NCBI GenBank assembly: GCA_017937505.1
Contig: JAGBDL010000135.1
Coordinates: 1 to 64,000, forward strand
Origin: Clostridia bacterium
GTDB taxonomy: Bacteria; Bacillota; Clostridia; Christensenellales; Aristaeellaceae
Length of the DNA stretch: 64,000 nucleotides
Reading direction: 5' to 3'
This document shows, in pieces, positions 1 through 64,000 of the stretch. Numbering within the stretch: the stretch's first letter is position 1; each line of letters opens with the position of its first letter. The notes beneath the pieces were generated by a model. It was not told where the DNA came from, searched no databases, and saw nothing but the letters and a program-made list of their open reading frames with translations. The translations under genes and the position numbers were made by a program.

Positions 1-1
1 C

Positions 2-805
2 CCGCCGCGCGACTCGGGCATCTCCGGCTTTCTGGCCGGCGCGCAGGCGCTTGCGCAGGCCGGTGCGGACGCGGTGACGATCGCCGACTGCCCGATTGGC
101 CGCGCGCGCATGGATTCCAGCCTGTTGGCCTGCAAGCTCAGCCGCGAGCTGGGCATCGAGGCGCTGCCGCACATGACCTGCCGGGACCGCAACGTGAATG
201 CGACCAAGGCGCTGCTGCTGGGGCTTTCCATGGAGGGCGTGCACAATGTGCTCGCCGTTACGGGCGATCCCGTGCCCACCAGCGACCGGGGCAGCGTGAA
301 GAGCGTGTTCCAGTTCAACTCGCGCGTGCTGGCGCGCTTTGTGCGCAGCCTGTCGCAGACGGGGGAAACCGAGCCGTTCTTCCTGTGCGGCGCGCTGAAC
401 ATCAACGCGGTGAATTTTGAAAGCGAGCTGGAGCGCGCGAAGGACAAGGAAGCGTGCGGCATCGAGGCGTTCCTGACGCAGCCCGTGCTCAGCGAGCGCG
501 CGGCGCAGAATCTTTCTCTGGCGAGAAGGACGCTCTCGGGGAAGATCCTGGGCGGCCTGTTCCCGGTGGTCAGCTTAAACAATGCGCGCTTTTTGAGCAG
601 CGAGGTGGCGGGCATCTCGGTGGACGAGCAGGTGATCGCGGCCTATGAAGGGCTTGACCGCGCGCAGGGCGAGGCGATGGCGGTGCGCCTGTGCGCACAG
701 GCGGCTGCGCGCATCGCGCCGGATGTGGACGGATACTACATCATGACCCCGTTCCAGCGGGTGCAGCTGGTCTGCCGCGTGATGGAGGAAATCAAAAAGC
801 TTTGA
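2..805 (+). CDS. metF: methylenetetrahydrofolate reductase domain protein, 5' end cut by window
   Basis: The reading frame is open from the window edge, so the N-terminus is missing. The visible 267 residues resemble the MTHFR TIM barrel, which makes 5-methyl-THF from methylene-THF using FAD: ITIADCP-like strand (VTIADCPIGRARMDS), HMTCRDRN, and NVLAVTGDPVP. In Bacillota these motifs occur in stand-alone MetF and in YitJ-type proteins with an N-terminal homocysteine S-methyltransferase domain. Because the beginning is outside the window I cannot tell which form this is. The protein ends normally (EEIKKL). It is followed by about 155 bases without a gene, then by the convergent rhomboid gene. 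Confidence 0.85.
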   Translation, partial: PPRDSGISGFLAGAQALAQAGADAVTIADCPIGRARMDSSLLACKLSRELGIEALPHMTCRDRNVNATKALLLGLSMEGVHNVLAVTGDPVPTSDRGSVKSVFQFNSRVLARFVRSLSQTGETEPFFLCGALNINAVNFESELERAKDKEACGIEAFLTQPVLSERAAQNLSLARRTLSGKILGGLFPVVSLNNARFLSSEVAGISVDEQVIAAYEGLDRAQGEAMAVRLCAQAAARIAPDVDGYYIMTPFQRVQLVCRVMEEIKKL

Positions 806-912
806 AAAGCACGCGAAGCGAGGAAGGGGTCTGGGGATGAAATCCCCGGGCGGGTTTGGGCGGCAGCCCAACGTTCTCTGCGAGCAAAGTGCGAGAATGC
901 AGCATAAGCAGC
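806..912. repeat. possible palindromic intergenic repeat between convergent genes
   Basis: This gene-free stretch is GC-rich and internally palindromic (GGGGATGAAATCCCC at about 833-847, then GGGTTTGGG and GGCAGCCC). No promoter or gene start is visible and the next gene is convergent. It has the look of a dispersed intergenic element, but only one copy was noticed in this window, so repeat status is unproven. Confidence 0.25.
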
Positions 913-913
913 A

Positions 914-948
914 TAAAAAGAGCCGCTGGCAACCCTGCCAACGGCTCT
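914..948 (-). terminator. rho-independent terminator of the rhomboid gene
   Basis: Read on the minus strand, AGAGCCG plus TGGCA pairs across a 4-base loop with TGCCA plus CGGCTCT (stem 919-948, one mismatch), followed by TTTTT at 918-914. It lies 12 bases past the rhomboid stop codon. On the plus strand the stem has no T-tract. Confidence 0.8.
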
Positions 949-960
949 CTGCATGTCGGT

Positions 961-1524
961 TTATTTGTGCCAGAACAGCCCCATCACCGCGCCGCATATG
1001 CCGCCGACGATGTGGGACAGGTGGGAGATGTTGTCCGCGGAGAACAGGCCGCCGAGGATCTCCTGCGTCAGGTACAGCGCAGCCACGGCGACCAGCGTCA
1101 GCGGGATCTCGCCGCCGCGGCTGCCGCTGGTGGAGGCCAGGAAGATGAGCATGTACACGATGCCGCTTGCGCCCATGAGCGCGCCGCTGCCCAGAAACAT
1201 ATGAAACAGCCCGGAAACCACGGCGGTGACGGCGAACATCAGCAGAAGGCGAAGGCTGCCGTAGCGCTCCTCGACGATCGGGCCGAGCGCCAGGATCAGC
1301 GCCATGTTGCTCACATAGTGGGCAAACGAGGTGTGGCCCATCACATGGCACAAAAGGCGCGCGTAGGTCAGCGGATGAAGAAAGCTGGATTTGTACACGC
1401 TGAAAAGCAGAAGGTCGGATGCGCCGCCGCTGAGCATGGACAGGCCGAGCGCGCCCAGGGACAGCAGCGCAAAGCACAGCACTGCGGGCGCGTTGAACGA
1501 GAAGATGATTTTGCTCTTTTTCAT
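961..1524 (-). CDS. rhomboid family intramembrane serine protease
   Basis: A 187-residue polytopic membrane protein with the rhomboid signatures: the HxxxN-type motif in HYVSNM (residues 69-74), the catalytic serine in GASG (Ser120) and the catalytic histidine in HLSHIVGG (His171). Rhomboids cleave transmembrane substrates within the bilayer; the substrate here is unknown. The start was placed at MKKSKIIF because AGGAG sits a few bases upstream, although the frame continues 17 codons further. It is transcribed alone between a sigma-A type promoter (1557-1585) and a terminator (914-948). Six hydrophobic segments fit the minimal bacterial rhomboid core, with no extra soluble domain. Confidence 0.85.
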   Translation of the reverse strand: MKKSKIIFSFNAPAVLCFALLSLGALGLSMLSGGASDLLLFSVYKSSFLHPLTYARLLCHVMGHTSFAHYVSNMALILALGPIVEERYGSLRLLLMFAVTAVVSGLFHMFLGSGALMGASGIVYMLIFLASTSGSRGGEIPLTLVAVAALYLTQEILGGLFSADNISHLSHIVGGICGAVMGLFWHK

Positions 1525-1556
1525 ATGAACTCCTGTCTGCATGATTCTTTGAGCAC

Positions 1557-1585
1557 AGTATACCATGCGCGGCACGCGGGCGCAA
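1557..1585 (-). promoter_or_regulatory. sigma-A type promoter for the rhomboid gene
   Basis: On the minus strand, TTGCGC (1585-1580), a 17-base spacer and TATACT (1562-1557). The TGG just before the -10 fits an extended -10. It sits about 33 bases upstream of the chosen start. Confidence 0.6.
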
Positions 1586-1620
1586 GCATGGACGATTTCA
1601 TGATTTTCTCGCCAAAGGGC

Positions 1621-1649
1621 TTGAAGGAACTGCTTTTTTGTGGGATAAT
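1621..1649 (+). promoter_or_regulatory. sigma-A type promoter for the ABC-F/pgsA operon
   Basis: TTGAAG (1621-1626), 17-base spacer, GATAAT (1644-1649), with TG two bases upstream giving an extended -10. The start codon of the ABC-F gene is 60 bases downstream. Confidence 0.7.
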
Positions 1650-1709
1650 ACGAATTGGTATGTATTCAACCAGAAAGATGACAACCTCAAAAAGGAGAAC
1701 CAGGAAGCC

Positions 1710-3329
1710 ATGATCGCAACCCAGAACGTATCGCTCTCTTACAGCGGAAAGCCGCTCTTCAAGAACGTCAATATCAAGTTTACCGCCGGCAACTGCTACG
1801 GCATTATCGGCGCGAACGGCACCGGCAAGTCGACCTTCCTCAAGGTGCTTTCCGGCGAGCTGGAGCCGACCACGGGCGACGTCGTGATTACCCCGGGCGA
1901 GCGCATGGCCGTTCTCAGGCAGAACCACTTTGAGTTTGATGAATACGAAGTCCTGACCACGGTCATCATGGGTCATAAGCGCCTGTATGAGATCATGAAG
2001 GAGAAGGACGAGCTCTACGCCAAGGAGGATTTCACCGACGAGGACGGCGAGCGCGCCAGCGTGCTGGAGGGCGAGTTCGCGGAGCTGGACGGATGGAACG
2101 CCGAGAGCAACGCGGAGATGATCCTCACCGGCCTGGGCATCAGCCTGGACATGGAGCATATGCTCATGAAGGAGCTGGACGGCAGCCAGAAGGTCAAGGT
2201 CCTGCTGGCACAGGCGCTCTTTGGCAGCCCGGACATCCTGCTGCTGGACGAGCCGACCAACTATCTGGACATCCAGTCCGTCCGCTGGCTGGAAAACTTC
2301 CTGCTGGACTTCCCGAACACGGTCATCGTCGTCAGCCACGACCGTCACTTCCTCAACAAGGTCTGCACGCACATCTGCGACATCGACTTCGGCAAGATTC
2401 AGATGTATGTGGGCAACTACGACTTCTGGTATGAGTACACCCAGATGGCGGCCCGCCAGCAGAAGGATCTCAACAAGAAGAACGAGCAGAAGATCAAGGA
2501 GCTGCAGGCGTTCATCCAGCGCTTCTCCGCCAACGCCAGCAAGAGCAAGCAGGCGACCAGCCGCAAAAAGCTGCTGGATAACCTGCAGATGGAAAACTTC
2601 ATGCCGTCCTCCCGCCGCTATCCGTACGTCTCCTGGAAGCCGGACCGCGACATCGGCAACGATCTGCTGACGGTGACGAACCTTTCCAAGACCGTCAACG
2701 GCCGCAAGGTGCTCAACAACATCTCCTTCGTGCTGACCCCGGGCGACAAGGTCGCCTTTGTCGGCACGGACGAGCTGGCGCGCACCACGCTCTTCCAGAT
2801 TCTCATGGGCGAGCTGGAGCCGGACGAGGGCAGCTTCAAGTGGGGCATCACGACCTCGCAGAGCTATTTCCCCAAGGACAACAGCGCTTATTTTGACGGC
2901 TGCGAATACAATCTGATCGACTGGCTGCGTCAGTTCTCCGTCAGCCAGTACGAGAGCGATATCCGCGGCTGGCTGGGCCGCATGCTCTTCTCCGGCGAGG
3001 ACGCGCTCAAGCAGGCGAAGGTGCTCTCCGGCGGCGAGAAGGTGCGCTGCATGCTGGCGCGCATGATGCTCTCCGGCGCGAACGTGCTGGTGCTCGATGA
3101 GCCGACCAACCACCTGGACCTCGAGTCCATCACGGCGCTGAACAAGGGCATGATCGAGTTCACCGGCTCCATGCTCTTTGCCACGCAGGATCACGAGTGC
3201 ATTCAGACGGTGGCCAACCGCATCATGGAGATTCTGCCGGGCGGCCTGGTGGATCGCCGCGAGAGCTACGACGATTACCTGGACAGCGAGATTGCCGCGC
3301 AGCAGCGTGCGGCGCTGATGCAGGCGTAA
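1710..3329 (+). CDS. ykpA: ABC-F family ATPase, YkpA/YbiT type
   Basis: A 539-residue protein with two ABC domains and no membrane segments, closely resembling B. subtilis YkpA in length and sequence. Domain 1 has Walker A GANGTGKST (about 34-42), a degenerate signature (LDGSQKVKV), LLLDEPTNYLD and the H-switch SHDRH. Domain 2 has a degenerate Walker A (GTDELARTT, no GK), LSGGEKVRC and VLDEPTNHLD, and its H-switch reads TQDHE. ABC-F proteins act on the ribosome as translation factors, some giving antibiotic resistance; this subgroup is a housekeeping type. The start is ATG at 1710 with AAAGGAG upstream rather than earlier in-frame codons. The phosphatidyltransferase gene follows after 44 bases. 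Confidence 0.9.
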   Translation: MIATQNVSLSYSGKPLFKNVNIKFTAGNCYGIIGANGTGKSTFLKVLSGELEPTTGDVVITPGERMAVLRQNHFEFDEYEVLTTVIMGHKRLYEIMKEKDELYAKEDFTDEDGERASVLEGEFAELDGWNAESNAEMILTGLGISLDMEHMLMKELDGSQKVKVLLAQALFGSPDILLLDEPTNYLDIQSVRWLENFLLDFPNTVIVVSHDRHFLNKVCTHICDIDFGKIQMYVGNYDFWYEYTQMAARQQKDLNKKNEQKIKELQAFIQRFSANASKSKQATSRKKLLDNLQMENFMPSSRRYPYVSWKPDRDIGNDLLTVTNLSKTVNGRKVLNNISFVLTPGDKVAFVGTDELARTTLFQILMGELEPDEGSFKWGITTSQSYFPKDNSAYFDGCEYNLIDWLRQFSVSQYESDIRGWLGRMLFSGEDALKQAKVLSGGEKVRCMLARMMLSGANVLVLDEPTNHLDLESITALNKGMIEFTGSMLFATQDHECIQTVANRIMEILPGGLVDRRESYDDYLDSEIAAQQRAALMQA

Positions 3330-3373
3330 TGCGCGCGGCGGCTGGAAACGGCGTGCAGAAAGGAGGAGCGTCA

Positions 3374-3919
3374 GTGGAGCGCATTCGTTGGGAAGAGTCG
3401 CTGAACGTGCCGAATCTGCTGACGCTGCTTCGCATGGCGCTGCTGCCTGCCGTCGTCTGGCGTTATCGCCTGGGCGATATGGCCGGCGCGCTGGCGGTGT
3501 ACCTGGTCGCCGTGCTCACCGATGCGGTGGACGGCTTCATCGCGCGCAGGTTCCATCAGATCACCGCGCTGGGCAAGCTGCTGGATCCCATCGCCGACAA
3601 GCTGTCGCTGCTGACGCTGCTGGGGCTGTTCGTCGCGGACGGACAGATCCCGCCGTGGCTTCTGACGATCGTCCTGATCAAGGAAGCGATCCTGATTGCC
3701 GGCGGTGCGGCGGCGCTGCGAAGAGGAATCGTCGTCTATGCGATGCCAATCGGGAAGGTGACGACCGTGACGTTCATTCTGTCGATGGTCGCCAGGTTTT
3801 TGGCCGTGAGGCAGCTGGCAGATCTTCTGCTCGGCGTGTCGGTTGTGCTGTCGCTGCTGTCGCTGATCTGGTACGGCATGGTGCTGCTGCGCAGAATGCG
3901 CATTCATCCCGGCGTCTGA
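3374..3919 (+). CDS. pgsA: CDP-alcohol phosphatidyltransferase, PgsA-like
   Basis: A 181-residue membrane protein carrying the complete CDP-alcohol phosphatidyltransferase motif D50-x2-D53-G-x2-A-R-x8-G-x3-D71-x3-D75. These enzymes swap CMP of CDP-diacylglycerol for an alcohol at the membrane; PgsA makes phosphatidylglycerophosphate, the likeliest assignment, although a cardiolipin-synthase-like role cannot be excluded from the motif. Translation is placed at GTG 3374 because AAAGGAGG lies just upstream. It appears co-transcribed with the ABC-F gene, and a strong terminator follows its stop codon. Confidence 0.85.
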   Translation: MERIRWEESLNVPNLLTLLRMALLPAVVWRYRLGDMAGALAVYLVAVLTDAVDGFIARRFHQITALGKLLDPIADKLSLLTLLGLFVADGQIPPWLLTIVLIKEAILIAGGAAALRRGIVVYAMPIGKVTTVTFILSMVARFLAVRQLADLLLGVSVVLSLLSLIWYGMVLLRRMRIHPGV

Positions 3920-3937
3920 TACAACAAGAGGCATGCT

Positions 3938-3974
3938 CAGGCTCCCGCAAGAGCGCGGGGGCCTGCTTTCTTTA
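3938..3974 (+). terminator. rho-independent terminator after pgsA
   Basis: CAGGCTCCCGC (3938-3948) pairs with GCGGGGGCCTG (3955-3965) over 11 base pairs with one G-T wobble, 6-base loop, followed by a T-rich tract (CTTTCTTTAATT). Confidence 0.85.
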
Positions 3975-4053
3975 ATTGCCAGCATGCCCCGGCGCGGGGA
4001 TGCAAACGATATCCTCAGGCTCACAGCACGGTGAAAGCGGGGCGGCAAGCGGC

Positions 4054-4521
4054 ATGGTCAGAATGAGCGCTTTGCGCAATATTCCGGTGATCTGCCATAG
4101 CCGGCAGATCGGCCTTTTGCAGAGCATCAGCCTGGACGCAGCGCAAAAAAGGGTTCACGCGCTGGTGGTCTCCTGCGGGATGCGCGGGAAACGGGTGGTG
4201 CTCAGAGAGCATGTGCAGGCGATTGCCGGCGGCTTCATTCTGGCGGATCAGGACGAAAAATACAAGCGCGTCTACGAAAGGGCGGGCAGTCCGTTTGTGC
4301 GGGATACCACCGGCATGCTTGCCGGCCGCGTGACGGATTATGCCGTTGACGAGCAGACGCTTGAGGTTCTGGCCGCTGAGATCATGCCGGGCTACTGGCC
4401 GGCGAGCAGCCGTCAAAGGTTCTGGGCGTTTGCCTATCACAGCGCGGACGACTCGGACGGGGGCCTGATCGTTCCTGCTTCCCTGGGCAGTGGGCTGAGC
4501 TTTTCAAGGGAGGGAATCTGA
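4054..4521 (+). CDS. PRC-barrel domain protein, YrrD-like
   Basis: A soluble protein of about 155 residues that looks like two consecutive PRC-barrel-type modules: an N-terminal one with IGLLQSISLDAAQKRVHALVV and a second one with TGMLAGRVTDYAVDEQTLEVLA. PRC barrels are small beta-barrels that mediate protein or RNA interactions. In B. subtilis a similar gene, yrrD, lies upstream of yrrI as here. The start is uncertain: ATG 4054 or 4063 are both possible, since the frame extends further upstream into the preceding terminator and no strong ribosome binding site is seen. No molecular function is known for this family in Clostridia. Confidence 0.65.
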   Translation: MVRMSALRNIPVICHSRQIGLLQSISLDAAQKRVHALVVSCGMRGKRVVLREHVQAIAGGFILADQDEKYKRVYERAGSPFVRDTTGMLAGRVTDYAVDEQTLEVLAAEIMPGYWPASSRQRFWAFAYHSADDSDGGLIVPASLGSGLSFSREGI

Positions 4522-4522
4522 G

Positions 4523-4684
4523 ATGCGCGTATCCACCATGAAAGGAATGGCTGCCGGAGGTCTGCTTGGCCTGACCGTCGGCGCAGGACTGATGATGATG
4601 CCGCAGGGAAAGCGAATGAAGCGCGTGCTGGCGAAAAATGGCCCGCAGTTGGTCAAGCAGGTTGCGGAGTGCTGGATCAGATAA
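4523..4684 (+). CDS. 53-residue glycine-rich membrane-anchored protein
   Basis: Starts one base after the PRC-barrel stop codon, with AGGGAGGG about 9 bases upstream, so translation is well supported. The peptide has a Gly/Ala/Leu/Met-rich hydrophobic stretch (residues 9-27, GMAAGGLLGLTVGAGLMMM) followed by a basic tail (KRMKRVLAKNG) and an amphipathic end. It resembles in layout the small YrzQ-type proteins beside yrrD in Bacillus, but I cannot confirm homology by eye. Likely a single-pass or membrane-surface protein of unknown role. Confidence 0.6.
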   Translation: MRVSTMKGMAAGGLLGLTVGAGLMMMPQGKRMKRVLAKNGPQLVKQVAECWIR

Positions 4685-4755
4685 AGGAAGGGGGAAAGCT
4701 CAAAAGGCTTTCCCTCTCTCTTTGACGGGGAAATTCGGGCAACGGAGGCGCTGAC

Positions 4756-5784
4756 ATGAAAAGCAGAAAGACGCTGGCGTATGCGCTGGGCGCGCTAATT
4801 CTTTTTCTGTATCTGTACCGCAGGCGCGGCGCGGTGCTGGGCATTGCGGCGGTGTTTGCCTTTGCGGGCGTGTTCACGCTGCTGCTGGCACCCGTATGCC
4901 GCGCGCTTGAACGCCGCGGCGTGCGTCCGTCGCTGGCGGCAGGCGTTGCGGTGGGTGGGCTGCTTCTGCTGGCGCTGCTCATCGTGTCGGCGTTTGTCCC
5001 ATATCTGGCGACGCGCTCCATCGAGCTGGTTCGCCGCAACGCGCCAACGGTCACGGCGATCATGCAGCGGGCGGGCGAGATGCTGGAGCATGCGGGGCTG
5101 CGCGGCGCGGGCGGGCGGGGCTCCGGCGACATGATCGCCTCTTCGGTGGCCGGCGTGACGGCGTTTGCTGCGCGGGGCGGCATGGCCTTTGCCGCGCAGA
5201 CGGGACGGATTCTGTTTGCGCTGGTGCTTTCGTATTACCTGCTCTGCGAGCGAAAGCGCCTTAGCGGACATCTGCTTCTGTTTGTGCCGCCTGCCTGGCG
5301 CCCGGCAGTGCTCTCCGCGCTGCTGGGGTGCAGGAACGCGGCCATGGGCTATCTGTCCGGCATGCTCAAGACGAGCGCCTTCGTGGGCGCGGCGACCTAC
5401 CTGGGGCTTGTGCTCCTTGGCGTTCCGGACGCGCTGCTTCTGGCGCTGTTCATGGGCATCTTCGAGGTGCTGCCGTATGTGGGCCCCGTGCTGGCGGCGA
5501 TCCCGATCCTGCTGAGCAGCCTGCCGCAGGGCCTGAATCAGACGCTGCTGGCTCTCGCACTGGTGGTGCTGGTGCAGCAGATCGAGGGCAATTTCATCAG
5601 CCCGTACTTCACGGCCTCCAGCACGTCGATTCATCCGCTGGCGGCGCTGGTCAGCGTGTTTGTGCTGGGCAGCCTGATGGGCATTTGGGGCATTCTGCTC
5701 GCCGTGCCGCTGGTGGTAGCGCTGCGGAGCCTGCTCTGGTCGATCCGGCAGGCGCGCGGCCTGGCGATCGCGGGGCAGACCTGA
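4756..5784 (+). CDS. AI-2E family transporter (YrrI/YtvI-like permease)
   Basis: A 342-residue membrane protein with about seven to eight hydrophobic segments and the conserved C-terminal part of the AI-2E/UPF0118 family (GIFEVLPYVGPVLAAIP around residues 235-252, and QIEGNFISPYF near 275-285). Members export or exchange small solutes; autoinducer-2 export is documented for few, so the substrate is open. The start ATG follows GGAGG. In B. subtilis the related yrrI precedes alaS-yrzL-yrrK; here the same order is kept but alaS is absent between this gene and ireB. Confidence 0.85.
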   Translation: MKSRKTLAYALGALILFLYLYRRRGAVLGIAAVFAFAGVFTLLLAPVCRALERRGVRPSLAAGVAVGGLLLLALLIVSAFVPYLATRSIELVRRNAPTVTAIMQRAGEMLEHAGLRGAGGRGSGDMIASSVAGVTAFAARGGMAFAAQTGRILFALVLSYYLLCERKRLSGHLLLFVPPAWRPAVLSALLGCRNAAMGYLSGMLKTSAFVGAATYLGLVLLGVPDALLLALFMGIFEVLPYVGPVLAAIPILLSSLPQGLNQTLLALALVVLVQQIEGNFISPYFTASSTSIHPLAALVSVFVLGSLMGIWGILLAVPLVVALRSLLWSIRQARGLAIAGQT

Positions 5785-5807
5785 AAAAGAATTTCCATGG
5801 CAGGAGA

Positions 5808-5836
5808 TTGAAACCGTTCGCCGTATCGTGTATAAT
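5808..5836 (+). promoter_or_regulatory. sigma-A type promoter for ireB-ruvX operon
   Basis: TTGAAA (5808-5813), 17-base spacer, consensus TATAAT (5831-5836), 34 bases before the ireB start. One of the strongest promoter matches in the window. Confidence 0.85.
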
Positions 5837-5870
5837 ATAGTCTGTCAACAACCTGGAAGGGGGACGCGCC

Positions 5871-6131
5871 ATGATCAATTCGGATATGGGGACGCAGCAT
5901 TTCAAGGCCATCAGCGACAATCCGCAGGACGCGCAGACGATCCTGCTGTGCGTGTACCACGCGCTGTCTGCAAAGGGCTACGATCCGATCACGCAGATCG
6001 TGGGCTACCTGATCAGCGGTGATCCGACGTACATTACCAGCTATCAGAACGCCCGCTCGCTGATCTGCCGCATCGACAGGGATGAGCTGCTTGAGGAGCT
6101 TGTGCAGTTCTATCTGTCCAAGAACGTTTGA
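5871..6131 (+). CDS. ireB: IreB family regulatory phosphoprotein (YrzL, DUF965)
   Basis: An 86-residue protein matching the IreB/DUF965 family over its whole length, with the conserved core [20 protein letters not shown] (residues 35-54) and [18 protein letters not shown]. In Enterococcus faecalis IreB is a substrate of the serine/threonine kinase IreK and lowers cephalosporin resistance; elsewhere its role is less clear. GGAAGGGGG precedes ATG 5871. The gene has its own promoter and is 11 bases ahead of ruvX, a neighbourhood conserved across Bacillota (yrzL-yrrK). Confidence 0.93.
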
Positions 6132-6142
6132 GGACGCCGGAG

Positions 6143-6847
6143 ATGAACGAGAGAATTGTCGCGCTGGACGTGGGAGACCGCCGCATCGGCATCGCCGTGA
6201 GCGATCCGCTGGGCGTGACCGCGCAGCCGATTGAGACATACACGCGCATTGGATATGGCCCGGATACGCGCCATATCGCAGAGCTTGCCCGCAGGTATGA
6301 GACGAACAGGATTCTCTGTGGCCTGCCGCGCAACATGGACGGCACGCAGGGCTTTCAGGTGGAGAAGGTTCGGGAGTTTGCCGCAAAGCTGGAGGAATTG
6401 GGACTGGCGGTCGAGTACTACGATGAGCGCATGACCACCATGCTCGCCGAGAACGCGCTGCTGGAGGCGAACATGCGCCGCGAGGACCGCAAGAAGAAGG
6501 TCGACATGGTCGCCGCGGTGGTGATTCTTCAGTCCTATCTCGATGCATGCGCTGCGATGGCGGACGACGGGGAAGACGAAGAGGAAGACGACGACGGCAT
6601 CCTGGAGATGGAGGACGAGGACGGCAACCCGATTCGCTTCTATCTGAGCGCCAGCATCCGCTATGCGGGCGAGGATTATGTGCTGCTGACCTGCGCGGAG
6701 GCGACACAGGATATCGAGCAGGACGAGAGCTTCATCATGCGCTGCACGACGGACGGCGAGGGCAACGCCTGCTACCAGTCCCTGGAGGACGAGGCGCTCA
6801 TCGCGGCGGTCTACGAGGCGTATCTGGCGCAGAGCGAGGAAGCCTGA
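6143..6847 (+). CDS. ruvX: RuvX/YqgF-type nuclease fused to a DUF1292 domain
   Basis: Residues 1 to about 138 are a complete RuvX (YqgF) RNase H-fold domain with ALDVGDRRIGIAVSD near the start, GLPRNMDG, YDERMTT and a KKKVDMVAAVVILQSYL helix. RuvX-type proteins act in Holliday-junction resolution and in 5' maturation of 16S rRNA. After an acidic linker (about 141-151, mostly D/E) the protein continues into a DUF1292-like domain (ILEMEDEDGNPIRFYLSASI, then YVLLTCAE) to residue 234. RuvX proteins are usually about 140 residues, and DUF1292 is normally a separate downstream gene (yrzB), so this is a fusion. Start ATG 6143 was preferred over a TTG 15 bases upstream. Confidence 0.9.
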   Translation: MNERIVALDVGDRRIGIAVSDPLGVTAQPIETYTRIGYGPDTRHIAELARRYETNRILCGLPRNMDGTQGFQVEKVREFAAKLEELGLAVEYYDERMTTMLAENALLEANMRREDRKKKVDMVAAVVILQSYLDACAAMADDGEDEEEDDDGILEMEDEDGNPIRFYLSASIRYAGEDYVLLTCAEATQDIEQDESFIMRCTTDGEGNACYQSLEDEALIAAVYEAYLAQSEEA

Positions 6848-6879
6848 CATTTTTGAATCATCATTTTGAAGGGGAACAC

Positions 6880-7287
6880 ATGACGGGGCCATTTGGAGAA
6901 GACGAGCTCTTTGACGACGAGTGGGTGGAAATCTGCGACATCGAGGGACACCGGATGTCCATGCGCCATCTGGCAACCATGCGTCTGGGGGAAAAGACCT
7001 ATATTCTCCTGGAGGATGGAAGCGAGGAGACGCGCGGCGAAGGCGCGATGATGCTCGTGCGCGAGGATCGGACGGTCGACGGTGCCAAAGAGTATGTGGT
7101 GTCCAGCGATGAGCAGGAGATCGAGCGCGTCATCGGACGCTTTGCCGCCCATCTGTTTGAAATGACCATGCAGGACGACGATATGCCCGGGATGGACGAG
7201 CCCGATATGGAGATGGCGGAGGCCTGCGGCTGTGCGCACCGGCCGGGCGAGTTCTGCTATTGCGATGACCCGGCGTATCTGCAATGA
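6880..7287 (+). CDS. DUF1292-like protein with cysteine-containing tail
   Basis: A 135-residue acidic protein in the yrzB position after ruvX. Residues about 12-85 follow the DUF1292 pattern of an acidic strand, a YILLEDG strand (YILLEDGSEETRG) and a later helix with EIERVIGRFAAHLFEM, more diverged than the domain fused to RuvX. The last 25 residues contain CGCAH and FCYCDD, two CxC pairs that could bind a metal. GAAGGGG precedes the ATG. It lies 32 bases after ruvX without a terminator between, so it is probably part of the same operon. Function unknown. Confidence 0.7.
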   Translation: MTGPFGEDELFDDEWVEICDIEGHRMSMRHLATMRLGEKTYILLEDGSEETRGEGAMMLVREDRTVDGAKEYVVSSDEQEIERVIGRFAAHLFEMTMQDDDMPGMDEPDMEMAEACGCAHRPGEFCYCDDPAYLQ

Positions 7288-7307
7288 CGCGGATTGCATT
7301 TTTGTGC

Positions 7308-7336
7308 TTGCCATCCGACGGAAAATCATGTATAAT
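7308..7336 (+). promoter_or_regulatory. sigma-A type promoter of the pheST T-box leader
   Basis: TTGCCA (7308-7313), 17-base spacer, TATAAT (7331-7336). Transcription would begin near 7343, giving a leader of about 275 bases before pheS. Confidence 0.8.
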
Positions 7337-7342
7337 ACGCGA

Positions 7343-7587
7343 TAAAGGCGAAGATTGAGACAAAGCCCGGTACAGGCGGCCTTGCAGAGAGAGCGGAACG
7401 AGGCTGGAATTCCGCTTAGGCCTGCTGCGGGAAATTCACTCAGGAGCTGCTCCGCTGATATGTAGGCGGGGACGGATGACCCGTTATCTTGTCAAGGCCT
7501 TACTGCGCGCGCTAGCGTGCACGAGGTGAAATTTGGGTGGTACCACGGGGAAATTCAGCCTCGTCCCTTTGCGGACGGGGCTTTTTT
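7343..7587 (+). promoter_or_regulatory. T-box riboswitch, phenylalanine specific
   Basis: The leader carries the T-box hallmarks: AGAGAG in Stem I (about 7386-7392), a probable specifier loop with GAAATTCACTC, where TTC (7435-7437) would read tRNA-Phe, the T-box core GGGTGGTACCACGG (about 7535-7548) and an overlapping terminator (7558-7587). Uncharged tRNA-Phe should pair with the specifier and the T-box bulge and favour the antiterminator. The position before pheS fits the UUC specifier. The specifier assignment is by pattern, not by folding. Confidence 0.92.
7558..7587 (+). terminator. T-box attenuator terminator
   Basis: GCCTCGTCC (7558-7566) pairs with GGACGGGGC (7573-7581), loop of 6 bases, followed by TTTTTT and CTTTTT. 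It competes with the antiterminator formed by the T-box core. Confidence 0.9.
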
Positions 7588-7617
7588 CTTTTTAAAAGAA
7601 GGAGGGCTTAACTCAAC

Positions 7618-8652
7618 ATGGATATGCAAGAACAACTGCGAAAAATCCAGGAAGACGCGCAGGCGCAGCTTGCGCAGGTCAGCGACAAGCTGGGGCTTGA
7701 TGCGCTGAAGGTCAAGCTGATGGGCAAGAAGGGCGATCTGACGCTGCTTCGCCGCTCCATGGGCCAGCTCGCGGCGGAGGACCGCCCCAAGGCCGGCCAG
7801 ATGATCAACGAGGTGGTCGCCGCGCTGACCGAGCAGATGGACGCGCTGGACGCCAGGCTCAAAAAGCTCGAGCAGGAGAGAAAGCTCGCGCGCGAGGCGA
7901 TTGACGTGACCGAGCCGCGCAGGCACAGGGCCATCGGCATGCAGCACCCGATTTCGCTGGTGCAGGATCAGATGCTCGGCGTGTTCACCAGTATGGGCTT
8001 TGACGTCGTGGAGGGCCCGGAGGTGGAGTACGATCTGTACAACTTCGAGCTGATGAACATCCCCAAGAACCATCCGGCCCGCGACGCGCAGGATACGTTC
8101 TACATTGAGGACAACGTCGTGCTGCGCACGCACACCTCTCCGGTGCAGGCGCGCACGATGCTCACGCGCAAGCCGCCGATTCGCATCGTCTGCCCGGGCC
8201 GCGTGTACCGCGCGGACGAGGTGGACGCGACGCACTCCCCGGTGTTCCATCAGATGGAGGGCCTGGTCGTTGGCGAGGACGTCACGATGGCCGATCTGAA
8301 GGGCACGCTGGACGCGTTCGCGCAGAAGCTCTTCGGCGACGACATGACCACGCGCTTCCGTCCGTCGTTCTTCCCGTTCACCGAACCGTCCGCTGAGGTG
8401 GATCTCACCTGCGTGGGCTGCCACGGCAAGGGCTGCCGCATCTGCAAGGGCACCGGCTGGATCGAGGTGCTCGGCGCGGGCATGGTCAACCCGAAGGTGC
8501 TGGAGATGTGCGGTATCGACAGCAAGAAGTACAGCGGCTTTGCGTTCGGCGTGGGCCTGGAGCGCATCGCCATGCTGCGCTACGGCATCACGGACATGCG
8601 CGCCCTCTTCGAAGGCGACGTGCGTTTCCTGTCCCAGTTCCGCGACGACTAA
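7618..8652 (+). CDS. pheS: phenylalanyl-tRNA synthetase alpha subunit
   Basis: A 344-residue PheS of normal bacterial length. An N-terminal coiled coil (residues 1-95) binds tRNA; the class II catalytic domain follows with HPISLVQDQM (motif 1 region), RPSFFPFTEPSAEVDL (motif 2/3 area) and the terminal GVGLERIAMLRYGI. PheS and PheT form an (alpha-beta)2 enzyme that charges tRNA-Phe in the cytoplasm. AGGAGGG lies about 11 bases before ATG 7618. The cysteine set CVGCHGKGCRICKG (about 263-276) is a feature of many bacterial PheS proteins. Expression should be governed by the upstream Phe T-box. Confidence 0.97.
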   Translation: MDMQEQLRKIQEDAQAQLAQVSDKLGLDALKVKLMGKKGDLTLLRRSMGQLAAEDRPKAGQMINEVVAALTEQMDALDARLKKLEQERKLAREAIDVTEPRRHRAIGMQHPISLVQDQMLGVFTSMGFDVVEGPEVEYDLYNFELMNIPKNHPARDAQDTFYIEDNVVLRTHTSPVQARTMLTRKPPIRIVCPGRVYRADEVDATHSPVFHQMEGLVVGEDVTMADLKGTLDAFAQKLFGDDMTTRFRPSFFPFTEPSAEVDLTCVGCHGKGCRICKGTGWIEVLGAGMVNPKVLEMCGIDSKKYSGFAFGVGLERIAMLRYGITDMRALFEGDVRFLSQFRDD

Positions 8653-8670
8653 GGGTGGAGGAAGAAGACA

Positions 8671-11064
8671 ATGAAAGTACCGATGCAATGGCTGAAGCAG
8701 TACACCGACGTGCCGGTCTCTGCGCAGGCTTTTCAGGATGCGATGATCAATCACGGCACGGGCGTCGAGGGCCTTGAGGACCAGAACGAGGCCGTGCAGA
8801 ACGTTGTCGTGGGCAAGATCCTCTCCGTGCGCAAGCATGAGAACTCCGACCACATGGTCATCTGCTCCATCGACGTGGGCGAGGCGGAGCCGCTGCAGAT
8901 CGTCACCGGCGCGCCGAACGTGCACGAGGGCGACCTGGTGCCGGTGGCCAAGGTGGGCGCCGTGCTCCCGAACGGCGTGAAGATCAAGAAGGGCAAGCTG
9001 CGCGGCGTGGATTCCTACGGCATGTGCTGCTCCGGCCCGGAGCTGAACGTGCCGGAGTATCTGTATCCGTCCGTGGGCGACAAGGGCCTGCTGATCTTCC
9101 ATGAGGATTATGCGCCGGGCACCGACGTGCGCTCCATCCTGGGCGTGGACGACACGATCGTCGATTTCGAGATTCTGGCGAACCGCCCGGACTGCCTGAG
9201 CGTCTGGGGCGTGGCCCGCGAGGCGGCCGCGACGCTGGGCACGACGTTCAATAAGCCGGAAATTAAGGTCGAAACCGTTCCGGGCAAAATGAGCGACTTC
9301 GTGAGCATCGAGGTTCGTGATACCGACCTGTGCCCGCGCTACTGTGCCCGCGTGGTCAAGAACATCAAGATCGGCCCGTCCCCGATGTGGATGCGCAAGG
9401 CCCTGAATGCGGCCGGCGTGCGCGCGATCAACAACATCGTGGACATCACCAACTATGTGATGCTGGAAACCGGTCACCCGATGCACGCGTTTGACCTGGC
9501 GAAGGTGAAGGAGCAGCACGTCATCGTGCGCCGCGCGTTTGAGGGTGAGAAGATCGTCACGCTCGACGGCAAGGAGCGCGACCTGACGACCGATATGCTG
9601 ATGATCGCGGATCAGACCAACGCGACCGGCATCGCCGGCGTCATGGGCGGCGAGGAATCCGAGATCACCGAGGAGACCACGACGGTCATGTTCGAGATCG
9701 CCGCGTTCGACCGCAGCAACATCCGCCTGACCACCCGCGCGCTGGGCATGCGCACCGAGGCCTCCGGCCGCTTTGAGCGCGGCGTCTGTGCGGCGACCTG
9801 CCGCGAGGCGGCGGACCGCGCCTGCCAGCTGGTGAATCTGCTGGGCTGCGGCGAGGTCATCGACGACGTGTTCGACTGCTATCCGAACCCGAAGCCGCAG
9901 ACCGTGGTTACGGCCTCCGTGGCGCGCATCAACAGGCGCATCGGCATGGAGATTCCGGGCGAAACGATGGCGAAGATTCTGACGAGCCTGCACATGGACG
10001 TGACGCTCGACGGCGACAGGCTGACCGTCGTGGCGCCGGAGTACCGCGAGGACATCGAGGTCGAGGAGGACCTGTCCGAGGAGGTGCTGCGCATCTACGG
10101 CTATGAGCACATCCAATCCACGCTGCTGCGGGGCGAGACGGCGCCGGGTACGCGCAATGCGCACATGCTGCTCTCCGACAAGGTCAGCAGGATTCTGGTG
10201 GGCATGGGCCTGTACGAGATCCGCAACTTCTCCTTCATCAGCCCGAAGCTGATCGACAAGCTGAACCTGGCGGAGGACGATCCGCGCCGCACGATGCTGC
10301 GCCTGACCAATCCGCTGGGCGAGGACACCAGTGTCATGCGTTCCACGCTCGTGCCGTCCATGCTGGGCACGGTCTCCCTCAACCAGAGCCGCAACAACGA
10401 TGCCGCGATGCTCTATGAGATTGCGCCGGTCTTTGACATGACGGGCTACAAGCAGGGCGAGCTGCCGCACGAGCGGCCGACGCTCTGCATCGGCGCGTAT
10501 GGCCCGGACGTCGATTTCTACCTGGTGCGCGACATCGTGCTGGATGTGCTCGCGCGCTTCGGCGTGGAATGCGACGTCGTGCCGGGCGCGGAGCCGTATC
10601 ATCATCCGGGCCGCGCGGCGAAGCTGATGGCCGGCGGCAAGTGCCTGGCCAGCGTCGCCGAGGTGCATCCGCAGGTGATGGCCGCGTTTGACATCACCAA
10701 GCGCACGGTGATCGCCGAGGTCAACCTGGAGCTGCTGGGTGAAATGCGCACGCCGATGGGCCATGTGCGCGCGCTGCCGAAGTTCCCGGCCGTGACCCGC
10801 GATATCGCGCTGGTGATGGACGAGGCGACGACCGTGGGCAGCGTCCTGGCGAGCATCCGCAAGGCGGGCGGCGCGCTGCTGGAGAGCGCGGAGATGTTTG
10901 ACATCTACCGCGGCGCGCAGTTGGGCGAGGGCAAGAAGTCCGTGGCGTTCTCTCTGGCGTTCCGCAACGCCGAGCGCACGCTCTCTGACGACGATGTGAA
11001 TCCGCTGATGAAGAAGATCCTCGCCAGCTGCGAGGAGAACAACGGCGCCGTGCTGCGCCTGTAA
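8671..11064 (+). CDS. pheT: phenylalanyl-tRNA synthetase beta subunit
   Basis: A 797-residue PheT of typical size and domain order: N-terminal EMAP/OB tRNA-binding domain (about 40-150, with SDHMVICSIDVG and QIVTGAPNV), B3/B4 editing domain (about 200-400, GIAGVMGGEESEI), B5 domain (about 405-475, MEIPGETM and YREDIEVEEDLSEEVLRIYGY), the class II-like core, and the C-terminal anticodon-binding domain starting near LPKFPAVTRDIALV. It clears mischarged Tyr-tRNA and completes the active enzyme. It starts 18 bases after pheS with GGTGGAGGAAG upstream. No terminator separates it from aroE. Confidence 0.97.
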   Translation: MKVPMQWLKQYTDVPVSAQAFQDAMINHGTGVEGLEDQNEAVQNVVVGKILSVRKHENSDHMVICSIDVGEAEPLQIVTGAPNVHEGDLVPVAKVGAVLPNGVKIKKGKLRGVDSYGMCCSGPELNVPEYLYPSVGDKGLLIFHEDYAPGTDVRSILGVDDTIVDFEILANRPDCLSVWGVAREAAATLGTTFNKPEIKVETVPGKMSDFVSIEVRDTDLCPRYCARVVKNIKIGPSPMWMRKALNAAGVRAINNIVDITNYVMLETGHPMHAFDLAKVKEQHVIVRRAFEGEKIVTLDGKERDLTTDMLMIADQTNATGIAGVMGGEESEITEETTTVMFEIAAFDRSNIRLTTRALGMRTEASGRFERGVCAATCREAADRACQLVNLLGCGEVIDDVFDCYPNPKPQTVVTASVARINRRIGMEIPGETMAKILTSLHMDVTLDGDRLTVVAPEYREDIEVEEDLSEEVLRIYGYEHIQSTLLRGETAPGTRNAHMLLSDKVSRILVGMGLYEIRNFSFISPKLIDKLNLAEDDPRRTMLRLTNPLGEDTSVMRSTLVPSMLGTVSLNQSRNNDAAMLYEIAPVFDMTGYKQGELPHERPTLCIGAYGPDVDFYLVRDIVLDVLARFGVECDVVPGAEPYHHPGRAAKLMAGGKCLASVAEVHPQVMAAFDITKRTVIAEVNLELLGEMRTPMGHVRALPKFPAVTRDIALVMDEATTVGSVLASIRKAGGALLESAEMFDIYRGAQLGEGKKSVAFSLAFRNAERTLSDDDVNPLMKKILASCEENNGAVLRL

Positions 11065-11097
11065 TCGGGCTGAATCAGGAAAAGGGGCGATCAGATC

Positions 11098-11961
11098 ATG
11101 CTGGATATGCGGATTTCCGCAAAGACGCTGCGGTTTGCGGTGCTGGGGGAGTCCCTGGCGCACACCTGGTCGCCCCAGATTCACAACTCGCTGTTTGCCG
11201 CAGCCGGGCTTGACGCGGTTTACCTGCCCGTCACGGTGCCGGGGGACAAGCTGCCCTCCGCCGTGGATGTGCTGCGCAGCTGCTTTGCCGGCTTCAACGT
11301 CACCATCCCGTTCAAGGAGCGGATCATTCCGCTGCTGGACGGGGTGGACGACGCCGTGCGCGCATGCGGCGCGGTGAACACGGTGGAGAACCGCGGCGGC
11401 CGGCTGATCGGCCATATCACGGACGGTCTGGGCATGCTGCGGGCCATCGAGGAGGGCGGCGTATCCACCCGGGAAATCGGCGTGCTGATTCTGGGCGGCG
11501 GCGGCGCGGCGCGCGTGGCGGGCTATGAGTTCCTTGAGCGCGGATGCCGGGTGACCATCGCCGTGCGCAATCCGGAGAAGGGCGAAAGGCTGGCGGGCGA
11601 GCTGGCCGGTACGCAGCAGGACGGAAGGGTGCGCATCGGCGTCTGTCCGCTTGACGCGGTGCCCGGCGCGCACGATCTGCTGGTCAACTGCACGCCGGTG
11701 GGCATGTATCCCAAAACGGATGCCTGCCCGGTATCGATGGACGTCATCGCGCGCTGCGGCGCGGTGTTTGACGCGGTGTACAATCCGCGCAGAACACAAC
11801 TGATTCAGCACGCCGTGCATCGGGGCATTCCGGCGGTCGAGGGCCTGGGCATGCTCTTTTATCAGGCGGTCGAGGCCGAAAGGTTCTGGCTCGGCTCGGA
11901 TGCGCTCGCGCCTGAGGCTGTGCAAAGGGACATCTACCACGAGCTGCTGGAGCGGATGTGA
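11098..11961 (+). CDS. aroE: shikimate dehydrogenase
   Basis: A 287-residue AroE with the substrate-binding motifs LAHTWSPQIHN (about 18-28), NVTIPFKE with its catalytic lysine, GAVNTV, and TDGLG; the NADP-binding loop is GGGGAAR, and NCTPVGMYP and EGLGMLFYQA complete the family pattern. It reduces 3-dehydroshikimate to shikimate in aromatic amino acid synthesis. AAGGGG precedes ATG 11098. It lies 33 bases after pheT with no terminator, so it probably shares the Phe T-box controlled transcript. The stop codon overlaps an in-frame GTG of the next gene, for which a downstream ATG is preferred. Confidence 0.93.
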   Translation: MLDMRISAKTLRFAVLGESLAHTWSPQIHNSLFAAAGLDAVYLPVTVPGDKLPSAVDVLRSCFAGFNVTIPFKERIIPLLDGVDDAVRACGAVNTVENRGGRLIGHITDGLGMLRAIEEGGVSTREIGVLILGGGGAARVAGYEFLERGCRVTIAVRNPEKGERLAGELAGTQQDGRVRIGVCPLDAVPGAHDLLVNCTPVGMYPKTDACPVSMDVIARCGAVFDAVYNPRRTQLIQHAVHRGIPAVEGLGMLFYQAVEAERFWLGSDALAPEAVQRDIYHELLERM

Positions 11962-11999
11962 GCTCCGGCGGAGAAGAAGAGAACAAGAAGGGATGTATC

Positions 12000-12722
12000 A
12001 TGGGGTATCGGCCGGTCATTGGCATTTCTCCTTCGAGAAGCGAGGAAAGGCACCAGCTGCAGCTGCTTGAAAACTATTTGAATGCCATCTATCGCGCGGG
12101 CGGATTGCCGATGGTTTTTCCTTCGTCCATCACGGACGAGGAGGCCATCGACGAGATGCTTAATCACGTGGACGGCGTGCTGCTTTCCGGCGGCATCGAC
12201 GTTCATCCGCGCTATTTCGGCGAGGAGGTTCTGCCTGGCTGCGGCGCGATTGATGAGACGCGCGACGCGTTTGAGCTGGCGCTGACACGCAAGGCGGTTG
12301 AACGGGGCATGCCGGTGCTCGGCATCTGCCGCGGCATTCAGGTGCTCGCCGTCGCGCTGGGCGGCACGCTGTTCCAGGACATTGAAAGCCAGCTGGGCAT
12401 TGCGAACACGGAGCACAGGCAGGAGCCGATGGATGACTACAAGCATGCGGTCCGGTTCAAGGAGGGCGGCCTGCTTGAGCGCATCACCGGCACGACGCTG
12501 ATGCTCACCAACAGCATGCACCATCAGTCGGTCAAAGAGGCGGGCGATCAGCTCATCATCGAGGGCATCACGATGGACGGCATCATCGAGGCGGTGAGCA
12601 TGGCGGGCAACGAGGCGGTGTTCGGCGTGCAGTTCCACCCGGAATGCCTGGAAAGCTTCAGCGATCCCGCCGCGAGGATATTCACCTATTTTGTCGAAAA
12701 AGCATCTGAATACAGGGCGTGA
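12000..12722 (+). CDS. class I glutamine amidotransferase-like hydrolase (peptidase C26, PuuD-like)
   Basis: A 240-residue protein of the gamma-glutamyl-gamma-aminobutyrate hydrolase family. The catalytic cysteine lies in LGICRGIQVL (about residue 109) and the histidine/glutamate in VQFHPE near the C-terminus; GVLLSGGIDVHP is the oxyanion-strand region. PuuD cleaves gamma-Glu-GABA in putrescine breakdown, but many homologues hydrolyse other gamma-glutamyl compounds, and no putrescine genes are nearby. ATG 12000 with AAGGGA upstream is preferred to a GTG 42 bases earlier that overlaps the aroE stop. Probably the last gene of the pheST-aroE transcript. Confidence 0.85.
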   Translation: MGYRPVIGISPSRSEERHQLQLLENYLNAIYRAGGLPMVFPSSITDEEAIDEMLNHVDGVLLSGGIDVHPRYFGEEVLPGCGAIDETRDAFELALTRKAVERGMPVLGICRGIQVLAVALGGTLFQDIESQLGIANTEHRQEPMDDYKHAVRFKEGGLLERITGTTLMLTNSMHHQSVKEAGDQLIIEGITMDGIIEAVSMAGNEAVFGVQFHPECLESFSDPAARIFTYFVEKASEYRA

Positions 12723-12731
12723 GCCTTTCAA

Positions 12732-12766
12732 AAAGCGTCTGCTCCCAAGGGGCAGGCGCTTTGTCG
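12732..12766 (+). terminator. probable terminator after the C26 hydrolase gene
   Basis: AAAGCGTCTGCTCC (12732-12745) pairs with GGGGCAGGCGCTTT (12749-12762), a very stable stem, but the following tract is short (TTTGT). The A-rich left side means it could also act on the minus strand. Confidence 0.6.
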
Positions 12767-12822
12767 TATCCGGCAGGAAAACCAGGCAAAAAGCGCCGCA
12801 ATTTCGTATTGTTTCCCCATGG

Positions 12823-12851
12823 TTGAACTGCTGCGGCCTTTTTGTTATAAT
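12823..12851 (+). promoter_or_regulatory. sigma-A type promoter for the SpoIID-like gene
   Basis: TTGAAC (12823-12828), 17-base spacer, TATAAT (12846-12851); the start codon is 37 bases further on. A housekeeping-type promoter is notable for a gene with a sporulation-named domain. Confidence 0.8.
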
Positions 12852-12887
12852 GAACACAGAATTTGAAGGACAGGAGGCCGCGAACCG

Positions 12888-14633
12888 ATGAAGCGACCGA
12901 TTCGACATGTTTTGATATGGGCGCTGCTTGCCGCGCTGCTGGTTTCGTTTCCGGGTGCTTACGCGGGCGCGCAGATCGAGCCGACCATTCGCGTGTGGCT
13001 CAGAAGGCTGAAGACGGAGGATGCGCTGCGCATCGGCGTGCAGGGCAGCTACATGCTGGACAACGGCAGCATGACGTTCTCGAACGGCGCGGAGATGACC
13101 GTGGTGCTGCGCGGCAATCAGCTGGTGCTGCACGCGGGACAAATGGCCGTCGTGATGGGCGAAAAGATGAAGCTGGTTCGCTGCGAGGACGAGGCGGGCA
13201 GCGCGCTGCGGCTGGGCGGCAGCGACGGGCTTTACGAGGGCGACCTGCTGCTGGACATCAGGGACGGCGCGATCCGGCCGATTCTGCACATCGATATTGA
13301 GGACTATCTCCTGGGGGTCGTACCCTACGAGATGGGTGATTCCTTCCCGCTGGAGGCGCTCAAGGCGCAGGCGATTGCGGCGCGCACCTATGCGCTGCAA
13401 AGAAGCGGAAGCGCGGGCGATTACGATGTGGAGGACACGACAAACGACCAGGCGTACAAGGGCAGGTCGTCGTCGCATCCGGTTTCCGAGCAGGCGGTGC
13501 GCGAGACGGAGGGACTCTGCGGCACCTACAAGGGCAAGCTCGCGGACTGCTATTATTCCGCCAGCAATGGCGGACAGACGGAGCTGGGGCAGCACGTCTG
13601 GCCGACGGACGATCCGGACGCGTTCGGCTACATGGACATGCGGGACGATCCGTATGACCTGGAAAACGACGCGAGCGTCGTCAAGCGCTTCACGCTGAAG
13701 AAGAAGCCGGGGGAAAGCGGCGTGGGCACGGCGCTGCACAGCGCGCTGGTTGCCGCGATGGAGGATCAGCTTGCCGCGCTGGGCGTTCAAGCGGATGACA
13801 ATCTGGTGCGGTTTGACGAGATCGTCAGCGTGGAGACGGCCGAGCCCAGGTTTGACGAGCCGTCCAGGCTGATGACGCAGCTGCGGTTTGGCGTAAAGAT
13901 TTCCGTGCGCGACTACACGTTCCGGGACGAATCGCAGAAGGATACCGGGCTGCAGGAGACGCAGCCGGACGATCCGGCCGCAGAGACGACGCCGGGGCCG
14001 ACGCCTGCGCCGACGGCGACGCCCGCGTATTCGCCGTACAGGAAAATTAAAGATACGTTGACGGTAACGCTTCCGATCTTTACCGATGCGGAAAAGGCGA
14101 TGGGGCTGAGCATCAACGTCTACCAGAACGAGCTGGTCACGGTGTACGATATCGGCTCGGCGTTCATGCTCGAGTCGCGGCGGTTTGGCCACGGCGTGGG
14201 CATGTCCCAGCGCGGCGCGCAGCAGATGGCCGGCAAATACGGCATGACGTGCCAGCAGATTCTCTCGTTCTACTATCCGGGCATGGAGGTGAAACGGGTC
14301 AATGTGCAGAAAAAACCGCTGCCGACGGTCGACACGGCGCTGATGGCTACGCCCGCACCGACGCCCAGCCCCACGCCCAGGCCGACGCTGATGCCGGTGA
14401 GCACGCAGAAGCTGCCCAAGGGCGCGTATGTGGCGGTGGTCAGCAACATCAGCGAGGATTCGTCGCTGAACCTGCGCGAGTCCCCGAGCCTCTCCTCGGA
14501 CGTGCTGCGCCGGCTGTACAAGGACCAGAAGCTGATCGTTTTAAAGACAAGCAAGGACGGCTGGGCGCATGTGAAAACGGACGTTGTGGAGGGATATGTG
14601 CGCAGCGAATACCTGCAGACGGCGGAAGAGTGA
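12888..14633 (+). CDS. secreted SpoIID/LytB domain protein with C-terminal SH3 domain
   Basis: A 581-residue exported protein: signal peptide (residues 1-28, hydrophobic LIWALLAALLVSF, cut near AYAGA), SpoIID domain (about 130-480) with VVPYEMGDSFPLEALKAQAI, which holds the glutamate equivalent to the SpoIID catalytic residue, YYSASNGGQTE, and GHGVGMSQRGAQQMA. Two Pro/Thr-rich linkers follow (near 365-378 and 484-500), then a bacterial SH3 domain (about 510-577, LNLRESPSLSSDVLRRL, GWAHVKT, GYVRSEYL). SpoIID is a lytic transglycosylase acting on denuded glycan during engulfment. The housekeeping-type promoter and the SH3 domain suggest a vegetative wall-remodelling enzyme instead, but a sporulation role is not excluded. 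Confidence 0.88.
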   Translation: MKRPIRHVLIWALLAALLVSFPGAYAGAQIEPTIRVWLRRLKTEDALRIGVQGSYMLDNGSMTFSNGAEMTVVLRGNQLVLHAGQMAVVMGEKMKLVRCEDEAGSALRLGGSDGLYEGDLLLDIRDGAIRPILHIDIEDYLLGVVPYEMGDSFPLEALKAQAIAARTYALQRSGSAGDYDVEDTTNDQAYKGRSSSHPVSEQAVRETEGLCGTYKGKLADCYYSASNGGQTELGQHVWPTDDPDAFGYMDMRDDPYDLENDASVVKRFTLKKKPGESGVGTALHSALVAAMEDQLAALGVQADDNLVRFDEIVSVETAEPRFDEPSRLMTQLRFGVKISVRDYTFRDESQKDTGLQETQPDDPAAETTPGPTPAPTATPAYSPYRKIKDTLTVTLPIFTDAEKAMGLSINVYQNELVTVYDIGSAFMLESRRFGHGVGMSQRGAQQMAGKYGMTCQQILSFYYPGMEVKRVNVQKKPLPTVDTALMATPAPTPSPTPRPTLMPVSTQKLPKGAYVAVVSNISEDSSLNLRESPSLSSDVLRRLYKDQKLIVLKTSKDGWAHVKTDVVEGYVRSEYLQTAEE

Positions 14634-14745
14634 GGCAGAATGATACGCCGCTGTCAGATTGCAGCAGGAATGGCCGGATACATGGGATGTTTTAGGTAAA
14701 ACTTTCACAAATTGCGTTTTCTTCATAAAAACAATGGGGAAAGAC

Positions 14746-14774
14746 TTGAAAACCATCCAGATTTTGAGTACAAT
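14746..14774 (+). promoter_or_regulatory. sigma-A type promoter for gap
   Basis: TTGAAA (14746-14751), 17-base spacer, TACAAT (14769-14774), 60 bases before the gap start codon. Confidence 0.8.
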
Positions 14775-14833
14775 ATAGTAGGGATTGTCCCATGACTATA
14801 CTATTGGCAAACAGAATTAGGAGGAGATTTCCA

Positions 14834-15886
14834 ATGGTTAAGGTTGCGATTAATGGTTTCGGTCGTATCGGCCGTCTGGCGTTCCGTCAGATGTTTGACG
14901 CCGAGGGCTACGAGATTGTTGCGATCAACGATCTGACCAGCCCGAAGATGCTGGCTCACCTGCTCAAGTATGATACCGCCCAGGGTCCGTACGTCCACAA
15001 GGACACCGTTTCCTACAAGGAGCCGGTTTTCGAAGAGGATGGCAAGACCGTGAAGGTTCCGGGCTCCATCACCGTCAACGGCAAGGAGATCACCATCTAC
15101 GCGAAGCCGAAGGCGAATGAGCTGCCGTGGGGCGAGCTGGATGTCGACGTCGTGCTCGAGTGCACCGGCTTCTACACCAGCAAGGCGAAGGCGCAGGCCC
15201 ACATCGACGCCGGCGCCAAGAAGGTCGTCATCTCCGCTCCGGCGGGCAACGATCTGCCGACCATCGTGTTCTCCGTCAACGAGAACAAGCTGACCGCTGA
15301 GGACAAGATCATCTCTGCGGCTTCCTGCACCACCAACTGCCTGGCCCCGATGGCGAAGGCCCTGAACGACAAGTATCCGATCCAGTCTGGCATCATGACC
15401 ACCGTGCATGCCTACACCGGCGATCAGATGATCCTCGACGGCCCGCATCGCAAGGGTGATCTGCGCCGTGCCCGCGCTGGCGCGCAGAACATCGTTCCCA
15501 ACAGCACCGGCGCTGCGAAGGCGATCGGCCTGGTCATCCCGGAGCTCAACGGCAAGCTGATCGGCTCTGCCCAGCGCGTCCCGGTTCCGACTGGCTCCAC
15601 CACCATCCTCGTGGCGGTTGTCAAGGGCAAGGACATCTCCGTTGATTCCATCAACGAGGCGATGAAGGCTCAGGCCTCTGCGTCCTTCGGCTACAACACC
15701 GACATGATCGTCTCCTCTGACGTCATCGGCATGACCTACGGCTCTCTGTTCGATGCGACCCAGACCATGGTCACCAAGATCGACGACGAGACCGCTCAGG
15801 TTCAGGTTGTGTCCTGGTACGACAACGAGAACAGCTACACCTCTCAGATGGTCCGCACCATCAAGTACTTCGCGGAGCTCGGCTAA
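14834..15886 (+). CDS. gap: glyceraldehyde-3-phosphate dehydrogenase, type I
   Basis: A 350-residue GAPDH with Rossmann motif INGFGRIGR, Asp33 (AINDLT), which favours NAD over NADP, and the catalytic cysteine in SAASCTTNC (Cys165). It catalyses the phosphorylating oxidation step of glycolysis in the cytoplasm. ATG 14834 has AGGAGG 9 bases upstream; an in-frame ATG 42 bases earlier lacks a site. It is a single-gene unit with its own promoter and terminator. Codon use is visibly more biased (TCC, GTC, ACC, AAG) than in its neighbours, as expected of a highly expressed gene. No pgk or other glycolytic gene lies next to it. Confidence 0.97.
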
Positions 15887-15957
15887 GAGAATTAACCGGC
15901 TTTGCGGCGATCGGATGCTGATCCTCGCGTAAAGAAAATGTTTTCATAGACGTTTTG

Positions 15958-15998
15958 CCCCTCTTTCCCTTGTTCATGAGAGAAAGAGGGGTTTTTGC
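15958..15998 (+). terminator. rho-independent terminator of gap
   Basis: CCCCTCTTTC (15958-15967) pairs with GAAAGAGGGG (15982-15991), 14-base loop, followed by TTTTTGCTTT. Confidence 0.88.
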
Positions 15999-16087
15999 TT
16001 TCGTTTGATGGATGCCCGCTTTTGCGCGCAAAAGTACGCTCTTTCATGCAGAGAATCACTTTCATGCTAGGCATTTGAGAAGGAATA

Positions 16088-16096
16088 TGCTATAAT
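16088..16096 (+). promoter_or_regulatory. extended -10 promoter for the GT2 gene
   Basis: TGCTATAAT at 16088-16096 is a perfect extended -10 element. The -35 position at 17 bases (TAGGCA) is poor, which fits an extended -10 promoter. The start codon is 52 bases downstream. Confidence 0.6.
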
Positions 16097-16148
16097 AAAG
16101 TGCTATATTGGATGAACCTGCAAATGGCTGTTACAGGAGTGTATTGAA

Positions 16149-17123
16149 ATGAAAGACAGAGTAGCCGTCCTGATTCCCTGCTACAACGAAAGCAGGACGA
16201 TTGATAAGGTTGTCCGCGATTTCCGGCGCGCGCTGCCGGAAGCGGCAATCTATGTATACGACAACAACTCGTCTGATGGGACGGCGGAGATTGCGGCAAA
16301 CGCCGGCGCGATCGTGCGCAGGGAGCGCATGCAGGGCAAGGGCAACGTGATCCGCCGCATGTTCCGTGAAATCGACGCGGACTGCTATGTGATGGTGGAT
16401 GGCGACGATACGTATCCGGCTGAGAATGCGCCGGAGCTCGTGCGGCTGGTGCTCGAGGAGCAGGCGGACATGGTTGTCGGCGACCGCCTGTCGAGCACAT
16501 ATTTTACGGAGAACAAGCGCCCGTTCCACAACGCCGGAAACAGTCTGGTTCGCGCGAGCATCAATATGCTGTTCCGAAGCGAAATCAAGGACATCATGAC
16601 CGGCTACCGCGCGTTCAGCTATGCGTTTGTGAAGACCTATCCGGTGCTTTCCCGGGGCTTTGAGATCGAGACGGACATGAGCATTCACGCGATCAACCGC
16701 AACATGCTCGTGCGCAATGTCGTGATCGACTACCGCGACCGTCCGGACGGCAGCGTATCCAAGCTGAACACGTACTCCGACGGCGCGAAGGTGCTTCTGA
16801 CGATTGCGCGCCTGTTCAAGAATTACAAGCCGTTTGCGTTTTTCGGCGCCATCTCCCTGGTGCTGGCGCTGCTTTCCGCAGGCTTCATGATTCCGGTTTT
16901 GTCCGAGTTCCTGTCGACCGGCCTGGTGCCGCGCTTCCCGACGCTGATCGTCTGCGCGGTGACGCTGCTGGCGGCGCTGCTGCTGTTTATCTCGGGTCTG
17001 ATTCTCTCGACACTGCAGGAAAAGGACAAGCGCGACTTTGAATTCCAGCTTCAGCAGGTCAGCGATCAGTACCGCAGGCTTTGCGAGGAAGAGAACGGAC
17101 GGCGGATGTCTTCCGCGTCCTAA
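16149..17123 (+). CDS. GT2 family membrane glycosyltransferase
   Basis: A 324-residue protein with an N-terminal GT-A domain (residues 1-225): VLIPCYNESRTIDKVV, DNNSSDGT for nucleotide-sugar binding, MVDGDDTYP as the DxD metal site, and GYRAFS. Two hydrophobic hairpin segments (about 236-262 and 266-292) and a cytoplasmic tail follow. This is the layout of polyprenyl-phosphate mannosyl/glucosyl transferases (DPM1/GtrB-like), which load a sugar on undecaprenyl phosphate for wall or surface glycan synthesis. The exact sugar cannot be read from the sequence. CAGGAG lies 11 bases upstream of ATG. Confidence 0.88.
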   Translation: MKDRVAVLIPCYNESRTIDKVVRDFRRALPEAAIYVYDNNSSDGTAEIAANAGAIVRRERMQGKGNVIRRMFREIDADCYVMVDGDDTYPAENAPELVRLVLEEQADMVVGDRLSSTYFTENKRPFHNAGNSLVRASINMLFRSEIKDIMTGYRAFSYAFVKTYPVLSRGFEIETDMSIHAINRNMLVRNVVIDYRDRPDGSVSKLNTYSDGAKVLLTIARLFKNYKPFAFFGAISLVLALLSAGFMIPVLSEFLSTGLVPRFPTLIVCAVTLLAALLLFISGLILSTLQEKDKRDFEFQLQQVSDQYRRLCEEENGRRMSSAS

Positions 17124-17137
17124 GATAAAACAGGCGG

Positions 17138-17161
17138 GAGGGCAGATGGAAATCTGCCCTC
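17138..17161. other. perfect 10-bp hairpin between GT2 and queG-like genes
   Basis: GAGGGCAGAT (17138-17147) pairs perfectly with ATCTGCCCTC (17152-17161) around GGAA. No T-tract follows on the plus strand, so it is not a classic terminator; it may stabilise an mRNA end or be a weak terminator. Confidence 0.4.
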
Positions 17162-17182
17162 TGCTTACGGGGATGGACATGG

Positions 17183-18157
17183 ATGATGGCTGAACAGACG
17201 CTGCGCGCATGGGCGAAAGAGCTGGGCTTTGCGAAGGCGGCGCTTTGCCCGGCGGCGGCCTTTGAGCGGGCGCGCCGGCTCGTCAGATTGCAGGCACCGC
17301 TTGCGGAGAGAAGACAGCTGCGGTTTGAGCCGGAGAAGGACGATCCGAGGATCCGGAGTCTGGCGGTGCTGCTCTGGCCGTATGCGCCGTCGGCCATGAC
17401 GCAGGGCGAAGCGCTCTTTGTGGACAGCTATTATCCGGCGTCCAATCTGGCGTATCACGCGGCGAAGGAACTCGAAAATAGACTGACGGCGGCCGGCTGC
17501 TTTGCGAGAGCGAACGTGTCCTATCCGGCCAAGGAAGCGGCCGTGCGCGCGGGGCTGGGGCGGATTGGCAGAAATTCGCTGCTGATCACGCCGGAATTCG
17601 GCACGCGCGTGGTCATCATCCTGATAGCGACGGACATTGCCTGCGAACCGGGCGAAACGAAATCAAACGAGGCAGTCGCGGGCTGCATAGGCTGCGGACG
17701 GTGCGCCGCGGCCTGCCCGTCGGGTGCGATCGACAATAGCGGCATGACGCATCCGGAACGGTGCCTGCGCAACTTCATGATGGAAGGCAACGTCACGCCG
17801 GAGCCGCTGCGCAGGAAGGTGGGCATGCGGCTGCTGGGCTGCGACATCTGCCAGCGCGTATGCCCGATGCAGCCGGATGTACCGCAGGCATCGCCTGTTG
17901 ACCTCCGGCTTGAAGAGCTCGTGACGGCGGACGCTGCCGCGTTTTCACAGACGGTTGCCCGTCTGGGGGCGTTGATCGGACGCAATGCCACGCGGCCGCA
18001 GCGCGTGCGCGCGCAGGCTGCGCTGCTCGCCGGGAACAGCGGCAACGCGGCTTACCTGCCGGTTCTGCGCCAGTGGGCGCAGTCTCCGTTTGAGGCGGTG
18101 CGCGAGCATGCAATCTGGGCGATGGAGCAGATCAAATTGGCAGGCGGCGGGACTTGA
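17183..18157 (+). CDS. queG: QueG-like double [4Fe-4S] protein (epoxyqueuosine reductase family)
   Basis: A 324-residue protein with an N-terminal DUF1730 domain, RAGLGRIGRNSLLI (about 122-135), and cysteines for two [4Fe-4S] clusters: C168-x2-C-x2-C-x3-C178 plus C194, and C220-x2-C-x3-C227. A HEAT-like helical tail follows (about 260-318). QueG reduces epoxyqueuosine to queuosine in tRNA with cobalamin. The aspartate-containing DxxP...R motif that normally precedes AGLG in QueG is not evident: the region reads NVSYPAKEAAV, two residues shorter. The activity is therefore less certain than the fold, and no other queuosine gene is in the window. ATG 17183 or 17186 could be the start. Confidence 0.75.
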   Translation: MMAEQTLRAWAKELGFAKAALCPAAAFERARRLVRLQAPLAERRQLRFEPEKDDPRIRSLAVLLWPYAPSAMTQGEALFVDSYYPASNLAYHAAKELENRLTAAGCFARANVSYPAKEAAVRAGLGRIGRNSLLITPEFGTRVVIILIATDIACEPGETKSNEAVAGCIGCGRCAAACPSGAIDNSGMTHPERCLRNFMMEGNVTPEPLRRKVGMRLLGCDICQRVCPMQPDVPQASPVDLRLEELVTADAAAFSQTVARLGALIGRNATRPQRVRAQAALLAGNSGNAAYLPVLRQWAQSPFEAVREHAIWAMEQIKLAGGGT

Positions 18158-18182
18158 CCATCTCGTGAAAACAGGATAAAAT
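18154..18182 (+). promoter_or_regulatory. sigma-A type promoter for the radical SAM-rng-miaB-mut run
   Basis: TTGACC (18154-18159), 17-base spacer, TAAAAT (18177-18182). It overlaps the end of the preceding gene and lies 31 bases before the TTG start codon. Confidence 0.75.
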
Positions 18183-18212
18183 GGAATGGATTTATCGTAG
18201 GGAGGAACTGCT

Positions 18213-20054
18213 TTGCTGAAGGAGAAAATCGACGGATTGCTGGACCGGGTGCAAAAGCCCGCCAGGTACATGGGCGGCGAGATGAACGCCGTGCTCAAGG
18301 ATCCAGACAGCGTGGCGATCCGCTATGCGTTTGCGTTCCCGGACGTATACGAGGTGGGCATGTCCCATCTGGGTTCCCGCATCCTGTATGATATCATCAA
18401 TAAGCGGGAGGACGCGCTCTGCGAGCGTGTCTTTACGCCGTGGGTGGATATGGCGGATCTGATGCGCCAGGAGAACGTGCCGCTGTTCTCGCTGGAAACG
18501 CGCTCCCCAATCCGCGGCTTTGACATGCTGGGCATCACGCTACAGTACGAGATGAGCTACACCAACATCTTGGAGCTTCTCGATCTGGCCGGCATTCCGC
18601 TGCACAGCGAGGACCGCACCTGGGACGATCCGATCGTCATCGCCGGCGGCCCGTGCGCGTTCAATCCGGAGCCGCTTCACCATTTCATCGACGCATTCTC
18701 CATCGGTGACGGCGAGATCAGCACGCTGGAGACCATCGACGTGGTGAAGGCGTGCAAGGCCGAGGGCGTCTCCCGCCAGGAATGCCTGCGCAGGCTGTCG
18801 CGTCTGCGTGGCGTCTATGTGCCCAGCCTCTACGAGGCGTCCTACAACGAGGACGGCACGCTCAAGTCCTTTGAGCCGACGGAGGAAGGCGTGCCGCGCA
18901 CCGTCGTCAAGAACATGGTGGCCGATCTGGACAAGGCCGAATACCCGGAAAGCGTCATCGTGCCGTTCATGGAGATCGTGCACGACCGCATCAACATCGA
19001 GGTGCTGCGCGGCTGCACGCGCGGCTGCCGCTTCTGCCAGGCGGGCATGATCTACCGTCCGGTGCGCGAGCGCAGCGTGGAGCACATTCTCGACCTGGCC
19101 AAAAAGCTGATTGATGAAACGGGCTACGAGGAGATCACGCTGTCCTCGCTCTCTACGGGCGATTACACCTGTCTGCCGCAGCTGGCGCACGAGCTGATGG
19201 AGCGCTTTGCGGAAAAGCGCGTGGCGCTTTCGCTGCCGAGCCTGCGCCTGGACAGCAACCTCAAGCAGACGCTCGAGGAGACGCAGAAGGTGCGCAAGTC
19301 CAGCCTGACCTACGCGATGGAGGCCGGCACGCAGCGCCTGCGCGACGTCATCAACAAGGGCATCACGGAGGAAAACCTGACCTCCTCCGTCGGCGACGCG
19401 TTTGCCAGCGGATGGAGCAGTGTCAAGCTGTATTTCATGTTCGGCCTGCCGACGGAGACACTTGAGGATCTTGACGGCATCGCGGATCTGGCCAGCAAGG
19501 TCGTGCGCAAGTACTTTGAAACGCCCAAGAGCGTTCGTGCCAAGGGCCTGCGCGTCAACTGCAGCGCCTCCTGCTTTGTGCCCAAGCCGTTCACGCCGTT
19601 CCAGTGGGAGCCGCAGGACACGATTGAGCAGTTTGAGGAGAAGCAGAAGCACCTGTGCCATATCATGCACATCAAGGGTGTGGAGTTCAACTGGCACGAG
19701 CCGCAGGTTTCCTTCCTGGAGGCGGTGTTTGCCCGCGGCGACCGCCGTACGGCCGACGCGCTGGAAGCCGCCTGGCGTCTGGGCTGCCGGTTTGACGGCT
19801 GGACGGATCAGTTCAGGTTTGACAAGTGGATGGAGGCCTTTGCGCAGACGGGCGTCAAGCCTGAGTTCTATGCCAACCGCCGCCGAGAGAAGGACGAGCT
19901 GCTGCCCTGGGCGTTCATCGACGCCGGCGTGACGCAGCAGTACTTGTGGCGCGAATACGAGCGCGCCGTGCAGGCACAGACGACGCCGGACTGCCGCAAG
20001 GGCTGTCAGGGCTGCGGACTCAAGCGATTTGAAGGAGCGTGCGAAGGACGATGA
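18213..20054 (+). CDS. radical SAM protein, TIGR03960-like, partner of DUF2344
   Basis: A 613-residue protein with an N-terminal B12-binding-like region (about 20-220, FPDVYEVGMSHLG, GGPCAFNPEPL) and a radical SAM core whose cluster motif is C268-TRG-C272-RF-C275. SAM is cleaved at this cluster to start radical chemistry; the substrate is unknown. The C-terminal part ends with a CRKGCQGCG cysteine set. Translation starts at TTG with GGGAGGA upstream. The DUF2344 gene overlaps its stop (ATGA), and RNase G follows, a gene set conserved in Clostridia, which suggests an RNA or ribosome-linked role. Confidence 0.88.
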   Translation: MLKEKIDGLLDRVQKPARYMGGEMNAVLKDPDSVAIRYAFAFPDVYEVGMSHLGSRILYDIINKREDALCERVFTPWVDMADLMRQENVPLFSLETRSPIRGFDMLGITLQYEMSYTNILELLDLAGIPLHSEDRTWDDPIVIAGGPCAFNPEPLHHFIDAFSIGDGEISTLETIDVVKACKAEGVSRQECLRRLSRLRGVYVPSLYEASYNEDGTLKSFEPTEEGVPRTVVKNMVADLDKAEYPESVIVPFMEIVHDRINIEVLRGCTRGCRFCQAGMIYRPVRERSVEHILDLAKKLIDETGYEEITLSSLSTGDYTCLPQLAHELMERFAEKRVALSLPSLRLDSNLKQTLEETQKVRKSSLTYAMEAGTQRLRDVINKGITEENLTSSVGDAFASGWSSVKLYFMFGLPTETLEDLDGIADLASKVVRKYFETPKSVRAKGLRVNCSASCFVPKPFTPFQWEPQDTIEQFEEKQKHLCHIMHIKGVEFNWHEPQVSFLEAVFARGDRRTADALEAAWRLGCRFDGWTDQFRFDKWMEAFAQTGVKPEFYANRRREKDELLPWAFIDAGVTQQYLWREYERAVQAQTTPDCRKGCQGCGLKRFEGACEGR

Positions 20055-20734
20055 GAATGCTGCTGCAATTTCAGAAGGGCGACATCGTCCGTCATCTGGG
20101 CCTGCTCGATCTGCAGCGCACCATGCAGCGCGCGCTGCGCAGGAGCAATCTGCCGGTCGCCTATTCCAAGGGCTTCAACCCGCACATGGTGATGTCCTTC
20201 GCCTCTGCGCTGTCCTCCGGCATTGCGGGCGACGCCGAGCTGCTGGACGTTTCGCTGAGCGGCGAGACGACGGAGGAGGAATGCCTGGCGGCGATGAACC
20301 GCGTGCTGCCGCCGGCCCTCCAGGCCTCCCGCGTGCGCCTGGTGGACGATCGCTTCCCGAAGGTCAGCGCGGCGCTGCGCACGGTGCGCTACCGCATCAC
20401 GCTGCACGGCGGCGAGGCAAGGCGCATCGCCGAAGACGTGCCTGCCTTCCTCGCACAGGAGGAGATCATGGCGGTGCGCAAGACCAAAAAGAGCGAAACG
20501 CTGGTCAATATCCGCCCGATGATCCACGAGCTGACGGCAGAGGTCGACGAGCAGGCGGATACGGCTGTGCTTGAAGCGCGCGTTTCCTTCGTCGAGCAGG
20601 CGACGCTCAAGCCGGATCTGCTGATGGAAGCGCTCTGCGCGCACGCGCAGGCTGAGCTGCCCCGCTGCGAGATCCGCAGGACGCAGCTGCTTGGCGAAGT
20701 GGACGGTCAGCCGGTTCCGCTGATCGATCTGTGA
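20051..20734 (+). CDS. DUF2344 / TIGR03936 radical SAM-linked protein
   Basis: A 227-residue protein of the DUF2344 family: it opens with LLQFQKGDIVRHLGLLDLQR and continues with LPVAYSKGFNPHMVMSF, both diagnostic. In other genomes this domain is either fused to or encoded right after the TIGR03960 radical SAM protein, as here. No activity is known; a role in delivering or binding the substrate of the radical SAM enzyme is a guess from the constant pairing. ATG 20051 overlaps the preceding stop; ATG 20057 with GAAGGA at 8 bases is an equally plausible start. Confidence 0.88.
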   Translation: MRMLLQFQKGDIVRHLGLLDLQRTMQRALRRSNLPVAYSKGFNPHMVMSFASALSSGIAGDAELLDVSLSGETTEEECLAAMNRVLPPALQASRVRLVDDRFPKVSAALRTVRYRITLHGGEARRIAEDVPAFLAQEEIMAVRKTKKSETLVNIRPMIHELTAEVDEQADTAVLEARVSFVEQATLKPDLLMEALCAHAQAELPRCEIRRTQLLGEVDGQPVPLIDL

Positions 20735-20735
20735 T

Positions 20736-22169
20736 ATGGTCAGGGAACTGGTGATTGACGACGCGCCGGGCTATCTGCGCGCGGCGGTCCTCGAGGACGG
20801 AAGGCTCTGCGAAATCCACGGCGAAAAATCCGGCGGCGCCGGAGAGACCGAGAGCGTGTTTTATGGCAGGGTGCAGGCGATCAAGCCGTCGCTCAGGGCG
20901 GCGTTTGTGGATATCGGCGCTCCGCTCAACGCTTTTCTGCCGCTCGCGGACGGGAGCACGCTGCGCTGCGGGGACTTTGTGATCGTGCAGGGCCAGGCGA
21001 AGCAGGCGACGGAGACGAAGGGCCTGCGCGTGACGGACAAGATCAACCTTGCCGGCAAATGGCTGGTGCTGATCCCGGGGCAGAGCGGCGTGCACATTTC
21101 CAAGAAGGTGAAGAACCCGGAATTGCGCGACGTGCTGACGGACATTGCACAGAGGATCTGTCCGCCGGACTGTGCGCTGATCGTCCGCACGGCGTCGGAG
21201 GACGTCACGCAGCCGATCCTCGAGGAGGAAGCGCGCGCGCTGTATGCCGCCTGGCAGGAGATCGGGAAAAAGGCCGCAGGCATGACGAAGCCGGGGCTGT
21301 TGCACGGCAGGCTGCCGCTGCATATGCGCCTCATTCGCGACATACGCGAGCTTTCCCGGATCATCATCAGCAGCCAGGCGGGCTATGACGCGCTGCTTGC
21401 CGCGCAGCGGGAGCAGAAAATCGATGCGCAGACGCAGATTGAGCTTTATCGCGAGGACCGGCAGCTCATCTTTGACGCCTTTGGCATCGAAACGCAGATT
21501 GACAAGGCGCTCAGGCGGCGCGTCTGGCTGCCGTGCGGCGGCTATCTGGTGTTTGACTTCTGCGAGGCCATGACGGTGATCGACGTCAACTCCGGCAAGA
21601 TGATTCTGGGACGCGATCTGGAGGAGACCGCGCTGCGCGTCAATTGGGAGGCGGCGGAGGAAATCGCCAGGCAGCTGAGGCTGCGCGATGTCGGCGGCAT
21701 CGTGATGGTCGACTTCATCGACATGCGCCGGGAGGAGCACCGGCAGGCGCTGCTCACGCACATGAAGGAGGCGCTTTCGGGCGACCGCTCCCAAACGACG
21801 GTGGAGGGCATCACACGCCTGGGCCTGATGGAAATGACGCGAAAGCGCGCGCATACGCAGCTGCACAAGGCGCTGACCGTTTCGTGCAGCTACTGCTCGG
21901 GCGATGGCGCCGTGCTCTCCGGCGAGGAGGTTGCGCGCCGGGCGCTGCGGCAGGTGCGCAGAATGCTGCTTGCCGGGCAGCGCGGGCCGTTTGTCATCCG
22001 CTGCGCGCCGTCCGCCGCACAGGCGCTTGAAGCCATCCCGGCTCAGGGGGCGCAGGTCTTCGCGCTCGCGGTGCCAGGCAGGCATGCGGAGAAGTTTGAC
22101 ATTGAACAAATCGGCGAGGACGTCCCGATTCCGCGGGAAGCCAAGCCGCTTAAAACGAGGAATGATTGA
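20736..22169 (+). CDS. rng: ribonuclease G/E family protein
   Basis: A 477-residue RNase G-type endoribonuclease. An S1-like domain (about 35-120, FYGRVQAIKPSLRAAFVDIG) precedes the catalytic DNase I-like part with VIDVNSGK and GGIVMVDFIDM, each supplying a metal-binding aspartate, and the zinc-link cysteines CSYCSGDG (near 387). RNase E's long C-terminal scaffold is missing, as in RNase G. It cleaves single-stranded AU-rich RNA and trims 5' ends, for example of 16S rRNA. It begins one base after the DUF2344 stop with little Shine-Dalgarno sequence, suggesting translational coupling. Confidence 0.93.
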   Translation: MVRELVIDDAPGYLRAAVLEDGRLCEIHGEKSGGAGETESVFYGRVQAIKPSLRAAFVDIGAPLNAFLPLADGSTLRCGDFVIVQGQAKQATETKGLRVTDKINLAGKWLVLIPGQSGVHISKKVKNPELRDVLTDIAQRICPPDCALIVRTASEDVTQPILEEEARALYAAWQEIGKKAAGMTKPGLLHGRLPLHMRLIRDIRELSRIIISSQAGYDALLAAQREQKIDAQTQIELYREDRQLIFDAFGIETQIDKALRRRVWLPCGGYLVFDFCEAMTVIDVNSGKMILGRDLEETALRVNWEAAEEIARQLRLRDVGGIVMVDFIDMRREEHRQALLTHMKEALSGDRSQTTVEGITRLGLMEMTRKRAHTQLHKALTVSCSYCSGDGAVLSGEEVARRALRQVRRMLLAGQRGPFVIRCAPSAAQALEAIPAQGAQVFALAVPGRHAEKFDIEQIGEDVPIPREAKPLKTRND

Positions 22170-23578
22170 TGAAAAGAGTGGAAGCCATCGAGCTGCCCGC
22201 AGAGGAAATCGCGCATCAGAAAGCGCTGATGCGCGAATTTGCGGCGATTGAAAACCGCCCGCACACCTACTGCGTGGTCACCTACGGATGCCAGATGAAC
22301 GCGCACGACAGCGAGAAGCTGGCCGGCATGCTTCAGGAAATGGGCATGACGGAGGCCGAAAGCCGCGAGACGGCGGATTTCGTGATCTTCAATACCTGCT
22401 GTGTGCGCGACAACGCGCAGCGCCGCGCGCTGGGCAACGTCACCTGGCTCAAGGAGCTCAAGAAGACGAAGCCGGAGATGATGGTCGCCGTCTGCGGCTG
22501 CATGATGCAGCAGAAGGGCATGGGCGAACAGATTCTCAGGCAGTATCCCTTTGTGGACGTGGCGTTCGGCACGCACAACCTGTACCGCTTTGCGCAGCTG
22601 ATGCTGCAGGCGGTGAAAAGCCGCCGCCGCGTGGTCGAGGTGATCCAGGAGGACGAGGGCAGCATCCCGGAGGATCTGCCGGTGCGCCGCAGCAGCCCGT
22701 ACCACGCCTACATCACGATCATGTACGGCTGCAACAACTTCTGCTCGTACTGCATCGTGCCGTATGTGCGCGGCAGGGAGCGCTCCCGCGCGTCCGCCAG
22801 AATCATCGAGGAGGCACGCCAGCTCAAGGAAGAGGGCGTCAGGGAGATCATGCTGCTGGGCCAGAACGTCAATTCCTACGGCCTGGACGTGGAGGGCGAG
22901 CTGAGCTTTGCGCAGCTGCTTGAGAAGCTGGATGAGATCGGCATCGAGCGCATCCGCTTCATGACCTCGCATCCCAAGGACATCTCCGACGAGCTGATCG
23001 ACGTGATCGCGAAATCAAAGCACATCTGCCACGCGCTGCACCTGCCCGTGCAGCACGGCAGCTCCCGCGTGCTTGCCTCCATGAACCGCAAGTATACGCG
23101 CGAGCAGTATCTTTCCCGCGTCGCGGCGATCCGCGAGCGGATTCCGGACATGAGCCTGACGACCGACCTGATCGTCGGCTATCCGGGCGAGACGGAGGAG
23201 GAGTTTGAGGAGACCTGCTCGCTGGTCAATGAGGTGGGCTACGACAGCGCCTTCACGTTCATCTATTCGCCGCGCATCGGAACCCGCGCGGCGGATATGC
23301 CGGATCAGATTCCCGAGGACGTTTCCTCGCGCAGGATTCAGAAGCTCATCGCCATCCAGAAGGAAAACACCCGAAGGAACTACGCCGGATACATCGGCCA
23401 GGTGCACAGTGTGCTGGTCGAGGAGGCGTCCAAGCGGGATGAACACCAGATGGCCGGCAAGGATGAGTACAACATCACCGTCAATTTCCCGGGCAGCAAG
23501 GACCTGATCGGCCGGATTGTCCGGGTGAGGATCACCTCCGCGGGCGAAAGCACGCTGCGCGGCGAGAGGATCGACTGA
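22169..23578 (+). CDS. miaB: tRNA-2-methylthio-N6-dimethylallyladenosine synthase
   Basis: A 469-residue MiaB with all three parts: N-terminal UPF0004 domain (CVVTYGCQMNAHDSEK, FNTCCVRDNAQRRALGN, VAVCGCM), radical SAM core with C188-NNF-C192-SY-C195 followed by YVRGRERSR, and a C-terminal TRAM domain. It adds the methylthio group to i6A37 of tRNA; MiaA, which makes i6A, is encoded about 5 kb downstream in the same run. ATG 22169 overlaps the rng stop (TGATG), with GAGGAA at 6 bases. The miaB-ricA-mutS-mutL order equals ymcB-ymcA-(cotE)-mutS-mutL of B. subtilis. Confidence 0.96.
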   Translation: MKRVEAIELPAEEIAHQKALMREFAAIENRPHTYCVVTYGCQMNAHDSEKLAGMLQEMGMTEAESRETADFVIFNTCCVRDNAQRRALGNVTWLKELKKTKPEMMVAVCGCMMQQKGMGEQILRQYPFVDVAFGTHNLYRFAQLMLQAVKSRRRVVEVIQEDEGSIPEDLPVRRSSPYHAYITIMYGCNNFCSYCIVPYVRGRERSRASARIIEEARQLKEEGVREIMLLGQNVNSYGLDVEGELSFAQLLEKLDEIGIERIRFMTSHPKDISDELIDVIAKSKHICHALHLPVQHGSSRVLASMNRKYTREQYLSRVAAIRERIPDMSLTTDLIVGYPGETEEEFEETCSLVNEVGYDSAFTFIYSPRIGTRAADMPDQIPEDVSSRRIQKLIAIQKENTRRNYAGYIGQVHSVLVEEASKRDEHQMAGKDEYNITVNFPGSKDLIGRIVRVRITSAGESTLRGERID

Positions 23579-23629
23579 GCCGCTTTGGCGGACAGCATAA
23601 CCATCAATTAAAAACAGGAGGATTTCACA

Positions 23630-24025
23630 ATGAGCAAGGTTACCGATTGCGCCCGTGCGCTGGGCGAGGCGATTGTCGCCTCTGAGGAGTACAAGAACAT
23701 GCAGATCACCGAAAGCGCGGCGATGAGCGATCCGGCCGTGGCCGAAGCGATGGCCCGCTACATGGAGGTCAAGAACACGCTGGGCGAGGTTATGTGCCAG
23801 GCCGATGCCGACGCCGACCTGATCGCGCAGTATGGTCAGGAGCTGGACGAGATTCAAAAGAAGCTGAACGCCATGCCGGCGGTCGATGCGATGACCACCG
23901 CCCGCCAGCATTTCTCTGAAATGATGAACCAGGTCAACAGCGTGCTGGAGTACATCATCACCGGCGAGCTGCCGCAGCAGGGCGGCTGCTCCGGCAACTG
24001 CAGCGGCTGCTCCGGCTGCCACTGA
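23630..24025 (+). CDS. YlbF/YmcA family protein with a C-terminal cysteine cluster (RicA-like)
   Basis: A 131-residue helical protein of the YlbF/YmcA family. Its position between miaB and mutS corresponds to ymcA (ricA) in B. subtilis. There RicA forms a complex with RicF and RicT that carries two [4Fe-4S] clusters and assists RNase Y in mRNA maturation. The tail here has four cysteines (120, 124, 127, 130) in GGCSGNCSGCSGCH, consistent with an Fe-S or other metal site. CAGGAGG precedes the ATG. RicF and RicT homologues are not in the window. Confidence 0.85.
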   Translation: MSKVTDCARALGEAIVASEEYKNMQITESAAMSDPAVAEAMARYMEVKNTLGEVMCQADADADLIAQYGQELDEIQKKLNAMPAVDAMTTARQHFSEMMNQVNSVLEYIITGELPQQGGCSGNCSGCSGCH

Positions 24026-24060
24026 AGCGATTCCCATTCTTCCCTTACGGAGGCTGAAAC

Positions 24061-26658
24061 ATGGCGAAGATGACCCCCATGATGCGCCAGTATTTGGACA
24101 TGAAGGACAAGTATCCGGGCATGATCCTGTTCTTCCGGCTCGGCGACTTCTATGAAATGTTCTTTGAGGACGCCAAGCTCGTTTCCCGGGAGCTGGAGCT
24201 GACGCTGACGGGGAAAAGCTGCGGCATGGAGGAGCGCGCGCCGATGTGCGGCGTGCCGTTCCACAGCGCCGAGACGTATATCAACCGTCTGATCGAAAAG
24301 GGCTACAAGGTGGCCATCTGCGAGCAGATGGAGGATCCGGCGACGACCAAGGGCCTGGTCAAGCGGGACGTCATCCGCGTGGTGACGCCGGGCACGGTGA
24401 TCGAGCAGTCCATGCTCGAGGATCGCCGCAACAGCTACCTGCTCTCCGTCTGCATGGACGGCAGCAAGGCGGGACTGGCCTTTGCCGACGTGTCCACGGG
24501 CGAATTCAGCGTCTACGAGATTGACAAGGCGAGCGTCCGCCTGCAGGACGAGCTGGCCCGCATCGCGCCGAAGGAAATCATCGCGAACAGCGAGCTGCCG
24601 TCCGGGGCGACGAATCTGCCGTACAGCATCGACAACAGCGTGAATTTCCAGCATGCCAAGGCCAAAGCGGCGCTGCTGGAGCACTTCAGGGTGCAGTCCC
24701 TGGAGGCGCTTGGCTTGGAAGGGCTGAAGCTGGGCGTCCGCGCGGCGGGCGCGCTGATGAAGTACCTGCAGGAGACGCAGAAGAACGCGCTCGAGCACAT
24801 CACCGGCATCTCCCAGTACTACGACAAGCGGTTCATGATGCTCGACCACACGGCCAGGCGCAATTTGGAATTGACGGAGACCATGCGCTCCCGCCAGAAG
24901 CAGGGGACGCTGCTCGGCGTGCTGGATTATACCTGCACGGCGATGGGCGGCCGCATGCTGCGCAGCTTTATCGAGCAGCCGCTGGCGGTGAAGGAGGAGA
25001 TCGACCGCAGGCTTGACGCGGTGGAGATCCTGCAGAAGGCGGACATGACCGCCGACCTGCTCCGCGAGGAGCTGGCGCAGGTATACGACGTGGAGCGCCT
25101 GCTCAGCCGCATTTCCTACCGCAGCATCAACGCCAAGGACTGTCTGGCGCTGCGCGACTCGCTTTCGCATGTGCCGGCAATCTACGCCGCCGTCAAGGGG
25201 CTGGATCCCACGGGCATGCTGGGCGAGCTGCTGGAGCAGCTGACGCCGCTTGACGACGTGGTGGATCTGCTCACGCGGGCGATCAACCCGGATGCGCCGC
25301 TGCTGATGAGCGACGGCCATTTCATCCGGGACGGCTACAATGCGGAGCTGGACAAGCTGCGCGAGGCTTCCGCGCACGGTCAGCAGTGGATTGCCGACCT
25401 GGAGGCGAAGGAGCGAGAGCTGACCAAGATCAAGAACCTCAAGATTCAGTACAACAAGGTCTTTGGCTACTACATCGAGGTCACCAAGTCGAACTACGAT
25501 CAGGTGCCGTACCGCTATACCCGCAAGCAGACGCTGGCCAACTGCGAGCGCTACATGACGCCGGAGCTGCACGAGATTGAGGAAACCGTTCTGGGCGCGC
25601 AGGAGAAATCCGTCCGCCTGGAGCAGGGCCTCTTCATCGAGATCCGCGACTTCCTGTCTGCGCAGATTCCGCGCATCCAGAAGACGGCCGTGGGCCTCAA
25701 GACGCTCGACGCGCTGCTGTCGCTGGCGGTTGCCGCCGTGCGCAACCACTATGTCCGTCCGGAAATCACGACGGACGGCGTGCTTTCCATCGAAAATGGC
25801 CGTCATCCGGTCGTGGAGGCGGGACTGCACGGCGATGAACTCTTTGTGCCCAACAGCACGCTGATGGATGAAAACGACAACCGCATGCTGATTATCACCG
25901 GGCCGAACATGGCCGGCAAGAGCACCTACATGCGGCAGGTGGCGCTCATCACGCTGATGGCGCATATGGGCAGCTTTGTCCCGGCGGACAGCGCGAAGAT
26001 CGGCATTGTCGACCGCATTTTCACGCGCGTGGGCGCGTCGGATGACCTAGCGAGCGGACAGTCCACGTTCATGGTGGAGATGAACGAGATGGCGCACATC
26101 CTGCGCAGCGCGACGGCGCACTCGCTGATCATCCTCGACGAAATCGGACGCGGCACGAGCACGTTTGACGGCCTGAGCATCGCCTGGGCGGTGGTCGAGT
26201 ATCTGGTTGACCCCGCGAAAATCGGCGCGAAGACGCTCTTTGCCACGCACTATCATGAGCTTAGCGAGCTGGAGGGCCGGCTTGCCGGCGTGGTCAACTA
26301 CCGCATCAGCGTCAAGGAGCATGGCGAGGACGTGATCTTCCTGCGCAAAATTGAGCGGGGCGGCGCGGACAAGAGCTTCGGCATCCATGTGGCGCACCTG
26401 GCCGGCTTGCCACGGCCCGTCATCATGCGCGCGCACGAGATTCTGGCGCGCCTGGAAACCAACGACGTGAACAAGACGAGCATCGGTCAGAACATCCTGG
26501 GCGACGATCTGGACAAGAAGCCCAAGCAGGTCAACCTCTTTGAGGCGCCTGCCATGGATCTGGTGGAGGAAATCCGCGCGCTCGACGTCATGGCGATGAC
26601 GCCGATTGAGGCGCTCAACACGCTCTTTACGCTGCGCGAGAAGGCGCGGCGCGCATGA
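24061..26658 (+). CDS. mutS: DNA mismatch repair ATPase MutS
   Basis: An 865-residue MutS1. The N-terminal mismatch-binding domain shows FFRLGDFYEMFFEDA, containing the FxE motif that stacks on the mismatch (Phe/Glu about 30-32). Connector, lever and clamp domains follow, and the C-terminal ABC ATPase has Walker A GPNMAGKSTYMRQ (about 618-630), STFMVEMNEMA, and LIILDEIGRGTSTFDG as Walker B and signature. The dimer scans DNA and recruits MutL. ACGGAGG precedes ATG 24061. The stop codon overlaps an in-frame ATG of mutL. The length is typical of the family. Confidence 0.97.
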   Translation: MAKMTPMMRQYLDMKDKYPGMILFFRLGDFYEMFFEDAKLVSRELELTLTGKSCGMEERAPMCGVPFHSAETYINRLIEKGYKVAICEQMEDPATTKGLVKRDVIRVVTPGTVIEQSMLEDRRNSYLLSVCMDGSKAGLAFADVSTGEFSVYEIDKASVRLQDELARIAPKEIIANSELPSGATNLPYSIDNSVNFQHAKAKAALLEHFRVQSLEALGLEGLKLGVRAAGALMKYLQETQKNALEHITGISQYYDKRFMMLDHTARRNLELTETMRSRQKQGTLLGVLDYTCTAMGGRMLRSFIEQPLAVKEEIDRRLDAVEILQKADMTADLLREELAQVYDVERLLSRISYRSINAKDCLALRDSLSHVPAIYAAVKGLDPTGMLGELLEQLTPLDDVVDLLTRAINPDAPLLMSDGHFIRDGYNAELDKLREASAHGQQWIADLEAKERELTKIKNLKIQYNKVFGYYIEVTKSNYDQVPYRYTRKQTLANCERYMTPELHEIEETVLGAQEKSVRLEQGLFIEIRDFLSAQIPRIQKTAVGLKTLDALLSLAVAAVRNHYVRPEITTDGVLSIENGRHPVVEAGLHGDELFVPNSTLMDENDNRMLIITGPNMAGKSTYMRQVALITLMAHMGSFVPADSAKIGIVDRIFTRVGASDDLASGQSTFMVEMNEMAHILRSATAHSLIILDEIGRGTSTFDGLSIAWAVVEYLVDPAKIGAKTLFATHYHELSELEGRLAGVVNYRISVKEHGEDVIFLRKIERGGADKSFGIHVAHLAGLPRPVIMRAHEILARLETNDVNKTSIGQNILGDDLDKKPKQVNLFEAPAMDLVEEIRALDVMAMTPIEALNTLFTLREKARRA

Positions 26659-26687
26659 ACAGGCCACGAGAGAAAGGAGACGCTGCC

Positions 26688-28796
26688 TTGGAAGACAGAC
26701 CGATTATCCGGCTGGACGAGGAGATCATCGGCAAGATCGCGGCGGGAGAGGTCGTCGAGAGTCCGGCGTCCGCGATCAAGGAGCTGGTGGAGAACAGCCT
26801 GGATGCCGGCGCGACATGCGTCACGGTGGAGATTCGCGACGGCGGCATTTCCTATCTGCGTGTGACGGACAATGGCCGGGGGATTCCCAGCCGAGACGTC
26901 CGTCTGGCGTTTGAGCGCCACGCGACGAGCAAAATCCGCAAATCCGAGGATCTGTTTGACCTGCACACGCTCGGCTTCCGCGGAGAGGCGCTGGCCTCCA
27001 TCGCGGCGGTGAGCAAGCTGGTGCTGACCACGCGCCACGCGGGCGAGGAAAGCGGCACGCGCGCCGTCAACGAAGGCGGCGTGATCAAAAGCATTGGCGA
27101 AGCGGCCAGCCCACAGGGTACGACGATCGTCGCGCGGGAGCTGTTCTACAACACGCCGGTTCGCCTCAAGTTTCTCAAAAAGCCGGTGACGGAGGCCGCG
27201 CGTGTGGCGGAGGTCATCGCGCGCATGATTCTGGCGCATCCGGAGATTTCCTTCAGGCTGATTCACAACGGCAAGCAGGTGTACACCAGCTCCGGCAACG
27301 GCGATCTGCGCAGCGCGGTCTTCTGCCTGTACGGGCGTGAGATCGCGGGCGCGATGACCCCGGTTCGCTCGGAGGGCGCGGTGTCCGTGACGGGCCTGGT
27401 CGGCGTGGGGCTTCAGGCGCGCGCCAACCGTGCCAGACAGACGTTTATCGTCAACGGACGCACCATCCGCAGCGCGCTGCTCACACAGGCGCTGGAGGAC
27501 GGTTGCCGCGAGCGCGTGACGGTCGGTCACTATCCCGTCTGCGTGCTGAACGTGCAGATGCCGGTGGCCATGGTGGACGTCAACGTGCACCCCAACAAGC
27601 TGGAGGTTCGTTTCAGCGACGAGAATCTGATCTATCAGGCCGTCAAGGGGGCGATTGCGGACAGCTTTACCGCCTCTCCGCTGCAAAGCGCGCCGAAGAT
27701 GACCCTGGTGAACGAACCAGAGCGGCCTGTTGTGGGCACGGTGCGCGTCATCGATACCGAGACAGAGGGGGGCATCGAGCAGGCCAGGCAGGAAAACGGC
27801 ACGCGGCCGGCGGATGCGCCGGCAAAGCCCGAGGTGAAGGTTCATGTGCTGAACGTTGCGCCGGAGAAGCGGACGGCTGAGCCGTCGGGCCATGTGCCTG
27901 AGGCGGAGCCCGTGTCGCGGCCCGCGCCGGATCAGCAGGCGGCGTTTACCTCCTTCGTCACGCAATACTTCGGCGGCGCAGTGCAGCGCGCCTCCGCGCT
28001 TCACGAATCGGTGATTCCGGGCCGCACGGAGGAAATCGCTGTGCGCCAGCCCGCAAAGGCGGAAAAGACACAGCAAGCGTTGGAAAAAACTGCGGATGCC
28101 CGGAGTGCAGCGGAGACGCCCGCTGACAAAGCGGAAAAGCAGCTGCCGTCTGCCGGGCAGGAGCCTGTGCAGGAGAATCTGCTGCCGGAGCCGCCAGAGA
28201 AGGATCTCGGCCCGGCGCTCGAGGGATACAGCATGGTGGGCGTTGCTTTTGATACCTACATCATCCTGCAGAACGACAAGCAGTTGCTTCTGATCGATCA
28301 GCATGCCGCGCACGAGCGCATTCTCTACGAAAAGCTGATGCGCGAGATCGACGCGGGCACCGGCTCGCAGATGCTGATGGTGGCGCAGGTCGTCCAGGTG
28401 ACGCCGCAGGACGCGGCCAAAATCGAAACCTACGCCGAGGAAATCAAGGCGGCCGGCTTTGAGATTGAGCCGTTTGGCGACAACGCCTATCAGATTCGCG
28501 CGGTGCCCAATGTGCTCGGCGTGCCGCAGAGCAGGAGCGCCTTCCTGGAGATGGTCGATCATCTGGGCGAGCTGCGCGTGCTCTCCACGCAGCAGAAGCG
28601 CCGCGACGCGATTCTGCAGATGGCCTGCAAGAAGGCGGTCAAGGGCGGCGACAGGCTGACGATGGAGGAGATTCGTCCGCTGCTGGCGGACATGCTCTTG
28701 AGCAGCGCGCCGCCGACCTGTCCGCACGGCAGACCGCTGGTCGTTGTGCTCACCAGGAGCGAAATCGAAAAGCGCTTCAGGCGCATCAACAGCTGA
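26688..28796 (+). CDS. mutL: DNA mismatch repair protein MutL with endonuclease motif
   Basis: A 702-residue MutL. The N-terminal GHKL ATPase contains ENSLDAGAT, DNGRGI and LGFRGEAL; a variable Pro/Ala/Glu-rich linker spans about 335-515; the C-terminal dimerisation domain carries DQHAAHERILYE, the metal-binding endonuclease motif of MutL proteins from species without MutH, plus ACKKAVKGGD and CPHGRP. After MutS binds a mismatch it nicks the new strand. The start is set at TTG 26688 because AAAGGAGA lies 7 bases upstream; an ATG at 26655, overlapping the mutS stop, would add 11 residues but has no good site. Confidence 0.95.
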   Translation: MEDRPIIRLDEEIIGKIAAGEVVESPASAIKELVENSLDAGATCVTVEIRDGGISYLRVTDNGRGIPSRDVRLAFERHATSKIRKSEDLFDLHTLGFRGEALASIAAVSKLVLTTRHAGEESGTRAVNEGGVIKSIGEAASPQGTTIVARELFYNTPVRLKFLKKPVTEAARVAEVIARMILAHPEISFRLIHNGKQVYTSSGNGDLRSAVFCLYGREIAGAMTPVRSEGAVSVTGLVGVGLQARANRARQTFIVNGRTIRSALLTQALEDGCRERVTVGHYPVCVLNVQMPVAMVDVNVHPNKLEVRFSDENLIYQAVKGAIADSFTASPLQSAPKMTLVNEPERPVVGTVRVIDTETEGGIEQARQENGTRPADAPAKPEVKVHVLNVAPEKRTAEPSGHVPEAEPVSRPAPDQQAAFTSFVTQYFGGAVQRASALHESVIPGRTEEIAVRQPAKAEKTQQALEKTADARSAAETPADKAEKQLPSAGQEPVQENLLPEPPEKDLGPALEGYSMVGVAFDTYIILQNDKQLLLIDQHAAHERILYEKLMREIDAGTGSQMLMVAQVVQVTPQDAAKIETYAEEIKAAGFEIEPFGDNAYQIRAVPNVLGVPQSRSAFLEMVDHLGELRVLSTQQKRRDAILQMACKKAVKGGDRLTMEEIRPLLADMLLSSAPPTCPHGRPLVVVLTRSEIEKRFRRINS

Positions 28797-28814
28797 TTCC
28801 GTAGGAGGGATGCG

Positions 28815-29765
28815 ATGAAACCGGTTGTGCTGGCGCTCGTCGGCCCCACAGGCTCGGGCAAGACGCGGACGGCGATCCGCATCTGTCAGGCGCTGAACGC
28901 AGAAATCGTCTCCATGGACTCCATGCAGGTGTACCGGGGGATGGATATCGGCACGGCAAAGCCGACGCGGGAGGAGCTGGCCGCAGCGCCGCATCACATG
29001 ATCGACGTCGTGGAGCCGGATCAGATGTTCACGGTCTCGATGTACAGGGAGATGGCCTGCGAGGTGATGGACGGCATACTGGCGCGGGGAAAGATGCCGC
29101 TGCTCGTCGGCGGCACGGGCCTGTACCTCCAGGCAATCAGCTACGAGATGAGCCTGGGCGAAAACGGCGCAGACCGCTCGCTGCGCGAAAGGCTCCAGCA
29201 AATTGCCGGCGAGGAGGACGGCCCCCGAAGGCTGCACGAAAGGCTTCAAAGGGTCGATCCCGCCAGCGCAGAGAAGCTGCATCCCAACGACGTCCGCCGC
29301 GTGATCCGAGCGCTGGAAATCTATGAGACTTCCGGCAGGGCGAAGAGCGAGCAGACGGACGAGCAGCGCAGGGAAGGGCCGTATCATGTGCTGGTGTACG
29401 GACTCTCGCTTCCACGCGAGCAGATGTATGCCAAAATCAACGCACGCGTGGACGAGATGATCAGAAACGGCCTGGTCGATGAGGTCAAGGGTCTGCTTGA
29501 TCGGGGCATCGAGCCAAGAACGGAAGGCGGCGCGATGCAGGCAATCGGCTACAAGGAGATCGTCAGCGCGCTGCGCGGCGAGATGACGATGGAGCGCGCG
29601 GTTGAGCTGATCAAGCAGGGCTCGCGCCGGTATGCCAAGCGCCAATGGACGTGGTTCAGGCACGACAAGAGGACGAAGTGGTTTGACTGGACGGCCTATG
29701 AAAGCGAGGACGCCCTGATCGATGCTCTGCTGCGTCAGATCCGGACGGATATCAAAGCGTCATAA
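28815..29765 (+). CDS. miaA: tRNA dimethylallyltransferase
   Basis: A 316-residue MiaA with the P-loop GPTGSGKT (about residues 10-17), DSMQVYRGMDIGTAKP, HHMIDV, GGTGLYLQA and RYAKRQWTWFRHD, all family hallmarks. It transfers dimethylallyl to A37 of tRNAs reading UNN codons, making the substrate of MiaB, encoded upstream in the same direction. GTAGGAGGG precedes ATG 28815. It is 18 bases after mutL and ends the run at a terminator. Unlike many genomes, hfq does not follow. Confidence 0.96.
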   Translation: MKPVVLALVGPTGSGKTRTAIRICQALNAEIVSMDSMQVYRGMDIGTAKPTREELAAAPHHMIDVVEPDQMFTVSMYREMACEVMDGILARGKMPLLVGGTGLYLQAISYEMSLGENGADRSLRERLQQIAGEEDGPRRLHERLQRVDPASAEKLHPNDVRRVIRALEIYETSGRAKSEQTDEQRREGPYHVLVYGLSLPREQMYAKINARVDEMIRNGLVDEVKGLLDRGIEPRTEGGAMQAIGYKEIVSALRGEMTMERAVELIKQGSRRYAKRQWTWFRHDKRTKWFDWTAYESEDALIDALLRQIRTDIKAS

Positions 29766-29768
29766 AAC

Positions 29769-29812
29769 GACCGATGGTTTGTTTAAGACGGAACAGACCA
29801 TCGGTCTTTACT
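29769..29812 (+). terminator. terminator after miaA
   Basis: GACCGATGGT (29769-29778) pairs with ACCATCGGTC (29797-29806), extended inwards by TGT/ACA, followed by TTTACTAT. The T-tract is short, but the position right after miaA supports the call. Confidence 0.65.
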
Positions 29813-29893
29813 ATGCCGCCTCCGTACGCCTGGATGCCTGCGCGCATAGAATGAACCGGACGCATGGACGATGAAAAGGAAAGGAGGGCCAGC

Positions 29894-30469
29894 ATGCAGC
29901 GTTGTTCGCTTCTTTTGGGAGATGGTTTTGCGGAATTCCCTCCTGACAGGCATGGCTGCTGCAAGCCGTGCTGCGGATATATTCTAGAGGAGATACACAG
30001 TCAACGGCAGGAGTGCTGCTGCTTTCACGGCATCCTGAACGTCTGCGGTCTGCCGCAGCATCTGATGGCGCCGCTGACGCTGTGCGGCGTTGAGGTGATC
30101 TGCATTTCCCCGCAATGTGTTCAGGATCGAAGCACATTTCGTTTGACGCTGCGCTGCGAGGTGATCGACTGCCGCGGATGCCGCGCCTGCGGAGAGGCTT
30201 GCATGGCCGTCGCGCTGAGGCATGCGCCGGGATGCTGCGGAGACAATCTGCGTCTGGGCGCGCAGATCGAGGTGAAGGACGCGAGGTTCTGCGCGCCGTC
30301 GGCGTTTGAGATATGCGCGGACATCCGGCTTGTCGTGGTGACCAGCGGCGCGGGGCGGATTCTGAGACAGCAGACCTGCGCTCCGGATTGCGTTTTTCCG
30401 CCACTCTATCCCGCGCCGGGACGGCATCAGAGGGAGAAAAGGCGGATTATTTCCGAAAGGCGTTCCTGA
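29894..30469 (+). CDS. cysteine-rich protein of unknown function (23 Cys in 191 residues)
   Basis: I do not recognise this protein. It has 23 cysteines, including pairs and triplets (HGCCKPCCGY, QECCCFHG, GCCG), and a dense stretch CEVIDCRGCRACGEAC at about residues 93-108. The cysteine-poor spans have ordinary beta-strand-like alternation (ICADIRLVVVTSG). No signal peptide or membrane segment is seen. AAAGGAGGG lies 7 bases before ATG 29894. It stands alone between the miaA terminator and the xpt promoter. Cysteine-rich proteins of this size occur in spore coats and exosporia of Clostridia and in metal-binding proteins; both are guesses. Confidence 0.75.
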   Translation: MQRCSLLLGDGFAEFPPDRHGCCKPCCGYILEEIHSQRQECCCFHGILNVCGLPQHLMAPLTLCGVEVICISPQCVQDRSTFRLTLRCEVIDCRGCRACGEACMAVALRHAPGCCGDNLRLGAQIEVKDARFCAPSAFEICADIRLVVVTSGAGRILRQQTCAPDCVFPPLYPAPGRHQREKRRIISERRS

Positions 30470-30484
30470 AAATTCGCAAAAAGC

Positions 30485-30513
30485 TTGAACAACGTCGGAA
30501 AATAGGGTAGAAT
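30485..30513 (+). promoter_or_regulatory. sigma-A type promoter for xpt
   Basis: TTGAAC (30485-30490), 17-base spacer, TAGAAT (30508-30513). Transcription would start near 30520, leaving a leader of only about 35 bases. Confidence 0.75.
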
Positions 30514-30555
30514 ATAGACCAATTTATTCTCATGAGGAAAGGGTCAGAGACAGAT

Positions 30556-31128
30556 ATGCAAATGTTGAAGGAAGCGATCCTTGAAAAGGGGAAAGCGATC
30601 AATCAGGATGTTCTGCTTGTCGATTCTTTTTTAAACCATCAGGTGGACGTCAGGCTGATGCAGCAGGTGGGCGAAGCGTTCGCGGCGTATTTCAGGGATC
30701 GCGGCATTACGCGCGTCATCACGATTGAAAGCTCCGGCATCGCGCCGGCGTCGCTCACGGCGCTCGCAATGGGTCTTCCGCTGGTCATCATGAAAAAGCA
30801 GACCTCCAGAATCATGACGGGCGACCTTTTGCAGACCACGGTTCGCTCCTTCACCAAGGGCACCAGCTACGAGTTGACGATCAAGCGCGAGTTCCTCGTA
30901 CCGGGCGAGAAGGTGCTGTTCATCGACGACTTCCTGGCCAGCGGCGAGGCGGCGTTCGGCATGCTCCGCCTGGCGAAGGAGGCGAGCATCGAGGTGGCCG
31001 GCATCGGCATCGTCATTGAAAAGGCGTTTCAGGCGGGACACAATCGCCTGATCGAGGAGGGCATTGACGTGTACTCGCTTGCCCGCGTCAAATCCATGTC
31101 TGAAAACCACATCGAATTTGTCGACTGA
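30556..31128 (+). CDS. xpt: xanthine phosphoribosyltransferase
   Basis: A 190-residue type I phosphoribosyltransferase closely matching B. subtilis Xpt in length and sequence: LLVDSFLNHQVDVRLMQQVG, TIESSGIAPA, the PRPP-binding loop VLFIDDFLASGEAA (about 120-133) and GIGIVIEKAFQ. It converts xanthine and PRPP to XMP for purine salvage. ATG 30556 was chosen by alignment with Xpt; the frame is open for eight more codons upstream. In B. subtilis this gene is under a guanine riboswitch; here the leader is too short for one. A terminator follows the gene. Confidence 0.93.
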   Translation: MQMLKEAILEKGKAINQDVLLVDSFLNHQVDVRLMQQVGEAFAAYFRDRGITRVITIESSGIAPASLTALAMGLPLVIMKKQTSRIMTGDLLQTTVRSFTKGTSYELTIKREFLVPGEKVLFIDDFLASGEAAFGMLRLAKEASIEVAGIGIVIEKAFQAGHNRLIEEGIDVYSLARVKSMSENHIEFVD

Positions 31129-31149
31129 TCTCCAAAGTGTACGTATATC

Positions 31150-31192
31150 GCTGCGATTGGCCAGTGTGGCCGGTCGCAGCTTTTCATCTTTC
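31150..31192 (+). terminator. rho-independent terminator after xpt
   Basis: GCTGCGATTGGCC (31150-31162) pairs with GGCCGGTCGCAGC (31168-31180), including two G-T wobbles, followed by TTTTCATCTTT. Confidence 0.85.
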
Positions 31193-31275
31193 CGGATGAT
31201 TCGCCTATCCCATACCGCTTAATTCTCATCGCTTTGACCAAATCTTTGTGAACGGGTGCAAAACAGAAGAGAATG

Positions 31276-31284
31276 TGATATAAT
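31276..31284 (+). promoter_or_regulatory. extended -10 promoter of the maf-mreBCD cluster
   Basis: TGATATAAT at 31276-31284 is a consensus extended -10; the -35 region (GTGCAA at 17 bases) is weak. It is about 36 bases before the maf GTG start and is the only promoter seen ahead of the elongation genes. Confidence 0.65.
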
Positions 31285-31319
31285 GAAACCAAATGAAGAA
31301 AAATCCGGGGGAATGATTT

Positions 31320-31898
31320 GTGTTTACGCAGAAGTGTCCGCTGATTCTGGCTTCCGGTTCGCCGCGCAGAAAAGAGATTCTTGACACCATGGGCCTTGAG
31401 TTCAGCGTGGATATCTCCGATGCGGACGAATCGTTCGCCGGAACGCCGGAAGAGATGGTGCTGGAGCTGTCCCGGCGAAAGGCGCAAGCAGTCGCTTCTC
31501 GGCACAGCGGCGCGATCATCCTGGCGGCGGATACGCTCGTGTATGGCGACGAGGTGCTCGGCAAGCCGCACAGCGCCGCAGAGGCCAGACGCATGCTGGC
31601 CGGGCTTTCCGGCCGGTGGCACAGCGTCCATACCGGCGTCACGATGATCGATACGCGCTCCAGCAGAGCGATCAGCCGGGCGGATGTCACGCGCGTGCAC
31701 TTCGTTTCAATGACCGCGGAGGATATCGACGCGTATGTGGCCACCGGCGAGCCCCTTGACAAGGCCGGCGCGTACGGAATCCAGGGACGCGGCGGCATGT
31801 TTATCGACAGAATAGAGGGCTCGTATTCGAACGTCGTCGGTCTGCCCATGGCGCTTGTGCGCAGCATGCTGCTCGAGCTTGAAAAGTCGCAGATCTGA
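31320..31898 (+). CDS. maf: Maf family nucleotide pyrophosphatase
   Basis: A 192-residue Maf protein with LASGSPRRKEIL at the N-terminus, ADTLV with the catalytic aspartate, GKPHSAAEA, and KAGAYGIQGRGGMFIDRIEGSYSNVVGLP. Maf enzymes hydrolyse noncanonical or regular nucleoside triphosphates to monophosphates; in B. subtilis Maf overproduction blocks septation, and maf sits upstream of mreB as here. The start is GTG 31320 with GGGGGA upstream. The mreB gene begins 22 bases after the stop, so they are probably co-transcribed. Confidence 0.93.
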   Translation: MFTQKCPLILASGSPRRKEILDTMGLEFSVDISDADESFAGTPEEMVLELSRRKAQAVASRHSGAIILAADTLVYGDEVLGKPHSAAEARRMLAGLSGRWHSVHTGVTMIDTRSSRAISRADVTRVHFVSMTAEDIDAYVATGEPLDKAGAYGIQGRGGMFIDRIEGSYSNVVGLPMALVRSMLLELEKSQI

Positions 31899-31920
31899 TC
31901 AGAAGTTTCAGGAGAATACC

Positions 31921-32949
31921 ATGGCATTGTTTCAGCTTGTCTCGCCGGATATCGCGGTGGATATCGGCACCAATAACACGCGGGTCTACGTCAAGGACAA
32001 GGGCATCGTCGTCAACGAGCCGTCCGTTGTTGTCGTCCGCGGCGACAATTCAAAGAACATCATTGCCGTCGGCGACAGCGCGGAGGAATTGATCGGCCGG
32101 TCTGCCGGCAATGTGCGCATCGTGCATCCGCTGCGCGACGGCGTCATCGTCGATTATGAGATGGCGCAGGTCATGATTCACTACTTTGTGAGCAAGGCCA
32201 TCGGCAACCGCCATTTCATGCGGCCGCGCATGGTGGTGACGATGCCCGGCGAGGTCAGCAAGGTGGAGCGCCGGGCGGTCATCAACGCGATGGAGCGCAT
32301 CGGCGCCCGCCAGATATTCGTCGTGGAGCAGGCGTTTGCCGCGGCGCTGGGCACCGGTCTGCCGGTGTACGATCCTCAGGGCAGCTTCGTCGTGGATATC
32401 GGCGGCGGCACGACGGAGGTCGCGTTGGTGTCCATGGGCGGCATCGTGCTGTCCCATTCCGTGCGTGTGGCGGGCAACAAGATCGACGACGCAATCTCCG
32501 GCTATCTCAAAAAGCAGCATGCCATCCTGGTGACGGACCGCGTGGCCGAGCAGCTCAAGCTCGATCTGGCCGACGTCCGGACAAGCGAAGGCCTGGAGCA
32601 CATCGCCGTGGTTCGCGGCCGTGACATTGCCACCGGCATGCCGTTGACCGTCGACGTCAACATGGCCAAGGTCAGCGAAGCCATCCGCGAGCCGCTCAAG
32701 GAGATTCTCGCGGCGATCAAGTGGGTGCTGGGCCGCATTCCGCCGGAATTTGCCGCGGACATTCTGCAGAACGGCATCTTCCTGACCGGCGGCTCCGCCG
32801 CGCTGCCCAATCTCGATTCCATGATCGCCTCGGAATTCGGCGTTCCGGTTTCCGTGGCCAGGGATGCGGGCGAGTGCACGACGCTCGGCGCCGGCTACAT
32901 GGCGGATCACTTTGACATGCTTGGCGGCAACGGCAAGGATAACGCCTGA
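31921..32949 (+). CDS. mreB: rod shape-determining protein MreB/Mbl
   Basis: A 342-residue actin homologue: phosphate 1 loop DIGTNNTRVYV (about residues 13-23), phosphate 2 loop DIGGGTTEVALVS, and adenosine motif GIFLTGGSAALPNLDSM. An amphipathic N-terminus (MALFQLVSPD) may touch the membrane. MreB filaments move with the elongation synthases and set rod width. CAGGAGAA lies before ATG 31921; codons upstream in the frame overlap maf and are not used. Genes mreC, mreD, PBP2 and rodA follow in order, so this encodes the core elongasome. Mbl and MreB cannot be told apart by eye. Confidence 0.95.
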   Translation: MALFQLVSPDIAVDIGTNNTRVYVKDKGIVVNEPSVVVVRGDNSKNIIAVGDSAEELIGRSAGNVRIVHPLRDGVIVDYEMAQVMIHYFVSKAIGNRHFMRPRMVVTMPGEVSKVERRAVINAMERIGARQIFVVEQAFAAALGTGLPVYDPQGSFVVDIGGGTTEVALVSMGGIVLSHSVRVAGNKIDDAISGYLKKQHAILVTDRVAEQLKLDLADVRTSEGLEHIAVVRGRDIATGMPLTVDVNMAKVSEAIREPLKEILAAIKWVLGRIPPEFAADILQNGIFLTGGSAALPNLDSMIASEFGVPVSVARDAGECTTLGAGYMADHFDMLGGNGKDNA

Positions 32950-32971
32950 CCGCCCGAGGGAATGACGATCG

Positions 32972-34126
32972 ATGAAAAAGAAACACCCCTTTCTCTATGT
33001 GGTTCTTCGCAGGGTCATCGTCCTGATTCTGCTGCTGATGATGATCCTGACCGCATATCATCAGTCCTCCGGACAGCTGGTTTCTCCGGAGGGCGTATTT
33101 GCCGGCATCATCACGCCCATTCAGAGCGCCGTCTCCAAGGCCGGACAGGTGTTTTCGGAATACCTGTACCGCGTGAAGCTGCGCAGCAACATCGAATATG
33201 AGTACAATCAGCTGAAGGCGCAGAACGACGAGCTCATCCTCAGGAGCCTTCTGTACGAGGAGCTGGAGGAGGAAAACGCTCAGCTGCGCGCGCTGCTTGG
33301 CGAATACGAGGAGCGCGCCGCCATGAACCCCGTTCTGGCCCGCGTGATTGCCAGCGAGTCGGGCAACTATTTCTCCACGTTCACCATCAACAAAGGAAGA
33401 AAGGACGGCATCGACGACCAGATGGCGGTCATCACCTCTGAGGGCCTTGTCGGCTATGTCTATGAGGTGTTTGATACGACCGCCAAGGTCATCACGATCA
33501 TCGACGACCAGGCCAGCCTGGCGGCGCTGATTGAGAGCAGCCGCGACCAGGGCGCCATCAAGGGCACGCTCGGCAGCACGGGCGAGCCGCTTTGCCGGAT
33601 GTACTATCTGTCTGCGGACAGCGTGCCGCGGCCGGGCGACCGCGTGATCACCTCCGGCGTCGGCGTCTCCTTCCCGAAGGGTCTGCTGATCGGCTATGTC
33701 CGCGAGAGCACGCGCGCCATCGAGGACAACAAGCATTACATCGTCGTTGAACCTGCGGCGGACTTTGAGCACATCGAAAACGTGCTCGTGCTGCGTTATT
33801 ACGCGGACGTGGAGGAGATGCCGGAGAACTACGACAATACTGAAATCATCATTGCGCCGGTAGCCACGGCCAGGCCGCAGGCGGTGGTCGAAGAGGAGAG
33901 GCTCCTCGCGTCCACGCCGGTTCCGCTGCCGGATGCGCCGGGCAGAGCCACGCCTACGCCTGCGCCTGAGACGGTCGACTTTGTGATCGATGAAGAGGCG
34001 ATGGGCAATCTGGCGGATCAGTTTGTCGAGGCGACGCCCTCTCCCACGCCCGCGCCGGAACAGACGGACGAGCAGGACGAGGACATGGAGATGCGGGAGG
34101 ACGATGATTTCCCGGACAACCTGTGA
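32972..34126 (+). CDS. mreC: rod shape-determining protein MreC
   Basis: A 384-residue membrane-anchored protein: short basic N-terminus, one transmembrane segment (about 11-29), a coiled coil (about 70-115, YNQLKAQNDELILRSLL), and the MreC beta-domain (about 120-275, GRKDGIDDQMAVIT, GLVGYVYEV). It bridges MreB and PBP2 outside the membrane. After residue 290 it has a Pro/Thr-rich then acidic tail (TPTPAPE, TDEQDEDMEMREDDDF), longer than in B. subtilis MreC. The gene starts 22 bases after mreB. Confidence 0.93.
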   Translation: MKKKHPFLYVVLRRVIVLILLLMMILTAYHQSSGQLVSPEGVFAGIITPIQSAVSKAGQVFSEYLYRVKLRSNIEYEYNQLKAQNDELILRSLLYEELEEENAQLRALLGEYEERAAMNPVLARVIASESGNYFSTFTINKGRKDGIDDQMAVITSEGLVGYVYEVFDTTAKVITIIDDQASLAALIESSRDQGAIKGTLGSTGEPLCRMYYLSADSVPRPGDRVITSGVGVSFPKGLLIGYVRESTRAIEDNKHYIVVEPAADFEHIENVLVLRYYADVEEMPENYDNTEIIIAPVATARPQAVVEEERLLASTPVPLPDAPGRATPTPAPETVDFVIDEEAMGNLADQFVEATPSPTPAPEQTDEQDEDMEMREDDDFPDNL

Positions 34127-34147
34127 TCAAAAGCGAGGTGGTTGGCG

Positions 34148-34702
34148 TTGTCAAAGGTCCTCAAGCTCTGCTTTGCGGCCATCCTGGCCTGCGTGTGCCA
34201 GACGAACCTTTCTCATATAATCCGGATCGCCGGCGTTGCGCCGGACATGCTGATTGTCTTCCTGGTGCTGCTCACGTCCTATACGGGCGCGTACGGCGGC
34301 TTCTGCACGGGCGCGCTGACGGCCATGCTCTATGACGCGAGCGTCGGCTACGTCCTGGCAATCAATCTGGTGGCCTATACGTTTATCGGGTGGGCTGCGC
34401 CGATGCTGCGCGGCTTCCTGGATACGAAGCTGAGAAAGCTGAAACACAAAAGCATTCTGGTCATGATGCTCATCTGCTTCTTCCTGACGCTGATGCGCGA
34501 GGTGCTCTATATCGGATATCTGTTTCTGATCGGCTCCGAACAGAGCCTGATGACGCTGGTGCGCGCGCTGCTGTGCTGCGGCTACAGCGCGCTGCTGATC
34601 CTGCCGGGCTCCTTTGCGGTCGCCTGGATCATGCGCTGGCAGCTGCGCCTGCGCCCGAAGAGCACGGATTTGAATGAAGAATCTGACGGTACAGGAATCT
34701 GA
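34148..34702 (+). CDS. mreD: rod shape-determining protein MreD
   Basis: A 184-residue integral membrane protein with five to six hydrophobic segments and MreD-like placement and pattern (PDMLIVFLVLLTSYTGAYGGFCTGALTAMLYD). MreD helps connect MreC and the PBP2/RodA synthase. Sequence conservation is low in this family, so context carries much of the call. The start is TTG 34148, six bases after GAGGTGG; TTG 34142 directly abuts that site. The gene lies 21 bases after mreC and 31 bases before PBP2. Confidence 0.88.
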   Translation: MSKVLKLCFAAILACVCQTNLSHIIRIAGVAPDMLIVFLVLLTSYTGAYGGFCTGALTAMLYDASVGYVLAINLVAYTFIGWAAPMLRGFLDTKLRKLKHKSILVMMLICFFLTLMREVLYIGYLFLIGSEQSLMTLVRALLCCGYSALLILPGSFAVAWIMRWQLRLRPKSTDLNEESDGTGI

Positions 34703-34733
34703 GGGCTAAAGAGTATCGGGGGTTTCGTATTTC

Positions 34734-37274
34734 GTGAAAACATATCTGAATCGCTATCGGTTTGTCGCGCTGGTGATTGCGGCGCTCTTTGGCGCGCTGG
34801 TGACGCAGCTGTTCAATCTTCAGGTGGTTGATTATGAGGATAATCTGGCAAAGGCTGAGAGCAAGAAGACCAAGGTCATCACGAGCCAGGGCTCGCGCGG
34901 CACGATCATGGACGTCAATTCCATGACGCTGGCCTACGATAAGCAGATTTACAACGTTCAGTTTTACCGCGATCCGAACTTTGTCTCCACGGCGACGGAT
35001 GAAACGGGCAAACGTCTGTCGTCCAATCAGGTGTATACCAACTCGATCATCGACGTGATTGAGATCGTGGAGCGCAACGGCGGCAAGATGAACACCTCTT
35101 TTTCGCTCAAGCAGGACGAAATGACGGGCATGTGGGTCTTTGTCTGGAACAACAACGACTACACAGCGTCCCAGCAGGCCGCCAGAGAGAGCATGTGGCG
35201 CAGCAATTTCTATGTGCAGAATGTCGATCAGCAGGAGCTCTTTAATTCGCTGTGCAAGAAATACAGGGTGCCGGACAGCCTGACGACGGAGCAGAAGATT
35301 CAGGTGCTCGGCGTCTGGGAGACGATGCAGAATAACGCGTTCCTCTCTCAGCCGATCACCATCGCCTCCAACGTCAGTTGGGAAACGGTCATCGAAATCG
35401 AGGCGAAGGCACTGACGCTGGAGGGCATCACCATCTCCGTGAGCAGCCAGCGCGTGTATCCCAACGGCACGATGGCCTGTCACGTCATCGGCTACATCGG
35501 CAAGATTCAGAACTATGATACCTATTACGCGAGCTACAAGGACAAGGGCTATGCGCTGTCCGACCTGATCGGCCTGGACGGCGTGGAAAAGACCATGGAG
35601 GACTGGCTCACGGCCTGCACGACGCAGCGCGTGGGCAAGCGCGTGGTGGAAATCGACCGCTATGGCGCGGTCAGCCGGACGCTCTCCACGACGGAGGCGA
35701 CCGACGGCAACAACATCAAGCTGACGATCGACTCCAACCTGCAGCGCGTGGCGGAGGAAGCGCTGGAGAACAACATCAACTATATCCGCGATGCGCAGGA
35801 GGTGCTGCTCAACAGCTCCTCCTGGCTGGATCAGAACAAAAACGAGCTTCAGGGCACAACGCGCGACTTTGACTCCAATCCGATCGCGCTTGCGGAAAAG
35901 GGCGCGGTTGTCGTAGTCGATATGGAAGGACGCGTGCTGGCGCTGGCCAGCTATCCGCCGTATGATCCCAATGCGTTCATTGTGGGCGGCGAGGCGGCTG
36001 CGAATATCCTGCTGGACTCCCGCAACCCGCTGGTCAACTACGCCATCGGCTCCCGCGATACGCCGGGCTCCATTTTCAAGCTGGTGACGGCGACAGCCGG
36101 TCTTTTGAACGGCCAGCTGACGATGACGGAGATGATCAGCGACGAAGGCAAGTTTACCCTCTACGACAAGAGCAATCCGCCGCAGTGCTGGGTCAACCAG
36201 AAGCGCCTGTATCTGCACGCTGACCAGACCGTCAGGGAGGCTATTACACATTCGTGCAACTATTTCTTCTACACGGTCGGCTCCAGACTCTATGAACATA
36301 CGGACGACCAGCTCTACAAGACGGCCGCGCTCTACGGCCTGACGACCAAGACGGGCATCGACCTGCCGGGCGAGCTGCAGGGCTATGTGGCCAGCCAGAC
36401 AACACTCTACGACAAGAACAAGGCGATCAGCGCGTCGGAGCAGGCCACCTGGCGTCCGACGATCGTGTTCAACCAGATCAAGCAGCTCCTCATCGAGGTC
36501 GGCGAAGACTTTGACATGACCTTCGAGGAGGAGAAGCTCAACAAGTGCGTCAAGCGCCTGATGGACATGGCGGTTGACTACAACCAGAGCGATTGGCTCC
36601 CCGAGATCCGCACCATTCTGATGGAAGAGATCGACATGCCGCGCGAGTTGGTCTACCTGCAGCGCGTCGCCGGCGACACCTACATCAAGCTGAACGAAAT
36701 CAAATGGGGCGGTTCGGAGGCGATCATGGCCGCGGTCGGTCAGTCGATCACCTCCGTCACACCGGTTGCGCTGGCGCGCTACGTGGCGGCTGTCGCCAAC
36801 GGCGGCTATGTCTACGATCTGCGCCTGATCGATTCGATCATCTCTCCGGACGGCGAGGTGCTCAGCCAAAGCACGCCGATCCTCGCATCCCAACTCGAGG
36901 GAGACAATGTGGACGAATATCTCGCCTATATCCGCGAGGGCATGGCCGGCGTTGCGGAAGGCGACGGTACGGCTGCGAAATTCTTCAACTCCAGCGAATA
37001 TGCGGACGTGAAGAAGTACATCGCCGCGAAAACGGGTACGGCCGAAAAGACAACGATCGACCTGGAGAACAACGCGTGGATGGTGGCCTTTGCGCCATAT
37101 GATCCCGAAGATCCCGACATCGAGCCGGAGATCGCCATCTGCGTGTATATCCCGCATGGATACAGCGGATCCATGTGCTCGCTGACCGTGCGCGATATCG
37201 TCAATTACCACCTGGATCACAGGCTGCTGGACAAGGAGGACTTCATGGCGCCCTCCAACTCGCTGGCGTACTGA
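34734..37274 (+). CDS. mrdA: penicillin-binding protein 2 (elongation-specific transpeptidase)
   Basis: An 846-residue class B PBP. One N-terminal transmembrane segment (about 9-27) precedes the pedestal and dimerisation domain (RGTIMDVNSMTLA). The transpeptidase has Ser446-IF-Lys449 (TPGSIFK), Ser507-C-Asn509 and Lys766-Thr-Gly. It cross-links peptidoglycan with RodA during elongation. It is about 150 residues longer than common PBP2; one extra stretch of about 75 residues (about 560-640, rich in Glu/Asp/Lys and predicted helical) lies between the SxN and KTG motifs. GTG 34734 follows a CGGGGG site. The next gene overlaps the stop region. Confidence 0.93.
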   Translation: MKTYLNRYRFVALVIAALFGALVTQLFNLQVVDYEDNLAKAESKKTKVITSQGSRGTIMDVNSMTLAYDKQIYNVQFYRDPNFVSTATDETGKRLSSNQVYTNSIIDVIEIVERNGGKMNTSFSLKQDEMTGMWVFVWNNNDYTASQQAARESMWRSNFYVQNVDQQELFNSLCKKYRVPDSLTTEQKIQVLGVWETMQNNAFLSQPITIASNVSWETVIEIEAKALTLEGITISVSSQRVYPNGTMACHVIGYIGKIQNYDTYYASYKDKGYALSDLIGLDGVEKTMEDWLTACTTQRVGKRVVEIDRYGAVSRTLSTTEATDGNNIKLTIDSNLQRVAEEALENNINYIRDAQEVLLNSSSWLDQNKNELQGTTRDFDSNPIALAEKGAVVVVDMEGRVLALASYPPYDPNAFIVGGEAAANILLDSRNPLVNYAIGSRDTPGSIFKLVTATAGLLNGQLTMTEMISDEGKFTLYDKSNPPQCWVNQKRLYLHADQTVREAITHSCNYFFYTVGSRLYEHTDDQLYKTAALYGLTTKTGIDLPGELQGYVASQTTLYDKNKAISASEQATWRPTIVFNQIKQLLIEVGEDFDMTFEEEKLNKCVKRLMDMAVDYNQSDWLPEIRTILMEEIDMPRELVYLQRVAGDTYIKLNEIKWGGSEAIMAAVGQSITSVTPVALARYVAAVANGGYVYDLRLIDSIISPDGEVLSQSTPILASQLEGDNVDEYLAYIREGMAGVAEGDGTAAKFFNSSEYADVKKYIAAKTGTAEKTTIDLENNAWMVAFAPYDPEDPDIEPEIAICVYIPHGYSGSMCSLTVRDIVNYHLDHRLLDKEDFMAPSNSLAY

Positions 37275-37297
37275 TGGAGAATACGGAGAGGATGACG

Positions 37298-38008
37298 ATG
37301 GGAAAGATTTGGGCTGTGTGCTCCGGCAGCGGCGGCGTGGGCAAATCGATGATTGCGTTGGCGCTTGCCGCGGGCGCGGCCAAGGCGGGCAGGCGGGTCA
37401 TTCTGCTGGACACCTCCGGCTTATCGCGCTGCTGCGACCTCATCCTGCGTCTTGAAAGCGTCGTCACGCTGGACATGCTCGATGTGATCCGCAATCAGGT
37501 GAGCATGGAATCCGCTCTGTATCCGGTGGCACAGTATCCGGGCCTGCGTCTGGCCTGCGCGTCGCTGTATGACGACGTATCGGTTTCGGAGCTGTCAGGC
37601 ATGACGCTGGCGCTCCACTCGCTTTGCGACATTCTGGTCGTCGACCTGCCGACGGGGCAGGCGAGCCTGGGCCGCGGCGTGATGCGCGCGGGGGACGAGC
37701 GGCTGCTGGTCACCCGGCCGGACGATGCGTCGATCCGCGCGACGGAGCGCCTGATGATGCGCTGCGCCGGTGAGCCCGCCGCCGACAGTCTGGTGATCAA
37801 CCGGATCAGCACGGAGCGCGTCAGGAAGAAGACGCAGTACGCGCAGAACATCGTTGAGAGTCTGCTGGACCGCGCGGCACTTGCCTGCATTCCGGAGGAC
37901 GCGAGCATTCCGGCGAGCGAGCAGCGCGGCAGGGCCGCCATCGAGTGCGACGGGCCGGCATGGACGGCGCTGAGTGGGCTGGTGAAGACGCTGCTGGGCG
38001 GCGCATAA
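37298..38008 (+). CDS. MinD/ParA-like ATPase with altered Walker A
   Basis: A 236-residue P-loop protein resembling MinD, in the place of minD in the Bacillus mre operon. The Walker A reads GSGGVGKS (residues 10-17): the ATP-binding Lys16 is present, but the signature lysine of the deviant Walker A (KGGxGKS) is Ser11. LDTSG replaces the usual D-x-D of switch I; DILVVDLPTG is Walker B. The C-terminus (LSGLVKTLLGG) may form a short amphipathic helix. No minC or minE is seen nearby. GGAGAGG lies 6 bases before ATG 37298; ATG 37274, overlapping the PBP2 stop, is an alternative. It may position division or work with the elongation machinery. Confidence 0.75.
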   Translation: MGKIWAVCSGSGGVGKSMIALALAAGAAKAGRRVILLDTSGLSRCCDLILRLESVVTLDMLDVIRNQVSMESALYPVAQYPGLRLACASLYDDVSVSELSGMTLALHSLCDILVVDLPTGQASLGRGVMRAGDERLLVTRPDDASIRATERLMMRCAGEPAADSLVINRISTERVRKKTQYAQNIVESLLDRAALACIPEDASIPASEQRGRAAIECDGPAWTALSGLVKTLLGGA

Positions 38009-38026
38009 ACAAGACGAGGAGATATC

Positions 38027-39199
38027 ATGCGCAATTCGGACAATCATCGGCTTTCCAAGCCACACTTTGACTGGCCGCTGCTGGTCGCCAGCTATCTGCT
38101 GGCGCTCTACGGCGTGCTGGCCATCACCATCGCCAACTACAACCCCAATCTCGGCGCGGACCGCTCGCTGCAGGAGCTGGTCATGGACGCCAACAACGGC
38201 CGCCTTCAGCTGATGTGGGTGGTCGTCAGCATGGTGGTCGTGGCGATGATGATGACCATCAAATACGACATCATCGGCCGCCTGTGGCCGGTCATCTATT
38301 TTGTTGACGTGCTCCTGCTCGGCCTGGTGCTGACGACCTCCAAGATTAACGGCGTCGCGGGCTGGTTTCAGTTTCTGGACCGCACGTTCCAGCCGTCGGA
38401 GTTGGCCAAGCTGGCACTGATCATCACGCTGTCCAAGGCGCTGACGCGCTATCCGGACCGGCCGATTCCCAACTTCCGTTACTTTCTCTATATCTGCATG
38501 CACTTCGGCATCCCGGCGCTGCTGATCGCCGCGCAGCCGGATATCGGCACGCTGATGGTCTTCTGCGTCATCTTCGTTGCGCTGCTGTTCCTGTCCGGCT
38601 TTGAGCTGCGCTGGATGTTCCTTCTGGGCGGCCTGGCGATCGCGGCGGTCACGCCGGTTATTTTCTATCTGGCCTCGACCAACAACTTCCGCTGGCTGCG
38701 CCTGGTGGCGTTCATCAATCCGGAATCCGACCCGACGGGCAGCAGCTATCAGATCATCAATTCCAAGGTGACCGTCGGCTCCGGCGGCCTGTACGGCAAG
38801 GGCGCCTGGGCGGAGGGCACGCTCACGCACCTGAACTATGTGCCGGAAAACCACACGGACTTCATCTTCTCCGTCGTGGGCGAGACGCTCGGCTTTGTGG
38901 GTTCGCTCATTCTGCTGGGGCTGTACGCCTTCGTGATCTACCGCATGCTGCTGCTGGCGTATCACACGAAGGACCGCTTCGGCCAGCTGATCATCATCGG
39001 CGTGATGGCCATGCTGCTCTTCCATGTGTTTGAAAACATCGGCATGTGCATCGGCGTCATGCCGATCACCGGCATTCCGCTGCCCTTCATCAGCTACGGA
39101 GGAACCAACCTGGTGGTGAACATGGCGGGCATCGGCCTGGTGCTGAACGTGACGGCGTACAAGAGCTCGATCAATCTGCATGAGGACCAGCGGTCGTGA
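38027..39199 (+). CDS. rodA: RodA/FtsW family peptidoglycan glycosyltransferase
   Basis: A 390-residue SEDS protein with about ten transmembrane segments. Conserved pieces are AGWFQFLDRTFQPSELAKL (about 112-130), containing the FQPSE motif, and GIPLPFISYGGTNLVVNMA near the C-terminus. SEDS proteins polymerise lipid II into glycan strands together with a class B PBP, here the PBP2 two genes upstream. Context within mreBCD-PBP2 favours RodA over FtsW. ATG 38027 follows GAGGAG. Confidence 0.94.
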   Translation: MRNSDNHRLSKPHFDWPLLVASYLLALYGVLAITIANYNPNLGADRSLQELVMDANNGRLQLMWVVVSMVVVAMMMTIKYDIIGRLWPVIYFVDVLLLGLVLTTSKINGVAGWFQFLDRTFQPSELAKLALIITLSKALTRYPDRPIPNFRYFLYICMHFGIPALLIAAQPDIGTLMVFCVIFVALLFLSGFELRWMFLLGGLAIAAVTPVIFYLASTNNFRWLRLVAFINPESDPTGSSYQIINSKVTVGSGGLYGKGAWAEGTLTHLNYVPENHTDFIFSVVGETLGFVGSLILLGLYAFVIYRMLLLAYHTKDRFGQLIIIGVMAMLLFHVFENIGMCIGVMPITGIPLPFISYGGTNLVVNMAGIGLVLNVTAYKSSINLHEDQRS

Positions 39200-39264
39200 C
39201 GGCGGTTCTTCCTGAATTCCTTCCCGCATAGGCTTGGGCAGACAAGCGAAGGGGAGGAAGCCTT

Positions 39265-39900
39265 ATGAACCAGCCGACAAACAGAGTCGTTGTTGCGCAG
39301 ATGAAATCCCGCGAGCGCGGGACATGGACACCGGTAAACAAGACAAAGAGAACAAAGAAACGGCTGCTGAGAAACACGTCTGTCTTTGCGGCCGTTTCCT
39401 TATGCCTGGGCGCGGGCGCGCTGTTTGCGCTGCGCCATCCGGGCGGCGTGCAGTCCGTCATGAGCCATGTGACGGCGGGATTCGAATACGACGACACGCT
39501 CGGCAGGCTTCAGTTTGTCAGCAACCTTCTGCCCGAGAGCGCCATGGTATTCTTGTCTGGCGGTGAAGAGACGCAGAGGCTCTCCGTGCCGACCAGCGCA
39601 AAGGTGTCGCATGCCTGGACGCAGGAGGAGCCCTGGCTCGAATACGCGTGCATCGGCGATGTGCGCGCCTGTCAGGACGGAGAGGTCATGACGATCGTGA
39701 AGAATCGGCAGGATGAGTACACGGTGCGCGTGCTGCACAAGGACGGCTACGAGTCTATTTACAGCGGGCTGAATGCCGTCCATCTCAAGGAGCAGGATAC
39801 GGTTTCTTCTGGTCAGCAGATCGGCACGGCGGCGGGCTTTACCGCGTTTGAGCTGAGAAAGGACGGCCTGTCCGTGCTGCCCGTCTTCGCGGGCATCTGA
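39265..39900 (+). CDS. spoIVFA: SpoIVFA-like protein with degenerate M23 domain
   Basis: A 211-residue protein with a basic N-terminus, one transmembrane segment (about 40-57) and a C-terminal LytM/M23-like beta domain (about 125-210: GEVMTIVKNRQDEYTVRVLH, YESIYSGLN, GQQIGTAAGFTAFELRKDG). The zinc-binding histidines of active M23 peptidases are missing; the usual HxH position reads TAFELR. This is the state of SpoIVFA, which holds and inhibits the SpoIVFB protease until late sporulation. The next gene encodes the M50 protease one base later, and the order mreBCD-minD-spoIVFAB matches Bacillus. AAGGGGAGGAAG precedes the ATG. Confidence 0.85.
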   Translation: MNQPTNRVVVAQMKSRERGTWTPVNKTKRTKKRLLRNTSVFAAVSLCLGAGALFALRHPGGVQSVMSHVTAGFEYDDTLGRLQFVSNLLPESAMVFLSGGEETQRLSVPTSAKVSHAWTQEEPWLEYACIGDVRACQDGEVMTIVKNRQDEYTVRVLHKDGYESIYSGLNAVHLKEQDTVSSGQQIGTAAGFTAFELRKDGLSVLPVFAGI

Positions 39901-39901
39901 C

Positions 39902-40783
39902 ATGCGCATCCGCATCCATCCTGCCTTCGCGCTGTACCTGTTGAGCATGGCTGTGTTTTCGTCCTGGCGGATGACCCTGTGCGCCATGGGCGCGCTGCTG
40001 GTGCACGAGACCGGGCACTATGCGGCCGCCCGGTTGCTTGGCGAGCGGATTGCCAAGGTCGAACTGACGCCGTTTGGCGGCGTGATGACCTGCGCGCCGG
40101 GGAGAAGCCCCAGCAAGGGAATTAGGGGCGTGTGCGTGGCGGCGGCAGGCCCGCTTGGCAACGAACTGGCGCTGCTGGCCGCGTCGGCACCGGCCGTGCA
40201 GCGCATGCTCGGATACGATGGTACGCAGGCGTTCATCATGGCGAATCTGGCCATGATCTGCCTCAACCTGCTGCCGGTGCTGCCGCTGGACGGCGGCAAC
40301 ATCGTCTTCTGCATCGGGTACTATCTCTTTCCCGCGGGGCGCCTTCTCTTGCTGCTGACCGCGTGCGGCATGCTGGCAGGGCTGGTGCTGGTGCTGCTCG
40401 CGCTGTATGGCTTCATTCTGCTGGGAACGCTGAACTGTTCGCTGCTGATGATCGGCGGGTATCTGATGCTCTGCGCCAGACGCAGCAGGGCGGAGGTGCT
40501 GGCGCAGAACCTGTATGCCGTCGTGCAGGAGAGGCAGGAGAGCACGGAGGACATCCGCACAATGCGTTTGTATCGCGTACCGCAGGATACTCGCATTCAT
40601 GCGCTGCTGGAACCAATGGAGCGCACGTCCTGCGCGGCGTTTGTCTTTGAAGATGCGTCGGGCGTCCATGTCGTCGGCGAAAAGGATGTCTGCCGGTTCC
40701 TGCTGGAGGCACCGTCGCTCACGCTGGCGCAGGCATGGGCCGCCAAGCGGAAACCGGGCGGGGAGACGCAGAAAAAATCCTGA
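39902..40783 (+). CDS. spoIVFB: SpoIVFB-like M50 site-2 protease
   Basis: A 293-residue membrane metalloprotease with the zinc motif HETGH (residues 35-39) in the first helices and NLLPVLPLDGG (about 121-131) supplying the third metal ligand. In B. subtilis SpoIVFB cleaves pro-sigma-K in the mother cell once released from SpoIVFA. The C-terminal 80 residues look like a CBS-type domain (RVPQDTRIHALLEPM, VVGEKDVCRFLLE), which in SpoIVFB binds ATP. It directly follows the SpoIVFA-like gene. Confidence 0.9.
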   Translation: MRIRIHPAFALYLLSMAVFSSWRMTLCAMGALLVHETGHYAAARLLGERIAKVELTPFGGVMTCAPGRSPSKGIRGVCVAAAGPLGNELALLAASAPAVQRMLGYDGTQAFIMANLAMICLNLLPVLPLDGGNIVFCIGYYLFPAGRLLLLLTACGMLAGLVLVLLALYGFILLGTLNCSLLMIGGYLMLCARRSRAEVLAQNLYAVVQERQESTEDIRTMRLYRVPQDTRIHALLEPMERTSCAAFVFEDASGVHVVGEKDVCRFLLEAPSLTLAQAWAAKRKPGGETQKKS

Positions 40784-40800
40784 ATCGGCGCGCTTTTTCC

Positions 40801-40829
40801 TTGAAACATCGCGTGCGGTGAGATACAAT
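40801..40829 (+). promoter_or_regulatory. sigma-A type promoter for the DEAD-box helicase
   Basis: TTGAAA (40801-40806), 17-base spacer, TACAAT (40824-40829), 37 bases before the GTG start. Confidence 0.8.
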
Positions 40830-40865
40830 AGGAAGGGCAATAAAAAAGACAGTGAGGATACAATT

Positions 40866-42059
40866 GTGAGCGATACACCGCAAATACAAAAGGAGCATCC
40901 GCTTGTCCGGATGGGCATCAGCGACGAGGTGGTCAGGGCCTTTGACTGGATGGGCTTTACAGAGCTGACCAGTATTCAGGAGAAGTGCATTCCGCTGATG
41001 ATGGATGGCCACGACATCATCGCGATTGCTCCGACCGGAACCGGCAAAACGCTGGGCTTCGGGATCCCGATGCTCGAATATGTCAATCTGGATGATCCCA
41101 GTGTGCAGGAAATCGTGCTGGCGCCGACCCGCGAGCTGGCCCAGCAGATCGCCGACGAGCTGACGAACCTGGCGCACTTTATCAAGGGCGCGAAGATCGC
41201 CGTGATTTACGGCGGCCAGCCGTTTGGCAAGCAGATGAGCGCGCTCTCACGCAAGCCGCAGATTCTGGTCGCGACGCCCGGCCGGCTCCTGGATCACATG
41301 CAGCGCGGCAACATCCGGCTCTCCACCGTGCACACGATGGTGCTCGACGAGGCGGACGAGATGCTCAAGATGGGCTTCATCCAGGACGTGGAGAAGGTCA
41401 TCGAGAGCGCCGATCCCAACCGCCAGCTGGTGATGTTCAGCGCGACGACCAATCAGGACGTGCTGACGGTCTCCTGGAAATACCAGCATGATCCCATCGA
41501 GATCGTCGTGCAGGCGGAGGCGGACAACAAGCCGGATATCACGCAGTACGTCATCGAATCCGATCAGAAGCAGAAGTACGAGCATCTGCTCTACCTGCTG
41601 GATTCCGACCAGTACAAGCGCATGATGATCTTCTGCAACACGAAGGACATGACGGCGCGCCTTTGCGAGCGCCTCAAAAAGGCCGGATACAGCGCGGAAT
41701 GCCTGCACGGCGACGTGCGTCAGTCCCAGCGCGACAAGGTGATGGCGGGCTTCAGAAAGGGCCAGTTTGAAATCCTGGTCGCGACCGACGTCGCTGCCCG
41801 CGGCATCGACGTGGACGACGTGGAGGCTGTCTTCAACTACGACCTGCCGGACAAGCAGGAGTACTACGTGCACCGCATCGGCCGCACGGGCCGCGCCAAG
41901 CGAGCCGGCGTGAGCTTCTCGTTTGTCAGCTTCAGGGACAGCATCCGCATGGACGAGATCCGCAAGTACACCCATGTGGAGCCGATCCAGCTGGTCTTTG
42001 ACGAATTCGGAACGCTGTGCTACAAGGAGAGCGGCGAACCGTTTTTGGAAAACCTTTGA
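40866..42059 (+). CDS. DEAD-box ATP-dependent RNA helicase
   Basis: A 397-residue minimal DEAD-box helicase: Q-motif area (FTELTSIQEKCIP), motif I APTGTGKT, Ia APTRELAQQ, II VLDEADEM, III FSATT (SAT), V DVAARGIDVDDV, and VI HRIGRTGRA. These enzymes unwind short RNA duplexes in ribosome assembly, decay or cold adaptation. There is no long basic C-terminal extension or RNA-binding domain, unlike DbpA or CshA. GTG 40866 with TGAGGA upstream is the start. Its last 40 bases overlap, antisense, the 3' end of a small minus-strand gene. Confidence 0.93.
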   Translation: MSDTPQIQKEHPLVRMGISDEVVRAFDWMGFTELTSIQEKCIPLMMDGHDIIAIAPTGTGKTLGFGIPMLEYVNLDDPSVQEIVLAPTRELAQQIADELTNLAHFIKGAKIAVIYGGQPFGKQMSALSRKPQILVATPGRLLDHMQRGNIRLSTVHTMVLDEADEMLKMGFIQDVEKVIESADPNRQLVMFSATTNQDVLTVSWKYQHDPIEIVVQAEADNKPDITQYVIESDQKQKYEHLLYLLDSDQYKRMMIFCNTKDMTARLCERLKKAGYSAECLHGDVRQSQRDKVMAGFRKGQFEILVATDVAARGIDVDDVEAVFNYDLPDKQEYYVHRIGRTGRAKRAGVSFSFVSFRDSIRMDEIRKYTHVEPIQLVFDEFGTLCYKESGEPFLENL

Positions 42060-42271
42060 GTATTGTTCAGCCTGAAACCGCTGATGCCGCTTTTCGCGAG
42101 CAGCGGGATCAGGTTGTTTTCGTGGAGAGGCTCGCCCGATATGAGCTTCATCTGCGACAGATCCGCTGTGCAGGTCAGGCATTTGATCTGAGGCAGGTTT
42201 TCGAGCATGCCCCTGGCCCGTTCAAGGGCGGCTGGCGGCCCGTAAAGCGTAAGAAGCGTGCAGAATGTCAA
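42020..42271 (-). CDS. small 83-residue protein, antisense-overlapping the helicase 3' end
   Basis: A minus-strand reading frame with a very good start: AGGAGG seven bases before TTG 42271. The peptide has a pattern compatible with beta-alpha-beta-beta-alpha-beta (strand MTFCTLLTLYG, helix PAALERARGMLENL, strands KCLTCTADL and MKLIS, helix LHENNLIPLLAKSG, strand SGFRL), like ferredoxin-fold domains. It contains CLTC. The final 13 codons run antisense to the helicase. No homologue is recognised. The gene could be missed by annotation because of the TTG start and overlap. Confidence 0.6.
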   Translation of the reverse strand: MTFCTLLTLYGPPAALERARGMLENLPQIKCLTCTADLSQMKLISGEPLHENNLIPLLAKSGISGFRLNNTQRFSKNGSPLSL

Positions 42272-42312
42272 GCGGTTTCCTCCTCAAAAAGCAGAAATTC
42301 AATGAAAAAGGA

Positions 42313-42341
42313 TTGCGTATCAGTTTTTTTTATGATATGCT
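42313..42341 (+). promoter_or_regulatory. probable promoter for the free-standing DUF1292 gene
   Basis: TTGCGT (42313-42318), 17-base spacer, TATGCT (42336-42341) with TGA directly before it as an extended -10. Start codon 56 bases downstream. Confidence 0.55.
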
Positions 42342-42396
42342 ATGGATAGGTACAAAGATACATTTGTATCGTATGACGAAAGCGAGGATATTAGTC

Positions 42397-42693
42397 ATGG
42401 ATGATATGGAAATGATGGAGAACGACAACATCATCGTGCTGACCGACGAAGACGGTGTGGACGTTGAGTTCGAGTTCTGCGCTTCTGTTGAGTACGAAGG
42501 CAATGAATATGTCGTCCTGCTTCCGACCGAGGATGACGACGGCGAAGTTGTGATTCTTCAGGTCATGGAAGACGAAGATGCAGGCGAGGACGACGAGGCG
42601 ACCTACGTCGGCGTGGACGACGAGGATGTGCTGCAGGCCGTGTTTGAGATCTTCAAGGAGCAGGCCGGCGACGAGTTCGACTTCGAAGAGTAA
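42397..42693 (+). CDS. DUF1292 family protein (YrzB-like)
   Basis: A 98-residue very acidic protein matching DUF1292 from end to end: NIIVLTDEDGVDVEFEFCAS, YEGNEYVVLLPTEDDDGEVVILQV, then a terminal helix VDDEDVLQAVFEIFKEQA. Function unknown across Bacillota. In most genomes the family member sits next to ruvX; here it forms a single-gene unit with its own promoter and terminator while two relatives occupy the ruvX locus. GAGGA lies 9 bases before ATG 42397; ATG 42373 is an alternative start. Confidence 0.88.
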   Translation: MDDMEMMENDNIIVLTDEDGVDVEFEFCASVEYEGNEYVVLLPTEDDDGEVVILQVMEDEDAGEDDEATYVGVDDEDVLQAVFEIFKEQAGDEFDFEE

Positions 42694-42709
42694 TAGAGCA
42701 TACAAAAAG

Positions 42710-42758
42710 ACGCTCCGCTTGTCATGCAGCTTGGGCTGCGGCAGGCGGGGCGTTTTTT
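42710..42758 (+). terminator. bidirectional terminator after the DUF1292 gene
   Basis: ACGCTCCGC (42710-42718) pairs with GCGGGGCGT (42745-42753), with an inner GCAGC/GCTGC stem, followed by TTTTTT. On the minus strand the stem is followed by CTTTTTG, so it may also end the convergent membrane-protein transcript. Confidence 0.85.
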
Positions 42759-42857
42759 GCCATATAGGAAATTGCGTGAAAAATCGTGCAGCGAGCACCG
42801 AGCAGCTTCATTTTGCAAAGCAGTTCGGAAGTGGGAGCGGGCACGGCCCGCTTTTTT
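42759..42857 (+). ncRNA. gene-free segment ending in a strong terminator; possible small RNA
   Basis: AGCGGGC (42836-42842), loop ACG, GCCCGCT (42846-42852) and TTTTTTG form a clear plus-strand terminator 95 bases after the previous one, yet no plus-strand gene lies between. Upstream sequence contains paired elements (GTGCAGCGAGCACCGAGCAGC). No convincing promoter is visible, so a small RNA is only one explanation; a back-up terminator is another. Confidence 0.3.
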
Positions 42858-42900
42858 GTGTGATTCCCTTTGCCATGTGTCTTGAGGCAATATACGAACG

Positions 42901-43458
42901 TCAGTGAATGAATCGGAGACGCGGCTTGATCTTGTTGACGTAGAGATAGACCATGGGGAACATCAGCCGGTCATACAGCAGCAGGCAGGCATTGAGCATC
43001 AGGATGAAGACCACCAGAAGAATTGTGCCCATTTGGGTGAATTCCTCGACGATGGCTGTCATGTTCATCAGAAGGCCGAGCGTCACATACATGAGAACGA
43101 TGGCCGCATTGAACACGAGCAGCTTGCAGGGCAGGCGCAGGCGCTTGTTCTTGATGCGGTCAATCTCCCACTTGAGGATGGGGTAGTAGCCCAAAAAGAG
43201 GTAGAAGAAAGCCGCTTCCTTGTCGATGCCCAGCATCAGCGTGATCAGCGATACGGCGGCGTATGCGGTCCATGCGGCTTTCCTTCCGAATTCGAGCAGA
43301 ATGGGCAGCAGCAGGATGGCGCTCGCCATCGGCGCGCAGTAGGTGGCGATGGGAATGAGGCCGCCGGTGAGCATCAGGGCGACGGACAGGGCGACCATGA
43401 GGCCGCAGAATGCGATCTTGCTGCTTTGCCGGCGGCTGCGGCTTCGATTGTTGGCCAT
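42901..43458 (-). CDS. integral membrane protein, possibly an ECF-type substrate-binding subunit
   Basis: A 185-residue protein with a basic N-terminus (NNRSRSRRQSSK) and about five hydrophobic segments. Patterns such as GLMVALSVALMLTGGLIP at the first helix and LLPILLEFGRKAAWTAYAAVS recall S components of energy-coupling factor transporters or related uncharacterised clostridial membrane proteins. It is transcribed in the same direction as thiT but from its own promoter, after the thiT terminator. GGGAGAG lies 9 bases before ATG 43458. Substrate unknown; the ECF link is inference from hydrophobic pattern and neighbourhood. Confidence 0.65.
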   Translation of the reverse strand: MANNRSRSRRQSSKIAFCGLMVALSVALMLTGGLIPIATYCAPMASAILLLPILLEFGRKAAWTAYAAVSLITLMLGIDKEAAFFYLFLGYYPILKWEIDRIKNKRLRLPCKLLVFNAAIVLMYVTLGLLMNMTAIVEEFTQMGTILLVVFILMLNACLLLYDRLMFPMVYLYVNKIKPRLRFIH

Positions 43459-43490
43459 GAGGATTCTCTCCCTAAACACATGTTTTTCTT

Positions 43491-43519
43491 ATTATAGCAC
43501 AGGGTTGCTCAGCAGACAA
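43491..43519 (-). promoter_or_regulatory. sigma-A type promoter for the membrane protein gene
   Basis: On the minus strand TTGTCT (43519-43514), 17-base spacer and TATAAT (43496-43491), with TGC before the -10 (extended). Confidence 0.75.
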
Positions 43520-43599
43520 TTGACCGGCTGAAAGCAGCTGCTGGCCGCGCGCCTTCCGACCGGGGCAGCGCGTTCCGGCGTCCTGATTGCAATCGCCTA

Positions 43600-43641
43600 A
43601 AGAACAAAAGAAAAGCAGCGGCCCGGTCTGGGCAGCTGCTT
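43600..43641 (-). terminator. rho-independent terminator of thiT
   Basis: On the minus strand AAGCAGC plus GCCC pairs with GGGC plus GCTGCTT (43641-43613, one mismatch), followed by TTTCTTTTGTT. It is 15 bases past the thiT stop. Confidence 0.85.
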
Positions 43642-43656
43642 CCGTGATGATGCGGC

Positions 43657-44283
43657 TTACTTGCTCAGGGAGAGCTGGCGTGCGAGCCGGCGGATCTGCG
43701 GAATCATCGCGATGACCATGCAGATGATCGTCTCCGGGATGAGGTAGGTGCCATTGTACACGGCGGAGTAGACTAGCACGTTCTGCTCGCCGGCGCCGTC
43801 GCCCCAGAAGAACACACCGGTCAGGAACGCGCACAGGAAGCGCATGAAGGCGCCCAGCAGAATGCCGGGAATCATGCCCCAGCTGTCCGGCAGCTTGCGC
43901 GCAATGCCCGCAAAGCCCAGCATCGCAAACGCGAGCGGGTAATCGAGCAGGAACTGAATCGGATGCACGAACCAGCCGCCCTGCACGAACTGAAGCAGAC
44001 CGTAGGCAAAGCCGATGGCCAGGCCCGGGCCGACGCCGTAGGCATAGGCGAACATGAAGATGGGGAGCATGGAGGCGAGCGTCACGCTGCCGCCCTGCGG
44101 CATTTCGTAGAGCTTGACGTAGGAAAGGATGAACGCGAGCGCGATGCACAGGGAGGCATTGGCCAGCATGCGCGTGGACCACTTCTTCTGATCGCGCGTC
44201 ATGATGTAGAGCACAACGCCCAGAATGAGGAGGCCGGCGAGGATGGCCCAGGTGGTAAGGCTGATTTCTGCAAATTCGAGCAT
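43657..44283 (-). CDS. thiT: energy-coupled thiamine transporter substrate subunit ThiT
   Basis: A 208-residue S component with about six transmembrane helices. LSYVKLYEMPQGGSVTLASMLPIF (about residues 54-77, L1 loop and helix) and the YNGTYLIPE segment near residue 175 carry the residues that bind thiamine in ThiT. It works with the shared ECF ATPase/EcfT module, not encoded here. A TPP riboswitch and terminator directly upstream confirm thiamine-responsive control. GAAAGGGG precedes ATG 44283. Confidence 0.93.
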   Translation of the reverse strand: MLEFAEISLTTWAILAGLLILGVVLYIMTRDQKKWSTRMLANASLCIALAFILSYVKLYEMPQGGSVTLASMLPIFMFAYAYGVGPGLAIGFAYGLLQFVQGGWFVHPIQFLLDYPLAFAMLGFAGIARKLPDSWGMIPGILLGAFMRFLCAFLTGVFFWGDGAGEQNVLVYSAVYNGTYLIPETIICMVIAMIPQIRRLARQLSLSK

Positions 44284-44331
44284 GGGAAAGACCCCTTTCG
44301 TAAATTGTCAATTCGCAGGCCGCCTGTGATG

Positions 44332-44364
44332 AAAAAGGCCGCAGCTTTTAGAAAAGCCGCGGCC
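44332..44364 (-). terminator. TPP riboswitch expression-platform terminator
   Basis: On the minus strand GGCCGCGGCTTTT pairs with AAAGCTGCGGCC across a 3-4 base loop, then TTTTTC. Located between the aptamer and thiT, so TPP binding probably favours termination. Confidence 0.88.
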
Positions 44365-44383
44365 TTGTCAAGCAAGATACGTC

Positions 44384-44468
44384 GCTTCCCTACGGTAGGA
44401 TTACCTACACAGGTTCAAAGGGACCGGCCAAATGGCCATCTCAGCAGTCACGCGCCCCCAGCGGTCAT
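44384..44468 (-). promoter_or_regulatory. TPP (THI-element) riboswitch upstream of thiT
   Basis: The minus strand reads CTGGGGG, CTGCTGAGATGGCC, CCCTTTGAACCTG, GGTAATCCTACCGTAGGGAAG: the conserved CUGAGA and CCUUUGAACCUG ... GUAGGGAAG blocks of the TPP aptamer in the right order and spacing. It senses thiamine pyrophosphate in the nascent transcript and is followed by an intrinsic terminator. Confidence 0.96.
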
Positions 44469-44482
44469 TGAATTGTGAGCAT

Positions 44483-44511
44483 ATTATAGGCGCGTTCCGG
44501 CACCTTGTCAA
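44483..44511 (-). promoter_or_regulatory. consensus sigma-A promoter of the thiT leader
   Basis: Minus strand TTGACA (44511-44506), exactly 17 bases, TATAAT (44488-44483): full consensus. The -35 begins only 9 bases after the argF stop codon. Confidence 0.9.
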
Positions 44512-44519
44512 GCATGATT

Positions 44520-45488
44520 TTAGAAGCCGCCGTTGCCCATCAGCAGCGCCATGACGCCCTTCTGCGCATGCAGACGGTTTTCCGCCTCGTCGAAGATCAC
44601 GCTGTGTGCGCCGTCGATGACCTCGGAGGTGACCTCCTCGCCGCGGTGCGCCGGCAGGCAGTGCAGGAAGATGCAGTCCTTTTTCGCCACGGCGAGGCAG
44701 TCCGCGTTGATCTGGTAGCTGGAAAACGCCTGCTTGCGCACCTCGGCCTCGCCCTCCTGGCCCATGCTGGCCCAGACGTCGGTGTAGAGCACGTCCGCAT
44801 CCTTGCAGGCCTCCAGCGGATCGGTGCAGATGGTGACCTTGCTGCCGTGCTTTTCGGCGTTGGCGACGGCCCAGGCGGTGTAGACGGGGTTCGGCTTGTA
44901 GCCGTCCGGGCTGGCGATGGACACGTCCAGGCCGAGCTTGGAGCAGCCAATCATCAGGGAGTGGGCCATGTTGTTGCCGTCGCCCACGAATGCGAGCTTG
45001 AGGCCCTTGAGCGTGCCCTTCTTTTCGTAGATGGTCATCAGATCGGCCAGCACCTGACAGGGGTGGAATTCGTCCGTCAGGCCGTTGATGATCGGAATGC
45101 TGCCGTACTTGGCCAGCGCCTCCAGATCGCTCTGCTTGAACGTGCGGATCATGATGCCGTCCACCATGCGGGAGAGCACCTGGGCGGTATCGCTGATGGG
45201 CTCGCCGCGGCCCAGCTGGATATCCGACGTGGAGAGGAACAGCGCGCTGCCGCCCAGCTGCGACGCGCCGACCTCAAAGGAAACGCGCGTGCGCGTGGAG
45301 GACTTGGCAAAGATCATCGCCAGCGTTTTGCCGGAAAGACAGCTCTGCTTCTGGCCGCTCTTCTGCATGGCCTTCAGCTTGAGCGCGTGGGAGAGACACT
45401 GGTAAATCTCGTCCTCGCTCCAGTCCTGCAGGGTCAGAAGATGCTTCTGCGTGAAAGGCGCCTTGGCCTGATAGTTCATGAGATCCAT
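44520..45488 (-). CDS. argF: ornithine carbamoyltransferase
   Basis: A 322-residue transcarbamylase with SSTRTRVSFE (carbamoyl phosphate loop, about 63-72), FHPCQVLADLMTIYEKKG, VGDGNNMAHSLM, and HCLPAHRGEEV, where HCLP is specific to ornithine rather than aspartate carbamoyltransferases. It joins carbamoyl phosphate and ornithine to citrulline. AGGAGG lies 10 bases before ATG 45488. It appears monocistronic, and no other arg gene is in the window. It is divergent from aroK. No terminator is evident before the thiT promoter, so some read-through into the riboswitch leader is possible. Confidence 0.95.
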   Translation of the reverse strand: MDLMNYQAKAPFTQKHLLTLQDWSEDEIYQCLSHALKLKAMQKSGQKQSCLSGKTLAMIFAKSSTRTRVSFEVGASQLGGSALFLSTSDIQLGRGEPISDTAQVLSRMVDGIMIRTFKQSDLEALAKYGSIPIINGLTDEFHPCQVLADLMTIYEKKGTLKGLKLAFVGDGNNMAHSLMIGCSKLGLDVSIASPDGYKPNPVYTAWAVANAEKHGSKVTICTDPLEACKDADVLYTDVWASMGQEGEAEVRKQAFSSYQINADCLAVAKKDCIFLHCLPAHRGEEVTSEVIDGAHSVIFDEAENRLHAQKGVMALLMGNGGF

Positions 45489-45524
45489 GGATGAATTCCT
45501 CCTCAAATGCATCAAGTGCGCATA

Positions 45525-45553
45525 ATTATACACCAGATTTACATAATATGCAA
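45525..45553 (-). promoter_or_regulatory. argF promoter with possible ArgR boxes
   Basis: Minus strand TTGCAT (45553-45548), 17-base spacer, TATAAT (45530-45525). Two AT-rich imperfect palindromes, TGCATATTATGTAA and TGTATAATTATGCG, overlap the -35 and -10 and resemble tandem arginine-repressor boxes; this second point is inference. Confidence 0.7.
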
Positions 45554-45632
45554 GCCTATCGTCAGATTTCATGATGGAAGTTTTGGTTTCTGCCGCTTTT
45601 TTATGAAAAAATGGGATTCCCATGAAAAAACC

Positions 45633-45661
45633 TTGAAAAGCAGACGTTTTCAGGATAAAAT
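45633..45661 (+). promoter_or_regulatory. sigma-A type promoter for aroK
   Basis: TTGAAA (45633-45638), 17-base spacer, TAAAAT (45656-45661). Just upstream lies the palindrome ATGGGATTCCCAT (45611-45623), a possible operator. Confidence 0.75.
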
Positions 45662-45695
45662 ATACAGGGATTTTTTGTAGAGAGAAGGACGGGCT

Positions 45696-46217
45696 TTGGG
45701 CAATATCGTTTTGATCGGCATGCCGGGCTGCGGCAAGAGCACCGTGGGTGTGTTGCTGGCCAAGGCGCTGGGCATGGCGTTTGTGGATACGGACGTGGTC
45801 TTCCAGGCCAAGGAAGGCAGGAAGCTCCAGCGGATCATCGAGGAGATTGGCATCGACGCATTTCTCGCGCGGGAGGAGGAGGCGATTCTCAGCCTTTCCT
45901 GCGACAAAACCGTCATCGCGACCGGCGGCAGCGTGGTCTACGGTCAGCGCGCGATGAAGCGGCTGCACGAGGACGGCGTGGTGGTCTATATCCGTCTGCC
46001 GTATGAGGAGATCGCGCGCAGGCTGTCCAACCTGGCAACCCGCGGCGTGACGCTGCGCGAGGGCCAGACGCTCTTTGATCTGTATGAAGAACGCATTCCG
46101 CTGTATGAAAAGGAAGCGGACGTCGTGCTGGATGCCTCTGGCCTTCAGATCGAGCAGACGGTGGAGGCGATTGCCCGGCGCATGGAGACGATGAACGGAG
46201 CGGGTTATGGCATCTGA
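45696..46217 (+). CDS. aroK: shikimate kinase
   Basis: A 173-residue P-loop kinase: Walker A GMPGCGKST (about 8-16), DTDVVFQ with the substrate-binding Asp, and ATGGSVVYG. It phosphorylates shikimate, the product of AroE, which is encoded 34 kb away in this window. Start is TTG 45696 with GAAGGA about 8 bases upstream. The next gene overlaps its end by 11 bases, so translation is likely coupled. Confidence 0.9.
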   Translation: MGNIVLIGMPGCGKSTVGVLLAKALGMAFVDTDVVFQAKEGRKLQRIIEEIGIDAFLAREEEAILSLSCDKTVIATGGSVVYGQRAMKRLHEDGVVVYIRLPYEEIARRLSNLATRGVTLREGQTLFDLYEERIPLYEKEADVVLDASGLQIEQTVEAIARRMETMNGAGYGI

Positions 46218-46716
46218 AATCTGGGATCTGTATGACGGAAACGGACAGAAGACCGGGCGCACGATGGTGCGCGGCGAGGAAGTGCCCGCCGGACTGTACC
46301 ATCTGGGCGTGCATATCTGGCCGATGAACAGCCTGGGGGAGTTCCTCGTGCAGAAGCGCTCGATGACGGTGCAGTGGAAGCCCGGCCTTTGGGCGGTGAC
46401 TGGCGGCTCCGCCATGGCAGGCGAGGATGCGCTGACGGCGGCACGCCGTGAGCTTCGCGAGGAGCTCGGGGTCGACGCAGGCGAGGATGAGCTCAGACGA
46501 ATCGCGTGTCTGCGCCGGACCAATTCCTTCTGCAATGTGTTTATCATCAGAACCGACCGGCCTGCGGAAGACTTCGTGCTTCAGAAGGAGGAGGTCTGTG
46601 CCGTGCGTTGGTGCGATGCGGACCGCCTGATGCGCATGGTTGCGGACAATACGTTCTATAATTACGGCGACGCGTATTTCAAAATGCTGCTCCAGTATCA
46701 GCGGACGCATCGGTAA
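46207..46716 (+). CDS. NUDIX hydrolase
   Basis: A 169-residue Nudix protein. The Nudix box GSAMAGEDALTAARRELREELG (about 58-79) fits Gx5Ex7REUxEExGU with all metal-binding glutamates. The N-terminal part (EIWDLYDGNGQKTGRTMVRG, YHLGVHIWP) resembles YfcD/isopentenyl-diphosphate-isomerase-like Nudix proteins, whose substrates are mostly unknown. GGAGCGGG precedes the ATG, which lies inside the end of aroK. Substrate cannot be inferred from the neighbours. Confidence 0.88.
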   Translation: MASEIWDLYDGNGQKTGRTMVRGEEVPAGLYHLGVHIWPMNSLGEFLVQKRSMTVQWKPGLWAVTGGSAMAGEDALTAARRELREELGVDAGEDELRRIACLRRTNSFCNVFIIRTDRPAEDFVLQKEEVCAVRWCDADRLMRMVADNTFYNYGDAYFKMLLQYQRTHR

Positions 46717-46752
46717 CGCGGCGCCAAACAGAGTGTTGAGGATGTAATCGTT

Positions 46753-47748
46753 ATGAAAAAGCTGTATTTTTCCACGTTTGTCCAGGGACTTGAAAAGCCC
46801 GTCGAGGCGATGCTGCACAAGGAAGGCGGCGTTGCCGTGGAGCGTGTTGTGCCGGGCGCAGCGCTGTACCGCAGCGTCAGGGAGCCTGCGATGCCGTTTG
46901 TGCACCAGACGTTCAGCGTGCTCTATCAGATGAAGCCGGTTGCCGGCGTCGACGACGCGGTCAAGCGCCTGCTGTCCTCGGGCGGCTGGCTGGACCGATT
47001 TCCGTATGAGGAAACCCAGGGCAAGCGCTTCCGCATTGTGACGGCGATGGGCGACAAGCTCGTCTCGGCGAACATGCGCTATGTGGACATGCTTGAAAAG
47101 ATCATCTGCGAGAACACCGGCATGCGCACCTACCGTGAACGCCCGGATGTGGAGCTGTGGGTGCTCTGCCGTCCGGAGGCAGCGTATTTCCTCTGGCGGC
47201 TGGGCAAGCAGTCCGCGACCCGTCAGGAGGGTCAGCTGCGCACGGACGTCTGCGCGGTGGTGTCCTTCCTTTCCAGTTGCGGCGCTAAGAACGCGACCGT
47301 GCTGGGCTGCACCAATGTCTCTCTGCCCGCAGCGCTCAAAAACGGCGGCGCCCGCGCGCTGACCTGCGTATGCCCGGATCGCGCCAGCGCAAAGATGATC
47401 GAGGGCAAGCTGCGCGGCGTGCGTGTATGCGAGGGCTCCAGCGGGTATACCGATCTGGCAGACGGCAGCCAGCAGGCCGTCGTCCTGCATCTGCCGGTCA
47501 AGGCGGAAAAGACAGCGGGGCTTGAATCGGACCTGCGCAACGCGCTGTTTGAGGCGCGGCGCATACTGGACGCGGATGGCCGCCTGATCGTCATTGCGTC
47601 GCTGGCGCACGCTGAAAGCACGCTGCGCAAGACGCAGGGCGTGCGCATGCTGGCCCGTTATGATCTGACGCTCAGCGGACAGAAGAGCGCCATTTGGGTG
47701 ATGACGGCAAAAGCCACGGACGTTGAAGAAGGCCTGAGCGAGCAATGA
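46753..47748 (+). CDS. THUMP-domain protein with degenerate methyltransferase-like part
   Basis: A 331-residue protein. The first half follows the THUMP-containing RNA methyltransferase pattern (FSTFVQGLEKPVEAML at the start, ending in RPDVELWVLCRPEAAYFLWRLG). The second half (about 150-320) looks like a Rossmann methyltransferase shell (RTDVCAVVSFLSSCGAKNATVLGC, ILDADGRLIVIASLAH), but I see no NPPY catalytic motif and no clear GxGxG SAM loop. It may bind RNA without methylating it. It overlaps the next gene by 4 bases (ATGA). GAGGAT lies about 10 bases before ATG 46753. Confidence 0.65.
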   Translation: MKKLYFSTFVQGLEKPVEAMLHKEGGVAVERVVPGAALYRSVREPAMPFVHQTFSVLYQMKPVAGVDDAVKRLLSSGGWLDRFPYEETQGKRFRIVTAMGDKLVSANMRYVDMLEKIICENTGMRTYRERPDVELWVLCRPEAAYFLWRLGKQSATRQEGQLRTDVCAVVSFLSSCGAKNATVLGCTNVSLPAALKNGGARALTCVCPDRASAKMIEGKLRGVRVCEGSSGYTDLADGSQQAVVLHLPVKAEKTAGLESDLRNALFEARRILDADGRLIVIASLAHAESTLRKTQGVRMLARYDLTLSGQKSAIWVMTAKATDVEEGLSEQ

Positions 47749-48974
47749 GTGCAAAAAAGAAGAGAAAAAAGAAAAAGAAGGGCGCATCGCTCGTCATCCG
47801 AATGCTGATTCCCATCGTGGTGCTGGCGCTGCTGGGCGTCGCTGTCTGGCAGATCAGCGGCCTTGTCAGGGGCAATTCGACGACGGCCATTGCGCGCAGC
47901 GGCGTGCTGGGCGACGAATACCAGGGCACGGTGGTCATCGCGCGCAACGAGACGCTTTACGAGACGGAAAACAAGACGAGCGTCGACTTTATTGCCAGCG
48001 AGGGCAGCAGGGTCTCCCGCTCAAGCGTGATCTGCAAGGTGTATTCCTCCGGCTACAACCAGACGGAGATCAACCGGCTGCAGACGTATCGCGAGGAGAT
48101 TCAGAATTATCATGTGAATCAGGTGCTGAGCACCTACGTCGACGCCGCACTGGACGCGGACAACGAGGAGATTTCTTCGCTGGCGCAGCAGGTTCGCACG
48201 CTCGTGCAGGGGCGGGGCGTGGGCAGCCTGAGCAACCTGGAGACGCAGCTGCAGAGCGCGCTGACGGTGCGCAAGAACTATCTGCGTCAGAAGTATCCGG
48301 ACGACCAGACGCTCTCGGAGCTGTACAAGGTGGAAAACGACCAGCTCAAGAAGATCGAGAGCTGGACGACGACCTACACGGCGAATGAGGACTGCATCGT
48401 CAGCTTCTATACGGACGGCTACGAAAACATGGTCAACGCCAAGACATACGGCACGCTGACGCCCAGTGACATCCGCTCCGTCATCCGCGGCATTGCGCCG
48501 CAGGGGGCCACAGCGGCGGAGCGCGGCAGCGACTCGATCTTCCGCACGGTCATCGAGGACGAGTGGTACGCGCTGTTCCTGTGCACGAACAAGGACTGGA
48601 ACCCTGTCGTCGGCGAAGCGTACCAGATGCAGCTGACCGGCTTTGACAACTATGTGCTCTCCGCGCAGGTGGAGTCCTTTACGCGCATCGGCGGCGACCT
48701 GCTGCTGCGCATGCGTGTGCATTCGAGCGTGGAGCCGGTGCTCAACATCCGCACCTGCGGCGCGACGGTGGGCGACTTCGTCTCCGGCGTGTATGTGCCC
48801 ATGAGCGCGCTGTACACGCTGGACAACATGATCGGCGTGGTGGTGCTGGAGGGCGGCATGCAGACGTTTGTACCGGTGACGGTCATCTCCTATCCGGATG
48901 ACAAGACGGCGTTTGTCCGGCCGACGCTCTCCGGCTCGCCGCTGGAAGATGGAAAGACCGTCGTGCTGTTTTAA
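47745..48974 (+). CDS. HlyD-like membrane-anchored protein
   Basis: A 409-residue protein with a strongly basic N-terminus (KKKRKKKKKG), one transmembrane segment (about 16-36) and an extracellular part. It has an HlyD-like arrangement: a beta/lipoyl-like strand region near 50-100, a helical stretch (about 100-205, EINRLQTYREEIQNYHVNQV) and C-terminal barrel domains ending ISYPDDKTAFV. HlyD-type adaptors connect transporters to the outside, but no ABC partner lies nearby. In Clostridia such a gene frequently precedes yggS-sepF, suggesting a link to envelope or division; that link is inference. Confidence 0.7.
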   Translation: MSAKKKRKKKKKGASLVIRMLIPIVVLALLGVAVWQISGLVRGNSTTAIARSGVLGDEYQGTVVIARNETLYETENKTSVDFIASEGSRVSRSSVICKVYSSGYNQTEINRLQTYREEIQNYHVNQVLSTYVDAALDADNEEISSLAQQVRTLVQGRGVGSLSNLETQLQSALTVRKNYLRQKYPDDQTLSELYKVENDQLKKIESWTTTYTANEDCIVSFYTDGYENMVNAKTYGTLTPSDIRSVIRGIAPQGATAAERGSDSIFRTVIEDEWYALFLCTNKDWNPVVGEAYQMQLTGFDNYVLSAQVESFTRIGGDLLLRMRVHSSVEPVLNIRTCGATVGDFVSGVYVPMSALYTLDNMIGVVVLEGGMQTFVPVTVISYPDDKTAFVRPTLSGSPLEDGKTVVLF

Positions 48975-48986
48975 GCAGAGGATGAA

Positions 48987-49730
48987 ATGATGAAACAGGA
49001 TATGCTTTTGCGCGTTCAGAGAATCCGCAGGGAGCTTGAGGAAGCTGCCGCGGAGCGCTGGGGCCGCGCGCCGCAGATCATCGCAGTGAGCAAAACCATC
49101 GACGCGGCCAGGGTCAACGCCGTTCGCGAGGCGGGCATTACGCGCCTGGGCGAAAACCGCGTGCAGGAAATCATGGAAAAGCTGCCGTATCTTGACGCTT
49201 CTTTTCAAATTGATCTCATTGGACGGTTGCAAAACAACAAGGTTAAATATATAATAGATAAAGTCGGCATGATTCAGTCGCTGGACCGCATGAGCCTTGC
49301 GCAGGAGATCGACCGGCGCGCGCAGCAGCATGGCCTGCGCATGCCGGTGCTCATTCAGGTCAATATCGGCGATGAGCCGCAGAAGGGCGGCGTTCCCGTT
49401 GCGGAGACGCTGGTCTTTGCGCGGTCGGCTGCCGCGCTTCCGGGGCTTGAGATCCGGGGGCTGATGGCCGTCATGCCCAACATGGATGACGATGAGGCGC
49501 TGCGCCCGTATTTTACGCGGATGCGCAGCCTGTTTGATGCACTGAAAGAGGAAAATATCGCCGGTACCCGGATTGAAGAGCTGTCCATGGGCATGTCCGG
49601 CGATTACTTGCTGGCGGCGCAGGAGGGTGCGACGCACGTTCGGATTGGCTCTGCGATCTTCGGTTCCCGCGCATATGCTGCGCCCGCAGGTCAGGCAGAG
49701 GATACGCTCAAGGGGGATACGCATTCATGA
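48987..49730 (+). CDS. yggS: YggS/YlmE family PLP-binding homeostasis protein
   Basis: A 247-residue alanine-racemase-fold protein with the PLP lysine in IAVSKTIDA (Lys37), LGENRVQEIMEK, FQIDLIGRLQNNKVKYI, and LSMGMSGDYLLAAQEGATHVRIGSAIFG. YggS/PLPBP proteins bind pyridoxal phosphate and maintain its homeostasis; the B. subtilis homologue YlmE starts the division-linked ylm cluster as here. AGAGG lies before ATG 48987. Its stop overlaps the sepF start (ATGA). Confidence 0.94.
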   Translation: MMKQDMLLRVQRIRRELEEAAAERWGRAPQIIAVSKTIDAARVNAVREAGITRLGENRVQEIMEKLPYLDASFQIDLIGRLQNNKVKYIIDKVGMIQSLDRMSLAQEIDRRAQQHGLRMPVLIQVNIGDEPQKGGVPVAETLVFARSAAALPGLEIRGLMAVMPNMDDDEALRPYFTRMRSLFDALKEENIAGTRIEELSMGMSGDYLLAAQEGATHVRIGSAIFGSRAYAAPAGQAEDTLKGDTHS

Positions 49731-50317
49731 ATTTTTTGAGCTCGCTTTCCAGAAAGCTCGGCTTTACGGGCGGAGACGAGGATGAACGCGAGGAGGAGCT
49801 CGAGGAAAACGAGCTTGAGGACGAAGAGGAAGAGGACGAGGAGGAGGGTTCCGGATTCTCGTTCCGTTTTCCCTTTGGCAGCGCAATGCGCAACAAGCAG
49901 CAGGCTGTCTATGAGGACGAGGAGGAGGAGCCTGCACCGCAGCCCCGCAGGCCGGAGCCGCAGAGCCAGAGCCGCGCTTCCTCCCGCCGCGGCAATGTGA
50001 TCCACGACGCGAGAATGGATCCCCGCGCGGCACAGGAGCCGCAGTACACGCATTGCGAACGCATCGTCAACGTTCGCCAGATTGAGGAGAGCCGCGAGAT
50101 CATCAAGTATCTGCTGCGCGGCGAGAGCATTCTGCTCAACCTTGAAAACATCGACCCCAAGGACTGCGGGCGCGTGGTGGATCTGCTCAGCGGCGCGGCG
50201 TTTGCCCTTCAGGGCAGGATGATCAAGGTGGCGCATTTGTCCTATCTGCTTGCGCCGGAGAACGTGGAGATCATCGAAGAGGATATTTACGCGGCCAACC
50301 GCGCACGATACAGATAA
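49727..50317 (+). CDS. sepF: cell division protein SepF
   Basis: A 196-residue SepF. The N-terminus (MNFLSSLSRKLGFTG) is the amphipathic membrane-binding helix; a long acidic linker (about 17-41) and a Gln/Pro/Arg-rich segment follow; the FtsZ-binding SepF domain is at about 108-190 (HCERIVNVRQIEESREIIKYLLRGESILLNLENID, LLSGAAFAL). SepF tethers FtsZ to the membrane and can replace FtsA. The linker is longer and more acidic than in B. subtilis SepF. ATG overlaps the yggS stop. Confidence 0.93.
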   Translation: MNFLSSLSRKLGFTGGDEDEREEELEENELEDEEEEDEEEGSGFSFRFPFGSAMRNKQQAVYEDEEEEPAPQPRRPEPQSQSRASSRRGNVIHDARMDPRAAQEPQYTHCERIVNVRQIEESREIIKYLLRGESILLNLENIDPKDCGRVVDLLSGAAFALQGRMIKVAHLSYLLAPENVEIIEEDIYAANRARYR

Positions 50318-50328
50318 GCGCCAACAAT

Positions 50329-51066
50329 ATGGAAGACATACAGAAAGCGCTCGAGAATGCCGCAAAGCTGGCAGGCGAAAAAGGGCTGATCCGCTTTACG
50401 CGCTTCCTCGATTCGGCGGAGGCCGAGCTGGGCAGACATCTGGCCAGGCAGTATGGCGCAAGGTTTTCTGCGTGGGGCGGATATGACCAGGCGGAGCGCG
50501 TGGTGGGCTGCTTCGGGCCTGCGGGCGAGGAGATGGACACAGCGCAGTATCCGGTCGTCTGCCTGCACAGCCGGTACTCTTCCAAATTCTGCTCGGTCAC
50601 GCATCGGGATCTTCTGGGGTCATTTATGGCTTTGGGCTTGACAAGATCCTGCGCAGGCGATATGATCATTGCAGGGGCGGATATCTATCTGTTTGCCCAT
50701 GCGCAGACGGCTGGTTTTATCGCGCAGTCGATGAAGAGCGCAGGCAAAGCCCCGCTGGATTTTCATGTGCTCACCGAAACGCCGGAGATGCCGGAGCCGG
50801 AGGGAACGCGTTTTTCCGCCGTCGTCAGTTCGCTCAGACTCGACGGCGTGCTCGCCGCGGCGTACAGGCTCTCACGCAGCGAGGCGGCGGACAGCATCCG
50901 GGCAGGTCTGGTCAAGGTCAATCACCTTGCGTGCGACCGGGTGGATCTGCCGCTTCAGGAAGGGGCGCTGCTTTCTCTGCGCGGCAGGGGGCGCGTGCGT
51001 CTTGTGTCTGTGGACGGCACAACCAGGAAACAGCGTATCGGGATCACCCTGTTCCGGTACGAGTAA
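50329..51066 (+). CDS. ylmH: YlmH-like S4-domain RNA-binding protein
   Basis: A 245-residue protein of the YlmH family: N-terminal region (LIRFTRFLDSAEAELGRHLA, FCSVTHRDLLGSFMALGL) and a C-terminal S4 domain (about 165-225, LDGVLAAAYRLSRSEAADSIRAGLVKVNHLACD). Recent work links YlmH in Bacillus to rescue of stalled ribosomes; earlier it was placed in cell division by context. It starts 12 bases after sepF with only a weak ribosome-binding sequence. Confidence 0.92.
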   Translation: MEDIQKALENAAKLAGEKGLIRFTRFLDSAEAELGRHLARQYGARFSAWGGYDQAERVVGCFGPAGEEMDTAQYPVVCLHSRYSSKFCSVTHRDLLGSFMALGLTRSCAGDMIIAGADIYLFAHAQTAGFIAQSMKSAGKAPLDFHVLTETPEMPEPEGTRFSAVVSSLRLDGVLAAAYRLSRSEAADSIRAGLVKVNHLACDRVDLPLQEGALLSLRGRGRVRLVSVDGTTRKQRIGITLFRYE

Positions 51067-51100
51067 TTTATGAACATTTGCTTTGAAAGGAGCTCTTCCC

Positions 51101-51613
51101 ATGGCTATCACGCTGGATACGATCGTCAATAAGGTGTTTAAGGTTGTCAAGAATGGCTACGACAACAACGAGGTTGAGGCTTTCCTCGATGAAATCCTCG
51201 AGGAAATGGAGAACCGTGAGGCGGAGACCGAAAAGCTCAAGGAGCAGATTGCAGCGCTGAACCGTGAGCTCGAGCAGGCGAAGGCCCAGCTCGCCGCCCG
51301 TCCGGCGGCTGCTCCGGCCGCCCCGGTGCAGGCTGCGCCGGAGCGCCGCAGCGAGAGCTTTGAGCTCGTGCTCACGAAGGCGAAGGGCGCTTATGATGAG
51401 ATCGTCGCGGCGGCCGACGCCCGCGCGGAGGAAATCGTGAGCAAGGCCAATCAGGAGGCCGCGTCCATCCGTTCCAACGCAGAGAGCCAGATCACCGATC
51501 TGACGGACAAGCTTGCCGCGCTGCGCAAGCAGACGGCTGATTACTACGCTTCCCTGAAAAAGGTTGTGGATGCGCAGAACGCCTCCATGGATCAGATCAA
51601 GAAGCTGCTGTAA
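51101..51613 (+). CDS. divIVA: DivIVA domain protein
   Basis: A 170-residue coiled-coil protein. The N-terminal domain (ITLDTIVNKVFKVVKNGYDNNEVEAFLDEI) is the DivIVA lipid-binding module that recognises curved membrane; two coiled coils (about 27-65 and 95-168) are separated by an Ala/Pro-rich linker (AARPAAAPAAPVQAAPE). DivIVA marks division septa and poles and recruits partners. GAAAGGAG lies 8 bases before ATG 51101. The gene closes the yggS-sepF-ylmH cluster, ended by a terminator. Confidence 0.93.
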   Translation: MAITLDTIVNKVFKVVKNGYDNNEVEAFLDEILEEMENREAETEKLKEQIAALNRELEQAKAQLAARPAAAPAAPVQAAPERRSESFELVLTKAKGAYDEIVAAADARAEEIVSKANQEAASIRSNAESQITDLTDKLAALRKQTADYYASLKKVVDAQNASMDQIKKLL

Positions 51614-51623
51614 GCAAAACTCG

Positions 51624-51651
51624 GGCAGGGCGTGGCCCTGCCTTTTTCTTT
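51624..51651 (+). terminator. rho-independent terminator after divIVA
   Basis: GGCAGGGC (51624-51631), loop GTG, GCCCTGCC (51635-51642), followed by TTTTTCTTTT. Confidence 0.9.
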
Positions 51652-51717
51652 TGACAGCCAGCTACTGCAGGATAATTCTGCCGTTTTTCAAGCAAGATAG
51701 GCTTGGGAGGGACGCAG

Positions 51718-52008
51718 ATGAATCCTTTCGATTTTGACTTTATTCTGCGCAGATTTGAGCATCTGGCACAGCGCCTGGAGCTGATGCACCTGGAGGCGTA
51801 CCTTCGCTATGTGCACGACTGGCGAAAGCGGCTGTTTTTTGATTTTCTGAGCGGCATTGCGCGCGGCGTGGGCTTTTCGCTCGGCTTTTCCGTGCTGGGC
51901 GCGCTGCTGCTGTATATTCTGAAAAACATCGCGCTGAGCAATCTGCCGGTGATTGGCAAATTCCTGGCGGAGCTGGTGCGGATCGTGGAGAACAATCTGG
52001 GATCATGA
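51718..52008 (+). CDS. DUF5665-like small membrane protein
   Basis: A 96-residue protein: an N-terminal helix (FILRRFEHLAQRLELMHLEAYLRYV), a hydrophobic segment (about 43-68, GIARGVGFSLGFSVLGALLLYIL) and a tail ILKNIALSNLPVIGKFLAELVRIVENNL. This matches the pattern I recall for DUF5665 proteins of Clostridia, which lack a known function. ATG 51718 follows GGGAGGG. TTGACA lies at 51651-51656 with GATAAT at 51671-51676, but the 14-base spacer makes that promoter doubtful. It overlaps lspA by 4 bases, so the two are probably co-expressed. Confidence 0.75.
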   Translation: MNPFDFDFILRRFEHLAQRLELMHLEAYLRYVHDWRKRLFFDFLSGIARGVGFSLGFSVLGALLLYILKNIALSNLPVIGKFLAELVRIVENNLGS

Positions 52009-52484
52009 TGAAGAAACTGATGCGCATCGGCGTGCCCGTTGCCGCAGCGGACCAGGCAATCAAGGCGGTGATCCGCCGCTATGCGCAGGGGCAGACGATC
52101 CTTTCGATTCCCGGCGTCGTCGCCATTACGCCCAGCTTCAACACGGGCGCGGCGTTCAGCCTCCTGTCCGGGCGGCCCATTCTGCTGGCGGCGGTGTCAT
52201 CTGCGCTGCTGCTCGCGCTTTGCGTCTATGCCGACAGAAGGCTCCGTCTGACGCGTGCGGCGCAGACGGCGCTTTGCTGGTTGGTCGGCGGCGGCATGGG
52301 CAATCTGATAGATCGGATCGTGTATGCCGGGGTGATGGATTACATTCGCCTGCTGCTGTTTGATTTTCCGGTTTTTAATCTGGCGGATATCGCCATCACA
52401 GGTTCGATTGCCGTGCTGCTCATCTTGCTGCTGACGGGAAGGCTTGAAAAGACTGCGGGAGAAGAAGATGGATCAGATCATTGA
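52005..52484 (+). CDS. lspA: lipoprotein signal peptidase (signal peptidase II)
   Basis: A 159-residue membrane aspartyl protease with four hydrophobic segments. Conserved motifs are NTGAAFSLL (about 46-54), GGGMGNLIDRI (about 95-105), and the catalytic aspartates in MDYIRL (Asp112) and FNLADIAI (Asp128). It removes signal peptides from prolipoproteins after lipid attachment. The N-terminus lacks the usual long first helix and reads MMKKLMRIGVPVAAADQAIKAV. ATG 52005 overlaps the preceding stop. It is followed by the RluD-type gene, as lspA-ylyB in B. subtilis. Confidence 0.94.
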   Translation: MMKKLMRIGVPVAAADQAIKAVIRRYAQGQTILSIPGVVAITPSFNTGAAFSLLSGRPILLAAVSSALLLALCVYADRRLRLTRAAQTALCWLVGGGMGNLIDRIVYAGVMDYIRLLLFDFPVFNLADIAITGSIAVLLILLLTGRLEKTAGEEDGSDH

Positions 52485-53385
52485 ATTGACGGTTGCCCCG
52501 GAAGACGACGGCGTGCGCATTGACGCATACCTGCGTGCCCATACGGAGTTTTCCCGTTCGCGCATATCGGCTCTGATGATTGAAGGCGCCGTCTCCGTTG
52601 ACGGCGAGGTGCAGGCCAAGCCCGCCTTCAAGGTGGCAGCAGGGCAGCGCATCGCGCTGGCGGTGCCGCAGACGCGCCCGGTGGACATCCTCCCGCAGGA
52701 CATTCCGCTGGATATCCTGTACCAGGATGCGGACGTGGTGATCGTCAACAAGCCGTGCGGCATGGTGGTGCATCCGGCGGTCGGCAATGAGGACGGAACG
52801 CTGGTCAACGCGCTGCTGTATCATGTGCATGATCTCTCCGGCATCGGCGGTGAGATGCGCCCGGGCATTGTGCATCGTCTGGACAAGGACACGTCCGGGC
52901 TGATTCTGATCGCCAAGAACGACCGGGCGCACGCCGCGCTGAGCGAGCAGTTCAAGGCGCGCACGATGGAAAAGCACTATCGCGCGGTAGCGTTCGGCCA
53001 TTTTTCGGAAGATGCGGGCCTGATCGATGCGCCGATCGCGCGTCACCCGGTCGATCGCAAGAAGATGGCGATTGTGCCCGACGGAAAGCCCTCGCAGACG
53101 GAATGGAAGGTCATGGAGCGGCTCAAGAGCGCAACGTATCTGGACGTGCACCTGCTCACCGGCAGAACGCACCAGATTCGCGTGCACATGCATTCCATCG
53201 GCCATCCGCTGCTGGGTGATAAAATTTACGCGCCGAACATCAGGACGAACGTGCATATCCCACGGCTGATGCTGCATGCGTACAGCCTCGCGTTCACGCA
53301 TCCGGCCACGGGCGAGCGCATGACGCTGTGCGCGCCGCTGCCCGAACAGTTTGAAACGACACTGGAAAAGCTGCGACAGCCTTGA
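52468..53385 (+). CDS. rluD: RluD-type 23S rRNA pseudouridine synthase
   Basis: A 305-residue RluA/RluD family enzyme: N-terminal S4 domain (about 14-60, RIDAYLRAHTEFSRSRISALMIEG), then the catalytic domain with VVIVNKPCGMVVHPAVGN, IVHRLDKDTSGLILIAK holding the catalytic aspartate, and TGRTHQIRVHM. It converts specific uridines of 23S rRNA to pseudouridine; whether RluD or another paralogue is not certain. ATG 52468 lies inside the end of lspA with GGGAGAAGAAG just upstream. A strong terminator follows. Confidence 0.92.
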   Translation: MDQIIELTVAPEDDGVRIDAYLRAHTEFSRSRISALMIEGAVSVDGEVQAKPAFKVAAGQRIALAVPQTRPVDILPQDIPLDILYQDADVVIVNKPCGMVVHPAVGNEDGTLVNALLYHVHDLSGIGGEMRPGIVHRLDKDTSGLILIAKNDRAHAALSEQFKARTMEKHYRAVAFGHFSEDAGLIDAPIARHPVDRKKMAIVPDGKPSQTEWKVMERLKSATYLDVHLLTGRTHQIRVHMHSIGHPLLGDKIYAPNIRTNVHIPRLMLHAYSLAFTHPATGERMTLCAPLPEQFETTLEKLRQP

Positions 53386-53416
53386 TGCAGCAGACCCTTG
53401 CAGCGATCCAATCATC

Positions 53417-53449
53417 AAGAAACTCCCGTGAGAAACGGGAGTTTCTTTT
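53417..53449 (+). terminator. rho-independent terminator after rluD
   Basis: AAGAAACTCCCGT (53417-53429) pairs with ACGGGAGTTTCTT (53435-53447) around a 5-base loop, ending in TTTT. The dapA gene converges 24 bases beyond, so it may also slow minus-strand transcription. Confidence 0.88.
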
Positions 53450-53472
53450 AAGCTATAGATAGGCTTTTCCTT

Positions 53473-54378
53473 TTATCGCTGCGTGATCAGAGCGCAGTCC
53501 TCAAGGATGCGCTGCAGCCGGCTTCTCTGTGGCTCATCCATGGGCACGAGCGGCAGCCGAACTACGTCGTGAATGAGGCCCATCATGGCGAGCGCCGCTT
53601 TGACGGGAATGGGATTGACCTGCGCAAACAGCGCGTGTATCAGGGGAAGGAGCGCCTGCTGCGCGTCAGACGCCTCGTCAAAGCAGCCGTTCTGGCAGGC
53701 GAAGGTGATGAGCCGTGTCTGCAAGGGCAGGATGTTGCTGCATACGCTGATCGCGCCCGCTGCGCCCAGGGCCATCATCGGCACGATCAGGTCGTCGTTG
53801 CCGCAGTAAAGCGGCAGCTCTCCGTGTGTTCGCTGGATGAAATCGGCGGCAAGCGAGAGATCGCCGCTCGCCTCCTTCAGCCCGGCGACGTTGGGATGGA
53901 CGGCAAGCTGCGTGAGGGTGTCCGGCTTCATGCTCATGCCCGTTCGGCTGGGGACATTGTAGAGAATCATGGGCAGGTCGCAACTGTCGAGAATCGCGCT
54001 GTAATGGCGGATGAGACCGTTCTGCGTCGTCTTGTTGTAATAGGGCGTCACGCTAAGCTGGCCCTGCGCGCCGAGCTTTTTAGCCTGCCTGGCATACTCC
54101 ATCGCGCGGCGGGTATCGTTTGATCCGGTACCGATGAGAACCGGGACGCGTCCGCCGGCCGTCTCAAGACCGATGGCGATGACGCGCTCCCGTTCATCCA
54201 TGCTGAGCGTACAGGGCTCGCCGGTGGTGCCCAGCAGCACCAGCGCGTCGATGCCCGCGTCGAGCTGAAGCGAAATCAGCCGTCTGAGCGCCTCCTCATC
54301 CAGAGACCCATCCGGCAGGAAGGGGGTGACGAGCGCAGTTGCGCAGCCCGTAAAGAGCGGGGATGGATGGACAAACAC
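53473..54378 (-). CDS. dapA: 4-hydroxy-tetrahydrodipicolinate synthase
   Basis: A 301-residue TIM-barrel protein with GTTGEPCTLS (pyruvate-binding TTGE, about 50-59), TPYYNK with the catalytic tyrosine, Tyr140 in ILYNVPSRTG, and the Schiff-base Lys168 in GLKEASGD. It condenses pyruvate with aspartate semialdehyde, the product of Asd encoded just upstream. Start is GTG 54378 with AGGAGG 8 bases upstream; an overlapping ATG three bases earlier is in another frame. A hairpin terminator separates it from asd, so it relies on read-through or on a promoter I could not recognise. Confidence 0.93.
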   Translation of the reverse strand: MFVHPSPLFTGCATALVTPFLPDGSLDEEALRRLISLQLDAGIDALVLLGTTGEPCTLSMDERERVIAIGLETAGGRVPVLIGTGSNDTRRAMEYARQAKKLGAQGQLSVTPYYNKTTQNGLIRHYSAILDSCDLPMILYNVPSRTGMSMKPDTLTQLAVHPNVAGLKEASGDLSLAADFIQRTHGELPLYCGNDDLIVPMMALGAAGAISVCSNILPLQTRLITFACQNGCFDEASDAQQALLPLIHALFAQVNPIPVKAALAMMGLIHDVVRLPLVPMDEPQRSRLQRILEDCALITQR

Positions 54379-54442
54379 ATGGCATTCCTCCTGAGTCCAT
54401 GGCAAAAGGGAAGGACAAGCGCCTGATGAAAGAATCTGCATA

Positions 54443-54497
54443 ACAAAACCGCCGCAGGACGAAACAACTATCTCAAGTGTTTCCGTCGTGCGGCGGG
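54443..54497 (-). terminator. terminator or attenuator between asd and dapA
   Basis: On the minus strand CCGCCGCA ... GACG.AAAC pairs with GTTTCGTC ... TGCGGCGG (54496-54449), followed by TTTTGTT. It lies 28 bases after the asd stop and 65 bases before dapA. Confidence 0.75.
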
Positions 54498-54523
54498 CAA
54501 TATGTGTTTTACGGGGGATGGTA

Positions 54524-55609
54524 TTATTTGAGCGGGATGTATCCCTGAGCGCAGAGCTGCTCGGCGATCAGCACAGCGCCGCCGGCAGCGCCGCGCAGCG
54601 TGTTGTGAGACAGGCCGACGAAGCGCCAGTCAAACAGAGAATCGCCGCGCAGGCGGCCCATCGAAACGCCCATGCCGCGCTCGAAGTCGCGATCCAGCTT
54701 CGTCTGCGGACGGTTATCCTCCTCGCAGTACTGGATGAACGGATGCGGGGCGCTGGGCAGATTCAGCTTCTGCGGCAGACCCTCGAAGGTGCGCCAGCGC
54801 TCGATGATCTCTTCCTTTGAGGTCGGCTTTTCAAAGCTCGCCCAGCAGGCGGCCATGTGGCCGTCGGCCACGGCGACGCGGATGCAGTGCGCGCTGATGA
54901 TCGGAGCCTTCGCCGGAACGATCACGCCGCCCTCCACCTTGCCCCAGATCTTGAGCGGCTCCTGCTCGCTCTTTTCCTCTTCGCCGCCGATATAGGGGAT
55001 GACGTTGTCGACCATCTCCGGCCAGCGCGCAAACGTCTTGCCCGCGCCGGAGATCGCCTGATAGGTGGAGACGACGACGCGGGTGGGCTTCAAATCCCTG
55101 AGCGCAGTCAGCGCCGGCACATAGGACTGGATGGAGCAGTTCGGCTTGACAGTGACAAAGCCCGTCTTCGTGCCAAGACGTCTGCGCTGGCACTCGATCA
55201 CGTCCGCATGCTCGGGATTCAGCTCCGGAATGATCATCGGAACGTCCGGCGTGCCGCGGTGCGCGGAGTTGTTGGAGACGACCGGCGTCTCGGTCTTCGC
55301 ATAGGCGTCCTCCAGGGCGCGGATTTCATCCTTTTTCATATCGACAGCGCAGAAGACAAAGTCGACCTGGCTGGTTACGCGCTCGACATCGGCGGCATCG
55401 AGCACAGTCATCTGCTTGATGGGTTCAGGAATCGGCCAGGTGAAGGCCCAGCGGCCGGAAACGGCCTCCTCATAGGTCTTGCCTGCGCTGCGCGCAGAAG
55501 CGGCGAGCGCCGCGATTTCAAACCAGGGATGATCGGCAAGCAGGGAAACAAAGCGCTGACCAACCATGCCGGTTGCGCCAACGATCGCTACACGCCATTT
55601 GCGCTCCAT
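54524..55609 (-). CDS. asd: aspartate-semialdehyde dehydrogenase
   Basis: A 361-residue enzyme with the N-terminal Rossmann motif VAIVGATGMVGQRF, VSNNSAHRG, catalytic Cys158 in KPNCSIQSY, and SGAGKTFARWPEM. Length and pattern fit the branch of ASADH also found in archaea and fungi (TIGR00978 type) rather than the classic B. subtilis form, an assignment made by eye. It reduces aspartyl phosphate to the semialdehyde, the branch point for diaminopimelate, threonine and methionine. ATG 55609 was chosen; ATG 55615 is close. The promoter is extended-consensus, with a 16-bp palindrome in the leader. Confidence 0.93.
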   Translation of the reverse strand: MERKWRVAIVGATGMVGQRFVSLLADHPWFEIAALAASARSAGKTYEEAVSGRWAFTWPIPEPIKQMTVLDAADVERVTSQVDFVFCAVDMKKDEIRALEDAYAKTETPVVSNNSAHRGTPDVPMIIPELNPEHADVIECQRRRLGTKTGFVTVKPNCSIQSYVPALTALRDLKPTRVVVSTYQAISGAGKTFARWPEMVDNVIPYIGGEEEKSEQEPLKIWGKVEGGVIVPAKAPIISAHCIRVAVADGHMAACWASFEKPTSKEEIIERWRTFEGLPQKLNLPSAPHPFIQYCEEDNRPQTKLDRDFERGMGVSMGRLRGDSLFDWRFVGLSHNTLRGAAGGAVLIAEQLCAQGYIPLK

Positions 55610-55634
55610 GTACATCCATCCTTTCAAAGGCCTG

Positions 55635-55650
55635 CTTTATCGTGATAAAG
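55635..55650. promoter_or_regulatory. palindrome in the asd leader, candidate operator
   Basis: CTTTATCGTGATAAAG is a perfect 7-bp inverted repeat with a GT centre, placed between the predicted asd transcription start (about 55661) and its start codon. Its position and symmetry fit a repressor site; no regulator is identified. Confidence 0.45.
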
Positions 55651-55667
55651 TGGGCGATAATGCGTCC

Positions 55668-55696
55668 ATCATAGCATCTGGCGCCTCAATTGTCAA
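55668..55696 (-). promoter_or_regulatory. strong promoter of asd
   Basis: Minus strand TTGACA (55696-55691), 17-base spacer, TATGAT (55673-55668), preceded by TGC (extended -10). Confidence 0.88.
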
Positions 55697-55754
55697 GGGC
55701 GTTGACCCGCCTGATAAAAAATACGCCCCTGCCTGATGAAATGTGCACCCCGAC

Positions 55755-55783
55755 TTTTCATTTCTGCGCATGTGTGGTAAAAT
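55755..55783 (+). promoter_or_regulatory. promoter for the M20 amidohydrolase
   Basis: TTTTCA (55755-55760), 17-base spacer, TAAAAT (55778-55783), with TGG before the -10 as an extended element. Divergent from the asd promoter, 59 bases apart. Confidence 0.65.
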
Positions 55784-55851
55784 AAAAGTCAATTGAGCTG
55801 CGCGGGATGAGGGATGATGCGCGGCGATGTCAGTGAAATGGAGCATAGGGT

Positions 55852-57006
55852 ATGGAAAGAAGAGAGCTTGACATAGAAGCGCGGGGCTATCTTGAGCAGC
55901 TTCGCGCGCACAGACGCGCCCTGCACCGGATTCCTGAAATCGGCGAGTCGGAGCACAAGACGCACGCCTATCTGATGGAGCAGCTGCGCAGAATTGCGCC
56001 GGACGAGCTGCGCGTGTTCGCTGGTACGGGCGTGCGCGCCGTGTTCAGGGGAAACGGACAGGGTCGCGTTGTGGCGTTCCGCGCGGATATCGATGCGCTG
56101 CCCGTGCGCGAGCAGACGGGCTGCAGCTACGCATCCCGGCATGAAGGCTGCATGCACGCCTGCGGTCACGACGGCCACATGGCCAATCTGCTCACCTTCG
56201 CGCAGTGGCTGCACGATCATCGGGAGAAGCTGATCGACGATGTGGTGCTGCTGTTCCAGCCGGCGGAGGAGACCGTCGGCGGCGCAAAGCGGATGATCGA
56301 CGAGGGCGCGCTGGAGAATCCGCATGTCGACGTGATTTACGGCATGCACATGATGCCGGACGTGCCGAAGGGAAGGATCGCCTGCTGCGCAGGACCGATC
56401 ATGGCGCAGACCTGCGAGATGGACTTTATTATTCATGGCAAAAGCGCACACGGCGCGACGCCGCATCTGGGCACGGACGCCATCACGGCCATGGGGCACC
56501 TGCTCACGCTCTTCCAGACGACGGTGGCGCGCAGTGTCGATCCCTGTCAGCAGGCGCTGCTGACCATCGGCAAGGTGCGCGCGGGCGAGCAGCGCAATAT
56601 CCTTGCGGACCGCGCGGAGCTGCAGGGCATCGTCCGCACGTTCTCCAACAGGGTTTATGAGGGGCTTGAAGCGCGCATCCGCGACGATTTGAGGGGCATT
56701 GAGGCAGCATTCAGCGTTCAGACGGAATTCATCAAGCGCGTGTTCTATCCGTGCGTAGAGAATGATGAAACGGAGTTTGCGCGCGTCAGGGCGGTGCTGG
56801 GCGACCGGTACCTGCCGGCAAAGCCGCGCATGACGGCGGAGGACTTTTCGTATTACCAGCTGAGCGTGCCGGGCGTGTTCGTCTTCTGCGGCTGTATGGA
56901 TGAAACGCATACCGCGCCGCTGCATGCACCGACGTTCGACTTTGAGGAGGAAGCGCTGCTTCCGGGCCTGGCGCTGTTTGCCGGCCTGGTCAGCACCGCA
57001 TCATGA
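55852..57006 (+). CDS. M20 family metallo-amidohydrolase, possibly N-acetyldiaminopimelate deacetylase
   Basis: A 384-residue M20D enzyme (hippurate hydrolase / IAA-amino acid hydrolase group): HRIPEIGESEHKT, DIDALPV, metal ligands in CMHACGHDGH (about 101-110) and FQPAEETVGGA, a dimerisation domain (about 185-300, HGKSAHGATP), and LHAPTFDFEE as the C-terminal histidine. Members deacylate N-acyl amino acids. Divergent placement next to asd-dapA suggests DapL-type N-acetyl-diaminopimelate deacetylation, but no dapD/dapH gene is visible, so the substrate is open. Confidence 0.82.
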   Translation: MERRELDIEARGYLEQLRAHRRALHRIPEIGESEHKTHAYLMEQLRRIAPDELRVFAGTGVRAVFRGNGQGRVVAFRADIDALPVREQTGCSYASRHEGCMHACGHDGHMANLLTFAQWLHDHREKLIDDVVLLFQPAEETVGGAKRMIDEGALENPHVDVIYGMHMMPDVPKGRIACCAGPIMAQTCEMDFIIHGKSAHGATPHLGTDAITAMGHLLTLFQTTVARSVDPCQQALLTIGKVRAGEQRNILADRAELQGIVRTFSNRVYEGLEARIRDDLRGIEAAFSVQTEFIKRVFYPCVENDETEFARVRAVLGDRYLPAKPRMTAEDFSYYQLSVPGVFVFCGCMDETHTAPLHAPTFDFEEEALLPGLALFAGLVSTAS

Positions 57007-57022
57007 TACAGGAGGAATACAA

Positions 57023-57973
57023 ATGGGTTTTTTTGACAGGTTTTATTACGGCAAGGCGGGCAAGCGCGATTACAGCGAAATGGATATGCCCAAGAACCGC
57101 GTTTCTCTGTTCTTCCTTGTGCTCAAGGATCACTTCTTTGATCTGATCAAGATCAATTTCCTGCAGCTCGTCTTCTGGCTGCCCTTCCTGATCTGGACGT
57201 ATATCAACATGGTGGCGATTCAGACCATCGACGCGCAGGCGCTGCTGGAAATGGAGAATGGCACGCAGCAGCTCATGAGCACGATGGGCAGCTATCTGAT
57301 GATGTGGCTTATCGGCCTGATTCCGTGCACGGCGATTACGGGGCCGTCCTCCGCAGGCGCGGCGTATGTTATGCGCAACTGGGCGCGCGACCAGCATGCG
57401 TTTCTGTTCTCGGACTTCAAGGATGCGTTCAAGAGCAACTGGAAGCAGGCGCTGCCGGTGTCCATCATCACGGCGCTGGTGCCGGTGCTGGCATACACGG
57501 CGGTCATGTACTATGGCACGCTGGCGTCCAGCAACACCGTGATGCTGCTTCCGCTCGTTCTCGTGTTGTCTGCGACGCTGATGTGGGTGCTGATGCTGCC
57601 GCTGCTCTATCCGATGATGATCGGCTACGAGCTCAGGTTTTCCGCGCTGCTGAGGAATGCGCTGTTCATGGCGGTTGCGCGTCTGCCCCAGATGCTGATG
57701 GCGCGGCTGATCACATTCATCCCGATCGCGCTGCTGTTCATGGGGATTTACATCGGCAACGGCGTGTTGATCCTGGTGATGTCGCTGTATTACATGCTCT
57801 TCGGCTTCGCATTTTCCCGTCTGATGTACGCGTCTGTGGCCAACAGCGTGTTTGACAAGTTCCTCAACCCGCACATCGAAGGCGCTCCGGTGGGCATGGG
57901 CCTTCGCCCGCACACGGAGGAGGACGAGCTGCTGGACGATGACGATGAGGAAGAGGAGGACGACGAGGTCTGA
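57023..57973 (+). CDS. YesL/DUF624-like membrane protein
   Basis: A 316-residue membrane protein. After a soluble N-terminus beginning MGFFDRFYYGK come about six hydrophobic segments (from about residue 45 to 270), including LIGLIPCTAITGPSSAGAAYVMRNWARD and LFSDFKDAFKSNWKQAL. This is the DUF624/YesL pattern, in which a GP.. helix is followed by an FW/FKDAF segment. The protein ends in an acidic tail (about 297-316, mostly D/E). Function unknown. AGGAGG lies 6 bases before ATG 57023. It follows the M20 gene closely and is probably in the same transcript. Confidence 0.78.
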   Translation: MGFFDRFYYGKAGKRDYSEMDMPKNRVSLFFLVLKDHFFDLIKINFLQLVFWLPFLIWTYINMVAIQTIDAQALLEMENGTQQLMSTMGSYLMMWLIGLIPCTAITGPSSAGAAYVMRNWARDQHAFLFSDFKDAFKSNWKQALPVSIITALVPVLAYTAVMYYGTLASSNTVMLLPLVLVLSATLMWVLMLPLLYPMMIGYELRFSALLRNALFMAVARLPQMLMARLITFIPIALLFMGIYIGNGVLILVMSLYYMLFGFAFSRLMYASVANSVFDKFLNPHIEGAPVGMGLRPHTEEDELLDDDDEEEEDDEV

Positions 57974-58034
57974 TCCGCAGGCGGCATGAAAGCCCCGTCT
58001 CCCGGAGAGAATGACTCCGGGGGGGTGAGGAGCG

Positions 58035-58220
58035 ATGCCGGTGCCGTACAGAAAGCCGACGAACCGGGAACGGAACAAGTATCGTGCAGCTGAAGCTGCG
58101 GGGCTGCTTGACCGGGTGCTTGAGGTCGGCTGGGCCGGTCTGTCCGCCAAGGAGAGCGGGCGGATCGGCGGCATTCTAGCACATATGGATCAGGAGAAAA
58201 CGACGCACGATGTACGATGA
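58035..58220 (+). CDS. alpha/beta-type small acid-soluble spore protein (SASP)
   Basis: A 61-residue protein. The region NKYRAAEAAGLLDRVLEVGW is followed by AGLSAKESGRIGG (about 34-46), the hallmark of alpha/beta SASPs, which coat and protect spore DNA and are degraded by the GPR protease on germination. GTGAGGAG lies before ATG 58035. The gene overlaps the methyltransferase gene by 11 bases. SASP genes are usually expressed in the forespore from sigma-G promoters; none is obvious here. It is the clearest evidence that the organism belongs to a spore-forming lineage. Confidence 0.85.
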   Translation: MPVPYRKPTNRERNKYRAAEAAGLLDRVLEVGWAGLSAKESGRIGGILAHMDQEKTTHDVR

Positions 58221-58974
58221 TTTTGCAGGCGTATATGATACGCTGATGGACGATTACGACTACGACGCGTGGAGCGAGCACTATCTTTCGCTCATCCGGA
58301 ACGCATTGGGCGAGCTGCCTGCGCGCATGGCGGAATGCGCCTGCGGCACAGGCAGCCTGACGGTGCGCTTTGCCCGGAGGGGCCTGAGCGTCGTCGGCAT
58401 CGATCTCTCCGCCGCGATGCTCAGGCGCGCGGAGGAGAAGGCGCGATCCTGGGGCGTGGAAGCCGCGTTTGTCCGACAGGACATGAGGAGGCTTACGCTG
58501 CCGCGCCGTGTCGGCGCCGTGTTGGCGACGTGCGACGGCGTCAATTATCTGACCACGCCGCAGGACGTTAAGGCATTCTTCAGCGCTGCATATACGCAGC
58601 TTCTGCCGGGCGGCGTCCTGTGCTTTGACTGCTCGAGCCGGCATAAGCTGGAAGACGAGATGGGCGACGCGTTCTTCGGCGAAGAGAGAGACGGGTTGGC
58701 GACGCTCTGGCAGAACGCGCTCAACCGGCAGATGCATGTGCTGACGATGGACGTGACCTTCTTTGTGCGCGAGGAGGATGGACGCTACCGCCGGTTCCGC
58801 GAGCAGCACCGTCAGCGCGCGCACAGTGAGCAGGAAATCTGCGCATGGCTTGCTGAGGCAGGCTTTGAGGACGTTCACGCGTATGGCGGGCTGCGCACGG
58901 ATGCGCCCCGTGAGGAGGATTCCCGAATTCACTATACGGCGCGCAGACCGCAGGAGGCGGCATTTATGCTGTAA
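58210..58974 (+). CDS. class I SAM-dependent methyltransferase
   Basis: A 254-residue methyltransferase: the N-terminus YDDFAGVYDTLMDDYDYDAW is typical of small-molecule methyltransferases of this group, motif I is AECACGTGSLTVRFA (about 42-56), GIDLSAAML is motif post I, and VLATCDGVNYL is motif II. Substrate unknown. In several Clostridia such a gene precedes hslO, as here. ATG 58210 overlaps the SASP gene. Confidence 0.88.
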   Translation: MYDDFAGVYDTLMDDYDYDAWSEHYLSLIRNALGELPARMAECACGTGSLTVRFARRGLSVVGIDLSAAMLRRAEEKARSWGVEAAFVRQDMRRLTLPRRVGAVLATCDGVNYLTTPQDVKAFFSAAYTQLLPGGVLCFDCSSRHKLEDEMGDAFFGEERDGLATLWQNALNRQMHVLTMDVTFFVREEDGRYRRFREQHRQRAHSEQEICAWLAEAGFEDVHAYGGLRTDAPREEDSRIHYTARRPQEAAFML

Positions 58975-58999
58975 CGGCTGCGCAACAGGAGGAAAGACG

Positions 59000-59899
59000 A
59001 TGGAACAGAAAAAATCCAGGCTGCTTCGCATGACGCTCAAGGGCGGCGAGGCGCGTGTATTTTTGTGCGATACGACGGAAATGGCGCAGCAGGCGCGCGA
59101 TCTGCACAACGCGAGCAACACCTGTACGGCGGCCATGGGCCGCATGCTGGCGGCGGTGTCCATCATGGGCGTCGGCCTCAAGAGTGAGGGCGACCGAATC
59201 ACGGCGACGATCAACGGCGGCGGTCCTGCCGGCCCGATTTGCGGCGTGGCTGGTCCGGACGGTGTGGTCAAGGTTACGGTCGAGCATCCGGAGGTGGAGC
59301 TGCCGCTCAAGCCAAACGGCAAGCTGGACGTTGGCGGCGCGCTGGGCAAGGACGGCCAGCTGACGGTCATGCGCTCGTTCAGCTATGGAGAGCCGTACAT
59401 CGGCCGCGTCCAGCTGGTCTCCGGCGAAATCGCCGAGGATTTTGCGATGTACTATCTGGAGTCCGAGCAGACGCCGTCGCTGTGCGCGCTGGGCACGCTC
59501 GTGGGCGAGACGGTGCTCTCCGCCGGCGGCATCCTCATTCAGGCCATGCCCGGCTGTTCGGATGCGCTGCTGGATGCGCTGGAGGTTCGCGCGGAGCTCT
59601 TTGGCTCGATCTCCCAGCTGCTCCAGGAGATGACGCTCGAGGAGCTGGCGTATGCCTGCTTCCGCGACCTGGAGCCGGAGGTGCTTGAGGAGATTCCGCT
59701 TGAGCTCCGATGCGACTGCTCGCGCGATTACATCGAGCGCGTGCTGCTGTCCATGGGCGAAAAGGAGATTCGCGAGCTCATCCGCACGCAGCACGGCTGC
59801 GAGGTGACCTGCCATTTCTGCCGCCGCCATTACGCCTTTACTGGCGATGAGCTGGAAGCGCTGCTTAAGCAGGCGCAGAAGGATGAGGACGACGCCTGA
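59000..59899 (+). CDS. hslO: redox-regulated chaperone Hsp33
   Basis: A 299-residue Hsp33. The N-terminal core has LHNASNTCTAAMGRMLAA, GDRITATINGGGPAGPI and SGEIAEDFAMYYLESEQTP. The C-terminal redox switch holds four zinc-binding cysteines as CDC (about 239-241) and CHFC (about 272-275). Oxidation releases zinc, unfolds the switch and activates holdase function under oxidative and heat stress. CAGGAGGAAAG lies before ATG 59000. Earlier in-frame starts would overlap the methyltransferase gene and are not used. Following this gene, about 110 bases contain no clear terminator apart from a weak CCTGC/GCAGG hairpin. Confidence 0.94.
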   Translation: MEQKKSRLLRMTLKGGEARVFLCDTTEMAQQARDLHNASNTCTAAMGRMLAAVSIMGVGLKSEGDRITATINGGGPAGPICGVAGPDGVVKVTVEHPEVELPLKPNGKLDVGGALGKDGQLTVMRSFSYGEPYIGRVQLVSGEIAEDFAMYYLESEQTPSLCALGTLVGETVLSAGGILIQAMPGCSDALLDALEVRAELFGSISQLLQEMTLEELAYACFRDLEPEVLEEIPLELRCDCSRDYIERVLLSMGEKEIRELIRTQHGCEVTCHFCRRHYAFTGDELEALLKQAQKDEDDA

Positions 59900-60011
59900 A
59901 AGGCGGGCCGTGTCCGCTTCTGGCGGCTTGGCAAAACGAAACTGCTCCTGCCCGCTGCAGGGCTTTTCGCGCAGTTTTGATCAGGTAAAACCAAAATGAC
60001 AGGAGGTTGCC

Positions 60012-61685
60012 GTGAGCAACGTGATCACGATCAGCCGCACGCGCGACTATCTGGTCAGCCGTGCTGCGAAGCATCGGCGTGCCGGTCGGTATGACGAGGC
60101 AATGGCGCTCCTTTGGAAGGCAAAAACTCAGTTCGGCATTCAGGAAGACATTGAAATAGAAGCGGCTCGCGTCTATACCGAAATGGGCTGCGACGAGGAG
60201 GCGGGGCGGGCCTATCTGCGCGTGGTGCGTCTTGGCGGCGCACACAAGGCGGAAGCGCTGTTTGAGCTGTCGCTCGCCAGCGCGCAGCGGGGCGATTTTG
60301 GCCGGGCAGTCTCGTATTATGAGCATTTTCTCGCCTGCAAGACACGGACGCAGATTCCCGAGGAAGCGGCTTCGGCGCTCGGCCGCCAGCTTCTTGATGA
60401 GCTTGAACGGCCGCCGATGCGCAGCCGGAAGGCGCGCGCCCGGGTGCTGGAGCATCGCGCGGCTTCCCGCCTGCAGGAGGGGAAGACGATCGCAGCCCAG
60501 CACCTGATGGAGCGTTCGCTGCGTCTGCATGAGACGGCGCGGGGATATACCATGCTCGCCTGCTGCCGTCTGATCCGCATGCAGCTGTCCGAGGCGGTGG
60601 AGGCCGCCGCCCGGGCCCACCGCATGGCGCCCGGCAGGGTGCAGACGCTGTGCGTGCTCTCCGACGCGTATGCGGCAATGGGGGAAGCCGGGCTTTCCCG
60701 CCGGGCCATGTACCTGGCCGCCATGCGGGCCAGAGAGCCGGACGATCTGTTCTCAGTCGCCATGGAGAGTGCGAAGCACGGCGACGATGCGCTGACGATG
60801 CGCATGACGAAAAAGCTGCTTGCGCGCGAACCCTATCACACGCACGGCATGAGGCTGCGCGCATGCGCGCTGATCAATCTGGGCCGGATGAAGGAAGCGA
60901 GCCGCTTGTTTGGACGGCTGTGCGGTCTGCTGCCGGAGGATACGATCTGCGAGTTCTTTTATAAGCTGTCGCGGGAAGAAAATGCGCAGACGGAGCGGTT
61001 CTCTCTGGGCGTCGATGTGACGCATGAGGAGGGCGTAAGCCGGGCGGCGGAGCTGATTTCCAACCTCTATGTCTCGCCCGACGAGATCTGTGCGCAGCCG
61101 TCATCCCTTCAAAGGGTTTGCAGGCTGTGCGATTGGGCGATTCATTCTCCAATGGCCGGCTCGCATACCAAGATGGTCGCGCTGATCCTGATGACCGCCA
61201 TCCCGGCGGACGATGCCCGGGAGGTGCTGCTGGACGCGCTGACCGATCCGCAGCTGACAGACGGCGTCAAGCTGAACATCCTGCAGGTTCTGACAGCCAG
61301 GGAGGGCTTCAAGCCATACTGCGTGGACGTCGGCGGCAGGCTGGTTCATCTGGCGGCCGGCGGCATCAGCATGCAGCCGGCAAGCAGCAGCAAGGCAAAT
61401 TCCCAGATTGTGCAGCGCGCCTCGGACGCGCTTTGCGGGGCGTATCCGGATGCCTCGCAAAGGATTCTTGACATGTTCCTGCGGTATCTGGCGGTGTATC
61501 CGCAGCCCAGGGGACGAGAGGCAGACGCCTGTGCTGCGGCGCTTGAGGCGCTGTACCACAGGCAGGCCGGACGGAACGTCGACGAGCGGAGGATCGCGGA
61601 AAGAAACGGCATCTCAAAGCGGCTTCTGAACAGGATGCTGCGCCGCTTTGAGCGCTGTTTGCAGGAAACACCGGATGAGCAATGA
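60012..61685 (+). CDS. TPR-like helical repeat protein
   Basis: A 557-residue protein made almost entirely of helices. TPR-like units are visible at about 20-130 (HRRAGRYDEAMALLWKAKTQFG, LSLASAQRGDFGRAVSYYEHFLA), 160-240 and 265-325 (ACALINLGRMKEASRLFGRL). The second half is helical without clear repeat signatures, ending in KRLLNRMLRRFERCLQ. No signal peptide or membrane segment. GTG 60012 follows CAGGAGG. It is followed 25 bases later by another helical protein gene, then by a TPR-containing membrane protein, perhaps one operon. Function unknown. Confidence 0.75.
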   Translation: MSNVITISRTRDYLVSRAAKHRRAGRYDEAMALLWKAKTQFGIQEDIEIEAARVYTEMGCDEEAGRAYLRVVRLGGAHKAEALFELSLASAQRGDFGRAVSYYEHFLACKTRTQIPEEAASALGRQLLDELERPPMRSRKARARVLEHRAASRLQEGKTIAAQHLMERSLRLHETARGYTMLACCRLIRMQLSEAVEAAARAHRMAPGRVQTLCVLSDAYAAMGEAGLSRRAMYLAAMRAREPDDLFSVAMESAKHGDDALTMRMTKKLLAREPYHTHGMRLRACALINLGRMKEASRLFGRLCGLLPEDTICEFFYKLSREENAQTERFSLGVDVTHEEGVSRAAELISNLYVSPDEICAQPSSLQRVCRLCDWAIHSPMAGSHTKMVALILMTAIPADDAREVLLDALTDPQLTDGVKLNILQVLTAREGFKPYCVDVGGRLVHLAAGGISMQPASSSKANSQIVQRASDALCGAYPDASQRILDMFLRYLAVYPQPRGREADACAAALEALYHRQAGRNVDERRIAERNGISKRLLNRMLRRFERCLQETPDEQ

Positions 61686-61710
61686 ACTATAGGAAACGAG
61701 GGAGAATCAC

Positions 61711-62538
61711 ATGAAGTGCATCGATTTTGACAAGCAGTTTGAGCGCTATACGCGCGACTGGATGGCGAAAAACGCCGAGAAGTACAACAACGACATGGAC
61801 GCCATCGAGGCGATGATGCCGGACATCTATATGGAATTCATGAGCAGGCCGGCGTCCTGGCTGGATGGCATGTCTCCGGAAGCGTATTTCGAGCAGTTTG
61901 ACGACGCAGGCATGCTGATTGACTGGATGTGCGCCTATTACGAGCAGAACGTGCCGGTGCCCGATCTGCTGCTGGAGCGCATCACGGCGCTGGGCAGCGA
62001 CGCGGAGGAAAGGCTGCTTGCGCTGCCCTTTGGCGAGAACGTGCCGCACGAGGCGGCGCTGACGGCCATTTCCCTGCTGCGCGAGCTGGAAAGCAGCGCG
62101 CCCATGCAGGCGTACATCGATTTCATCCGCACGCTCGAGGCGCCGGACGAGAAGGGCGATATGTGCGCGGAGTCGCTTCTGGCCATGGGCGAGGCCGTGG
62201 TTGAGCCGATCCTGGCGTCGCTTGATACCGCCGGACAGACGGCGCGCGATATCTTCGCGGACGTTCTGAGCAATTTCCCGGGCGACGACCGCATTTTCAT
62301 GCTGCTTATGGAGCGCTTTGAGCACTGTGAGGATCGCCATGCACTGTTCGCCTCCTATCTGGCCAAGTTCGGCGATGATCGTGCGCTGCCGGTGCTGCTC
62401 GCCGCCGCGCTTGACGACAATACCAACTACCTTGACTATGTGGAGATCGTCAGCGCAATTGACGCGCTGGGCGGAGAGCGCCCGCCGGAGCGCGACTTTA
62501 ACGGCGATCCGTATTACGAATCTCTCAAACGGATCTGA
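61711..62538 (+). CDS. HEAT-like acidic helical protein of unknown function
   Basis: A 275-residue acidic, all-helical protein. Segments such as AEERLLALPFGENVPHEAALTAISLLRELE and CAESLLAMGEAVVEPILASLDTA resemble HEAT-type repeats (about 90-230); the N-terminus is less regular. No enzymatic motif was found. GAGGGAG lies before ATG 61711. Placement between the TPR protein and the zinc-ribbon protein suggests joint expression, but nothing indicates a specific role. Confidence 0.7.
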   Translation: MKCIDFDKQFERYTRDWMAKNAEKYNNDMDAIEAMMPDIYMEFMSRPASWLDGMSPEAYFEQFDDAGMLIDWMCAYYEQNVPVPDLLLERITALGSDAEERLLALPFGENVPHEAALTAISLLRELESSAPMQAYIDFIRTLEAPDEKGDMCAESLLAMGEAVVEPILASLDTAGQTARDIFADVLSNFPGDDRIFMLLMERFEHCEDRHALFASYLAKFGDDRALPVLLAAALDDNTNYLDYVEIVSAIDALGGERPPERDFNGDPYYESLKRI

Positions 62539-62587
62539 CGCATCAGATGGATGACGCATTTTCGAGCTACAAGGAGGAACTGCCTTC

Positions 62588-64000
62588 GTGATTTGTCCAA
62601 ACTGCGGTCGGGAGCTGCCCGATACCGCTCGCGTTTGTCCGGGCTGCTCGGCCGTGCAGCGGGTGTTCAGGCGCAGACAGGCTGACACCGATCTGCCGGA
62701 ACCGAGCGAACCGGTGCGCGTTACGCGGCGCGTTGCCCCGGATACAGATGAGGTCAAACACAAAAGAGAGCAGGCCGGAGAAGCAAAGCGGGGAACCGTA
62801 TCCACACCGAAGCGTCCGGAAAGCACGGCTGAAAAGCCGGACAGCGCCAGCCGCGTCCCGATCGGCCTGAGCAAGCAGGCGGCCCGGGCGCAGACGCAGG
62901 TGCGCCATGTCCGCCGCGCCCCGGATCACATCCGCCGCAAGGTGGACGCGCGGCCTGCGCTGATGGATCCGCCGATCTACCGCAAGTCGCACAAGCGGCT
63001 CATGCGCGTGGTATTTGTCATCGTGCTGCTCACGCTGTTCATCGGTTCCGCGGGCGGCTATATGCTCTTTCGGACGGAGAACGGACAGCGCCTGATGGCG
63101 ACGTGGGGCTGGTCGATTGCCAACACGGACGCATACGTCACGCTGGGCAGGGAGCTGCTTGAGCAGGCGTACTTCACCCGTGCGCTGGAAATGCTGAGCG
63201 TTGCCGTCGAACGCGAGCCGGACAACGTCGATGCGCTGGTGCTGATGGGACAGGCCTACACGGAGCTCGGGAGGACGGACGAGGCGATTGCCATCTACCA
63301 GTCGCTGATTCAGGACATCGCGCCGGCGCATCCAAGCGCTTACCGGAACCTGATCAAAATCTATCAGCAGCAGGGCTACAACGCCGAAGCGCTGGCCCTG
63401 ATGAAAAGCGCGGCGGAAAACGCGAACAGCACACAGGAATTCACCGTGATGCTGCGCGAGTATACGCCGACAGCACCGACCCTGTCCTATCAGGAGGGAA
63501 GATACAACGAAGAAATCGATGTGACGATCTCCATTCCGGAGGGCCAAACCGTCTACTATTCCACCGACGGTACCGATCCGTCGGAATCCGGTCTGGTGTA
63601 TACGGCGGGCACGCAGATTCACATCCCGGAGGGCAAGATGACCATCAAGGCCATCGGCTTTACGGAGAACGGCACGCCCAGCGATCAGGTCACAGCCAAT
63701 TATACCGTCATCATTCCGACGCCGGCCGCACCAAAGGCCAATTACGCCTCCGGTGTCTACAAGAAGGCGCCCAAGGTGACGCTGCGTCCGGGCTCCGAGG
63801 ACAAAAAGGAGAACGAAAAGATCGTCGCGATCTACTACACGCTTGACGGACGCCAGGCAACGACGGACTCCACGCTCTACACGGAGCCCATTCAGCTGCC
63901 CATCGGCGATTCCCGTCTGCGGGCCATTGCCGTATCCAGCAACGGCAAGATCAGCTATGAAATGAACGTGACGTACAAGGTCGAGGGCAACCTCAAGAAC
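62588..64000 (+). CDS. zinc-ribbon, membrane-anchored TPR protein with chitobiase-C domains, 3' end cut by window
   Basis: The frame is open from GTG 62588 (AAGGAGG 10 bases upstream) to the window end, 471 codons. A zinc ribbon at the N-terminus (CPNCGRELPDTARVCPGCSA, residues 3-22) precedes a charged linker, one transmembrane segment (about 142-160), TPR units (about 180-275, LVLMGQAYTELGRTDEAIAI) and at least two chitobiase/beta-hexosaminidase C-terminal-type modules (about 300-377 with TVYYSTDGTDPSESG; about 390-465 with IYYTLDGRQATTD). The zinc ribbon would be cytoplasmic and the TPR and beta modules outside. Function unknown. Confidence 0.82.
   Translation, partial: MICPNCGRELPDTARVCPGCSAVQRVFRRRQADTDLPEPSEPVRVTRRVAPDTDEVKHKREQAGEAKRGTVSTPKRPESTAEKPDSASRVPIGLSKQAARAQTQVRHVRRAPDHIRRKVDARPALMDPPIYRKSHKRLMRVVFVIVLLTLFIGSAGGYMLFRTENGQRLMATWGWSIANTDAYVTLGRELLEQAYFTRALEMLSVAVEREPDNVDALVLMGQAYTELGRTDEAIAIYQSLIQDIAPAHPSAYRNLIKIYQQQGYNAEALALMKSAAENANSTQEFTVMLREYTPTAPTLSYQEGRYNEEIDVTISIPEGQTVYYSTDGTDPSESGLVYTAGTQIHIPEGKMTIKAIGFTENGTPSDQVTANYTVIIPTPAAPKANYASGVYKKAPKVTLRPGSEDKKENEKIVAIYYTLDGRQATTDSTLYTEPIQLPIGDSRLRAIAVSSNGKISYEMNVTYKVEGNLKN

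Follow-up and report, generated by a model that had tools for sequence, protein, structure and literature searches.

Recurrent fusion of the putative nuclease RuvX to DUF1292 in Clostridia, with a probable second start site inside the fused frame

The window, by which we mean the whole 64,000-nucleotide stretch analyzed here, is part of contig C81 of a Clostridia genome of 3.1 Mb that was assembled from a metagenome. In a scan of named genomes, its nearest named relatives were uncultured Clostridiales and Candidatus Ventricola (class Clostridia, Eubacteriales incertae sedis). Genes for an AI-2E-type transporter, IreB, a RuvX–DUF1292 fusion protein, a second DUF1292 protein and PheS follow one another on its + strand, which is the order of B. 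subtilis (yrrI ... yrzL-yrrK-yrzB). The features are listed below.

4756-5784, + strand: AI-2E-type transporter gene
5871..6131, + strand: ireB, encoding an IreB/ReoM-type regulatory phosphoprotein, upstream operon member (PF06135, E 2e-34; NCBIfam NF003997 over cut-off)
6143..6847, + strand: ruvX-DUF1292 fusion gene, 234 aa, single open frame including the stop (translation and Pfam)
6152..6544, + strand: putative RuvX/YqgF nuclease domain, residues 4-134 (PF03652, TIGR00250, match to 7ess)
6545..6616, + strand: acidic linker, residues 135-158, ACAAMADDGEDEEEDDDGILEMED (sequence)
6617..6823, + strand: fused DUF1292 domain (DUF1292a), residues 159-227 (PF06949; also recovered separately by the whole-genome search)
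6880..7287, + strand: DUF1292b, separate tandem gene with its own start and Shine-Dalgarno sequence gaaggggaacacATG and a Cys/His-containing C-terminal tail (PF06949, 31.3 bits)
7618-8652, + strand: pheS
42448-42660: third DUF1292 gene (profile score 54.8 bits, the highest in the genome)

Translation of the fusion gene gave 234 codons with zero internal stops (6143-6844, + strand), followed by TGA at 6845-6847. The N-terminal part matched PF03652 over the whole domain (139.3 bits, cut-off 29.2, E 1.3e-40) and TIGR00250 (124.8 bits, cut-off 43.25). YqgF has three carboxylates (PMC9601230); the active-site acidic residues Asp9, Glu95 and Asp121 are intact in the window protein, and their equivalents occur in all 90 rows of the RuvX alignment (A2) that span the domain. 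The structural model of the window protein matched M. tuberculosis RuvX (7ess; Z 18.3, rmsd 2.8 over 132 residues) and B. subtilis YrrK (1vhx; Z 15.5), indicating an RNase H-like RuvX fold. By profile, catalytic residues and predicted fold, this part is a putative RuvX/YqgF nuclease, a protein that is essential in many bacteria and has been linked to the processing of 16S rRNA, to RNase activity and to cleavage of branched DNA and RNA (PMC9601230). The window protein shares with known members, which are annotated as putative pre-16S rRNA nucleases, the full-length domain, the catalytic acids, the fold and the place after ireB; those members are single-domain proteins of about 140-170 aa in PDB entries, whereas the window protein adds a C-terminal DUF1292.

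DUF1292a is encoded directly downstream of the RuvX domain, in frame with ruvX, and matched PF06949 with 43.7 bits (cut-off 24, E 5e-11); the match to NCBIfam NF010218 was weak (21.9, cut-off 96). Like other DUF1292/YrzB domains (PF06949), it scores over the profile cut-off and lies directly behind ruvX, but the domain is usually a separate small protein, while the window copy is joined to RuvX and followed by another, separate copy. The initial annotation had described one continuous frame carrying RuvX, an acidic linker and DUF1292, and the translation and both Pfam matches agree with it: the profile search found DUF1292 within residues 150-234 (PF06949, residues 159-227), and no stop codon was found between the domains in same-genus relatives. 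A profile search of the genome revealed four DUF1292 copies in all, among them the tandem gene at 6880-7287, which the initial annotation had not listed, and a fourth on contig C154. As free genes occur elsewhere (at 42448 and on C154), accompanying RuvX is not the only setting of DUF1292. The third copy (42448-42660) is isolated, downstream of a frame at 40515-42059 that by eye resembles a DEAD-box helicase.

To assess prevalence, 100 genomes were drawn evenly from the window's family, 93 of which gave a match, and 90 RuvX loci were mapped with purpose-built profiles for both domains. The two domains were fused in 49 genomes and adjacent but split in 36, and 5 had no DUF1292 in reach, some of these loci lying at contig ends. 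Within the window's genus, every genome with a RuvX or fusion match carried the fusion (20/20), counting as fused one genome (G677) whose single open frame came out of the search as two overlapping fragments. Scanned singly, each of the 47 fused proteins in alignment A1 matched both Pfam families. DUF1292 adjoins ruvX in most sampled Clostridia; beyond the family, fusions are rare, being found at L124 (family f46), L126 (f34) and L259 (f144), as well as on the named contigs L199 and L231. Pfam confirmed both domains in L259, L199 and L231, and in L124 and L126, which are members of A1. Almost all of these genomes are metagenome-assembled, which would favor a missed stop codon or frameshift, that is, an assembly or annotation artefact. 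We rejected this explanation and give it practically no weight, since separate assemblies show the open frame again and again, at 61 distinct family loci and in 20 same-genus genomes, with both domains conserved.

The distribution of fused and split loci was then examined on trees. On a tree of the RuvX domains from 101 loci, the fused and split states must have switched at least 14 times, compared with 32 for shuffled labels; with 143 columns this tree is partly resolved, well-supported branches alone force 4 changes, and gains and losses of fusion are not distinguishable on it. Both states occur within each of genera g26, g38 and g30. A DUF1292 tree, built from other data at the same loci, required 15 changes for the fused label, with fused and split copies interleaved, and placed all DUF1292b copies in one clade apart from the A copies (branch support 85). 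The single DUF1292b clade and the interleaved labels imply that the tandem duplication is old and that the fusions and separations came later. The fused genes are conserved operon neighbors, and their fusion was gained or reversed many times, with at least 14 changes on the RuvX tree together with the further fusions in f46, f34 and f144; the initial annotation had named repeated fusion as support for a functional link. The ruvX–DUF1292a junction is fused in 61/97 family loci. At the control junctions of the same loci, fusions numbered 0/30 for DUF1292a–DUF1292b and 0/84 for ireB–ruvX, the latter being an imperfect control with short gaps (median 8 nt) that are mostly in different phase. Judged from these counts, fusion is specific to the ruvX–DUF1292a junction.

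Linkers of the fused genes, such as ...KGVWHM, ...SEVFRIM and ...EKEEPM, resemble former leader sequences, and we investigated whether they retain the DUF1292 start. The strength of a Shine-Dalgarno (SD) sequence was taken as the pairing energy with the 16S tail CACCUCCUU. The best linker start per fused gene had a median of -8.3 kcal/mol, compared with -3.3 at in-frame starts within RuvX. As this test took the best start of each linker, a second test used whichever in-frame ATG came first downstream of the RuvX domain, picked blind to the SD. An in-frame linker ATG was present in all 61 fused genes outside the window's genus, and the mean anti-SD energy before the first of these ATGs peaked at -6.0 kcal/mol at normal initiation spacing. 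The corresponding peaks were -5.8 for starts of separate DUF1292 genes and -4.2 for RuvX starts, and ATGs inside RuvX gave no peak (-1.1 to -1.6 kcal/mol). An SD of -5 or better preceded 84% of first linker ATGs, 76% of separate DUF1292 starts, 74% of RuvX starts and 18% of control ATGs.

Synonymous recoding of the seven codons before the first linker ATG gave a null mean of -5.9 kcal/mol, compared with -7.7 for the real codons, which paired better than the null in 45/61 genes (Wilcoxon p 4e-7) and, with one gene per genus, in 32/41 (p 1e-6), single genes being seldom significant and related genera not independent. At 142 control ATGs, real codons and null did not differ (-3.33 and -3.25), and an earlier version of the recoding on the best of all linker starts was almost flat (mean z -0.47). 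We read the codon choice as favoring the linker start beyond the protein sequence, which would reflect selection, or at least long retention, of the DUF1292 start. Most fusions probably make two products, RuvX–DUF1292 and free DUF1292. Since most fused relatives keep the DUF1292 start signal in the linker, the "fusion" there is probably a RuvX extended over an independently translated DUF1292, and a simple Rosetta-Stone reading is weakened, as the cell might just tolerate the long form as a by-product.

In the window gene itself, an SD-preceded internal start before DUF1292a, our mark of a nested in-frame product, was not found: the linker ATG at 6557 has no SD, with an anti-SD energy of +0.3 kcal/mol compared with the median of -8.3 in other fused genes. 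Of 21 linkers from the window's genus (16 assigned by genome code and 5 named contigs placed by 51-84% identity), 13 have no ATG, and a quarter of the remaining 8 carry an SD. These linkers are as acidic as the others, yet lack the SD. Fused DUF1292a domains in this genus also have lower profile scores (39-84 bits, compared with about 100 in most other genera), suggesting a diverging, fast-evolving domain, which fits relaxed constraint as well as specialization. DUF1292b lies directly downstream of the fusion in genomes of the genus wherever the contig allows. With the internal start lost and the separate DUF1292b kept, the fusion looks obligate here, and the free form would come from DUF1292b.

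The initial annotation had further proposed that DUF1292 acts physically with RuvX. The AlphaFold model of the fusion showed both domains with confidence (mean pLDDT 94), pTM 0.71 and a linker pLDDT of about 64, but it did not reach a confident orientation of RuvX relative to DUF1292 or a fixed interface. DUF1292 alone was predicted to form five strands and a C-terminal helix (pLDDT 84), and its model had no PDB match at E up to 0.001 (best 0.1), which does not by itself establish a new fold. The repeated, junction-specific fusion makes a physical partnership more likely. Besides the fusion, a second tie between the two genes is their conserved adjacency (yrrK-yrzB in B. subtilis). On adjacency, repeated fusion and junction specificity, the best reading is that DUF1292 may serve the RuvX nuclease as an accessory partner. 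The fusion, its repeated changes of state, its specificity for this junction, and the SD and ATG kept in relatives but lost in the window's genus can be read directly from the sequences; use of the internal start, contact between DUF1292 and RuvX, and a shared action of the two on rRNA or branched nucleic acid are inferred.

These observations can be brought together in one scenario. The ancestral operon would have been ireB - ruvX - DUF1292a - DUF1292b, and repeated in-frame loss of the ruvX stop codon would have extended RuvX across the entire DUF1292a gene. In most lineages the ribosome-binding site and ATG of DUF1292a would persist in the linker, yielding both tethered RuvX–DUF1292 and the free protein. 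The internal start would have been erased from the window's genus, so that this gene gives the tethered form only and DUF1292b supplies the free form. If DUF1292 works at or near RuvX, tethering would be tolerated or useful. We consider this explanation as a whole, from repeated stop loss and a retained internal start to its loss in the window's genus and an accessory role for DUF1292, reasonably probable. A stronger version, which we hold tentatively, sees a recurrent two-product gene in which a selected internal start sets the ratio of tethered to free DUF1292, the products assemble on rRNA or branched nucleic acid as a single complex, and, in the window's genus, DUF1292b has taken the place of the internal start.

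The fusion could instead be nearly neutral: RuvX would tolerate a C-terminal tail, the DUF1292 start would go on working, and the states would drift with little functional meaning. The internal start is kept in nearly all fusions, so free DUF1292 need not disappear. DUF1292 start phases at the split family loci are about even (10/15/11), and a single stop is all that separates the genes in 8 of the 10 in-phase pairs, so that one mutation flips the state; stops are also rare at high G+C (about 58%). Given these single stops in several relatives, stop-codon readthrough was considered as the usual route to the fused form, and the evidence points neither way. We regard near-neutrality as rather unlikely, because 63% of the family loci are fused, considerably more than the approximately 1/7 expected (a rough estimate from one-third in phase and a stop-free gap of about 25 codons), because neither neighboring junction is ever fused, ireB–ruvX being an imperfect control, and because the window's genus keeps the fusion in every genome although its internal start is gone. 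The linker SDs might also be translation pause sites for RuvX folding, or by-products of acidic and lysine-rich linkers, with no free DUF1292 being made. The SD is indeed encoded by dipeptides frequent in such linkers (KG, EE and GG), and amino acid sequence alone accounts for the null mean in the recoding test. This account appears improbable: the pairing is strongest at the spacing used for initiation, ahead of an ATG common to all such genes, differing dipeptides and phases spell the same GGAG/GAGG core (KGV, RSV, SEV, REV and GGI before the same Met), codon choice adds to the pairing, and the SD is missing from the linkers of the window's genus, which are just as acidic.

Cas11b, made from an internal in-frame start inside cas8b, is a known case of a two-product gene (PMC11899642). 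The arrangement proposed for the window's relatives resembles it in that the C-terminal part of one frame would also be made from an internal Met, here with SD and ATG. It differs in that the short product would be an ancestral separate gene whose start outlived the fusion, in that use of the start is predicted, and in that the window gene has lost it. RuvX, DUF1292 and internal in-frame starts are each known; the recurrent fused arrangement is uncommon. The literature searched, which covers few subscription journals, held no report of a RuvX–DUF1292 fusion or a retained start, and named DUF1292 in six papers, once in each and never in a title or abstract. Many Bacillota genomes encode DUF1292, to which no function has been assigned, and the repeated, junction-specific fusion makes a role as RuvX partner a first testable hypothesis. 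A retained internal start is also a warning for Rosetta-Stone inference, since the partner encoded in a fused frame may exist in free form as well, and gene callers will overlook this second product.

Several sequence motifs were observed around these domains. The C-terminal tail of DUF1292b in the window (7209-7284) is Cys/His-rich, ...EACGCAHRPGEFCYCDDPAYLQ; in most of the window's genus the tail reads CxC-H-PGEFC-C...LQ, and other genera have Cys/His runs such as DCDCGCGHEPHHHDGCDCGCHHEE. Such tails were also seen in L006-L018, L048, L069, L073, L183, L189 and L233-L249. The tail looks like a metal-binding tail, and the Pfam scan returned no family covering it. In a separate Clostridia lineage, a similar Cys/His-rich stretch (CDCGCEEHHH...CDCGC) is instead N-terminal to DUF1292 in L199 and L231, both fused, and in L203, L212 and L218, which are split; in the two fused proteins it sits within the RuvX–DUF1292 linker. 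In the large fused clade (L023, L028, L030, L076 and others), the RuvX domain is followed by a conserved GGW motif (DAGGW), which is absent from the window.
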